Virus record (IMG/VR): IMGVR_UViG_3300044858_002079
Span: 1 to 34,804 of that record
DNA length: 34,804 bases
From: a virus
Reading direction: 5' to 3' (one strand)
Notes under the pieces: model-generated
Databases searched by the model: none
Told to the model about the DNA's origin: nothing
Seen by the model: only the letters and a program-made list of their open reading frames with translations
Shown here: positions 1 to 34,804 of the stretch, in pieces
Position numbering within the stretch: the stretch's first letter is position 1
Layout of the letters: the number at the start of each line of letters is the position of its first letter
Position numbers and translations under genes: made by a program

Positions 1-120
1 AGGCGGCAGGGTCGCACGTTGTTCCGTATGCGGCCTCCAGACACGCCACTTGTGCGGGTGTCAGTCGCGCCAATACCGAAGCATCGCAGAAGTCGTAAAG
101 GGTCAATCCGTCAACCGTTG
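1..120. repeat. terminal direct repeat, left copy
   Basis: These 120 bases are identical to 34685-34804. The reading frame of the receptor-binding protein continues through the join, so the repeat is best read as the overlap left when a circular or circularly permuted genome was assembled. It is too short and too central to a coding region to look like a packaging terminus, though a true short terminal repeat cannot be excluded from sequence alone. Confidence 0.97.
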
Positions 121-589
121 GCGGAATTGTCGCGCCACTTTCAGGGATGGGGCATTTTGCGAAATCCCAAATCTGCTTAATGTTTAGTGTATAGCCACAA
201 CCCGCCACGCGGTCAGGCCCCTCTTCGGTGAACGGTTCAATTCGACCGCTGCGCTCAATTATGTAGGTCTGCCCGTGTTGCTGTGCGAACCACGCGATAA
301 TATCGAGCATGACCGACAGGCGGTCACTTATCACCTCCTGTTCGTGTCCATCGGTATCATCGCCCTCCTCGCCTGCCCTTACGCGATCTGCACAAATAAG
401 ATTGATGCGGTCGGTAACGTATTGGTCTGATATGTCGCGGCCCTCGCTATTTATCCAAAGAATAGGATATACTCGGTCAGGTCTGCCGTTCTCCCATTCC
501 TTCTTATCGCCTACCCCGCTGCTGCTGATCTGCGCGTGTGCCGCTGCCAGCGTTTGGATTTGCGCGATTATCTGATTGAGCGTGAGCAT
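1..589 (-). CDS. tail adaptor/receptor-binding fusion protein, N-terminal part (continues at 34684)
   Basis: Reading the minus strand from the ATG at 587-589 gives an open frame to base 1, which continues in frame at 34684 and ends at 33450. The joined protein is 607 residues. It starts MLTLNQIIAQIQTLAAAHAQ. Residues 1-160 form an alpha/beta domain (LWINSEGRDISDQYVTDRI, then LDIIAWFAQQHGQ and GYTLNIKQIWDFAKCPIP) of the size and position of the neck or tail-terminator-like proteins that follow the connector gene in Bacteroidota phages. A second in-frame ATG at 308-310 has an AGGAGG-like stretch nearby, but the conserved-looking sequence upstream of it favours 589. It lies 41 nt after the connector gene. 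The role is inferred; the reading frame is seen directly. Confidence 0.85.
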   Translation of the reverse strand, partial: MLTLNQIIAQIQTLAAAHAQISSSGVGDKKEWENGRPDRVYPILWINSEGRDISDQYVTDRINLICADRVRAGEEGDDTDGHEQEVISDRLSVMLDIIAWFAQQHGQTYIIERSGRIEPFTEEGPDRVAGCGYTLNIKQIWDFAKCPIPESGATIPPTVDGLTLYDFCDASVLARLTPAQVACLEAAYGTTCDPAA

Positions 590-630
590 TTAGGTAGGCC
601 CTTAGTTTGGCTTCGTTTATCTCGTTTCTG

Positions 631-1200
631 TTAGTTGAGGTCAATCTGCTCATCGCGGTATTTCTGTCTGAAAGACGTTGGGCGGTCGGTTCGGCCTAAA
701 AATATCGCAGACGTGAAAGCCTCGCGGGTCGGGTGTATCACGTCTGACCCGCTGCCTGGATTCTGATAGGTCGGATAGTCGGCCTCGTTCTCGCAAAGGA
801 AAGCAACGAGGCGAGACTCGTACCATTCGGCCTTGTCGTTTGCCTTATTAGCGAGCGCGTCAATTGTGGCGCGGCCTGCAAGCTGCGAATTTTCGCTACT
901 TAGATTAGTTACGCCCTTGTTCATCAGCTTATTCGATGACCAATAGGCCGACTCAGCCGTGACCCTCCAAATAAGAATAGGCTGAATGTAGTCGTTTATG
1001 AGTGTTGTATTTGCTGCCGTGAGCGTATTTGCTATGACCTGAGTTTTCAGCAGTTCGTACAGGGTCGAGCCTGTCAGCCGTTGAATGTGCTGATCCTGTG
1101 CCCATAGGATAGTCTCACGCAGATACTTAATATCTACGTTGTCGGATATGAATGACCTCTCCTTTAGGGTGCTTTCGGATATGAATAGCGCGTTTGCCAT
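631..1200 (-). CDS. head-tail connector-like protein (DUF6712-like)
   Basis: The product is 189 residues and mostly helical. It has the pattern of the small connector that follows the portal in Bacteroidota phages: a segment near residues 20-50 (YLRETILWAQDQHIQRLTGS, then LYELL), a long helix with IQPILIWRVTAESAYWSSNK, and a C-terminal tail after a Tyr/Pro-rich stretch. It probably forms the ring that joins the portal to the tail completion proteins. The gene begins one base after the portal stop codon, so the two are likely translated together. The family is recalled by motif and context, not by a search. Confidence 0.65.
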   Translation of the reverse strand: MANALFISESTLKERSFISDNVDIKYLRETILWAQDQHIQRLTGSTLYELLKTQVIANTLTAANTTLINDYIQPILIWRVTAESAYWSSNKLMNKGVTNLSSENSQLAGRATIDALANKANDKAEWYESRLVAFLCENEADYPTYQNPGSGSDVIHPTREAFTSAIFLGRTDRPTSFRQKYRDEQIDLN

Positions 1201-1201
1201 C

Positions 1202-3274
1202 TTACTTCACTTGGATTAGTACACGTTCCCATGCGTGACGGCAGTAGTGCGTTGTTCCGGACCCGTCCTTCCTTGTCCAAAAACCACCCCTCCGCTGCCA
1301 AACGTTGCGATCTTCTGACAAGCTCACACGGGTAATGTCGGCCTGACTCCATACGCGTGTTTTGGAAAGCTTGACCATTTTACGGCAGAACTCCCGCGTG
1401 GTGTCCATCACATCGGGGCCACTTACACCCATTCCAAGGACGTATCGGTATGCGATGGCGAATGAGGCTGGTAATGGTTTAACCGCTTGCATGGCCTGAT
1501 CGCCCGCGTTCGTGATCTTGGCCAGGCGTTGTTCCGAACCAATGACCGATGTTATCTCCAGTCGAAGGAAGCCCGCGTTGATGTTTCGATTGACAGCGGC
1601 TTGCACGGCATTAATGGTAGTCGATAGTGCGTCCGCCACCTCTTGCATCGGCATTGACGGGTTCTTTTTCAACTGTGCAAGCACGCCCATATCGAATGAA
1701 GTAGTTGGCGAATCGAACCCATAGGCCATCAGTTCACCCTCACGGGCTTGCATATCTTCGAGCGACAGGTAATGATCGAATCGGTGTGCCGCGATCACTT
1801 GGCCCGTATGTACTTCGGTGCCGCAAGCCGCGAAACGTGCTACAAGGCGTGAATCGGAATCCTGTGAGGACATTTCGACTGGGGCCGTTGGCGTAACGGG
1901 TAACGCGACCTTTCCTGTGACAATAGCCTGCGCCTGTTCGCGTGTGAATCCATACAACTCTATCATCAGTTCGATGGCCGAAGCCTCACCAATGATACCC
2001 TGTTGAACATTTTGAAGAACGGTAATAATACCTGTAACACCTCCGACTGTGCCCTTCAATGATGCCTGCGCATCGGCAGCGGTGGAGTCAATGTCAGTTG
2101 CAATAGGTGCCAGTCCCGACTTCGCCCGAATTTCATCAGGGGTCATAACACCCACTAAGGTCATTTCGCTGAACTCCTGCGCGATCGGTTCGGTCTGCTC
2201 GATGTCTATATTCTTCGGAACACCGTTAACGCCCGCAAGGTTATTGAACGCATCCAAAATGAATGCCTGACGCGCCTGAACGTAGGTCTTTTGGAACAGC
2301 TCGTAGCTATCCCTTATCTGATTGCGGGTAGCAAAGATTCCTTCGGGTTTGATACCGAACAAAGCAGGGTCAACAATGCGGTGCCCCGTGAAAATCTCCT
2401 TTTCAACCGTGCGATTGAGAATGTCGAAACGCTTGTCGAGGTCGTTTCCGCTGAGTTGGTTTATTTCAGGGCCTTGCTCTTTAGTGTCGTTGAAGGTCAG
2501 TAGTACTTTATTAGCATTGTCTGATCCTCCGAACTTGTCGATGATCTGTTGCTCGATTTTCTCTTTGTCTTCTTCGGTGGGCTGACCATTGAAGAAGTTG
2601 ATGATCGTTCCCGCCATAAATCCATTTTTGATACCGTTCAAATGGAAGTTGGCAATTTCACCGTCAAGCTCAATGTATGGTATTGCCCCGATGTACGATG
2701 GCAACGGGTAAACGGCTTTAGTCGGGTCGTATACCTTCAGATACAGGATAGACTTCTCAGCGGGCGTGTTGACGTTGAAAGTGGGTATAACGTCCACGTT
2801 GTCAGGCTGTGATTTCTTCCATCCATCAGCCGAATAGTACACAACCTTGCCATCCTTATCGAGGCGGCACTTGTTGAATGAGACGTGTGATAGCTTGGCT
2901 ATCTTCTTTCGAGTGCTGTTATAGATGACCTCGATGGCCGCACCGTTGAATAACTCAACGTCCAACGCGACCTGATCCAGCAACCGATCAAGATCCATCG
3001 ATTTGATGAAGTCCTGCGTCTCTGCCTCTTTAATGGTGTTCAGCCCGTCTTTCTTGACTTTAAGACCCCTACCTACAATGTAGTCAACCTTCCCCCTGAC
3101 GATGGCACCGTGTTTCGCGGAGGTGTTATACAGGTCAATGAGGTAGTCGGGGTATCTGTTGCGCCAGTCCTTGTCTGTGCCATACAGCACCCATTTTGAC
3201 GAAGGTATGACCTTCATTTCGGGCGCATGGTGCGCAGCGAATTTCAAATTGATGGACGATACGCGCTCACTCAT
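1202..3274 (-). CDS. portal protein with C-terminal extension
   Basis: The product is 690 residues. Residues about 20-450 have features of Bacteroidota phage portals: a WVLYGTDKDWRNRYPDYLID start, an early KVDYIVGRGLKV strand, an ELFNGAAIEVIYN core, the ILYLKVYDP/YPLPSYIGAIPYIE clip-like region and the ETV-like EKEIFTGHRIVDPALFGIK segment. It forms the dodecameric ring through which DNA is packaged. From about residue 470 an extension follows: a His-containing linker, a winged-helix-like stretch (about 540-600), then a tail ending in WQRRGGFWTRKDG and THYCRHAWERVLIQVK. Its start overlaps the preceding gene by 8 nt. Portal identity is confident; the meaning of the tail is not. Confidence 0.85.
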   Translation of the reverse strand: MSERVSSINLKFAAHHAPEMKVIPSSKWVLYGTDKDWRNRYPDYLIDLYNTSAKHGAIVRGKVDYIVGRGLKVKKDGLNTIKEAETQDFIKSMDLDRLLDQVALDVELFNGAAIEVIYNSTRKKIAKLSHVSFNKCRLDKDGKVVYYSADGWKKSQPDNVDVIPTFNVNTPAEKSILYLKVYDPTKAVYPLPSYIGAIPYIELDGEIANFHLNGIKNGFMAGTIINFFNGQPTEEDKEKIEQQIIDKFGGSDNANKVLLTFNDTKEQGPEINQLSGNDLDKRFDILNRTVEKEIFTGHRIVDPALFGIKPEGIFATRNQIRDSYELFQKTYVQARQAFILDAFNNLAGVNGVPKNIDIEQTEPIAQEFSEMTLVGVMTPDEIRAKSGLAPIATDIDSTAADAQASLKGTVGGVTGIITVLQNVQQGIIGEASAIELMIELYGFTREQAQAIVTGKVALPVTPTAPVEMSSQDSDSRLVARFAACGTEVHTGQVIAAHRFDHYLSLEDMQAREGELMAYGFDSPTTSFDMGVLAQLKKNPSMPMQEVADALSTTINAVQAAVNRNINAGFLRLEITSVIGSEQRLAKITNAGDQAMQAVKPLPASFAIAYRYVLGMGVSGPDVMDTTREFCRKMVKLSKTRVWSQADITRVSLSEDRNVWQRRGGFWTRKDGSGTTHYCRHAWERVLIQVK

Positions 3275-3659
3275 GGACTGCGAAGGTAGTGTTGCCGCCT
3301 GAATATGCGGGTATGGTAACGGTTGATGCGGTGCCCGAAACTATGCACATGCCGCGCTCAAGTACGGTAAGGCCCGATGGATTGAGGTTCGATGCGCTTG
3401 AGTTCGCATAGACCGTGTAATACCATTGACCTGTTGGCCTCATGGTTACCTCCGCATCTAATGGGTCTGCGCCCGATGCCATTTCTGTAATGCTGAACTC
3501 GTTGTATCGGTCAGGCCATGCACTCGTGTCATCGGCCACGCAATACACCGTCTCATCGGTCTGGTCGCAACGAAAGGCCCATAAATAATGTGCTGCCGTT
3601 CCCTTCTCTGTGAGGGTGACGGTCACGCTGTTAGCCTGGCCTTGCGTTATTCTGACCAT
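3267..3659 (-). CDS. small virion-associated protein of unknown fold
   Basis: The product is 130 residues and beta-rich, with a TQGQANSVTVTLTEKGT start, a middle NEFSITEMASGADPLDAEVTM segment and PTGQWYYTVYANSSASNLNP. I recall similar proteins between the capsid and portal genes of Bacteroidota phages, without an assigned role. The length and beta-strand pattern would suit a head decoration or stopper protein. It starts at the stop of the upstream gene (shared base 3659) and overlaps the portal by 8 nt, so it belongs to the head operon. Confidence 0.6.
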   Translation of the reverse strand: MVRITQGQANSVTVTLTEKGTAAHYLWAFRCDQTDETVYCVADDTSAWPDRYNEFSITEMASGADPLDAEVTMRPTGQWYYTVYANSSASNLNPSGLTVLERGMCIVSGTASTVTIPAYSGGNTTFAVHE

Positions 3660-4099
3660 TAGGACAGAGCAATGAAGTATTCAATGTCAACGGCTGCGGT
3701 GTCGGCAATCGCGCTGATCGTACCGATGTTTGCGAACGCGCTGAATGGACTTGCCGCCTCAATGAGATTGTTGTGCAGCATGAATGATTTGCCAGCCTCC
3801 AGCTTGACCCAATAATGGTCAGATCCACCATCGGCAATCTTCAACTTAACGTAGTTGGCGTTGTCCTTATTGGTGATGCGCATGTACTTGACATTCGCCC
3901 CAACGAACGTGCCTGCGCCAACTGCGGTATCGTAGGCCAATATATCGACCTCTGAGGTCGGGATGGTCATAATTCGACCGTCCACCTCGTTGATGTCTGC
4001 GATGGTCAGCGTGTTGCTGTTGCCGTATGCTTTGCCGTTCAATGTGACCGACTCGGCCAGCGTGACCGTGAGCGTTGCGTTGGTGATTGTAGTTGCCAT
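3659..4099 (-). CDS. putative head decoration or minor capsid protein
   Basis: The product is 146 residues, Thr/Ala/Asn-rich and predicted all-beta (ITNATLTVTLAESVTLNGK, YMRITNKDNANYVKLKI, VKLEAGKSFMLHNNLIEA). It carries no catalytic motif. It sits just downstream of a strong hairpin terminator and has an A-rich leader with no Shine-Dalgarno sequence. Its place among the capsid genes suggests a virion component such as a decoration protein, but I do not recognise the family firmly. Confidence 0.6.
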   Translation of the reverse strand: MATTITNATLTVTLAESVTLNGKAYGNSNTLTIADINEVDGRIMTIPTSEVDILAYDTAVGAGTFVGANVKYMRITNKDNANYVKLKIADGGSDHYWVKLEAGKSFMLHNNLIEAASPFSAFANIGTISAIADTAAVDIEYFIALS

Positions 4100-4112
4100 G
4101 TCTATCTGTTGT

Positions 4113-4146
4113 TAAAAGAAAAGGCGACCCCGTTGGAAGCCGCCTT
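4113..4146 (-). terminator. intrinsic terminator in the head operon
   Basis: On the minus strand AAGGCGGCTTC and GGGGTCGCCTT (4121-4146) pair over 11 positions, with some G-U pairs, around a CAAC tetraloop, followed by TTCTTTTA. This is a classic rho-independent form. It lies between the genes ending at 4167 and starting at 4099, so it should lower transcription of the portal end of the operon relative to the capsid end. Confidence 0.75.
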
Positions 4147-4166
4147 GTTCTTGATTTGCGGTCATG

Positions 4167-4727
4167 TTAGGCCATTGAAGCCTGAGTAGATGAAGTGATT
4201 GAGGCCAGCATCTGAGCAACGGTTCCGCTCGATGGGTTCAGGGCCATTACCTGTTCAGTCTCAAGGCCCATGAATGTGAGTGTGTACCCGTTCAGGTCAG
4301 CTGCTGCCGTGCCTGTGGTCGCGCTTCCTTCGCTCAGTTCGAGGCCGTTGTATGCACCTACTACCCAATAGGTAGGGGCAGCATCCATCGTCTCAACGAT
4401 TGCCACCACGCGATTCTGTGCGAGCAGCTTGATCTCGTTGCGCTTCGCGGTTCTCAGCTTGGGCAGTACGATGGTCAGCTTCGGTGAGTAGTGCAGACCG
4501 CCCGTGTTCACCGTTGAAACGATGTCATCGGTCAGTACACTTGTCTCCTTCAGTTGGTCGTACTTGTAGAACACGGTCGATGCAGCACCGAACGCGGTCA
4601 CTTCGCCACTTGATACGGTCGCGGTCAACGCGGTGTAGTCGGTAAGCGAAGTGAATCGGACGGACTTAACGCCACCGATCGCGTCCTTGCAATCGAAAAT
4701 GAAGCCTGTGGTAAGTGGGCAAGACAT
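4167..4727 (-). CDS. probable major tail tube-like protein
   Basis: The product is 186 residues. It starts MSCPLTTGFIFDCKDAIGG and contains LTIVLPKLRTAKRNEIKLLA, VVAIVETMDAAPTYWVVGA and GYTLTFMGLETEQVMAL. This pattern occurs in Bacteroidota phages next to the major capsid gene. The beta-sandwich-like layout (paired strands, one helix, then GLETEQ near the end) suits a tail tube or virion ring protein, and no other tube candidate is visible in the tail module. Its leader is GAACAAAAATG, A-rich without a Shine-Dalgarno sequence. The role is an inference from position and shape. Confidence 0.55.
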   Translation of the reverse strand: MSCPLTTGFIFDCKDAIGGVKSVRFTSLTDYTALTATVSSGEVTAFGAASTVFYKYDQLKETSVLTDDIVSTVNTGGLHYSPKLTIVLPKLRTAKRNEIKLLAQNRVVAIVETMDAAPTYWVVGAYNGLELSEGSATTGTAAADLNGYTLTFMGLETEQVMALNPSSGTVAQMLASITSSTQASMA

Positions 4728-4750
4728 TTTTGTTCGGTCTTTGCGACTTA

Positions 4751-4774
4751 GGGGGCGGCTATCACACCGCCCCC
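4751..4774 (-). terminator. GC-rich hairpin after the major capsid gene
   Basis: GGGGGCGG and CCGCCCCC form a perfect 8-bp stem around an 8-nt loop, 14 nt past the major capsid stop codon. No U-tract follows on the minus strand, so it may be a weak terminator, or it may protect the 3' end of capsid mRNA from exonucleases. Together with the terminator at 4113-4146 it would keep capsid expression highest in the operon. Confidence 0.6.
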
Positions 4775-4787
4775 GTTGTCAGGTTCA

Positions 4788-5801
4788 TCAGAGTACGATC
4801 GCGGCTACTTCGCCTGGCAGGGCTATCTGCGTGGAGATTTTGAACTCCTGCGCAAATTTGACAACCCTGTCATCCTTCGAGTACCACACGTCAAACGCGG
4901 TGGTATCAGAGGCTCCATCCACACCGATGAAGACGTTGCTCTTCTTCGTGCCGTAGATGGCGTTGATGCTGTTCAGACCAGCCACAGGCAACACCTTGAG
5001 GTTAGTGCCTGGGAAGGTCAGCCCGCCCATGCGAGGATCAGGCGATCCTTGGAAGCCTCCGTTCAGGATGGCCCCGTAGGTTGCGCCACCAGCGATCAGC
5101 GATGCAACAAGGGCGGTGAACTTGTCATAGCCCATGTAGACGATCGTGTCATCGCCTTGATCGAGGCCGTTGTTTGCGAGAGCCATGTAGATCCTCATGC
5201 AAGCCTCTTGCATCGTGGACACGTTGAACGCTGCGATGGCAGACGAGTCATAAATGCTCGTGCTGTTCGCGTCAATGTACGTGCCGCCACCAATGGAGTC
5301 CTGAATCTGGAAGCGCAGACCGTCCCAGTAGGCGTTGTTTCCTGTACCCATCGGCACGGTCGAACCGACACCACCACCTGACGCGGTTATACGGGCCTGC
5401 CAGACGGCCTTGTCAACCTCCTGATTCACGATGTCAACGATGTAACTCGTGATCGCTTGGAAGATGGCCTCTGGGTCAACCTTCTCGCGCATTGCCCCTG
5501 CTGGGATTCCAGCGCGCAGGAAATACGGCTCAAAATCTTTCGGGCACCATTGCTGATTGATGCGCACCTTACCTGGCACCAGCAAGCGCTGAGTGATGGT
5601 AGTGTCACCTGTGGCGTTGAAACCGCAGGCATCGGTCTGAAAGTACACGGTCTGCGACAGGCGGGGCAACGCAGTATTGCCTTTGATGTTGTCCAGAACC
5701 GTTGCGTTCTGCATCATTTTGGCCCCGAACAGCGATGCTTTTACCAGCGGGTCTTGCCGCTCTTCAACATAGGCGGTTAAGCCTGCGAGATTGAGTCCCA
5801 T
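4788..5801 (-). CDS. major capsid protein (HK97 fold)
   Basis: The product is 337 residues. It follows the scaffold gene by 28 nt, as capsid genes usually do. The sequence has an N-terminal arm (LTAYVEERQDPLVKASLFGA), a helical spine region (VDPEAIFQAITSYIVDIVNQ, EVDKAVWQARI), an A-domain with FNVSTMQEACMRIYMALANN and VYMGYDKFTALVASLI, and a C-terminal strand pair (NVFIGVDGASDTTAFDVWYS). It assembles the icosahedral shell. The leader is A-rich (AACAACAACCAATC) with no Shine-Dalgarno sequence, as expected for a highly expressed Bacteroidota gene. Assignment rests on length, context and fold pattern. Confidence 0.85.
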   Translation of the reverse strand: MGLNLAGLTAYVEERQDPLVKASLFGAKMMQNATVLDNIKGNTALPRLSQTVYFQTDACGFNATGDTTITQRLLVPGKVRINQQWCPKDFEPYFLRAGIPAGAMREKVDPEAIFQAITSYIVDIVNQEVDKAVWQARITASGGGVGSTVPMGTGNNAYWDGLRFQIQDSIGGGTYIDANSTSIYDSSAIAAFNVSTMQEACMRIYMALANNGLDQGDDTIVYMGYDKFTALVASLIAGGATYGAILNGGFQGSPDPRMGGLTFPGTNLKVLPVAGLNSINAIYGTKKSNVFIGVDGASDTTAFDVWYSKDDRVVKFAQEFKISTQIALPGEVAAIVL

Positions 5802-5829
5802 GATTGGTTGTTGTTTTCTGAGTTAATGG

Positions 5830-6399
5830 TTAGTCGTTGATTCCGAAGATTGCCTTGTTCGCCACCTTGAGCTTGTCCTCCCACGACACATAGTCCTTCG
5901 AGAACTCAAAGGGTTTTGAATCGGGTTCGGTTGACGATGCGGCAGGTGCCTGTGCGATGTCCTGAACAACCGAGAACATGGACTTCAGCGAGTCGCGCAG
6001 TCCTGTGATCTCAGATTTCAGCGCAGCCATTTCGACCTTCGCAGCATCCAGTTCAGCCCTCATCGCGGCATCGGCCACGGGCGCGGGTGTCGGTTCGGTT
6101 GTTTTGGCCTCTTCAATCGGCTTGACCTCGGTGATTACACCGCCTGCGATGGTGAACACCGTGCCGTCCTGTGCTTCATGTGCGCCATCGGGTGCGGGTA
6201 TCTCTTTGCCCTCGCTGTCCATGATGGTAGCAGTAGCCCCAACTTCAAGGGCGGGCGATACGCTTACCTGTGTGCCGTCAACAAGGGTAACAGACGCGGC
6301 CTTTACCTCAACAGGTTCGGCAGGCGTTTCTTCACCGAAGATCAGTTTTTTGAGTTCTGGCAGCCGTTCGGCCACCTTCTCGCGGATAGACTTCTCCAT
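5830..6399 (-). CDS. scaffolding protein
   Basis: The product is 189 residues, acidic and low in complexity. Residues 1-20 are helical and charged, about 30-95 form a small beta domain (VTLVDGTQVSVSPALEVGA, DGTVFTIAGGVITEVKP), about 95-115 are a Pro/Ala/Thr linker, and about 112-150 are a coiled coil (AAMRAELDAAKVEMAALKSE). It sits between the protease and the capsid gene, as a scaffold does. The beta domain resembles one I recall in scaffold-like proteins of Bacteroidota phages. It should direct procapsid assembly and then be cleaved by the protease. Confidence 0.75.
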   Translation of the reverse strand: MEKSIREKVAERLPELKKLIFGEETPAEPVEVKAASVTLVDGTQVSVSPALEVGATATIMDSEGKEIPAPDGAHEAQDGTVFTIAGGVITEVKPIEEAKTTEPTPAPVADAAMRAELDAAKVEMAALKSEITGLRDSLKSMFSVVQDIAQAPAASSTEPDSKPFEFSKDYVSWEDKLKVANKAIFGIND

Positions 6400-6442
6400 G
6401 CCTGTATATGCGGCATGAATGTGCTTTGCCTAAATAGTCAAG

Positions 6443-6655
6443 TCATGGACACAATTTCATGCCCGAGCCATGCTCAAGCCACGTCAACTCATCCACCTCT
6501 ACCCATTCGGTGCCGCAGTCGTTCTCTACCTGAAATAGGAACGTGCGCCCGTTTGCTGTGGACGTGAAAGCGGTAGTATCGGTAATGATACCACACTCGC
6601 ATTTATCGGAGCATGATGCGAAAGCGAACAGGGCGGCAATGATGGCAATCCTCAT
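6443..6655 (-). CDS. small cysteine-rich lipoprotein
   Basis: The product is 70 residues. It begins MRIAIIAALFAFASCSDKCE: a short positive start, a hydrophobic stretch and a lipobox (FAS followed by Cys at residue 15), so signal peptidase II processing and membrane anchoring are predicted. Four further Cys residues lie in the mature part. Its ATG overlaps the protease stop codon (ATGA), so it is translated with head genes, although it is unlikely to be part of the head. Small phage lipoproteins often block superinfection or act in lysis; that role is inference. I know similar lipoprotein genes only loosely from Bacteroidota phages. Confidence 0.7.
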   Translation of the reverse strand: MRIAIIAALFAFASCSDKCECGIITDTTAFTSTANGRTFLFQVENDCGTEWVEVDELTWLEHGSGMKLCP

Positions 6656-7227
6656 TCCGTGATCTGCTTAATGATCTCTTCAATGATGGTTTCGTCTTCG
6701 CTCACGGTAGGCCCATCCTTGAACATACCCTCAACGCTGAAACCTTTGAAGGTGCCGTCCTTAATGGTGGCCCACACCTCATCATTATCAACCTTGAATG
6801 ATCCGAACCAGCTACCCTCTGGCAACGGGTCAAAGCCTTGCGGCACGGGCTTAGATTCCGATGTGATCCATGACTCAAATTGATAGACCGATTCGACCGA
6901 TGTTTCGTGCATCAGGTTCGCGCCCGTATTTCGGCCATTCTTGAAGTACTTGTAAACGACGGCCCGAATGGTATCAGCATCGAAAACAACATAGTACTCC
7001 CGCCCGTCCTCATCGCGCCTGTAAATGGGAAGATCAGCCACCATTAGCGGCCCCGATACAATCCGTTTTTCTTCGTCCTGAACGGCAAATGTTTGGCGCG
7101 GTGCTTGACCGTGAAACGCTTGCCAGTTCATTTGAATCGCTGGGCTGTCAACAAGGGCCACAACCTCAACCCCCGTTTCGGTGTCGTTCGGGTCGATGGT
7201 CAGCTTGATAATGGGTAATTCTCTCAT
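6652..7227 (-). CDS. prohead protease, XkdF-like (Peptidase_S78_2)
   Basis: The product is 191 residues. It carries the signature of the XkdF-like serine protease family: IVSGPLMVADLPIYRRDEDG (57-76), a conserved His in ANLMHETSVES (H107), GSWFGSFKVDNDEVWATIKD (138-157) and the nucleophile motif GFSVEG (S164). It would cleave the scaffold and possibly the capsid N-terminus during maturation. It precedes the scaffold and capsid genes, as expected, with a lipoprotein gene inserted between. The tail after about residue 172 is acidic. Confidence is high because both catalytic positions are visible. Confidence 0.88.
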   Translation of the reverse strand: MRELPIIKLTIDPNDTETGVEVVALVDSPAIQMNWQAFHGQAPRQTFAVQDEEKRIVSGPLMVADLPIYRRDEDGREYYVVFDADTIRAVVYKYFKNGRNTGANLMHETSVESVYQFESWITSESKPVPQGFDPLPEGSWFGSFKVDNDEVWATIKDGTFKGFSVEGMFKDGPTVSEDETIIEEIIKQITE

Positions 7228-7238
7228 GGTGTCTGATG

Positions 7239-9068
7239 TTATCCGCCAAGGCCAAAGGTAGCCTGTCCGTAAATCTGTTCGATGTTGCTTTGAGTTCCTG
7301 TCATGGCCGTCTCAACCACAAACGCCTGAATCGGTTGAAGCTCGGCCTGTTGCGTGTTGACGAGTCCTGTGACGTTGGTGCTGACTGCTGCGCCTTGTGG
7401 TGCCGATGCCGTGAATGACGGCATATTACCTATCGCTGCGCCACCACCTCCGCCTGGAATGTCGGCCTTGTTAAGAATTTCAATCGTTGATGCGATCGCG
7501 CCCGCCACCGTGCCGACCGCAACAGCAATGTTGGCGATCATGTCATAAGGCGTGACCGAAGATTGAACCGCTTTCGATATGGCGGAGGCCGTTGCCGTTG
7601 CTGCGTTGATCCACACTTCAGCGGTCGCGATACCTTTCGCCACCTCCGCATTGTCGGCCATTGCAGCGGTGACTATCTTACCAATGCCTATGAGTGCATT
7701 GCCCGACTGCTGTGCCGCTGACCACTTCGCCTGCGCCACCATTTGAGCGGTCGCTATCTCCTGTTTTGCGGCTAAGTCGGTAGCGGCCTTTTCCTGTGCC
7801 CTGTACTTCGTGTCAATCGCTTGCAGCTTGTTATGAAGTGCTATCTGCATCTGTTCGCGGATAGCCATCTCCATTTCGCCCTGCCCCTGAATAACGGCAA
7901 TCTTTCGCTCAAAGGCAAGTATCTCGGCCTGACGTTCCCGCTCCTCTTCGCTTTCGATGTTCTCCACCTTGAGGTCTGACAGTGTGGTCAGGTGGGCCTT
8001 GTATCTGGCCTGTTCGTCTGCCCATAGCTTCTCACGTTCGGCTGCGAGGGCTTTCAACCGTTCAGCCTCTGCCTCATCGCTTGCCTTTTTCGATGCAGCG
8101 GCCTCGCGAAGTAGACTGATCTCCTCAGTCTGCAAACGCTTGCGCCTCATTATGTTTTCGCGCTCAAGCTCGTAAATGCGGGCGCGGGCCTGTGCCTGTT
8201 CGTCCAAGATTGACTCTTCGCGACCTTCAACCTTTAGCCGTTGTTCAATGACTGCGAGACGAGCCTCGGCAATGCGCATCTCCTCGGCTGCCACCTCAGA
8301 CTCTACCGCCCCTGCTTTTCTGATCGCCTTGATGCGTTCGTCAACAGAACGGTTGATGTCATCGGCAATGAGTCGGGCCTCCGCGATGGTCTTGTTCGCC
8401 ATTGCCCGCTCAACATTCAATTCCCGTTCAGCGACCTTTAGCGCGTTCAGTTGCCGCGCCACCTCCGCAAAAGCGTTGGCCGATTCGCGGGCCTCTTTAC
8501 CTATGTCTGCGATAGCTCTGCCTATGTCTCCGATTGCCTTAGTCGGGTTAGTGAGAAAAGACATTATGCCGTTGCCTAAATCCTTCAAGGCTTGCAGTGG
8601 GTTGCGGAAAGCATTGACGAGGGTTTCGCCTATCTTTTCTCCCACGTTAACGATGGCTTCAAATGCCCCTTTTAGGTAGCCGAGTGCCACCCTGAACTGC
8701 TGCGCACCTTTTTCTGATTCGGTGAAATATGCGTACAACGAGGCAAGGGCAACGGCCAGCGCAAGGATACCTGTTGATGCGATGGCCCCGCGCAATGACT
8801 TGAGCGATCCGCCAAATGCTGACACGCCTTCGCGAACTGATCCGAGCGCGTTGGCAACCTGACCGATGGGGCCTGGCAATGCCGAAGCCTGAGCCTCAAC
8901 CGATTTGAACCCTGCGGCCATTTCGGAGGTCGCGGCCTTGGCTTTCTTGCCTGCGGTCTGCGCAGACGTGCCTATCTTCTCAACCTTCGCGTTGATGGTA
9001 TCAGCCGCGTTCGTTGGCGCGGTTTCGATGTTGATCCGTAGACCTATCTCCTTGTTAACGTCTGCCAT
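7239..9068 (-). CDS. tail tape measure protein
   Basis: The product is 609 residues. An N-terminal amphipathic region (about 1-90) is followed by hydrophobic segments (about 91-115, GAIASTGILALAVALASLYA, and 145-185), then a long Ala/Glu/Lys/Arg-rich coiled coil (about 185-420), a second hydrophobic Ala/Gly-rich region (about 455-530) and a Gly/Ala-rich end. This is the layout of a tape measure protein, which sets tail length and is ejected with the DNA. At about 0.15 nm per residue it predicts a tail near 90 nm, which is short for a siphophage. It ends 11 nt before the protease gene, so tail and head modules are one operon. Confidence 0.8.
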   Translation of the reverse strand: MADVNKEIGLRINIETAPTNAADTINAKVEKIGTSAQTAGKKAKAATSEMAAGFKSVEAQASALPGPIGQVANALGSVREGVSAFGGSLKSLRGAIASTGILALAVALASLYAYFTESEKGAQQFRVALGYLKGAFEAIVNVGEKIGETLVNAFRNPLQALKDLGNGIMSFLTNPTKAIGDIGRAIADIGKEARESANAFAEVARQLNALKVAERELNVERAMANKTIAEARLIADDINRSVDERIKAIRKAGAVESEVAAEEMRIAEARLAVIEQRLKVEGREESILDEQAQARARIYELERENIMRRKRLQTEEISLLREAAASKKASDEAEAERLKALAAEREKLWADEQARYKAHLTTLSDLKVENIESEEERERQAEILAFERKIAVIQGQGEMEMAIREQMQIALHNKLQAIDTKYRAQEKAATDLAAKQEIATAQMVAQAKWSAAQQSGNALIGIGKIVTAAMADNAEVAKGIATAEVWINAATATASAISKAVQSSVTPYDMIANIAVAVGTVAGAIASTIEILNKADIPGGGGGAAIGNMPSFTASAPQGAAVSTNVTGLVNTQQAELQPIQAFVVETAMTGTQSNIEQIYGQATFGLGG

Positions 9069-9069
9069 G

Positions 9070-9651
9070 TCACAGCTTAACTAAGCGATAGCCCGCGTAA
9101 ATCACAATGTCTGATGTCCCTGCTGTCGGTGCGCCAGCTGGCACATAGACTTCCCAATCGGCCCCGCTAATCACGGCCTTACCGCTTGACACGGCATTTG
9201 CAGTCAGCGGGATAAACACATCGGCACTAAACGCCAGTGCATTTACCGCGCTCACGAAGTTGTTCGACCCGCCCACCGACCTGATGCGTAGACTTGTGTT
9301 CGTTGCGTAGGCAACACCCGCGTATGTCGCACCCATGTAGATATCGCCCACAGGAACAGCTGCATAGCCACTCGGAACGGTCAGCCCAAATTGCTTTGGG
9401 GTGGCGTACATATTCAGAATTTCAGCAGACGGTATTTCAAGACGGACGTAGCGCAAGGCATTAACATCAATTATGCCATTATCAGTCCTGACCCACATAC
9501 GATCATCAACCGTATTCAGGAACAACTCGCCCACGTACACATCGAGGGCATCCCATGTGCCGTCCGTGTGGTCGGTAGATGGCGCGACCGTTGGCACTTC
9601 GCCTGTGGTCGTGCTGCGCTTAATCCTTATGCGTGAATCTTGGTCGGCCAT
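9070..9651 (-). CDS. fibre-like tail protein with Mtd-N-like start
   Basis: The product is 193 residues. Residues 5-60 (IRIKRSTTTGEVPTVAP, then WDALDVYVGELFLNTVDDRM and WVRTDNG) match the short beta-prism-like attachment domain seen at the start of many fibre proteins, including the Mtd N-terminal family. The remaining residues are beta-rich (IPSAEILNMYATPKQFGLTV, VPVGDIYMGATYAGVAYATN), probably a trimeric knob. It starts at the last base of the preceding tail gene and ends one base before the tape measure start. It probably sits at the tail tip. The domain family is recalled; the trimer is inference. Confidence 0.65.
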   Translation of the reverse strand: MADQDSRIRIKRSTTTGEVPTVAPSTDHTDGTWDALDVYVGELFLNTVDDRMWVRTDNGIIDVNALRYVRLEIPSAEILNMYATPKQFGLTVPSGYAAVPVGDIYMGATYAGVAYATNTSLRIRSVGGSNNFVSAVNALAFSADVFIPLTANAVSSGKAVISGADWEVYVPAGAPTAGTSDIVIYAGYRLVKL

Positions 9652-12545
9652 TAGTTCAAATCGTTATGGTAATCTGCGTACAAGTTGGTAACGGTATCCT
9701 CTCCGCCATCGATGACAAAGATCGGGGTTGCCGCACTCAATGACCTAACCTCATCCTCACCGCCTTCAATGACCCCACCGAACAGCGCAACCTCCCCGCC
9801 ATTGATGACGGTGACATTTGACTTCGTTGCCGTGTAGCCTGTTGTGGATAGGATGGTCACGTTGTTAAGTCCATCGGCCACGGTGTTCTCATTGCCGACA
9901 ATGGTCACATTCTGAGTGCCAGCCCCTATGGTGTTGCGGTTACCTGTGACATTGAACCCGACAGCCGTGCCGTGTATGGTGTTGCCCGTGCCTTTTACGG
10001 TGCCCTGAAATTCAGGGGCGATGTTGCCCGACCGCTGGCGGATTGGATCAGGCGATGATGGCCCCTGTTCGATCTCAGCGAGTGAACCGCCCATCCTTCG
10101 CTCACGGCCCTTTACCAATGAGAACTCTATTTTTTTGAATGGGTCGAGGTCGAGAATCTTGAGCAGTTCAACCTTCGTCAGCTCATCGCTAAATGGGTTG
10201 TAGTCCATTACACGGTTCAACCTCCAATACACCCCATCTATCTCGATGGTGTCTCTGAAGTCGAGCTTGATAATGTCGAGCGGGGTCAACTTGAAAAACG
10301 CGGTCATCAACTTGCTGTCCTTGTCAACGATCTCGCGATATTGCCGCAAGTGGTATTCATTGAACAGATTGCTATTTGTGTAGAACAGCTGACCGACCAA
10401 TGCGCTGACAGAATAGTATAATTCAAACGGTATCCCCCAATTGAGGTCAAAGGTCGGTGCGTACGGGTTATTGAGGTGGCCCGCGTATGGGTACTCGTCC
10501 TGATAGATGTCAAGGTTAGTGGCGGGCGGAAAGCCCGACCTGAACCGCCAACGGGGTAACGATGGCAACAGGCCCGCATAGTACAAAATGCGAATGTTCG
10601 CATCGGTCGGTTTCGCCCCTTCGCTGATGTCGGCATCGTAAATTTTCGGAATGATACGATTCGACCCGTAATCATTGTTAAGCGGTGTCGGGCTGAAAAC
10701 AATGCTTACCTCGGTGCGCTTTGGCACGAAGTCGTTGTCTATTTCAAAACGCCTGCTGCCATACGTGCGCCCGTGGGTGTTCTGGTATCGGCTGTTGTAG
10801 TAATCGCCATCCTCCGAATACTTGAACATATATTCCCGCGCGGCAAGTAGCCCCATCGGGGTCAGTTCGATCGGGCTGTTGTGGTCGATCTTATATGTCC
10901 AGTCTCTGCGTGTTCCGTTCGCGTAGTACTCATCCCACGTCTCAATGATGTAGTGGTCTGGTATGTCGGGCGATGGGGTCATTTGCAGATTGAACATCCG
11001 CAGCACCGACACGAGAAAGTCCTTCATACTCACATCAGGAAGATTCTGAGTGACCTCGTATGTGCCGCCCTCAAGTAGCTGACTGACTGACGGGGTGACG
11101 GTGAACGATCCGCTAACTATCTGATGGCCGATGTAGCTCGCTGTGTTGCTGTTGACGGGGTTATCATAATCAGGCGACCACCCATTAGGCCCATCGGCTG
11201 CAATGTGAACATACACCGCGTCACCCGCGTAAGTGTCCACCTCGTCTGACTCTACCGTTATGGTCTGATCGAAGATCGGAAAAGGCCCTGTGCCGACTGA
11301 GCTAACCGCAAAGATGTCGGTAAGGTTCCACTCAATATCAGTTGAACCTATAATGTTCAATGACCCATCAGCCGCACGGTAATGGACTATTTCGAGGCGT
11401 TGCTGATATAGCCCCGATGCAGGTGCAAGTGATCCGTTGATGTTGCTGTTGTACCATAGTATCAATTTCACCGATGCGGAGTATCTGTCGCGTCTGTGCA
11501 TCTGATAGATCTGATACTCGTATTGCGGCCCCGCTGGGTTGAAGTTCGTGCCGTTGACTAAGTTGCCTGGAGTGTCCAGTATAACGTATTGGTTAGACGG
11601 GTCATTCGTCTCAACCTCAAAGCAGACCTTCGCAGGCACAACACCGCCACCACCCAACGCTAAAAAACACGAGTGATTTCCGAATGTGAACGGCTGCCCT
11701 GTTGTAAGTAGGGTGCGGTTGTGCAGATTCTGATCGATGACCTTTTCAACGAGCAATGAATTGCGCTCTCGCTCATCGTCTCCGATCATTGGCACACTTG
11801 TCAGCGGCACGATCAATCGCTTGAAGCCTGCCGTGTCCATGAAAGCACTCTCGTAGGTGCTGTTTGCGTAGGCGAAGATTCTATTTATGACCTCTTTAAC
11901 ATAGATAGCTGGGCGCATATCCTCGACATGATAGACCCGATACCCGTCAGAATAGTATAGCGTATTGATGCCATAATCAATCATCGGGTATACGACCCCC
12001 TCGCCTATCGGTGCCGTCCATGTGTCAATGATGGTCTGCCTCTGATATGCGTGATTGAGGTCTGAGCAATCGATGTATGGCGCGTAGACTGGCAACGCCC
12101 CCGCCACTACATCCTGTTCGTTTGTGATGTAGCGGCCATTGATCTGATAGTCGGCAATACGAGTAAAGATGTTCGACAGCCTGCCGACGAATACAACCTC
12201 GTAGTCTATCCGCTCATTCAGGATAAGCACCTTGCGCAACTGAATGACCCCATCGAACACGGGGGCAGAGTCAACATAGACCTGAACGGCTGCCTTTTTA
12301 TTCGGATTGAAGTTTATTTTGATGTTCGGCTGCCCCGATGTTATTATGTTGCTCACGGCCACATCGAACACATGACCAAATAGCTCATTGTTATTCACGG
12401 TGCCTGGACATCGAACGGTCTTGCTGAACTCAGTCGCGCGTGTCTCGGGGTTGCGAACATCAGACACCTGATAATTGAATGAAAAGGCCATGCCCGACTG
12501 AACATCGAGCGAATGACCCTCAACACGTACTTCGGTATTAGCCAC
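9651..12545 (-). CDS. large baseplate/tail protein with C-terminal beta-solenoid
   Basis: The product is 964 residues. The first about 120 residues (SFNYQVSDVRNPETRATEFS, KTVRCPGTVNNNELFGHVFD) match the N-terminus of large tail proteins that I know from Bacteroidota phages and prophages. The middle is long, beta-rich and aromatic. Residues about 840-964 change character to short Gly/Asn/Thr repeats (GNTIHGTAVGFNVTGNRNTI, NVTIVGNENTV), which look like a beta-solenoid or YadA-head-like roll. It probably builds the distal tail or baseplate hub and exposes the solenoid. It overlaps the upstream tail gene by 8 nt. The module assignment is firm, the exact role is not. Confidence 0.7.
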   Translation of the reverse strand: MANTEVRVEGHSLDVQSGMAFSFNYQVSDVRNPETRATEFSKTVRCPGTVNNNELFGHVFDVAVSNIITSGQPNIKINFNPNKKAAVQVYVDSAPVFDGVIQLRKVLILNERIDYEVVFVGRLSNIFTRIADYQINGRYITNEQDVVAGALPVYAPYIDCSDLNHAYQRQTIIDTWTAPIGEGVVYPMIDYGINTLYYSDGYRVYHVEDMRPAIYVKEVINRIFAYANSTYESAFMDTAGFKRLIVPLTSVPMIGDDERERNSLLVEKVIDQNLHNRTLLTTGQPFTFGNHSCFLALGGGGVVPAKVCFEVETNDPSNQYVILDTPGNLVNGTNFNPAGPQYEYQIYQMHRRDRYSASVKLILWYNSNINGSLAPASGLYQQRLEIVHYRAADGSLNIIGSTDIEWNLTDIFAVSSVGTGPFPIFDQTITVESDEVDTYAGDAVYVHIAADGPNGWSPDYDNPVNSNTASYIGHQIVSGSFTVTPSVSQLLEGGTYEVTQNLPDVSMKDFLVSVLRMFNLQMTPSPDIPDHYIIETWDEYYANGTRRDWTYKIDHNSPIELTPMGLLAAREYMFKYSEDGDYYNSRYQNTHGRTYGSRRFEIDNDFVPKRTEVSIVFSPTPLNNDYGSNRIIPKIYDADISEGAKPTDANIRILYYAGLLPSLPRWRFRSGFPPATNLDIYQDEYPYAGHLNNPYAPTFDLNWGIPFELYYSVSALVGQLFYTNSNLFNEYHLRQYREIVDKDSKLMTAFFKLTPLDIIKLDFRDTIEIDGVYWRLNRVMDYNPFSDELTKVELLKILDLDPFKKIEFSLVKGRERRMGGSLAEIEQGPSSPDPIRQRSGNIAPEFQGTVKGTGNTIHGTAVGFNVTGNRNTIGAGTQNVTIVGNENTVADGLNNVTILSTTGYTATKSNVTVINGGEVALFGGVIEGGEDEVRSLSAATPIFVIDGGEDTVTNLYADYHNDLN

Positions 12546-13809
12546 GGTGCGTTCGTCCGTTTAGTGCGTACGAAAGATCAAACTGCGCATAGATGACCCC
12601 ATCCTGAACACCGCGCATCGTGCGGTATTTCTTGTTGAGTATGTTCATGGCTATAAACGTTCCGTCTGATTGCTCAAGGTACACCTCTGGCGAACGGTGC
12701 AGAGTCTTCATCCATACGCTATCCGCATCTGTCAGGTGGTTGCTGTTAACCGTTAACCGCATGGGTACGTCTGAGGCATATTCGACCGTGCCGCGTGATT
12801 GTGTCGTGTATCCGTAGCTCACGGGCCGCGATGCGAGGATATTGTGTTGCCGACCGAATGTTGACCGCTCAATATCCTCTTCAATAACCGACTTCAATGT
12901 GAACGTGTAGGCATCGAACCCGCCCAACGGATTGAGCCAATGCAGCCGCACCCGTTCGTATTTCGCGCAGTCTGAGATGTTGAAGGTGTATGTCTGCCCA
13001 ACGGTGAAGCCGCCTGAATTACGAAACGTCACGGTGTAGCTGCCTGCCCCGATAAACGAGACGGGCGAACTCATCGCGGCAAGGTCGCGGGTACCAACGG
13101 CCACCCGTGTGCGTCTGCGCTTGCTTATGACCGATGGAATGATTGTGCTGCCTATTGATACCGAACCGACCCAATCAGTGAACGGATTCGCGTATGTGTA
13201 TGTGTTCAGTAGCCCGCCCGTGTAGTCGTATGTGCGCACCCGCATATCATAGGGCGAGTCTTCCGTATCAGTCAGGCAATGCAGAAACAGGCTATCATTG
13301 CTGCCGATGGTCTGAGTGTTCGCTGCCGTGGTAAGGCACCCAACGCCCGATGCGTTTAGCAGGTAGTCGGCCTGATCGTACGAAAGAAAAGGCACAGGGT
13401 CGAACACCGCGTTAAACACGTAATTCATTGGGTCGGTAAGCAATATGATCTCCTTGGACACCCATGCGGTGCCGTTGTAGTATTGCGAGATCAACGCAAG
13501 CCGATACGATGTAATGCTGTTCTCTGCCAGCATCCAAGGCGAAAGGGTGTAGTCGCGCGGGCCGTGAGTATATGACAGGTCAACGTCAACTATTCGCGAG
13601 GGGTCGAACACAACACATCCGCCTGTGCCTGCGCGAAAGCGATACTTAACTACCGCGATCGGGTCTGACAGGCTGCCGTCTCGCCATACATTGATCTGCA
13701 TCCGCCAGTTGGCAAGGTCGGCATCTGTTACGTTTGTTTCCCTGACTACCCACGGCTGCTGATTGTAGGCGGGCGAGTAGTCGGGTGGGCGTTGCTCAAT
13801 TATCAGCAT
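12538..13809 (-). CDS. distal tail/baseplate protein
   Basis: The product is 423 residues and beta-rich with many Tyr, Asn and Ser. It starts MLIIEQRPPDYSPAYNQQPW and contains repeated beta-sandwich-like stretches (VVKYRFRAGTGGCVVFDPSR, YTVTFRNSGGFTVGQTYTFN, YERVRLHWLNPLGGFDAYTF). The SPAYNQQPW-type start and the KYERVRLHWLNPLGG motif recall the conserved tail protein that precedes the large baseplate protein in Bacteroidota phages. It would lie at the distal end of the tail. No enzyme motif is visible. Confidence 0.6.
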   Translation of the reverse strand: MLIIEQRPPDYSPAYNQQPWVVRETNVTDADLANWRMQINVWRDGSLSDPIAVVKYRFRAGTGGCVVFDPSRIVDVDLSYTHGPRDYTLSPWMLAENSITSYRLALISQYYNGTAWVSKEIILLTDPMNYVFNAVFDPVPFLSYDQADYLLNASGVGCLTTAANTQTIGSNDSLFLHCLTDTEDSPYDMRVRTYDYTGGLLNTYTYANPFTDWVGSVSIGSTIIPSVISKRRRTRVAVGTRDLAAMSSPVSFIGAGSYTVTFRNSGGFTVGQTYTFNISDCAKYERVRLHWLNPLGGFDAYTFTLKSVIEEDIERSTFGRQHNILASRPVSYGYTTQSRGTVEYASDVPMRLTVNSNHLTDADSVWMKTLHRSPEVYLEQSDGTFIAMNILNKKYRTMRGVQDGVIYAQFDLSYALNGRTHRG

Positions 13810-13824
13810 GTAGGTATATACCTC

Positions 13825-14328
13825 TCAGGTGCGTTTTGCCGCCAGCTTATCATTGAGCGCGTCAATCATTGCGCTGAAGTCATCGACCGCAGCCGTGCCG
13901 ATTGCCTCGGCCATTTCGTCAATGATGCCTGATTTCTCAACTACATTCGTAAAAAAGCGGTTGCCCTTAGTTCCTTCGCGGGCTATCTTGCGACTGATTA
14001 AGTATGCCAACGACTCATGTTCTTTGATGGGTAGCTGACCACGAACGCCCAATCGATCAAGGACGTTAGGCATCGCAAGCCAAATGAATATCTTAGACCG
14101 TGGAGGCCACTTGCCCGCCTTTCGACCCTCGTCAACGAACCTGTAGTAGTCAGCCAGTTCAATGTCTAAGGTCAGCCTGTTAGCCCCGTTGTCTGAAATG
14201 GTGAACCCGATTGACTCTTCTAGATTGCCCGATGCCGATTGCTCACTTTGCTGCAAGCCATCAACGAGGCGGTTGACTATTAAGCCACCGTAGAACCTAA
14301 CCGCTTCTGCGACTGCTGGGCCTGCCAT
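13825..14328 (-). CDS. HK97 gp10-like tail completion protein
   Basis: The product is 167 residues. It has the helix-strand pattern of tail completion or neck proteins: a long N-terminal helix, then LTLDIELADYYRFVDEGRKA, KWPPRSKIFIWLAMPNV, LAYLISRKIAREGTKGNRFF and a C-terminal helix. The YRFVDEGRKAGKWPP and ISRKIAREGTKGNRFF motifs are typical of this family. Its start overlaps by 49 nt the end of the -1 frame product of the upstream gene, which supports real translation of that frame up to 14280. Confidence 0.65.
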   Translation of the reverse strand: MAGPAVAEAVRFYGGLIVNRLVDGLQQSEQSASGNLEESIGFTISDNGANRLTLDIELADYYRFVDEGRKAGKWPPRSKIFIWLAMPNVLDRLGVRGQLPIKEHESLAYLISRKIAREGTKGNRFFTNVVEKSGIIDEMAEAIGTAAVDDFSAMIDALNDKLAAKRT

Positions 14329-14549
14329 GTTGATTTGGCTTTGTAAAACGCTAACCTGTTGAACACCTCTAAAACCGTGAGGCTAAAGTAGTAGCCCCAC
14401 TTAGAACTATCGCCATTCGCTAACGTGTCCACGACATCCATCCACCCATACGTTGCGTGAAACCTGTCCACATCCTCAACAGCCGTGTCAGTGCTGCCGA
14501 ATAGACCAGCATACGCTTTGAATAGCGCAGGTAGTTGGACAAAAAAAAA
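14280..14549 (-). CDS. -1 frame extension of the tail-assembly-chaperone-like protein
   Basis: Starting at the T9 run, the -1 frame reads FFFVQLPALFKAYAGLFGST, then a linker and DRFHATYGWMDVVDTLANGD, and ends KRLGSTVA at 14280. The YGWMDVVDTLANGDSSKWGY stretch and the following helix (VLEVFNRLAFYKAK) look like a conserved protein domain, whereas the 0-frame end is Arg/Trp-rich and unlike a domain. In this frame a TGA lies immediately before the T run, so it is reached only by slippage, or the run is one base short in the assembly. A GTG at 14471 could also start a separate 63-residue product, but the sensible protein sequence extends well upstream of it. Confidence 0.6.
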   Translation of the reverse strand, partial: FFFVQLPALFKAYAGLFGSTDTAVEDVDRFHATYGWMDVVDTLANGDSSKWGYYFSLTVLEVFNRLAFYKAKSTWQAQQSQKRLGSTVA

Positions 14550-15043
14550 TCAGTGTTCGGCTTGACCACGGTCACGGGCAAGTCAAGTACGGCCTCCGCC
14601 ACAGCCTCATGCTCATCAGCATTGTAGTGATACCCCGACCACGGCCACCGACCGCGCTCAACGAGGCAGCACGCGAAAGCATTGTGCAGGTTCTTTGCCG
14701 CGTCTTTTTCGTTCTTGACGAAGTGCATCAGTCCCGTGAACGCCCCGTAGCTCATCGCTTTCGGGCTTGACACCACCCTATACTTCGACCCGTTCAGCGT
14801 CAGAGTCTCCTGCCGTTTGGCATCTATCGGAGTCTGCAAGAATTGAAGGGTCTGCCATACGTGCTGAAATGAGGCCACCGACCACGTTTTAATTTCGTCA
14901 ATGTCTGCCCCCGTGAAAATGCTGATGGCCGCATGAACCTTGTCAATGTCGGGCGCATCTTCGCTCATCATGTCTGAATAGGCCATGTACTGCCGTAGCG
15001 TGACCTGTTGCCATGATGTGGGGACGGTTACTGATTTAGCCAT
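14420..15043 (-). CDS. tail-assembly-chaperone-like protein, 0-frame product
   Basis: The ATG at 15041-15043 (MAKSVTVPTSWQQVTLRQYM) is preferred to the longer frame from 15073, which would overlap the glycosyltransferase by 38 nt instead of 8. The product is 207 residues, with a helical domain (IDKVHAAISIFTGADIDEIK, then a LTLNGSKYRVV strand and AYGAF-like helices) and ends in a 41-residue Arg/Trp-rich tail after the T9 run. A ribosome or polymerase slipping by -1 at 14541-14549 would instead make a 254-residue protein ending at 14280. Position at the head of the tail module and the frameshift resemble tail assembly chaperones (lambda G/GT type), but the family itself is not one I can name. 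Confidence 0.7.
   Translation of the reverse strand: MAKSVTVPTSWQQVTLRQYMAYSDMMSEDAPDIDKVHAAISIFTGADIDEIKTWSVASFQHVWQTLQFLQTPIDAKRQETLTLNGSKYRVVSSPKAMSYGAFTGLMHFVKNEKDAAKNLHNAFACCLVERGRWPWSGYHYNADEHEAVAEAVLDLPVTVVKPNTDFFLSNYLRYSKRMLVYSAALTRLLRMWTGFTQRMGGWMSWTR
14541..14549 (-). other. T9 slippery run, candidate -1 frameshift site
   Basis: The minus strand reads GAT TTT TTT TTG in frame. Both T_TTT_TTT and T_TTT_TTG fit the X_XXY_YYZ slippery form, and either leads into the long domain-like -1 frame. Runs of nine T also promote RNA polymerase slippage. I saw no clear stimulatory stem-loop in the next 60 nt. A homopolymer length error in the assembly is the main alternative. Confidence 0.6.
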
Positions 15044-16022
15044 TGCCCAAAAGTAATTGCAAGCGGTTGACATTCACACCATCCATTGACCAATCGCGTT
15101 CGATGTCTGCCCTGAGTGCCGCCCCACGTTGCGCAATCTCATCGGCACTCATGGCCTCCGCCTGCGCGATTGCCCGTTTCCAGTCGGTGACGTGAATTAC
15201 CCCATCAGACTTGAACGGAAAGTATGGGTGCATGGCCTGAACGAATATCGGCCTACCCTTTGCGCCCGCCTCAAGTATCTTTAGATTCGATTTGCATCGA
15301 TTGAAGGCTGTATCCGCCAATGGTGCGACCGCAATCGATATGTGGTCGTAGAATTTGCCGTAGTTCCAAACGTCCATCGCTGTGCCTACCTGAAAGGGCA
15401 GCTTCCCGTGGTCGCTCATCATTGCCGCCATCGCGGTGAACTCCTGTCGGTTGCTATCGTTCAGCCCACACAACAGCCGATTGCCAGTCCATCCGCGCCA
15501 CGCGCCAACGGTTAGGGCCATATCAGGTAGATGGGTTGCGCCTGCTATGTAGCCGATCGTGCGCACTTCGGGCAACGGTGTGACTTGCCATTGCTCATCT
15601 TGCAGGGCTATCGCGTTGGGCACAATGGACACGTTCGGATTGAGCGGCCTGCATCTCTGCGCCAACGCCTCATGCGTTACCCATACCGCATCAGCCTGTT
15701 CAACCGATCGGGCAATGTTCGGCCCTACTTTCTTGTGTTCGCGATAAAGGATGTGCGATGAGGGTAACACCCAATAGTCGTCAACATCGCATATCACTTT
15801 TACGCCCCGTGCCCTCAATTCGGGTATCACTTGCCCCGCCTCATCGCCCGCAAGGAAACGATTGAACACCACAACATCAACAGCAACAGCGTCAACATTC
15901 GCCAAAGGTATCGCGTTAAACCGCGTTACCTCATGGCCCTGCGCTGCCAAATGTTCAAATGGTCTTGTCAGTCGGTGGTAGTCAACACCGCCATCCCTTT
16001 CGGAAACGTAGCCTATCTTCAT
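15036..16022 (-). CDS. GT-B glycosyltransferase (GT4-like)
   Basis: The product is 328 residues. The N-terminal Rossmann-like half has MKIGYVSERDGGVDYHRL and the DVDDYW motif (79-84); VPNAI is at 134-138; the C-terminal half has the nucleotide-sugar signature DHISIAVAPLADTAFNRCKS and SNLKILEAGAKGRPIF (to about 260), typical of GT4-type enzymes. It transfers a sugar from a nucleotide donor to an unknown acceptor. Its ATG overlaps the terminase stop codon (ATGA), so it is co-translated with packaging genes, an unusual place for a glycosyltransferase. Likely targets are a virion protein or a host glycan; the sequence does not say which. Confidence 0.8.
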   Translation of the reverse strand: MKIGYVSERDGGVDYHRLTRPFEHLAAQGHEVTRFNAIPLANVDAVAVDVVVFNRFLAGDEAGQVIPELRARGVKVICDVDDYWVLPSSHILYREHKKVGPNIARSVEQADAVWVTHEALAQRCRPLNPNVSIVPNAIALQDEQWQVTPLPEVRTIGYIAGATHLPDMALTVGAWRGWTGNRLLCGLNDSNRQEFTAMAAMMSDHGKLPFQVGTAMDVWNYGKFYDHISIAVAPLADTAFNRCKSNLKILEAGAKGRPIFVQAMHPYFPFKSDGVIHVTDWKRAIAQAEAMSADEIAQRGAALRADIERDWSMDGVNVNRLQLLLGNG

Positions 16023-17191
16023 CGAATTGAGTATGTGCCTGATCTCGCTTTCAGTACTTCCATGATCGCGTACCGCGCGGCATCGATGGCGTGATTGTTC
16101 GCATCTTCGGGTTCGTTGGTTGCCGCACCCGCCTTATCCGTCTGCCAGCAATATGACCTTAGTTCGCGTATCAGGTCGATGCTGTCTGATGTGACGAACA
16201 TTCGCAGCCCCTGCATCTTCGCAATGCCTGCCCGAACGCTGTCGGGGCCTTTTACCGTTGGGCGTATCCTGAACCCGTGCCGCCTCAGTTCTTCAATGCT
16301 TTTCGGTTCGGCTGAGTCTGCTATTATCTCGCTGCCCTTCATCCATTGCAGTCGGTTCGCGATGTCGGTATTGATCAGCCCGCGTTCGTACATGACCTGC
16401 CGAAGATACACGTCCGTATCGTTGGCAATAGTGACCTCCACTACCGCTGTCTGGTCGTTTGAGAAACCCCAATCGAGGCCATAGATCCTGCGCCTGAACG
16501 ATTGCGGCACTTCGTCAACCTGTGACCAGTTATTGAACACAACGCCCTGCAATGAGCCGACTTCGCCAAGGCCGTACACGCGCCACCAATTAGACCAATA
16601 TGCAGAGGTCGCGGCACGGTCGCGGGCGGCCTCAATGTCTGCCCGTATGGTTGCGGGCAATGCCTCATTGTCGAGGTAGGTCAGTATCAAGTGTTGCGCA
16701 TCAGGTTGATTCAGCACCTCAGTATGCGCCCAAAATTCAGCGGTCGGGTTGAAGTCGATGTAGATGTCTCCACTCGTCCTGATTGCCAGCTGATAATAGC
16801 TGTCAAAGTCTATGTTGTTCGCTTCATTCATATAGAGGATTTCGCGCCTCGCCCCGCGCAACCTTGCCTCCTGATCGGCACTAAAAAACTCAATGTAGCT
16901 GCCGTTTGTGAACGAGTATGTGAGTAGCGTTCGGTTCCACCCATCTTCGCGCCATCGGTTAGTTGACTGCATGATCTTAGCGAAGTCCTTAATCGCACCC
17001 CTGCGCAAGTGCGGTACCGACTCGCTAACAACGCTTATCTCAGATCGCGGGTGCCGCGCTGCATGGTCTATGAGGACGGCCAATATGCCAAACGTCTTTG
17101 ATGCCGATGTGCCGCCCTGAATGACCTTTTTCCGCGCAGTCAGCCCGCGCAGCTTTCGGATCGCAGTAGTATAGATGAAGTCACTTGTCAC
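16019..17191 (-). CDS. terL: terminase large subunit
   Basis: The product is 390 residues. The ATPase half has Walker A GGTSASKT (26-33) and Walker B ILYMNEAN with the catalytic Glu at 123. The nuclease half has GLDWGFSND (D240), IIADSAEP (D292) and NNHAIDAARY (D370), the acidic triad of the RNase H-like domain. It pumps DNA into the procapsid and cuts it. It is short but has both domains. It overlaps the small subunit by 11 nt and the following glycosyltransferase by 4 nt. Confidence 0.95.
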   Translation of the reverse strand: MTSDFIYTTAIRKLRGLTARKKVIQGGTSASKTFGILAVLIDHAARHPRSEISVVSESVPHLRRGAIKDFAKIMQSTNRWREDGWNRTLLTYSFTNGSYIEFFSADQEARLRGARREILYMNEANNIDFDSYYQLAIRTSGDIYIDFNPTAEFWAHTEVLNQPDAQHLILTYLDNEALPATIRADIEAARDRAATSAYWSNWWRVYGLGEVGSLQGVVFNNWSQVDEVPQSFRRRIYGLDWGFSNDQTAVVEVTIANDTDVYLRQVMYERGLINTDIANRLQWMKGSEIIADSAEPKSIEELRRHGFRIRPTVKGPDSVRAGIAKMQGLRMFVTSDSIDLIRELRSYCWQTDKAGAATNEPEDANNHAIDAARYAIMEVLKARSGTYSIR

Positions 17192-17594
17192 CGAATAGCG
17201 GCTGTTCCGCTTTTACCTCAATCTCTTGCTTATCTGTCAGCCCATTCAACCGCTGAGTGATCGATGGGTTGTACTTGCCAAGTAGCCCGCCTGTGATTTG
17301 ATCGGCCCTTATCTCTTCGCGTATATGTGAACAGATGGTAACAAAGTCATCGTATAGGCCGTCCTTATTAAGAAAATACTGCTTTACCATGCCTCCATTA
17401 TCAAAGCACCAGACATTAAAACCCTCCATCGTGAGGGGTAGTTTTGGGTAATCCTCCACCCGTTCACCATCACGTCCCACGTACTGAACTACGGGCCAGT
17501 CTTTAGCAGCTTCCTTGAGGTGGTCTTTATACCTTGACCACGCTTCGGCAAGTTCGTCTGGGTGTTTGAATGTTCGTGTCGGGTGCATGGTCAC
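17181..17594 (-). CDS. terS: terminase small subunit (GP3_package-like)
   Basis: The product is 137 residues. It carries the pattern of P22 gp3-like DNA-packaging proteins: an N-terminal helix (FKHPDELAEAWSRYKDHLKE), LTMEGFNVWCFDNGG, a helix with SHIREEIRADQITGGLLGKY and NPSITQRLNGLTDKQ near the end. It recognises viral DNA and loads the large subunit. Its ATG overlaps the stop of the acetyltransferase gene (ATGA), tying packaging to the glycan genes. Confidence 0.85.
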   Translation of the reverse strand: MTMHPTRTFKHPDELAEAWSRYKDHLKEAAKDWPVVQYVGRDGERVEDYPKLPLTMEGFNVWCFDNGGMVKQYFLNKDGLYDDFVTICSHIREEIRADQITGGLLGKYNPSITQRLNGLTDKQEIEVKAEQPLFGDK

Positions 17595-18217
17595 TTCACT
17601 CTTTTAGCGGGTACCCCAACGTAAGTACCCGCCTCGGTTATGTCGCTCAGTACCACCGCGCCCATGCCTATAACAACATCGGGCGCAATGCTCACTTTCT
17701 CTTTGATCGATGCGTTCGTGCCGATGTTGACCCGATCGCCAATGGTCACGTTTCCGCTTATGTTCACGCCTGGGGCAATCGTCACGCAATTCCCGATGGT
17801 GCAATCGTGCCCGATGGTAGCGTTCAGGTTGACGTGTACGTGTTGCCCGATCTTGACGTTGGTGGTAATGACAGCTCCAGCACAGATGATTGAGCCGTTT
17901 CCGATTGTCACGGTGTCGCGGTCGAGTATCTGAGCGGACGGGTGCATGATCGTGCAGAAGTCCATTTTCCACGGCCACCATCCGAGGCGGTCGGATAATT
18001 CTTTTCTGACCTGAGTATCACCGATGGCAATGACCGCCTCGAATTTATATGACTCAAGCTCGGCTATTGACCGCACGTCACCGCCCGCGTACTGAGCATC
18101 GGAAAAGAACGCTATCTCCCGTTGCGTGCCGTAGTTCACAAGTTGGCCCAACGCATGAAAGTATGCCTCACGACCGAACCCGCCAGCCCCGATTATCGCG
18201 ATGCCCCTCATGCCCAT
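17591..18217 (-). CDS. NeuD/PglD-like sugar O- or N-acetyltransferase
   Basis: The product is 208 residues. The N-terminal domain has the nucleotide-fold motif GAGGFGREAY (10-19), characteristic of the NeuD/PglD family. Residues about 95-205 are a left-handed beta-helix of hexapeptide repeats (IGNGSIICAGAVITTNVKIG, IGDRVNIGTNASIKEKVSIA) ending in VGVPAKRVK. Such enzymes transfer an acetyl group from acetyl-CoA to a sugar. The start may be the first ATG (18217) or the second (18211), which overlaps the previous stop as ATGA. Family identity is strong, the acceptor sugar is unknown. Confidence 0.88.
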   Translation of the reverse strand: MGMRGIAIIGAGGFGREAYFHALGQLVNYGTQREIAFFSDAQYAGGDVRSIAELESYKFEAVIAIGDTQVRKELSDRLGWWPWKMDFCTIMHPSAQILDRDTVTIGNGSIICAGAVITTNVKIGQHVHVNLNATIGHDCTIGNCVTIAPGVNISGNVTIGDRVNIGTNASIKEKVSIAPDVVIGMGAVVLSDITEAGTYVGVPAKRVK

Positions 18218-18849
18218 TTTTCGTAAATGTGATTCATGTCTGTGCGCCCGTTTCCGTGAAGGATGGCGGGTGTAGTCTTCGTCACGTTGTTAACGAGTAG
18301 CTGCCCGTTAAAGCTAAAGTCAGTCGGTTCGCTATGGGCGATACATTGGAACAGGTCGCATCGGGTGTCGAGCTTTATAGGCAGCCCGTCCTCTTTGGCC
18401 TTTAGATATGCCTCCATCGCCTCTGCCTGACCGTTCGCCTCGTTTGGCAGGCGGTTCAGGCCGTAGCGGTCGAAAAACTCAATCAGCGCATCGAGTGGCC
18501 CACCATAACCGCCATTGTTCAGGTATCGCCACGGTGACTTAAAAGCGTTTCCGTACTTGTACCGTTTCGCCACTTCAGGATGTGGGTAGCAGGCCTTTTC
18601 AGCCGACCACGTGAGAATGGACGGAAAGTCGAACGTCCTTTGGCAGAACGTGTCGCCACCATCGGAGTAGATCGCGTGAGTGTGGCCCGATACGGCTCGC
18701 TTGTAACAGGCGTAAAGGCGTTTCATCGCATCACCATTGCCTCTGAATGGGTCGGTCAGTACGGCCACCTCGTAACCGTGCCGCTCAAACGACTTCACCA
18801 TTTGGCGGGTCTGATCGTTCGGCTGATAGATTGCTGTGATTACTACCAT
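18208..18849 (-). CDS. PLOD/GT25-like glycosyltransferase
   Basis: The product is 213 residues. The motifs fit the glycosyltransferase domain of the procollagen galactosyl/glucosyltransferase group found in many phages: LTDPFRGNGDAMKRLYACYK, the metal-binding-like YSDGGDTF (61-68), LNNGGYGGP (110-118), LDTRCDLFQ (160-168) and HGNG (198-201). In this family the last motifs bind the donor and metal. It would hydroxyl-glycosylate a protein or glycan acceptor. It overlaps both neighbours by 7-10 nt in the glycan operon. Confidence 0.8.
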   Translation of the reverse strand: MVVITAIYQPNDQTRQMVKSFERHGYEVAVLTDPFRGNGDAMKRLYACYKRAVSGHTHAIYSDGGDTFCQRTFDFPSILTWSAEKACYPHPEVAKRYKYGNAFKSPWRYLNNGGYGGPLDALIEFFDRYGLNRLPNEANGQAEAMEAYLKAKEDGLPIKLDTRCDLFQCIAHSEPTDFSFNGQLLVNNVTKTTPAILHGNGRTDMNHIYEKWA

Positions 18850-19601
18850 GTTGAAGGTTCAAAGATAGAACGCGATCCGTTACGGTAAGCGTCTTTGAGT
18901 CGGTTGTATTCGGCCATGTCCTCGCCCGCGTGCTTTTCCTTCCACCCCTGATAATGTGTTGCGCCCGTGTCGATGTGGTCAATTCTGATGTGAGGCATGA
19001 AAGCGTTTGAGTAGCCTGCGACCTGTGAGCGAACAGCGGCCAGGCTGTCATCGAACCCGTACATTCGAGGCTGATACAGGTAGCCGATCTTGTCAAGTAG
19101 TGCCCCGTTGAACATCTGACAGGTTCCCATTACGTGATTCACGTATTCGATGGTGACTCCCGATGGCGATGTGGCGATTGTTGACCGATAAAATGGATCG
19201 GGGTGGTCTGGACGTTCCAGTAGGTCAATGCGCTTGAGTCCGAGTATACCGATAGTCGGCACCTCGTTAATGAGGTCGGCCATTTCTTGCACCCACGTCT
19301 CGGAGTGAATGACAACATCGTTATCCATCTTGATAGCGTGTTGCCCTTTCTTTCGCTGAGTCCACCCAATGTTGACGGCCTTTGCCGTGCCGATATTCTC
19401 AGGTAGGCGAACGTAGTTGATTCGCCCGCAACGCTCCTGTTGCCGAAGGAATCGGCTTGTCTCATCGCATGATCCGTTATCAATGACCCACGGCACTATA
19501 CCAGTCGGGTAGATTGACTCTTGCAGCGTTCTGATGGTGTATGCCGTCCGACCGTTTTCTTCGGTGTCGTGGACGGCCATCGCAATTAGTGGTGATGTCA
19601 T
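18843..19601 (-). CDS. GT2 family glycosyltransferase
   Basis: The product is 252 residues from the ATG at 19599-19601, which overlaps the previous stop as ATGA; the open frame extends 18 codons further up but runs into the preceding gene. The GT-A core is visible: PLIAMAVHDTEENGRTAYTI, the VIDNGSCDET motif (39-48), LPENIGTAKAVNIGW, and the DND metal motif (93-95). Later HVMGTCQMFNGALLDKIGY and MYGFDDSLAAVR match the acceptor-side region, with a probable catalytic Asp. It transfers a sugar from a nucleotide donor; the product is unknown. Confidence 0.85.
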   Translation of the reverse strand: MTSPLIAMAVHDTEENGRTAYTIRTLQESIYPTGIVPWVIDNGSCDETSRFLRQQERCGRINYVRLPENIGTAKAVNIGWTQRKKGQHAIKMDNDVVIHSETWVQEMADLINEVPTIGILGLKRIDLLERPDHPDPFYRSTIATSPSGVTIEYVNHVMGTCQMFNGALLDKIGYLYQPRMYGFDDSLAAVRSQVAGYSNAFMPHIRIDHIDTGATHYQGWKEKHAGEDMAEYNRLKDAYRNGSRSIFEPSTW

Positions 19602-19840
19602 TCGCAGTTGAGTATTACGCGGGCCATGTGCTGAACGCATCCTCCGCACGTCCATGTTATTATCATTTTCCAGTCAACATGATGCGCCACCTTTTCAAGT
19701 TCAAGGCGCGTCTCGTGCGACACGAAACCGCTGAACCCACCCGCTTTCATTTGCTCTAGCATGGTTCGGTGTCGGTTAATGATCTCCTTGTGTTCGTCAG
19801 AATAGGCCAAAGCGGTATGTGATTTGACGGGCCAAAACAA
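19598..19840 (-). CDS. small Cys-motif protein, unknown
   Basis: The frame gives up to 80 residues from a TTG at 19838-19840; a later start near LAYSDEHKEIINRHR is possible, and the first ATG is well inside. The N-terminal half is helical (DEHKEIINRHRTMLEQMKAG) and the C-terminal end has CGGC, suggesting metal or disulfide binding. I recall small proteins of this shape (helix, then C-x-x-C, then a helix) among Bacteroidota phage genes. It overlaps its upstream neighbour by 44 nt if the TTG is used. Confidence 0.5.
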   Translation of the reverse strand: MFWPVKSHTALAYSDEHKEIINRHRTMLEQMKAGGFSGFVSHETRLELEKVAHHVDWKMIITWTCGGCVQHMARVILNCE

Positions 19841-20057
19841 CTAAGCCCGCGTAAATGATCGGTGTGGGTAGAAATTGAAACGCCCCCGCAAGCCCAAGCC
19901 AAAATGCCATGCACAGGCCGCAGTCAAACGGCTTTACCCGTTTAAGGCCAGTCATTACTTTGATGGCGGCAACTGGGAACGCAAAGAACGCAACAGCCAC
20001 CTCCGCGAGTGATGCGGCCCCGACAATGTTAAAGATCAATTCTAACTCGTAGCTCAT
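19797..20057 (-). CDS. small membrane protein with C-x-x-C
   Basis: The product is 86 residues with two or three predicted membrane segments (FNIVGAASLAEVAVAFFAFP, then MAFWLGLAGAFQFL and IIYAGLVVLARQI). PFDCGLC lies between them. A small membrane protein of this form next to a sigma-like gene is familiar to me from Bacteroidota phages, with no known function. It overlaps the sigma-like gene by 29 nt. Confidence 0.6.
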   Translation of the reverse strand: MSYELELIFNIVGAASLAEVAVAFFAFPVAAIKVMTGLKRVKPFDCGLCMAFWLGLAGAFQFLPTPIIYAGLVVLARQITYRFGLF

Positions 20058-20475
20058 TTCTGATGCGTTTCATGTCATTATCAACGGCTGATGGCGGTAT
20101 GCCTATGGCCGTTGCAACTGCTCGATTCGATCCTAGTTTCTCTTTCAAAAGTATCAACTCGCGGTCATACCAGTACAATGTTGACAGGTCGGGTAGTTCG
20201 ATGGGTGTTTCTGTTTCCTGTTCAATGTCTCCAAGCTCGGCCATGAGTTCAATCCTCGCACGTTTCTGCTGCATCTTTCGTGCAACGTGATGCGCCACTC
20301 TGAATGACCACGGTATGATATACGGTTCGATGCGTTCAATGTTCGTGTCGGTCTGTTCGCATAACACGAGGGCGACCTGTTGAATGATGTCGTCAACATT
20401 TGATCGGTCGAGGTGTCGGGCGTATTCGCGTAACGGCCTATGGTTGACGATGATGCAGCAAAGACGTTCGCGCAT
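20029..20475 (-). CDS. sigma-70-like/HTH transcription factor
   Basis: The product is 148 residues. An N-terminal region-2-like part (NVDDIIQQVALVLCEQTDTN, then WSFRVAHHVARKMQQKRARI) is followed by a linker and a C-terminal helix-turn-helix (WYDRELILLKEKLGSNRAVA, TAIGIPPSAVDNDMKRIRNE), the layout of small sigma-factor-like proteins. Bacteroidota phages often carry such a gene just before the late genes, and here it precedes the glycan, terminase and virion operon, so it is a candidate late activator. Region 2 is divergent, so it could also be an adaptor rather than a true sigma factor. Confidence 0.6.
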   Translation of the reverse strand: MRERLCCIIVNHRPLREYARHLDRSNVDDIIQQVALVLCEQTDTNIERIEPYIIPWSFRVAHHVARKMQQKRARIELMAELGDIEQETETPIELPDLSTLYWYDRELILLKEKLGSNRAVATAIGIPPSAVDNDMKRIRNELRVRIDL

Positions 20476-20555
20476 ATCGCCAAAAGTACAACGACCACCA
20501 CGAATGCGACAAGTGCCGCCATCAGGATTCGGTCTTGCGGGTCGTGGTGGATCAT
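20154..20555 (-). CDS. possible membrane peptide overlapping the sigma-like gene
   Basis: An ATG at 20553-20555 overlaps the previous stop as ATGA and opens a frame starting MIHHDPQDRILMAALVAFVV with a strong membrane helix through about residue 35. The first 80 nt fill the only gap between two genes. The rest of the frame (to 133 residues) lies inside the sigma-like gene and has no recognisable features. Either a full overlapping gene or a short coupling membrane peptide is possible. Confidence 0.35.
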   Translation of the reverse strand: MIHHDPQDRILMAALVAFVVVVVLLAICANVFAASSSTIGRYANTPDTSTDQMLTTSFNRSPSCYANRPTRTLNASNRISYRGHSEWRITLHERCSRNVRGLNSWPSLETLNRKQKHPSNYPTCQHCTGMTAS

Positions 20556-20788
20556 TCTCCTCTGCTCATTAGGTTAGGCCACCCAGCGGGCTTGCGTTTG
20601 ACCGTCAGACCTCGGCTGGTCACTATCTCGATGTCTTTACCCTTTAGGTGCGCCTGCACGTAGTCCGCTGAGTAACATTGCGAAGGTAGCCTGTTCGAGC
20701 GATAGAAACCATCGTTGCGAAGGGTGAACACGTCACCTGCTTTTATCAGACCTTGCGGGTCTACGTTTTTGTTGATTACGATTGTCAT
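20552..20788 (-). CDS. hypothetical protein
   Basis: The product is 78 residues, starting MTIVINKNVDPQGLIKAGDV, with a basic C-terminal half (VTSRGLTVKRKPAGWPNL). The pattern of short strands suggests a small beta-barrel. No family is recognised. It overlaps its upstream neighbour, the DnaA-domain gene, by 4 nt. Confidence 0.6.
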   Translation of the reverse strand: MTIVINKNVDPQGLIKAGDVFTLRNDGFYRSNRLPSQCYSADYVQAHLKGKDIEIVTSRGLTVKRKPAGWPNLMSRGE

Positions 20789-21159
20789 TGGTCAATGATT
20801 GATTGGTAAATTTCGAACATCAGATTGACGAATCCGTCCTCCGTGTCGAGGTGGTCGGTCACGGCCTTTCGCGCATAGATGACCGTTGTATGATCTCGGT
20901 CGAATCTACGCCCAATTTCTGTGAGGTTAAGCGGTGTCATGCTGAACATTAGGGCCTGAGCTATCTGCCTGGCCGTTACGTCACACGACCTGCGAGACTC
21001 CGACCTCATGTCTTCCTCACTTATCATGGTGTGATGCGACACGGCCCACAATATCCGCTCCTCCATCGTGACTGGGATCGACCCATAGACCTGTTCTGGT
21101 CGATATATCACTGGCCCTTCGTAGTGATAGGTTCTTGCGGTGTTGTGCGTACGTGCCAT
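20785..21159 (-). CDS. DnaA domain IV-like DNA-binding protein
   Basis: The product is 124 residues. Residues about 55-110 (RRSCDVTARQIAQALMFSMT, NLTEIGRRFDRDHTTVIYAR) match the DnaA C-terminal DnaA-box-binding domain, including the RDHTTV signature (88-93) and the helix-turn-helix before it. The DnaA ATPase domain is absent, and residues 1-50 are a different short region. It could bind DnaA boxes in the phage origin to recruit the replisome, or compete with host DnaA. Domain identity is well supported, the role is inference. Confidence 0.78.
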   Translation of the reverse strand: MARTHNTARTYHYEGPVIYRPEQVYGSIPVTMEERILWAVSHHTMISEEDMRSESRRSCDVTARQIAQALMFSMTPLNLTEIGRRFDRDHTTVIYARKAVTDHLDTEDGFVNLMFEIYQSIIDQ

Positions 21160-21189
21160 GTAGGTAGTCTCGTTGGTGGGTGTCCAATT

Positions 21190-21300
21190 TCATTGAATGA
21201 AGTAGGTTGCGTAGATCATTGACATTGCTACTATGGCACCGACCACGATTGCCGCGTGTCCGACCACTTGGCAGAGTCGCAAGTATGCGCGCTCAATCAT
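21190..21300 (-). CDS. 36-residue membrane peptide
   Basis: The ATG at 21298-21300 lies one base after the stop of the upstream gene. The frame reads MIERAYLRLCQVVGHAAIVV, then GAIVAMSMIYATYFIQ and a TGA at 21190-21192. One membrane helix spans residues 12-32 with a charged N-terminus. It fills the gap between two genes and is too short for usual gene callers. Function unknown. Confidence 0.5.
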   Translation of the reverse strand: MIERAYLRLCQVVGHAAIVVGAIVAMSMIYATYFIQ

Positions 21301-21301
21301 T

Positions 21302-21661
21302 TCACCCATTGCGTTTTTGGTTTGAAGTTGCGGACGGCTTCGGCTTCTTGTCACCGTTTATAGCCCAGTCCTGATAGGCTTGAAGTGTGCCATACTTGTT
21401 TCTGACGTATGCCCGCGAAAGGATGTCTGAGAGGTGGGCGTTGGTGTCTGAGAGATTCTTGTTTGCGGCTTTTAAGTCTTCAAAGCGTGCGACCATTACA
21501 TCTCGGCAATCCTCAAAGAACTTGGCCGCTCCCTCCGCTTTCTCGGCCTCGTCTTTTTCAAGTTGCCACAGGTATGCGAGTACGGCACACCCGATTGATA
21601 CGAACGCACCGTAAAAGATTAAGGTGTAAACGGTGGCGGGGTCGGTGATGAATTGTGTCAT
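21302..21661 (-). CDS. membrane-anchored coiled-coil protein
   Basis: The start at 21661 (MTQFITDPATVYTLIFYGAF) is preferred to the open frame from 21727, because promoter-like element A lies between. The product is 119 residues: a membrane helix at about 11-33, a coiled coil (about 38-80) with many Ala, Lys and Glu, and a basic C-terminal tail. It could be a spanin-like or host-takeover membrane protein. No family is recognised. Confidence 0.6.
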   Translation of the reverse strand: MTQFITDPATVYTLIFYGAFVSIGCAVLAYLWQLEKDEAEKAEGAAKFFEDCRDVMVARFEDLKAANKNLSDTNAHLSDILSRAYVRNKYGTLQAYQDWAINGDKKPKPSATSNQKRNG

Positions 21662-21696
21662 TTCGCGTTTCTCAAAAGGGTTCGTTGTTGACGGTG

Positions 21697-21753
21697 TAAA
21701 GGTGCGGCAAGCAATTTCAGACCACATTAAAAACGGATTAAAATGTGATTAAA
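21697..21753 (-). promoter_or_regulatory. promoter-like element A (phased TTTnAT array)
   Basis: On the minus strand TTTAAT begins at 21753, 21742 and 21731, exactly 11 bp apart, followed by 25 nt and then TTTA (21697-21700; the other four members have TTTG). The first block overlaps the stop codon of the gene ending at 21749. The next start (21661) is 36 nt downstream. One of five elements with the same geometry. Confidence 0.6.
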
Positions 21754-21991
21754 GTTGGCTATTAGGTTGATTGTCAGCGGTTGAATTTGCAATCTGCATC
21801 CGTTTAACGCGGTCATGCGGCATCCACCACACTTCTCCGGTCTCAACATCCATGACCTTTTGCATGTGCGGGTCGGTCTGAGTGCCTGTCACTCTGAACG
21901 TCCGACCGTTGGCTGTGAAGGGTTTAAGGCTGATCTCCAAGTGTCGAAGGTGGTCAGGTGTTGGCGGTATGTATGGCCTCTTTGAACTCAT
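21749..21991 (-). CDS. hypothetical protein
   Basis: The product is 80 residues, beginning MSSKRPYIPPTPDHLRHLEI, with a beta-rich middle (FTANGRTFRVTGTQTDP) and VETGEVWWMPHDRVKRM. It may be a small beta-barrel. It overlaps the VRR-NUC gene by 38 nt and ends in promoter-like element A. No function recognised. Confidence 0.55.
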   Translation of the reverse strand: MSSKRPYIPPTPDHLRHLEISLKPFTANGRTFRVTGTQTDPHMQKVMDVETGEVWWMPHDRVKRMQIANSTADNQPNSQL

Positions 21992-22286
21992 CGAATGATC
22001 GGATAATTATGTACTCGCATCCCACCGCCTCAGCCACTCGTTGCCACTCAATCTGAGCGGGTGCCTGCCTGCCACCATCTGTTTTTAACTCGATGCACAG
22101 CGGGGGCTTGTTCGCCCGCAGGTAGATCATGTCGCTTACCCCTGCGACCATGCCCATCGCCTTCAATCGCGCACCGTCTATCTTGTTGCGCGGGGTGTTG
22201 TGTACCATGAATAATCGGCCTCGTTCGTTTGGTCGCGTGTTCCAATGCCACATAAAGCACTCCGCTTGTAATTTATCCTCGCTCAT
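21954..22286 (-). CDS. VRR-NUC domain nuclease
   Basis: The ATG at 22284-22286 overlaps the helicase stop as ATGA; the open frame upstream of it is a shadow of the helicase. The product is 110 residues and holds a complete VRR-NUC core: KLQAECFMWHWNTRP, GMVAGVSDM with D52, IELK (65-68) with the catalytic Glu-x-Lys, and the APAQIEW (Q78) motif with VRR-type QxxxxW spacing. Such stand-alone enzymes cut branched DNA. The coupling to the helicase suggests a role in fork or recombination processing. Confidence 0.85.
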   Translation of the reverse strand: MSEDKLQAECFMWHWNTRPNERGRLFMVHNTPRNKIDGARLKAMGMVAGVSDMIYLRANKPPLCIELKTDGGRQAPAQIEWQRVAEAVGCEYIIIRSFDEFKEAIHTANT

Positions 22287-23719
22287 TTCAATGTGTAATC
22301 TGTGTATGTGCAGTCGGCCATTTCTTGCTCCTGGCGATATACCCACCCGCGTGAGTATTTGAAGATTTCGCCGTAACGCCTTATTCCTTCGCGGCCCATA
22401 GACCGCGCAACCCTCCAACAGAAAGACGGCTTGTAACGCTTGCTCAGTTGAACCCGTGCAAGTTCCTCAATGGTCAGGCTGCTAATCTTTCGTCCTATCA
22501 GGTCATTGGGTATTTTTGGCCCTACTTCGACCATTTGACCTTGCTCCAATTCTTTTACCTCAAATGGGAACACGTATTCACAATAACGGCAAGTGCGGGC
22601 CGATGCGAACACTAACGCCTGACACGATGGGCACTCTTTAACGGGTGCCGCGCGTTCGGCCTTTTTTCTTGGCGGCGCGATAGTCCATCGCCTTGCCTCC
22701 GCCCAAAGGCCGTGCTGATCGTGATTCATTCCGAAGTCAAGGACGGTGAACTCCGACTTAACCCCGTCAATCACCCGCGACCCTCTACCGCAGCATTGAA
22801 GCCACAGGGGAAGTGATTTCGTGGCGCGGTTCATGACCACGCACTCAATCGTAGGCTCATCGTATCCCGTGGTCAATATCCCGCAGTTGTTCAGAACTTG
22901 AAACGCCCCTTGCCTGAACGCGGATAGTATCATGTCACGTTCGGGCTTTGGCGTTTCGGATGTCACGCACTCCGATGATATGCCAGCGTCACGGAACGCA
23001 TTGGTCATGTTGACCGTGTGGGCTATGTTGACATTGAATACGATAGTCTTTTTGCCCGATGCGCGCTTCTGCCAGTTATCAATTACACCATCGAACAGGC
23101 TCTGTTTGTTGTAGTGACCAAACAGACTCTCATCGGTGTACTCTCCCGCCTTCGTTTCAAGGTCTGACAGGTCTTGCACCATTTGAAACGGGCGGCACGT
23201 TGCGAGGTATCCTGAGTCAACAAGCTCTGGAATATCGATGTTCGCCACGATGTTCGTGTAGTACTTGTAAAAGTGTTTCCCGACAGGTGTTGCCGTTGCT
23301 CCAATTACCCGTGCATCACGCCAATGCTCAATAATCGGATTGAAGTTCGCCTTATGCGCCTCGTCAATGATGATCAGGTCGGGATTGTATTCGCCCATCT
23401 TCGGGAGCCTTCGTTTGACCGTTTCGACCATTCCAACGCTTATCAATGCGCGATGGTCGAATGCCTTTCTACCCGCCTCGATGCGCTGTGGGTTTACACC
23501 GACACGTCCCAACGCTCCGAACGTCTGACCGAATAGCTCAACCCGATCGGTCAGAACAAGGGTTTTCGTTCCGCGAATGGTAGCAAGTCGAACCATTTCT
23601 GAAAATACTACGGTTTTCCCCGCGCCCGTTGGCAGACAAAGCACCTGCCTCCTGTGCTGCCCAAAACCTGAACGCAGTTCAGCGATGGCCTCTGATTGGT
23701 ATGGTCGAAGGTGAATCAT
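22283..23719 (-). CDS. SF2 DEAD/DEAH helicase with zinc ribbon
   Basis: The product is 478 residues. Helicase motifs are in order: Walker A TGAGKT (31-36), DEAH (119-122), ATATP (141-145), and motif VI QCCGRGSR (308-315). After the core come paired cysteines CPSC (363-366) and CRYC (377-380), a zinc ribbon, then a basic C-terminal tail. It should remodel replication forks or recombination intermediates with ATP. It starts at the low edge of the candidate origin and is coupled to the VRR-NUC nuclease. Confidence 0.9.
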   Translation of the reverse strand: MIHLRPYQSEAIAELRSGFGQHRRQVLCLPTGAGKTVVFSEMVRLATIRGTKTLVLTDRVELFGQTFGALGRVGVNPQRIEAGRKAFDHRALISVGMVETVKRRLPKMGEYNPDLIIIDEAHKANFNPIIEHWRDARVIGATATPVGKHFYKYYTNIVANIDIPELVDSGYLATCRPFQMVQDLSDLETKAGEYTDESLFGHYNKQSLFDGVIDNWQKRASGKKTIVFNVNIAHTVNMTNAFRDAGISSECVTSETPKPERDMILSAFRQGAFQVLNNCGILTTGYDEPTIECVVMNRATKSLPLWLQCCGRGSRVIDGVKSEFTVLDFGMNHDQHGLWAEARRWTIAPPRKKAERAAPVKECPSCQALVFASARTCRYCEYVFPFEVKELEQGQMVEVGPKIPNDLIGRKISSLTIEELARVQLSKRYKPSFCWRVARSMGREGIRRYGEIFKYSRGWVYRQEQEMADCTYTDYTLK

Positions 23720-23923
23720 GTGTAACCTGTGTGTAACCTCTGATTTTTTTGACAGGTTACACCGCTAACCCCCGTAAACATTGGGGTTCTGCAATAGTGT
23801 AACCTTGTAACCTCTGAAAGTATATATATATGCACAAGGGGATATCATGATTCGCATGATGTGTGATGTATAGATTGTGGGGGTTAGTAAGGATGTTTGG
23901 GTAACACGGGTTACAAGTTACAC
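23720..23923. other. candidate replication origin (TGTAACCT repeats)
   Basis: This non-coding gap between the helicase and primase-helicase genes holds five exact TGTAACCT copies: 23721, 23732, 23798 and 23806 on the plus strand, and 23754-23761 inverted. Two of them extend to TGTAACCTCTGA (23732-23743 and 23806-23817). Weaker GTTACA and TGTAACCC matches continue to 23970. There is an alternating TA stretch (23820-23831), a DnaA-box-like ATATGCACA (23828-23836, one mismatch to TTATNCACA), and small hairpins AACCCC/GGGGTT (23767-23788) and TCATG/CATGA (23845-23859). Iterons beside a replication gene suggest an origin, or an operator for both genes. Confidence 0.5.
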
Positions 23924-26125
23924 TTAAAACGGCATATCATCCTGAGTATCAACGTTGTTACCTGTAACCCCACTTTCACCGTTCAGCCTAATGACGTGAT
24001 ACCTTTTGCCAACTACCCCCCTAACTCTGGTCACTTGTGCCTTGCCAAAAAGGTTGACAAGCTCAATACCAAACCGTTTGAGTGCCATGATGCGTTGCTT
24101 TGTTCCTGACTCAATCGCGTCCTTTATATCCGTTGATGTAAGCCACTCAGCATACCCACCACCTGATGAGACGGGAATAAAAAATTTGCATATCAATTCA
24201 CGCTCATACGGGGTTGTTTCAAAGTCAGCACCGACCCCCTCAAGATGGGCAAGTTCCTCACGGGTAAGGTTGAACGCTTCGCCCGCATCGTATAGCCTGA
24301 CTGCCTCCATGAATAGCTCATCCTTATCGATGGCGTTGTAGGCTTCGTGGTCAATGCTGATTACTCTGATAGGCAGTATGCGCGTGTTTCCAGTTGGGTC
24401 ATTTAATACCGCCTCCTCGTTGCTTGTTCCGCATAGGACTGCTAATCGTTTGTAGTCCTCATTGTGCCGCCCGTATGGTGCGCGTAGTGAAAAGGTTGAT
24501 TTTGATGTCAGTTCTTTTAGGCGTTTCTCGTCCTGTTTCGATTTGCCGCCCATTTCGTCATCCATGACCCATAGCTTTTGGCACATGAGTATTTCATCGT
24601 CCTTGCCCGCATCCAGTTTCGACTCCGCGTAGTACTTGCGAAGTGCAGATGGCGGCAACCGCCTAAACCATTCGGTTTTGCCCGTGTTCTGCCCACCTAA
24701 CAGGGTAAGAACCGACCTAACGGGGTGCCCGTCAAGTGCCGCGACCCATCCAATGACCCAACGCCTAATAAACATCTCATGGTTAGGCGTGTCTGTTTTA
24801 ATCGTATCGGCCAACGCTTTGATGTTGCCTGACGTATTTCGGTGCCTATTCCGATCGATGTACTCGCGGATAGGGTTGAAGTCGTTGGTGAAGTCGGAAA
24901 AAATTATCCGTTCGATCAGGTCAAACGTCACGTCCTTAGTGTCGAACACTCCACGGGCACGTAGAAAAATAGTGTTCAGTCGTTCCTTACTGACCTCATT
25001 GCCCACCTCCTCAAGTTTGCCTGTTATGCCGTTTCGCCTGATGGGGTGATTGGTTTTCAGAAATTCCATCAACCCTTCGATAAGGTTTTCGGGATTGTTA
25101 GACACTCGCTTCAAGTCGATGTCATCGCGTGACATAACCTCATCGACAATGCGTTCAGCCTGTTCCTTGCCGAAGCCTTCAAGTTGCACAAGCTGTTCCG
25201 CTATGGCTTCGGGTGCGCGGCCCGCGCGTTTTCCCAATGCGGCCACCTGAACTGCCCTTTGTGACTGCTGATTTTTCGGGGCGTGTATGCCGTTCTGCTT
25301 GAGCAGATAGTAAAGGGTGCCAACAGTAATCTTCGACTTGGCACCGACACGCAGACACTCGTTGTATTTCTTATCAGCCTGACTGCTGATGTACTTCGGT
25401 GACGGTTGGCACAGGGCGTGAAACATCGCGCGGCCAGACTCCCCAAAACCGTTAGCGATTGCGCACCCCATACGAAAGTAGGTCAGGTAGTCGGGGGCAA
25501 TGTCAATACCCAATCGCTGTACCTCCGCACACATTTCACCGACCACTGATTCAGGTAGCACCATTGCAAGTGCGGGCGGTGCTGATTTCGGTTCCGCTTT
25601 TACCTGTGACTTTTTCGCTTTCTCATTGATGAACAGGTCGGGGTCAAATGAGACATATCGAAGTGATGCTACACTCGATGGGGCTGGGTCAACAACTATC
25701 CCGAACCGCTTAAAATAGTAGTCCTGAATCCACCTGAATGATTCCTTGTGCTTATCGGGGTTGATCCGCACAAGTACGACAAGGCCGCGCCCCGATGCAG
25801 ACCCGAATAAGGCGTATGTGTATGGATCCTCATTCAGTTCGGTTCGATCGGTATATCCGTCAATGTCAATCGAAATGAATCCGCTGTGCTCAAGCATCAG
25901 TTCAGCCTTGCGCTCTCGAAAGGTGCCGCTCACGGTCACGCTTGGAAGGTTGCGCTTCATGCCATCGCGCACCTTTTTATCCTCAACCTTTCTTATCGCC
26001 TCAATCTGATCCTTCCATTTTCCGAAACGAACGGCACTCAGGAAGTCGGAAATGGTTGTCTGCTCATCGGCAATGTGCGGCCTGTCCTTTTCGGGCAATC
26101 GCTTGAATAGGCTAATGTTGGCCAT
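23924..26125 (-). CDS. VapE/BT4734-type primase-helicase
   Basis: The product is 733 residues from the ATG at 26123-26125 (an earlier start at 26176 is open but less family-like). The N-terminal BT4734/VirE_N domain has GFISIDIDGY with D87 and D89, and SGRG (111-114), the catalytic motifs of a small archaeo-eukaryotic-type primase, plus RYVSFDPDLF. A middle region (about 195-340) is helical. The C-terminal SF3-like VirE ATPase has Walker A GGQNTGKT (477-484) and Walker B LWVMDDEMGG (518-527), then the winged-helix end with DMPF. It should prime and unwind phage DNA. The iteron gap at its 3' side fits an origin. Confidence 0.88.
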   Translation of the reverse strand: MANISLFKRLPEKDRPHIADEQTTISDFLSAVRFGKWKDQIEAIRKVEDKKVRDGMKRNLPSVTVSGTFRERKAELMLEHSGFISIDIDGYTDRTELNEDPYTYALFGSASGRGLVVLVRINPDKHKESFRWIQDYYFKRFGIVVDPAPSSVASLRYVSFDPDLFINEKAKKSQVKAEPKSAPPALAMVLPESVVGEMCAEVQRLGIDIAPDYLTYFRMGCAIANGFGESGRAMFHALCQPSPKYISSQADKKYNECLRVGAKSKITVGTLYYLLKQNGIHAPKNQQSQRAVQVAALGKRAGRAPEAIAEQLVQLEGFGKEQAERIVDEVMSRDDIDLKRVSNNPENLIEGLMEFLKTNHPIRRNGITGKLEEVGNEVSKERLNTIFLRARGVFDTKDVTFDLIERIIFSDFTNDFNPIREYIDRNRHRNTSGNIKALADTIKTDTPNHEMFIRRWVIGWVAALDGHPVRSVLTLLGGQNTGKTEWFRRLPPSALRKYYAESKLDAGKDDEILMCQKLWVMDDEMGGKSKQDEKRLKELTSKSTFSLRAPYGRHNEDYKRLAVLCGTSNEEAVLNDPTGNTRILPIRVISIDHEAYNAIDKDELFMEAVRLYDAGEAFNLTREELAHLEGVGADFETTPYERELICKFFIPVSSGGGYAEWLTSTDIKDAIESGTKQRIMALKRFGIELVNLFGKAQVTRVRGVVGKRYHVIRLNGESGVTGNNVDTQDDMPF

Positions 26126-26236
26126 GAAAAGCATAAGGGGGCCGCGTGACAAGCGCGGAAACAGGCCTGCCACCATGAGCGCAGCACCTATTTACTTCCC
26201 CCTGTATTAAGTTGTTCCTGTGGGTTTCATGGATTT

Positions 26237-26261
26237 AAGGTCGGTTTGTCACTCCGACCTT
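26237..26261. promoter_or_regulatory. inverted repeat, possible operator or leader hairpin
   Basis: AAGGTCGG and CCGACCTT are a perfect 8-bp inverted repeat around 9 nt. It begins right after a minus-strand TATATTTG box (26263-26270), so a transcript from that box would start within it. It could be an operator for a repressor or a 5' hairpin in the primase-helicase leader. With no U-tract after it, it is not a clear terminator for the gene ending at 26279. Confidence 0.45.
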
Positions 26262-26262
26262 G

Positions 26263-26270
26263 CAAATATA
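26263..26270 (-). promoter_or_regulatory. Bacteroidota-type -7 box (TATATTTG)
   Basis: TATATTTG on the minus strand fits the Bacteroidota -7 consensus TAnnTTTG. I see no TTTG at the -33 position, so it may be weak or activator-dependent. It would drive the primase-helicase gene with a leader of about 130 nt that also encodes a 7-codon ORF (MKPTGTT). Confidence 0.4.
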
Positions 26271-26278
26271 CTAAATTC

Positions 26279-26557
26279 TCAGTTGCCGCGCATCGTCATC
26301 ATCCTGAAATGACACGTCTCGCCATGCAGGGTCGCGTAGTACCCGCTCGGCTTGTTGTCAATCGGTTTGATGGTGCGTTTTCCATTGTGCTGCCCACGGT
26401 ACGCGCGTATCAGTTCCCTTGTCGCGCGTTCGCTTGTGAACGTCTCAGGGTGTTCATTGAACAGGTGCCGCGCGAGTGTGCATGTCGGCCATGTGTTGTA
26501 GTCGGGGTCTGACAGGTATCGGCAGACGGTATGGCCTTTGGGGGTGCGCTTGCTCAT
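26279..26557 (-). CDS. hypothetical protein, stand-alone N-terminal domain
   Basis: The start at 26557 (MSKRTPKGHTVCRYLSDPDY) is preferred to 26581. The product is 92 residues. TWPTCTLARHLFNEHPETF and RATRELIRAYRGQHNGK resemble the short helical domain that begins some larger phosphoesterase-type proteins of Bacteroidota phages, but here no enzyme domain follows. It could bind DNA or a protein partner. The resemblance is from memory and moderate. Confidence 0.5.
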   Translation of the reverse strand: MSKRTPKGHTVCRYLSDPDYNTWPTCTLARHLFNEHPETFTSERATRELIRAYRGQHNGKRTIKPIDNKPSGYYATLHGETCHFRMMTMRGN

Positions 26558-26584
26558 ATGGTTCAAAAATGAATGATTCATCGG

Positions 26585-26926
26585 TCAGAACGGCAAAGAA
26601 TCGCCATCGGGACTGATCGGCTCAGGGGTGTTCGATGCGGGAATGTTGGCGGGCGGCTGCATCCGTTCAGCAACGGTAACCTTCCACCCCGTGATCGAAG
26701 GGAAGTACCGCCCATTGTATTCGCGGCCTCCGATGTTCACCTCAACAGTCACACGTTGGCCGACCGTGACCTGATCCAATAAGGCGCACTTGTCTTTTTT
26801 GAACTCGATCGGGCAGAGGTTGTCGTACTTATCGGCTGTTTCGACCACAAGCAAACGCTTCTGAAACCCGTTCGATCCGATCGATTCTGTTTGTCCAACG
26901 TATCGGACGGTTCCTTCAATCTGCAT
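26585..26926 (-). CDS. DUF3127-type SSB-like protein
   Basis: The product is 113 residues. It has the OB-fold pattern of DUF3127: QIEGTVRYVGQTESIGSNGF, LLVVETADKYDNLCPIEFKK, GQRVTVEVNIGGREYNGRYF and a final strand GWKVTVAE. The tail is Pro/Ser-rich and ends in DGDSLPF, like the acidic SSB C-terminus that recruits replication proteins. Single-stranded DNA binding is therefore likely. It sits between the recombination genes and the primase-helicase. Confidence 0.75.
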   Translation of the reverse strand: MQIEGTVRYVGQTESIGSNGFQKRLLVVETADKYDNLCPIEFKKDKCALLDQVTVGQRVTVEVNIGGREYNGRYFPSITGWKVTVAERMQPPANIPASNTPEPISPDGDSLPF

Positions 26927-27179
26927 CCTGTTCGCTCTTTTCAGCCCCTTTCGGCCTACGTATTCTCAGCAGGGCGTTCTCACATTGCGCCATTGCAATA
27001 GGTAGGTTCGCAGCCTTCTCAACTTCGCCAACAGGTATCCACCGATGCGGCCCCGTTTGCTTCCATATCTGCCAGTCGAACCCTTCGCCCGTTGGCTTGA
27101 TACGGGCATCGTGATTGACGTTGCGAATAGGTTTGCGCAGGCGATGTTCACCCCTCGCGTTTCTCCAGTTTGTTTCCAT
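26916..27179 (-). CDS. hypothetical protein
   Basis: The product is 87 residues, basic, with GFDWQIWKQTGPHRWIPVGE in the middle and a charged C-terminus. It overlaps the SSB-like gene by 11 nt. Its leader includes TTTG close to the start codon, but no convincing full promoter. No family recognised. Confidence 0.5.
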   Translation of the reverse strand: METNWRNARGEHRLRKPIRNVNHDARIKPTGEGFDWQIWKQTGPHRWIPVGEVEKAANLPIAMAQCENALLRIRRPKGAEKSEQDAD

Positions 27180-27216
27180 GCGTCAAAAGTGGTAATTTAT
27201 TTTGTGGGTTGTGGGT

Positions 27217-27804
27217 TCATGGTTGCGTAGTTGTTTCGGTTGCCAGCTCCCCCTTCCTTCTATCCTTTGCCTCCGCAACGCCATCAGCGGTCTTTACCGC
27301 GCCCGATAGACCCGCCCACACTTTGCCAAGCGCGTCAATGTTTTCAGCCTGTGCGATTGCGGCAAGTGCGGGTGCGGTGTCAATCTGCGCGGGTGCGGCA
27401 ACGGTCAGCGGTTTGACGGTGAACGGCTTGCGGCTTGTTTTGGAGGCTGTCAGCGCGATCGTTTTCGGCCCGTCAATGTGGCTAAGATGCGATATTCGTA
27501 TACCACCAACCGCAATGCCTCCGAACATGACAGCGGGATCAAGGTGGAGTGTAATTGATCGGCCAACGTATTCGCCACCGTTCGCGCCCCAAATTGCGAC
27601 AAGTAGCCGCCTCATTGATTTGCAAGGTTTGTAAGGTTTCCCGTTGTCGCCTTCGTAATGAATAGCGACAGGTTGTTGCGGGTCTGCCGACCCCTTGACC
27701 GCGACCACCTTAATAGTGATCGGGCCTGTGATCAGATCGTCCGCGTTCAGTTGGTCGCTTTTCGGGACAATTGTAGGCGATAGGTCGATTGATTCGTGGG
27801 TCAT
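27217..27804 (-). CDS. recombination-associated phage protein, candidate annealing partner of YqaJ
   Basis: The product is 195 residues. The core (LITGPITIKVVAVKGSADPQ, then KPYKPCKSMRRLLVAIWGAN, YVGRSITLHLDPAVMFGGIA and VGGIRISHLSHID) is a conserved phage protein that I recall next to YqaJ-type exonucleases. The C-terminal part is Ala-rich and helical. Its place three genes after a YqaJ nuclease suggests that it helps load or anneal single strands, like RecT or Erf, although it does not match their known motifs. The function is an inference from context. Confidence 0.6.
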   Translation of the reverse strand: MTHESIDLSPTIVPKSDQLNADDLITGPITIKVVAVKGSADPQQPVAIHYEGDNGKPYKPCKSMRRLLVAIWGANGGEYVGRSITLHLDPAVMFGGIAVGGIRISHLSHIDGPKTIALTASKTSRKPFTVKPLTVAAPAQIDTAPALAAIAQAENIDALGKVWAGLSGAVKTADGVAEAKDRRKGELATETTTQP

Positions 27805-28016
27805 GGGTGTATTGTATTAGAGAGAAAAACGCAGTTCCATTCGTTTAGTATGACTATTTCAGCCATCTCGTTTAGTAGTTCTTGACTGAACGGGCAAGGT
27901 TCGTTAAACAGGTTTACAAGGTTGTCAATTGTGAAGTACTCGCGCACCTCTTTTGGTGCCCCGAACTGGTCTCCGTTATCGAATCCTGTTGCATCATTGA
28001 TCTGTGAGCGTGTCAT
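27801..28016 (-). CDS. hypothetical protein
   Basis: The product is 71 residues. MTRSQINDATGFDNGDQFGA, then EVREYFTIDNLVNLFNEPCP looks like a small conserved phage protein that I have seen before without an assigned function. Its stop overlaps the next start as ATGA. It follows a good Bacteroidota-type promoter. Confidence 0.6.
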   Translation of the reverse strand: MTRSQINDATGFDNGDQFGAPKEVREYFTIDNLVNLFNEPCPFSQELLNEMAEIVILNEWNCVFLSNTIHP

Positions 28017-28041
28017 TTCCCCTTGCTTTTTAATTACCCCA

Positions 28042-28073
28042 CAAACATACTACAACCCGCGCAACTATGCAAA
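28042..28073 (-). promoter_or_regulatory. Bacteroidota-type promoter
   Basis: On the minus strand TTTG (28070-28073) and TATGTTTG (28042-28049) are 20 nt apart, matching the Bacteroidota -33/-7 consensus TTTG-N20-TAnnTTTG. The next start codon (28016) is 25 nt on. It should drive the recombination genes at 28.0-27.2 kb. It lacks the phased TTTnAT array of the phage-specific class. Confidence 0.7.
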
Positions 28074-28122
28074 TTTATTTTGCTGTTTTGGCGTATGTGG
28101 TTGATTGTGAGGGAGAAAGAGT

Positions 28123-28368
28123 TTAGCCGCGAACGACACTCAAGGCGTTTATTAATTGGGTGGACAGTTCCATGTAAAACTTACCCTTATCAATATCTTG
28201 ACCATTTGATTTCAAGGCAAGCTCTTTTATGTGTTCGTTCGCAAACCAAATTTCAGTCAATGAGTATTGCCTTTTATTGTTGGCAATCTCATTCCAAAGA
28301 TCGACCAACGATTGAAAGTCGTTCGTTGCGTCCGCGTCCTTAAGGATCTGTGTGATAGTCCTACTCAT
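28123..28368 (-). CDS. hypothetical protein
   Basis: The start at 28368 (MSRTITQILKDADATNDFQS) overlaps the YqaJ gene by 8 nt and is preferred to 28389. The product is 81 residues and helical (LVDLWNEIANNKRQYSLTEI, then ANEHIKELALKS). It has no recognised family. It ends the operon driven by element C. Confidence 0.55.
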   Translation of the reverse strand: MSRTITQILKDADATNDFQSLVDLWNEIANNKRQYSLTEIWFANEHIKELALKSNGQDIDKGKFYMELSTQLINALSVVRG

Positions 28369-29047
28369 CACTCCCCTGAATTTCCCCACCCCCCAACGCC
28401 TCCATGTATTCGGAAACTGGCATCCCCGCTGACTTATCCTGATAGTCAGCGATCACCTTCTCAACATCGGCCTCGAATTTCTTAGCCGCCTGTTCGATCA
28501 GGGCGTGATAGGCGGGGTCTGCCTCTACGCGAACGACCTGCATCGGCATACCATTAGCGAACGAAATGAAGTCGCACCATTCGCGGCCCGTGACCCAGAG
28601 GCCAGTCTGAATTTGCGCGATATGTTCATTCGGAACCACCCCGCTCGCGATCCGTTCGACCTGAATCCTTGACTTGGCGGACTTGATCTCAATGATGCCG
28701 TCACCGCCCACAAGACCATCGGGCGAATAACCCACAAGGAATCCCAAGCGGTCGTTCGTAACGAACCCACACTCCTTCACTGGGTAGTAGTGCAGCGCGT
28801 ACAATTCACGCGCCCTCACCTCTTCCAATTGGCCGCGCATCATGTCGAAGGATTGGAATGTTTCATCGGTTCGGTTGTTGATCCGCTGTGCCGCAATCTC
28901 GTAAACGTGCGCCCTTACTTTGTCGTTGTCGGCCAACTTTCCCGTTGGCGTGATAAGCGTTTTGATGGCGGTCGTTGTCAGCACCCCGCGCCTGATAGCG
29001 TGCCATTCGGGGGTGCCTTGTTCGATGTCGAAGTGGTAGTGGGTCAT
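28361..29047 (-). CDS. YqaJ-type exonuclease
   Basis: The product is 228 residues. It matches YqaJ viral recombinases (lambda exonuclease fold): QGTPEWHAIRRGVLTTTAIK near the start, RGQLEEVRARELYALHYYP, and the catalytic SPDGLVGGDGIIEIKSAK with D110, E120 and K122. It should resect double-strand ends for recombination. The start codon is 7 nt after the TTTG of element C, so its mRNA may be nearly leaderless. Confidence 0.9.
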   Translation of the reverse strand: MTHYHFDIEQGTPEWHAIRRGVLTTTAIKTLITPTGKLADNDKVRAHVYEIAAQRINNRTDETFQSFDMMRGQLEEVRARELYALHYYPVKECGFVTNDRLGFLVGYSPDGLVGGDGIIEIKSAKSRIQVERIASGVVPNEHIAQIQTGLWVTGREWCDFISFANGMPMQVVRVEADPAYHALIEQAAKKFEADVEKVIADYQDKSAGMPVSEYMEALGGGEIQGSDE

Positions 29048-29054
29048 TGTTTGG

Positions 29055-29122
29055 CAAAGTTGTTTCGCGAACCGTGCCGCGACATTGAAATTGAATTAAA
29101 AGAGTATTGAAACGGGGTTAAA
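29055..29122 (-). promoter_or_regulatory. promoter-like element C (four phased blocks)
   Basis: The minus strand has TTTAAC, TTCAAT, TTTAAT and TTCAAT beginning at 29122, 29111, 29100 and 29089, all 11 bp apart, then 25 nt, then TTTG (29055-29058). The first block overlaps the stop codon of the small gene at 29118. It lies 7 nt before the YqaJ start. This is the longest array of the five. Confidence 0.65.
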
Positions 29123-29285
29123 CTTTAGCCCTCAGTTCCTTATTATCCCCCTCGACCTTTTCCTCATCGATGAGCGCGATAATAGACTTCCATTGCAGCC
29201 TGGGCACATGTCGCTTGAGCCTCAGATACGGCATCGGGCCTATCCTTTGCAGCGTTTCGAGGGCCGTTTTCTGTAGCGGTGTCAT
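29118..29285 (-). CDS. 55-residue HTH-like protein
   Basis: The ATG at 29283-29285 overlaps the previous stop (ATGA). The frame reads MTPLQKTALETLQRIGPMPY, then LRLKRHVPRLQWKSIIALID and EEKVEGDNKELRAKV. The spacing suggests a small winged helix (helix, IGPMPY turn, recognition-like helix). A frame beginning at 29421 covers the same bases but overlaps the better-supported upstream gene. Function unknown; perhaps a regulator. Confidence 0.6.
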   Translation of the reverse strand: MTPLQKTALETLQRIGPMPYLRLKRHVPRLQWKSIIALIDEEKVEGDNKELRAKV

Positions 29286-29500
29286 TGTATCTCCAGTTCG
29301 CTTGTAATGTTCTCAAGACCGAAAAGTATGTCGAACTCGCGCGTAACGTCTCTGTTACCGATCTTGACGGTGGTAATCGCTGCTGTTGACGGATCATCGC
29401 CACCCGCGTCAGTTGTGCCACGGTAGCGCGATATGACAGCGTTCACCTCTTTGGTGGTGCTGATGCCGTCAGGGGATGATATTTCGATTGTTAGTGTCAT
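29282..29500 (-). CDS. hypothetical protein
   Basis: The product is 72 residues, strand-rich (MTLTIEISSPDGISTTKEVN, AITTVKIGNRDVTREFDIL). It starts 12 nt after the preceding stop codon. No family recognised. Confidence 0.55.
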   Translation of the reverse strand: MTLTIEISSPDGISTTKEVNAVISRYRGTTDAGGDDPSTAAITTVKIGNRDVTREFDILFGLENITSELEIQ

Positions 29501-29512
29501 GCGTTCGTGTTG

Positions 29513-29815
29513 TTACGCCTCCGATTCTGACCACCTTACTTCCATGACCCGCACTGCGCCCTCGACCTGAATGGTGTAGTTGTCGGCTATTCTGATGAAC
29601 GTGCGATATGCGGGCGTTATCTGATCGGGTGCCTCGTGCCCCACGCCCAACGCTCGGCATATTTCGCCAAGTGCGGTGTCCGTTGTTGTGATCGTACGCA
29701 GGCACCTTTCGCCATTCGGCACGTTGTAGCCCGCATAGTGAATGATGCGCTCGGCAACGTCACGCCCTTCGGCTGTGGCGTATATGCCTGATCGGAGTTT
29801 GTCGGTGGTGGTCAT
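29513..29815 (-). CDS. hypothetical protein
   Basis: The product is 100 residues. An N-terminal helical half (TTDKLRSGIYATAEGRDVAE, RIIHYAGYNVPNGERC) is followed by a likely beta hairpin (FIRIADNYTIQVEGAVRVME). Three nucleotides separate it from the upstream gene. No family recognised. Confidence 0.55.
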   Translation of the reverse strand: MTTTDKLRSGIYATAEGRDVAERIIHYAGYNVPNGERCLRTITTTDTALGEICRALGVGHEAPDQITPAYRTFIRIADNYTIQVEGAVRVMEVRWSESEA

Positions 29816-29818
29816 GGG

Positions 29819-30064
29819 TTAGGCGGGTATCACTTTTGCTACAACGTCTTTTGAACCCGTGTAGCTAACATCGTGAAGGTATTTTGATGGTATGCTTGTA
29901 AACGCACCATTTTCATCCTTAACAATGTATCTGGTTCGCTCATAGGTCGCCACCCATTCAAGTGACGCTTTTGCCGCCCCTGCAATTGTTTTGAATTGCC
30001 CAGTCACTGGCGATGCGATCATCGAAAATGAGGCGGAGCTTGGTTTTGCCTTAAACGTTTTCAT
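29819..30064 (-). CDS. hypothetical protein
   Basis: The product is 81 residues, basic and strand-rich (ATYERTRYIVKDENGAFTSI). It is the first gene after promoter-like element B, with a leader of 25 nt from TTTG. No family recognised. Confidence 0.55.
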   Translation of the reverse strand: MKTFKAKPSSASFSMIASPVTGQFKTIAGAAKASLEWVATYERTRYIVKDENGAFTSIPSKYLHDVSYTGSKDVVAKVIPA

Positions 30065-30089
30065 GTTTTCTGTCGTTTGGTTACGGGGT

Positions 30090-30146
30090 CAAATATCCCC
30101 CGCCAAAACAGGCGCGACATTAAAACGGAATGAAAATGTGATTAAA
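30090..30146 (-). promoter_or_regulatory. promoter-like element B (three phased blocks)
   Basis: Minus-strand TTTAAT, TTTCAT and TTTAAT begin at 30146, 30135 and 30124, exactly 11 bp apart, then 25 nt, then TTTG (30090-30093) as GATATTTG, one base from the TAnnTTTG box. It lies just beyond the stop of the gene ending at 30156 and should drive the cluster at 30.06-29.1 kb. Confidence 0.65.
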
Positions 30147-30155
30147 ATGCAGGGG

Positions 30156-30389
30156 CTACTTGCCCTCTAATATGGTCAGGCGGTTCTCCAATACCTCAAT
30201 CTGCTTTGCCTGAGTGAGACACACACCTTCCAATATCTTGACCCGTGCGCGAAGTGTTGACCTGTTCTGAATAGCCTCGGTAATCAATCTAAGCACCAAT
30301 TCTGCACCGTTGAATATCAGTTGAAACGGTATCGGGTTGCCGTTTGACAGGTTCTCAGCGGCCTGTTTCTGAAGTGCGGTGTTGCTCAT
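30156..30389 (-). CDS. coiled-coil protein, unknown
   Basis: The start at 30389 (MSNTALQKQAAENLSNGNPI) overlaps the previous stop as ATGA. The product is 77 residues. A central helix (LVLRLITEAIQNRSTLRARV) leads into a C-terminal heptad-rich helix ending LENRLTILEGK. It probably oligomerises; nothing identifies its role. Confidence 0.55.
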   Translation of the reverse strand: MSNTALQKQAAENLSNGNPIPFQLIFNGAELVLRLITEAIQNRSTLRARVKILEGVCLTQAKQIEVLENRLTILEGK

Positions 30390-30574
30390 TTCTCTTTCCA
30401 ATTTTCGTCAATATCGTCAATATGGTATGCGTTCCACGTGTCGTCAGGGTAATCGACCACCACTGTTATGCCGTTGAAACCAGCAACGACACACTCGTTG
30501 CCATTCGGATCAATCAGGTGTTTGCCTACGTGTAGGGTCATGCGCTCACGCTTTCCTGTGCGTTGATTGCTCAT
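30386..30574 (-). CDS. hypothetical protein
   Basis: The product is 62 residues with a small SH3-like strand pattern (HVGKHLIDPNGNECVVAGFN, GITVVVDYPDDTWNAYHIDD). Start and stop overlap both neighbours by 4 nt. No family recognised. Confidence 0.55.
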   Translation of the reverse strand: MSNQRTGKRERMTLHVGKHLIDPNGNECVVAGFNGITVVVDYPDDTWNAYHIDDIDENWKEK

Positions 30575-30864
30575 TTCTTCGTATTGTATTCGCGAACCTC
30601 TCCAGTATTCGGGTCGGTCACAATCGTGTTAAGGTGGTCGTGTTTCCCATCGTCAACCCAAATCATGTGACCAGGAGCAACATGATAGTTGGGCAGGTCT
30701 TTCAATTCGTGGTTCATTTCCTTGAGTTTCTCAACTACGGCAATGTGGTACTTGAGCCAAATGCACAGATCAACCGCAAGCCGATCGACATTCTCAGGTG
30801 TTGCGACATTGATAAGCCGCTCGAACGAATCGATGCGGTATTCTTTTGGCTTCTTTTTGCTCAT
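30571..30864 (-). CDS. hypothetical protein
   Basis: The product is 97 residues, helical in the middle (LAVDLCIWLKYHIAVVEKLK) and basic at both ends. It overlaps the endolysin stop by 4 nt, so it may be made together with lysis genes. No family recognised. Confidence 0.55.
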   Translation of the reverse strand: MSKKKPKEYRIDSFERLINVATPENVDRLAVDLCIWLKYHIAVVEKLKEMNHELKDLPNYHVAPGHMIWVDDGKHDHLNTIVTDPNTGEVREYNTKK

Positions 30865-31307
30865 GGCTTAACAATCACGATCTTGTTGACGTTGTTCGGG
30901 CCTGTGTCCTTTGAGTCCATGTGGAGCCAGCCAAAGTAGGGGCCTGTACTGCGCGAAGTGTAGGCAATGTCCTCAACCCTTCTAATTCCCATTGCGTATG
31001 CCTCAATGGGGTGCGATATGATCCACTCAAACACCTTGCGAGGCGTTACGCCTTTGGTCAGGAATTTCAGATCAAATGCGGCCCCCGTTTTGTGCATCGA
31101 GTACTTCGCGCCCGTTGCCGTATCCGACCGCCTCAATCCGCTTTCGGTGTAGCCACGCCCGTTGATAAGGATCGGGCCGAACTTGTCGCGCAGGGCATCG
31201 ATGGCACGTAGCGCGTTCGGATCGAGCATGGCCCAACATTCGTCCTCTGTGTGGTTGGCAAGGAACCACGGGTCAACGAGTTCGGGAAGGGTGAAGTGTT
31301 TGGTCAT
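30861..31307 (-). CDS. M15-type peptidase, probable endolysin
   Basis: The product is 148 residues. It fits the M15 (D,D-carboxypeptidase-like) endolysins: HFTLPELVDPWFLAN start, a helix with LRDKFGPILINGRGYTESGL, the zinc motif around H72 and D79 (SMHKTGAAFDLKF) and H129 in WLHMDS. It would cleave peptidoglycan cross-links to release phage. There is no signal peptide, so a holin is needed; a holin-like gene lies about 0.7 kb upstream in the same direction. Confidence 0.85.
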   Translation of the reverse strand: MTKHFTLPELVDPWFLANHTEDECWAMLDPNALRAIDALRDKFGPILINGRGYTESGLRRSDTATGAKYSMHKTGAAFDLKFLTKGVTPRKVFEWIISHPIEAYAMGIRRVEDIAYTSRSTGPYFGWLHMDSKDTGPNNVNKIVIVKP

Positions 31308-31738
31308 CCTATCAGTCTAATCAGGTTCAACAGGTCGGTGTAGGTCTTGATGCCGTTAAATTCACAATCTTCTATCCACACCGAAATCAAATCGTGGCGG
31401 ATAATTACTTCAATCGTGTTGTGGGTGTAAACGAGACTGTTCGTTTTGTTTCCAAACCCATCCTCAATCAGTCTCCAAGGCACTATATGGTCGTGCATTA
31501 GATCAACATGCTGATGAATCTTGATCTCTTTTCTCAGTGCCATTTTAGGCTTGTGGTAGTCTAATCGCCCGAATATCAGCACCGAACCGTCAACAATATA
31601 GGCCAAATCATAATTAAGTTCTACGAAACGGCTCGGCCTGTCTGGTAAGTTTGGATTAGCTGATATAATATCGGCCCACTCCGCCTCTGTTGTCGGCCTG
31701 CAATACGACTGCTCAAGCCTTTCCGTTGTTGATTTCAT
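31304..31738 (-). CDS. hypothetical protein
   Basis: The product is 144 residues, starting MKSTTERLEQSYCRPTTEAE, with strand-rich middle sections (FVELNYDLAYIVDGSVLIFG, NTIEVIIRHDLISVWIEDCE) and a C-terminal helix. It overlaps both neighbours by 4 nt. Family unknown. Confidence 0.6.
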   Translation of the reverse strand: MKSTTERLEQSYCRPTTEAEWADIISANPNLPDRPSRFVELNYDLAYIVDGSVLIFGRLDYHKPKMALRKEIKIHQHVDLMHDHIVPWRLIEDGFGNKTNSLVYTHNTIEVIIRHDLISVWIEDCEFNGIKTYTDLLNLIRLIG

Positions 31739-31914
31739 CCCCTCCGATGTTTGCGTTTGGTGGCCTTAGAAATGTGCAGGCGGTTGCTCTTTTTCTTGCG
31801 CTGTTTGGCGGTCAGGTTGTATCGGCCAGTATTGCGGGGTGGCGTATATACGCCTGTGTAGCGGGTCAGCGTAAAAGCCTCCGCCATTGATACAAGTGCT
31901 GCGAGTGTTTTCAT
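31735..31914 (-). CDS. small basic protein
   Basis: The start at 31914 is 5 nt after the TTTG of element D; the frame upstream (31929) would begin inside the promoter. The product is 59 residues. The first 20 are hydrophobic-helical (MKTLAALVSMAEAFTLTRYT) and the rest is strongly basic (AKQRKKKSNRLHISKATKRK). Nucleic acid or membrane binding is plausible. No family recognised. Confidence 0.55.
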   Translation of the reverse strand: MKTLAALVSMAEAFTLTRYTGVYTPPRNTGRYNLTAKQRKKKSNRLHISKATKRKHRRG

Positions 31915-31919
31915 GCCGC

Positions 31920-31965
31920 CAAATTTCACCCCTAAAACGGCACCGACAATTAAAACGAGATTAAA
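31920..31965 (-). promoter_or_regulatory. promoter-like element D (two phased blocks)
   Basis: TTTAAT on the minus strand begins at 31965 and 31954 (11 bp apart), then 25 nt, then TTTG (31920-31923, as GAAATTTG). The first block overlaps the stop of the small gene ending at 31961. The start codon at 31914 is only 5 nt past TTTG, so the mRNA should be leaderless. Confidence 0.6.
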
Positions 31966-32074
31966 CCTTGCCCTGCCCGCGATATTTCTTTTCGGGTGGG
32001 TTGTTCTTTGAGTGAACGCCTGCCCGCTTACGCTTCGGGCGCGGCTTGTGCTGTGTTGCGTTGGTCTTTGTCAC
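31961..32074 (-). CDS. 37-residue basic protein
   Basis: A GTG at 32072-32074 opens a frame that overlaps the holin-like gene by 47 nt and reads MTKTNATQHKPRPKRKRAGV, then HSKNNPPEKKYRGQGKV. The AGVHSKN...KKYRGQG pattern is one I recall in very short phage proteins of Bacteroidota, so it is likely real despite its size. It may bind nucleic acid. It ends in promoter-like element D. Confidence 0.55.
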   Translation of the reverse strand: MTKTNATQHKPRPKRKRAGVHSKNNPPEKKYRGQGKV

Positions 32075-32297
32075 GGCTTGATTTCGATGATCCAAAGTAG
32101 TAATTCAATACCGTTCCGAAAGCGGTCAGCAATGCGCCTAATGCGATGTTCACGAGGTCGTGCGAGCTGTCGGGTATGGGTGCGTAGAACAACAGGAACA
32201 CGAGCGCAAACGTGCCAGTAATAACGGCAAAAGCTAACAGCCCCATGAACACGTTTCGGCCCTGCATCGTGGCCGCTAATTTAGTCAGAAAGGGCAA
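32028..32297 (-). CDS. holin-like protein
   Basis: The product is up to 89 residues from a TTG at 32295-32297; an ATG at 32267 would give 79. It has two membrane helices (FMGLLAFAVITGTFALVFLL and DLVNIALGALLTAFGTVLNY) separated by a short loop (APIPDSSHD), then a charged tail YFGSSKSSRDKD. The NYYFGSSKSSRDK end is typical of phage holins. It should form the membrane lesion that lets the M15 endolysin out. Confidence 0.7.
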   Translation of the reverse strand: MPFLTKLAATMQGRNVFMGLLAFAVITGTFALVFLLFYAPIPDSSHDLVNIALGALLTAFGTVLNYYFGSSKSSRDKDQRNTAQAAPEA

Positions 32298-32307
32298 TAT
32301 CTGTCGT

Positions 32308-32409
32308 CTATCTTAACGAGTAGCGGTCTGAGCGATTTGTACGACATGAACCGACTGCGCCTTTTATTTGCCACTTTAAGGCGTATGTTGTTGATAGCGT
32401 GGTGGTCAT
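32308..32409 (-). CDS. possible 33-residue ORF
   Basis: An ATG at 32407-32409 opens MTTTLSTTYALKWQIKGAVG, then SCRTNRSDRYSLR and stop. It lies between the AT-rich cassette and the holin-like gene and may be a remnant of a longer gene. I see no other content in this gap. Confidence 0.25.
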   Translation of the reverse strand: MTTTLSTTYALKWQIKGAVGSCRTNRSDRYSLR

Positions 32410-32438
32410 GCTTTAGTTGTGTTGCGCGTATTCGGGAG

Positions 32439-32666
32439 TTAGCGAGAATGATTAATCCATGCCAACAATATGTCTATTTGGTCTTTGTTTAATATAAAAG
32501 TATTATTTTCTCCATCGTCAATACCAATTTCAATATCACCATCTTTGTAATTAAAAAATGACAATTCTTTGGTTCTGCCTCTGAATAACAAATCACTCTC
32601 GCTAACACAGGCTATATGCAATGCCTGTTTAGTGCTATCATCTAAGTTTATTATATCTTCAATCAT
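32439..32666 (-). CDS. AT-rich cassette ORF, unknown
   Basis: The product is 75 residues, acidic and mixed alpha/beta (LDDSTKQALHIACVSESDLL, KDGDIEIGIDDGENNTFILN, ILLAWINHSR). Its base composition is far richer in A and T than the neighbouring genes, and a 59-bp palindrome lies on its 5' side. It looks recently acquired from a Bacteroidota host or mobile cassette. It could be an immunity or accessory protein; I do not recognise the family. Confidence 0.55.
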   Translation of the reverse strand: MIEDIINLDDSTKQALHIACVSESDLLFRGRTKELSFFNYKDGDIEIGIDDGENNTFILNKDQIDILLAWINHSR

Positions 32667-32678
32667 TTATGCAATTTA

Positions 32679-32783
32679 TTAAGTTAGTGCAAGTTTTACG
32701 GCACTGCACATAGCCAAACCGTTATGTGCAAGCACTACAACCGTACCTCCGTCTTTGCCGTTGTTATTCCGCCTCGTTCCCAT
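32679..32783 (-). CDS. 34-residue ORF after element E
   Basis: The ATG at 32781-32783 is 5 nt after the TTTG of element E, the same geometry as the small basic gene after element D. The frame reads MGTRRNNNGKDGGTVVVLAH, then NGLAMCSAVKLALT. Its second half runs through the palindrome, so the cassette may have interrupted an older gene here. Translation is plausible, function unknown. Confidence 0.35.
   Translation of the reverse strand: MGTRRNNNGKDGGTVVVLAHNGLAMCSAVKLALT
32683..32741. repeat. 59-bp imperfect palindrome, attC-like
   Basis: TGCACATA (32705-32712) and TATGTGCA (32723-32730) are a perfect 8-bp inverted repeat around 10 nt. Outside it GTTAGTGC (32683-32690) pairs with GCACTACAAC (32732-32741) with a 2-nt bulge. 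The ends are GTT and AAC, and the length of 59 bp and a paired central spacer resemble integron attC sites, though the core motifs do not match RYYYAAC/GTTRRRY exactly. It lies at the edge of an AT-rich ORF. Confidence 0.45.
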
Positions 32784-32788
32784 CACCG

Positions 32789-32834
32789 CAAAGGAAAAGC
32801 GGAAAATGGCGCGCGAAATGAAGATGAGATTAAA
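32789..32834 (-). promoter_or_regulatory. promoter-like element E (two phased blocks)
   Basis: TTTAAT and CTTCAT on the minus strand begin at 32834 and 32823 (11 bp apart), then 25 nt, then TTTG (32789-32792, as TTCCTTTG). It follows the stop of the gene ending at 32837. The next ATG is 5 nt past TTTG. It is the most upstream of the five elements in the early region. Confidence 0.55.
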
Positions 32835-32836
32835 CT

Positions 32837-33250
32837 TTACGCCCCAGTCAGATCATCGCGGTGCGGTCGTTTCACCTTCATAGTCATGCCCTGTGCCTCC
32901 ATTGCCCGCGAAATGGCCTCCGTGAGGTCGTGAATAACCTCTCCCTGCTTGTCGATGCGGGCCGACATTGCGGCCTTTGAATCCTCACACCTCTTTAGAT
33001 CAGCCTTGATTTCTGTCAGGTCGGTGCGCAGTTCGTGGGCCACACTAATCATTGTACCGACTGCCGTCTGCTCAGATTGCACGTCTGTCAACTGCGCCTG
33101 AGCTTTTGTGAGTTTCGCATTTTCGGCCTTGACTTTCCATGCCCACGTCCCACTGATAGCTGCGACACCTATTGAGAATATAGTATCGGCCTTTTTAATT
33201 GCGAGGTCGGTCAGGTCGGCAATTTCCATTGGTAGGGCTGTTTCGGTCAT
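32837..33250 (-). CDS. membrane-anchored coiled-coil protein (spanin- or lysis-like)
   Basis: The product is 137 residues. A hydrophobic segment (FSIGVAAISGTWAWKV, about 25-40) is followed by a long coiled coil (about 41-118, rich in Ala, Lys, Glu) and a basic end (MKVKRPHRDD). This is the layout of an i-spanin or similar lysis accessory protein, and it lies near the holin and endolysin. No motif proves it. It overlaps its upstream neighbour by 4 nt. Confidence 0.55.
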   Translation of the reverse strand: MTETALPMEIADLTDLAIKKADTIFSIGVAAISGTWAWKVKAENAKLTKAQAQLTDVQSEQTAVGTMISVAHELRTDLTEIKADLKRCEDSKAAMSARIDKQGEVIHDLTEAISRAMEAQGMTMKVKRPHRDDLTGA

Positions 33251-33450
33251 GGTATCTCTGTCGGTTCTGGCACGTAGTCAACGAGTGGCAATTTGCACAC
33301 CCATTCGAGGCCCTTCGTCTCGCAACCGTTTACCTCTTGTTCGGATATGGCCCACCCGTCCTGAGTCTTGAACGGAGCGAAGTAGCAATCGGGCTGCCAC
33401 TCTTGCCCGCGTAGTTCTTTGGCCTGTTCGTCTGTGATGTGTGCGATCAT
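33247..33450 (-). CDS. hypothetical protein
   Basis: The product is 67 residues. The YFAPFKTQDGWAISEQEVNG and GLEWVCKLPLVDYVP stretches resemble a small protein I recall near tail fibre genes of Bacteroidota phages. It starts at the last base of the receptor-binding protein gene, so it is probably co-expressed with it and may act as a fibre chaperone. That role is inference. Confidence 0.6.
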   Translation of the reverse strand: MIAHITDEQAKELRGQEWQPDCYFAPFKTQDGWAISEQEVNGCETKGLEWVCKLPLVDYVPEPTEIP

Positions 33451-34804
33451 TACACCTGCCTGCTGAGTGTTGTCTGAAAGGTCTGCATGACTGATCGGAA
33501 GTGTGTTTCCTCCTCCGCGTTCAGGCCGTCAGTCAGCCACGCTGCGGCATAGTTGCGGGCGGTGTTGAATCCGCCCCCGCTGAACTGGCCCAATATGAAA
33601 TTGGTGGCTGCTGGCGCGCTACTTGTTGCCGCTGTTGTCCTTTGCCCCTGTCCGTTCAAATTAAGCTCGGTGGCAGACGAAACAACCCGCGAGGCCATCA
33701 ATGTACCGCGCACGTCAGCGGGTGCCGTTGTGGTAGCTGTAGATGCCCCGTTGTTGATGTCGAAGTATGCCGTGCCTGAGATGTTGCCTGCAAGCCACGT
33801 TCGAGGCGTTACCGACCCCGACCACTCAACACCGCTTTGGCCCGCTGTTCGGTTATACACGCCCATCGTCAGGCTATTCTGACCCGTGACGTTGTTCGCT
33901 AATTTACTATCAGCTGACGTGTTGGTTCCGTTGCCAGTGACTCCGTTGCTGTCGTGAGTCCACCCGCCAGCGAATACTAAGCGATAGGCTGCATCGAGGT
34001 CACGCGGATCTTTGAGATTGTATTTGTGGGTAGTCGCTGTGCCGCCCACGAATGGGTATAATGCGCGAACCTTCGACCATAGACCGTAGTCATCCAAGCG
34101 CAGAGCTAACGATCGAAGTGCCCCCGTTATGGTCGCGTCAACGATTCCCGTGTTCGTGAGGAAGTCTGTGACCTGAGTCATTTGGGCCACCGTCACCTGA
34201 ATGGTCGCGCCAACGGTGGTCACGCCATCGGTCGCAGTCACCATGATGGTCTGAGTCGAATAGCCCCGCGCGGTGATGGCTAATGCGTTGCCCGCCTGCG
34301 TAGTGCGCGAATACCCCCCTATGCTATCCGATGGGTAGCTGAAGGTGTACGATGTAGGCGTTAGTCCTGTTGCGGTCGCTGTGATGGTGAACGACCCACC
34401 GTATGCAGGTGTAGCTGTTGAGGTGGCGAGTGATATTGATGGTGTCACCACATTCAAAGATCCACCACTCAGAACCGACCCGTAAGCACCACCATTGAGC
34501 GTTACCGTTCCGTTCGGGGCTGTGATGTTCGCGGTCGAATCAGACTGAATCGCGGTCGTTGATAGCGTGTTGCTTGCCGTGTCCTTCAATACCGCTGTAG
34601 CATCGGGCGCTGTTATGTCGGCACTTGCGCCACTTGCGATTGACCCCGTGCTGATGGTCGTACCGCCTGACTTTTTCAGGGTGTAGGCGGCAGGGTCGCA
34701 CGTTGTTCCGTATGCGGCCTCCAGACACGCCACTTGTGCGGGTGTCAGTCGCGCCAATACCGAAGCATCGCAGAAGTCGTAAAGGGTCAATCCGTCAACC
34801 GTTG
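33450..34804 (-). CDS. receptor-binding/fibre fusion protein, C-terminal part (begins at 589)
   Basis: This is the continuation of the gene starting at 589 and gives residues from about 157 on (TVDGLTLYDFCDASVLARLT). After a linker (LTPAQVACLEAAYGTTCDPA) come two Ser/Thr/Gly-rich strand repeats (TLKKSGGTTISTGSIASGAS; LNGGAYGSVLSGGSLNV), an Ig-like domain (PAYGGSFTITATATGLTPTS), and from about residue 370 a concanavalin/LamG-like domain (LRLDDYGLWSKVRALYPFVG, WTHDSNGVTGNGTNTSADSK, ATNFILGQFSGG). The last domain probably binds the host glycan. An alternative start at 34790 (TTG) is only an artefact of the linear break. Confidence 0.8.
   Translation of the reverse strand, partial: TVDGLTLYDFCDASVLARLTPAQVACLEAAYGTTCDPAAYTLKKSGGTTISTGSIASGASADITAPDATAVLKDTASNTLSTTAIQSDSTANITAPNGTVTLNGGAYGSVLSGGSLNVVTPSISLATSTATPAYGGSFTITATATGLTPTSYTFSYPSDSIGGYSRTTQAGNALAITARGYSTQTIMVTATDGVTTVGATIQVTVAQMTQVTDFLTNTGIVDATITGALRSLALRLDDYGLWSKVRALYPFVGGTATTHKYNLKDPRDLDAAYRLVFAGGWTHDSNGVTGNGTNTSADSKLANNVTGQNSLTMGVYNRTAGQSGVEWSGSVTPRTWLAGNISGTAYFDINNGASTATTTAPADVRGTLMASRVVSSATELNLNGQGQRTTAATSSAPAATNFILGQFSGGGFNTARNYAAAWLTDGLNAEEETHFRSVMQTFQTTLSRQV
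34685..34804. repeat. terminal direct repeat, right copy
   Basis: This is identical to bases 1-120. Removing one copy gives a 34,684-bp circle with an intact receptor-binding protein gene. Confidence 0.97.

Follow-up and report, generated by a model that had tools for sequence, protein, structure and literature searches.

A mixed-orientation TGTAACC iteron array behind a phage primase-helicase gene as a probable replication origin

In the SaPI/PICI satellites, the origin lies immediately 3' of rep and has two iteron sets around an AT-rich stretch, as the account of the pri-rep-ori arrangement in PMC6092414 describes it. According to PMC7581432, SaPI Rep and the SCCmec protein Cch2 bind such repeats through a C-terminal domain; the SaPI/PICI initiator is sometimes fused to a primase. 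Cch2 is a D5-type helicase, its isolated C-terminal domain binds three short repeats directly downstream of its gene, and the primase of that system is a separate polymerase pair (PMC7581432). For pRN1, the passages on the origin in PMC4234260 describe a required 100-bp stem-loop, without iterons, directly 3' of the gene of ORF904, a protein with primase, SF3 helicase and winged helix. The NrS-1 primase-polymerase starts sequence-specifically on TTTGGTTA, a priming site on single strands that is read by a helix-bundle domain (as outlined in PMC8718748). In the PLE elements, the DNA-binding domain of the RepA initiator covaries with the origin, and phage ICP1 encodes Odn, a T5orf172 nuclease that has borrowed an initiator-like domain, cuts satellite origins and needs the iterons for cutting; the authors of that work propose that Odn causes selection for the exchange of origin and initiator domain (the relevant parts of PMC8263062). 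The wing of the winged-helix protein RFX1 reads the major groove (PMC4333399). Within the open-access literature (most subscription journals lie outside it), we found no report of an origin of the type described below in BT4734/VapE phages and none of covariation between wing and iterons.

The window, by which we mean the whole stretch of 34,804 bp that was analysed, encodes a portal protein (1202-3274) and a large terminase (16019-17191), and the record is therefore a tailed phage. A PICI has no capsid or packaging genes of its own; thus, the origin proposed here would work in a PICI-like way although the element itself is no PICI. The features that concern us are as follows.

22283-23719, minus strand: ResIII/DEAD helicase gene, downstream of the array
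23716-23970, no strand: proposed replication origin and iteron array (end of the primase gene, 204-bp gap and start of the helicase gene), from repeats and comparison
23721-23727, plus strand: exact TGTAACC iteron
23732-23738, plus strand: exact TGTAACC iteron, member of the 12-bp repeat TGTAACCTCTGA together with 23806
23755-23761, minus strand: exact TGTAACC iteron
23798-23804, plus strand: exact TGTAACC iteron
23806-23812, plus strand: exact TGTAACC iteron, in tandem with 23798
23821-23831, no strand: TATATATATAT tract between the inner iteron groups, likely melting site
23900-23906, minus strand: iteron with one mismatch (TGTTACC)
23909-23915, minus strand: exact TGTAACC iteron
23916-23922, minus strand: iteron with one mismatch (TGTAACT)
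23956-23962, plus strand: iteron with one mismatch (TGTTACC), within primase coding sequence
23963-23969, plus strand: exact TGTAACC iteron, within primase coding sequence
23924-26176, minus strand: primase-helicase and proposed initiator, 750 aa, with BT4734-like_N, PriCT_2 and VapE-like domain
23987-24208, minus strand: predicted winged helix, primase residues 657-730, with wing residue 722 at 24011-24013

The heptamer TGTAACC occurs seven times in the window, always within the 249 bp from 23721 to 23969. The array starts at the start codon of the helicase gene and ends within the last codons of the primase-helicase gene, whose stop codon is 23924-23926, and it therefore lies immediately 3' of the proposed initiator gene. 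Counted from this stop, copies stand at +2 to +18 and at +112 to +120, with the TA run between them. The 8-mer TGTAACCT is found exactly five times in the whole window, all at 23721-23813 (23721+, 23732+, 23754-, 23798+ and 23806+), against an expectation of 0.54, and five copies were reached in 0 of 100 dinucleotide shuffles of the window; none of the 60 densest 8-mers in the window occurs more than twice per 100 bp, overlapping parts of the TGTAACCT repeat aside. A preliminary description of this DNA had pointed out these five copies in 93 bp and in both orientations, the extension of two of them to 12 bp (23732-23743 and 23806-23817), the alternating TA stretch (23821-23831, separating the two inner iteron groups) and small hairpins, and all of these were recovered. 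The hairpins correspond to inverted repeats at 23720-23730/23752-23762 (11 nt, 100%) and 23908-23922/23956-23970 (15 nt, 87%), the arms of which, at both ends of the array, are themselves iterons; folded as single-stranded DNA, the 255-nt array is more stable than its own shuffles (z = -2.42). The description nevertheless understated the element, which is larger and comprises seven exact TGTAACC copies plus three with one mismatch. Its near DnaA box was not confirmed: a DnaA-dependent iteron origin of the plasmid type would carry such a box, and none (TTATCCACA, at most one mismatch) lies in the array region, the window as a whole having 6 against 6.61 expected. A role of DnaA is thus without support, and an origin of that type was rejected. 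GC skew, proposed there as a check near 23.8 kb, has no switch at that position in the window and was dropped as support for an origin.

Two further genes on the minus strand lie nearby, one for a DUF3127 protein (26585-26926), whose counterparts in related phages have an annotation for binding of single-stranded DNA, and one for a YqaJ-type recombinase (28361-29047); the array thus sits in a replication and recombination block.

The array has the layout of the SaPI/PICI satellite origins, with iterons directly 3' of the initiator gene and on both sides of an AT-rich stretch, here only moderately AT-rich (lowest 40-bp GC 0.28), and with a primase-helicase as the proposed initiator. In whole-protein comparison by Foldseek, the best match of the model is PDB 7pds, PriRep1 with double-stranded DNA (E 7.8e-16, 16% identity, 438 columns), which we take to be a SaPI5 protein; together with the VapE-like domain, this places the relation to the SaPI/PICI initiators at the level of the fold only. 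As regards binding through the C-terminal domain, described for those initiators, the comparison gives a winged-helix prediction and covariation only. The window differs in belonging to a tailed phage, in its BT4734-like_N primase domain, in an array that overlaps the gene end and in its iteron letters. With pRN1 it shares the position of the element, directly behind the gene of a protein with primase, SF3 helicase and winged helix, but in the window iterons dominate in place of a long stem-loop. Cch2 resembles the window protein in helicase type and in the position of its repeats, which are of other sequence. The NrS-1 site and the reversed iteron have GGTTA in common, and an NrS-1-like protein (L118) adjoins a TGTAACC cluster. 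From these sequence comparisons and those that follow, we consider it very likely that the array is the replication origin of the phage and is bound by the winged-helix C-terminus of the adjacent primase-helicase.

The relatives keep the plan of the array and change its letters. Searching phage records with the array by blastn gave one trivial match only, so the spelling is useless as a search key here. Between the window and its relative L003, iteron bases of the gap changed in 0 of 42 cases and other bases in 14 of 162. In relatives whose primases are about 65% identical (L004-L021), the gap has no TGTAACC array, and most of them have CCTACTACA/TGTAGTAGG-type repeats instead. We pooled the best 80 of 530 relatives from an alignment-seeded scan with earlier loci and the window, which gave 88 proteins, 47 of them non-redundant at 92% identity; L020 was left out because its contig ends within the gene. 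By de novo k-mer search around the primase stop, 26 of the 47 have significant iterons and 21 have none, 12 of the latter with a shortened wing; for comparison, other long ORFs of these loci gave 0 of 45 at their 3' ends. The spellings include TGTAGTAGG, TTAATAGG, GGTAGTAA, GGTAAC, TGTAACGGG, GGTAACAG and GGTGGTA. Over 22 scored loci (three further loci had too few sites), a mean of 0.68 of the sites fell into the window's slots, where random sites reached 0.22, with orientation labels of non-TGTA motifs assigned by the analyst. In L006, all eight TGTAGTAGG copies lie within 10 bp of the window's slots and in the same orientation; the slot plan does not hold for L312, L313, L314, L319 and L320. 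All iteron copies within a relative are respelled jointly while the slots stay. By the preliminary description, the origin would be refuted if relatives of like gene order lacked the repeats. The letters are indeed absent at 65% identity, but the array is kept, with another iteron in its slots.

TGTAACC clusters are also found elsewhere. The 16-mer TGTAACCTTGTAACCT matches 104 viral loci, 54 of which have at least five TGTAACC per 300 bp, compared with 0 of the 88 viral loci matched by the reversed 16-mer. Dense clusters were likewise found for TGTTACCTTGTTACCT (46 among the 120 matches listed) and TGTGACCTTGTGACCT (7 of 28 viral loci). After same-strand clusters and those close to contig ends had been dropped, 29 of 40 clusters for TGTAACCTTGTAACCT had the 3' end of a long ORF (at least 300 codons) no more than 150 bp away, and 3 of 40 had a 5' end there; the 3' counts were 29 of 37 for TGTTACCTTGTTACCT, among the matches listed, and 5 of 5 for TGTGACCTTGTGACCT. 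The random expectation for such a 3' end is 0.13-0.16 (0.16 for the set of 40). Twenty neighbouring large ORFs were scanned: 14 belong to primase or helicase families, four had no match, one is Thy1 and one a terminase. The primases and helicases beside the clusters have many architectures (VapE, DUF5906 + DUF3854, DUF927 + Prim-Pol, AAA_25, DnaG-type, NrS-1-like, Prim-Pol + PriCT_1 and others) and are partly related, most being connected through common domains in single-linkage BLAST. The PF05272 profile matched only 13 of the 50 records searched; thus, VapE is not the sole partner of TGTAACC clusters. Among ten named phages, four have significant iterons behind the primase, namely Silvanus (GGTTACA, 7 copies), Psp6 (GGTAAC, 8), phiFL4A (GTATCCA, 10) and pippi8-1 (TGGAACA, 7), and the k-mer test found none there in the other six (SppYZU01, Scuro, ECO1230-10, P12024L, phi46:1 and mumin9-1). 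A three-copy pattern is matched by 65 loci of bacterial and archaeal genomes. Some of these are clusters of mixed orientation and range from an Archaeoglobales contig to Niallia; the former (L254) has seven TGTAACC in both orientations.

Arrays on one strand were also seen. TGTAACC tandems with all or nearly all of their dense copies on one strand occur in Bacteroidota and Verrucomicrobiota contigs, with several contigs per genome (L218, L221, L222, L240, L242, L260, L278 and others). They probably have nothing to do with these origins and represent a tandem repeat dispersed in the chromosome. Six viral loci (L030, L047, L059, L092, L101 and L123) have six same-strand TGTAACC in about 90 bp with no long ORF ending there, and these arrays are of another kind.

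A winged helix is predicted for primase residues 657-730, in the model of the whole protein as well as in a separate model of the C-terminus, the latter with pLDDT above 90 across most of the core. VIA-align returned mostly winged-helix proteins for this part, with RFX5 first (Z 6.9, rmsd 3.8, 77 aligned), several Fur/Zur rows close behind and RFX1 with DNA (1dp7) at Z 5.5; all rows have Z below 8, which indicates a common fold only, and we claim nothing beyond "winged helix". When the C-terminal fragment was searched by Foldseek, no match under E 0.001 was returned. When all 722 alignment columns were ranked as predictors of iteron class (GTRGTA or not), wing residue 722 came first, with a leave-one-out accuracy of 0.85, and 7 of the top 20 columns fall within residues 655-735 (11% of columns). 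P or S at this slot goes with GTRGTA in 25 of 26 loci, the exception being L320, for an iteron class and a slot that were both picked after seeing the data. On the tree of the remaining protein, the wing state changes six times and the iteron state seven times; five independent contrasts fall on supported branches, and these agree or show no difference, with none opposed (sign test 0.0625). The rule was registered before new loci were fetched. Twenty contigs, chosen by eye as unseen, entered as 23 loci (three contigs twice); six loci were at most 92% identical to earlier ones, five of these had an iteron call, and all five agree with the rule, only one of them as a positive case. The most telling pair is the new locus L540, with T at the wing slot and GGTTGTA, versus its relative L296, with P and GTAGTA. 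It is therefore plausible, on this statistical link, that the wing of the initiator contributes to iteron specificity.

A different rule, that iterons are absent where the wing is shortened (iterons in 0 of 12 versus 26 of 35), was rejected, since on the tree it comes down to some three events only and is opposed by the new locus L541, which has a shortened wing yet contains a 9-mer five times. Among NrS-1-like primases, wing slot and iteron differ together in L118 (GKTHR/TGTAACC), L479 (GKSHR/TGTGACC) and L381 (GYPHR/TGTTACC), which suggests, in small numbers, that the slot matters outside the window's family too. The NrS-1-like primases of two named phages read GTPHR/GGTAAC (L632, Psp6) and GQAHR/TGTAACC (L633, Silvanus). 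A GKTxR wing motif in six proteins beside TGTAACC clusters is only a lead, and a G-x-N-Q-[KR] wing is common to L390 (DUF5906-side, beside TGTTACC) and the VapE proteins L289, L298 and L350 (GGTAAC/TGTTACC).

The preliminary description had left two functions side by side, an iteron origin and an operator of a replication protein. The former is favoured by the slots kept under other spellings, by the position 3' of primase-helicases and by the SaPI/PICI precedent. The latter, in which a regulator or the primase would bind the repeats to control the helicase gene (start 23719) while replication starts elsewhere, has lost ground and is unlikely. The array does adjoin the helicase start codon in the window and in relatives such as L004 and L006, and an initiator bound there could regulate besides replicating, but in L090, L091, L100 and L109 the helicase gene comes before the primase and the cluster is still at the primase 3' end. 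The cluster thus tracks the primase end and not the helicase start, which argues against a helicase operator, and as the main function this was rejected. The excess of clusters at 3' over 5' ends of long ORFs points the same way, and seven to ten sites around an AT tract exceed the usual operator.

That the initiator recognises a structure of the gap, as at pRN1, and not the iteron letters is quite improbable. The iteron-armed inverted repeats at both ends and the favourable fold of the strand would suit such an origin, as would the pRN1 precedent itself, but a hairpin requires neither the direct tandem copies at 23798/23806 nor groups in the same orientation. Moreover, the copies change spelling jointly and the change tracks a wing residue, and the fold may be a by-product of arms that are themselves iterons; a pure stem-loop origin was rejected on the ground that the inverted repeats are built from iterons. 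Repeat arrays of this size also serve packaging, partition and recombination, and a site of this kind, bound by some other protein, would be a further explanation, but a very improbable one: the adjoining genes belong to replication and recombination, the large terminase gene is at 16019-17191, and what recurs beside the clusters from virus to virus is a primase or helicase gene.

Under the origin reading, we infer binding, melting, priming and origin activity as follows. The primase-helicase would use its C-terminal winged helix to bind the TGTAACC iterons that follow or overlap the end of its own gene, with the wing contributing specificity. The bound copies, in opposite orientations, would flank the TATATATATAT tract, and SF3/VapE-type helicase rings would probably assemble on both sides of it, melt the tract and allow DNA synthesis to be primed, with the neighbouring helicase and the DUF3127-domain protein assisting.

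Some relatives have a gene for a T5orf172-type nuclease close to the primase, within the gap in L007, L008, L009 and L017 and directly behind the primase in L024 and in the cultured Flavobacterium phage mumin9-1 (L128). The T5orf172/MUG113 nuclease genes located at the proposed origin of relatives or close to it are the following.

L007, 5433-6038
L017, about 5415-6017
L024, 3521-4057
L128 (mumin9-1), 4738-5301
L305, about 5449-5943
L331, about 1169-1657
L346, about 2296-2784
L437, about 5987-6535

Profiles of the primase winged helix, run against 4,220 other ORFs, match the nucleases of L331 (1.6e-9), L346 (3.7e-9), L437 (2.9e-7), L128 (2.8e-5) and L024 (0.006), and in the same ORF set those of L007, L017 and L305 were unmatched. 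Pairwise BLAST of a nuclease against the primase of its own phage, with default statistics, gave weak matches for L128 (0.002), L024 (0.061) and L007 (0.17), while L017 and L305 had no match. The nucleases of L331 and L346, in the short-wing clade, share the short wing, and their genes precede the primase instead of following it. The window has no T5orf172 relative, and nuclease queries match only the C-terminus of its primase. By this sequence similarity, the nucleases with a primase-type C-terminus (L331, L346, L437, L128 and, weakly, L024) are candidate Odn-like origin-directed nucleases. The PLE/Odn system, in which initiator domain and origin covary as they do in the window's family, differs in its RepA_N initiator, its iterons of about 30 bp and a nuclease that comes from a rival phage (as far as PMC8263062 describes it), while the putative nuclease genes in our relatives lie beside the primase of their own phage. 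By analogy with Odn, origin-directed nucleases may drive iteron turnover in the window's family.

Since the DNA for the reading domain lies next to the sites that this domain would read, a single short recombination event might swap the two together. Tentatively, and with some doubt on our part, the wing may carry a compact, partly portable iteron code that has been rewritten repeatedly together with the iterons in place, at least partly under pressure from origin-directed nucleases; the opposing enzymes would be the T5orf172 nucleases with an initiator-type winged helix that lie beside the primase in some relatives. The wing code is plausible, and its nuclease-driven version is offered as a hypothesis. 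The kind of element is ordinary, an initiator-bound iteron origin, but its setting is unexpected, and the natural record of joint change in origin and initiator is unusually clear. If these readings are true, the SaPI/PICI origin plan would be used by many tailed phages and not by satellites alone, and such origins would be recognisable by sequence alone as mixed-orientation 7-9-mers behind a primase-helicase gene. The family would then provide many natural initiator/origin pairs that differ at few wing residues, so that the joint change of an initiator and many identical sites would be directly testable and the pairs would be candidate orthogonal replicons. The linked T5orf172 nucleases would, in turn, extend origin-directed cutting of the Odn type to a wider field of phage conflict.
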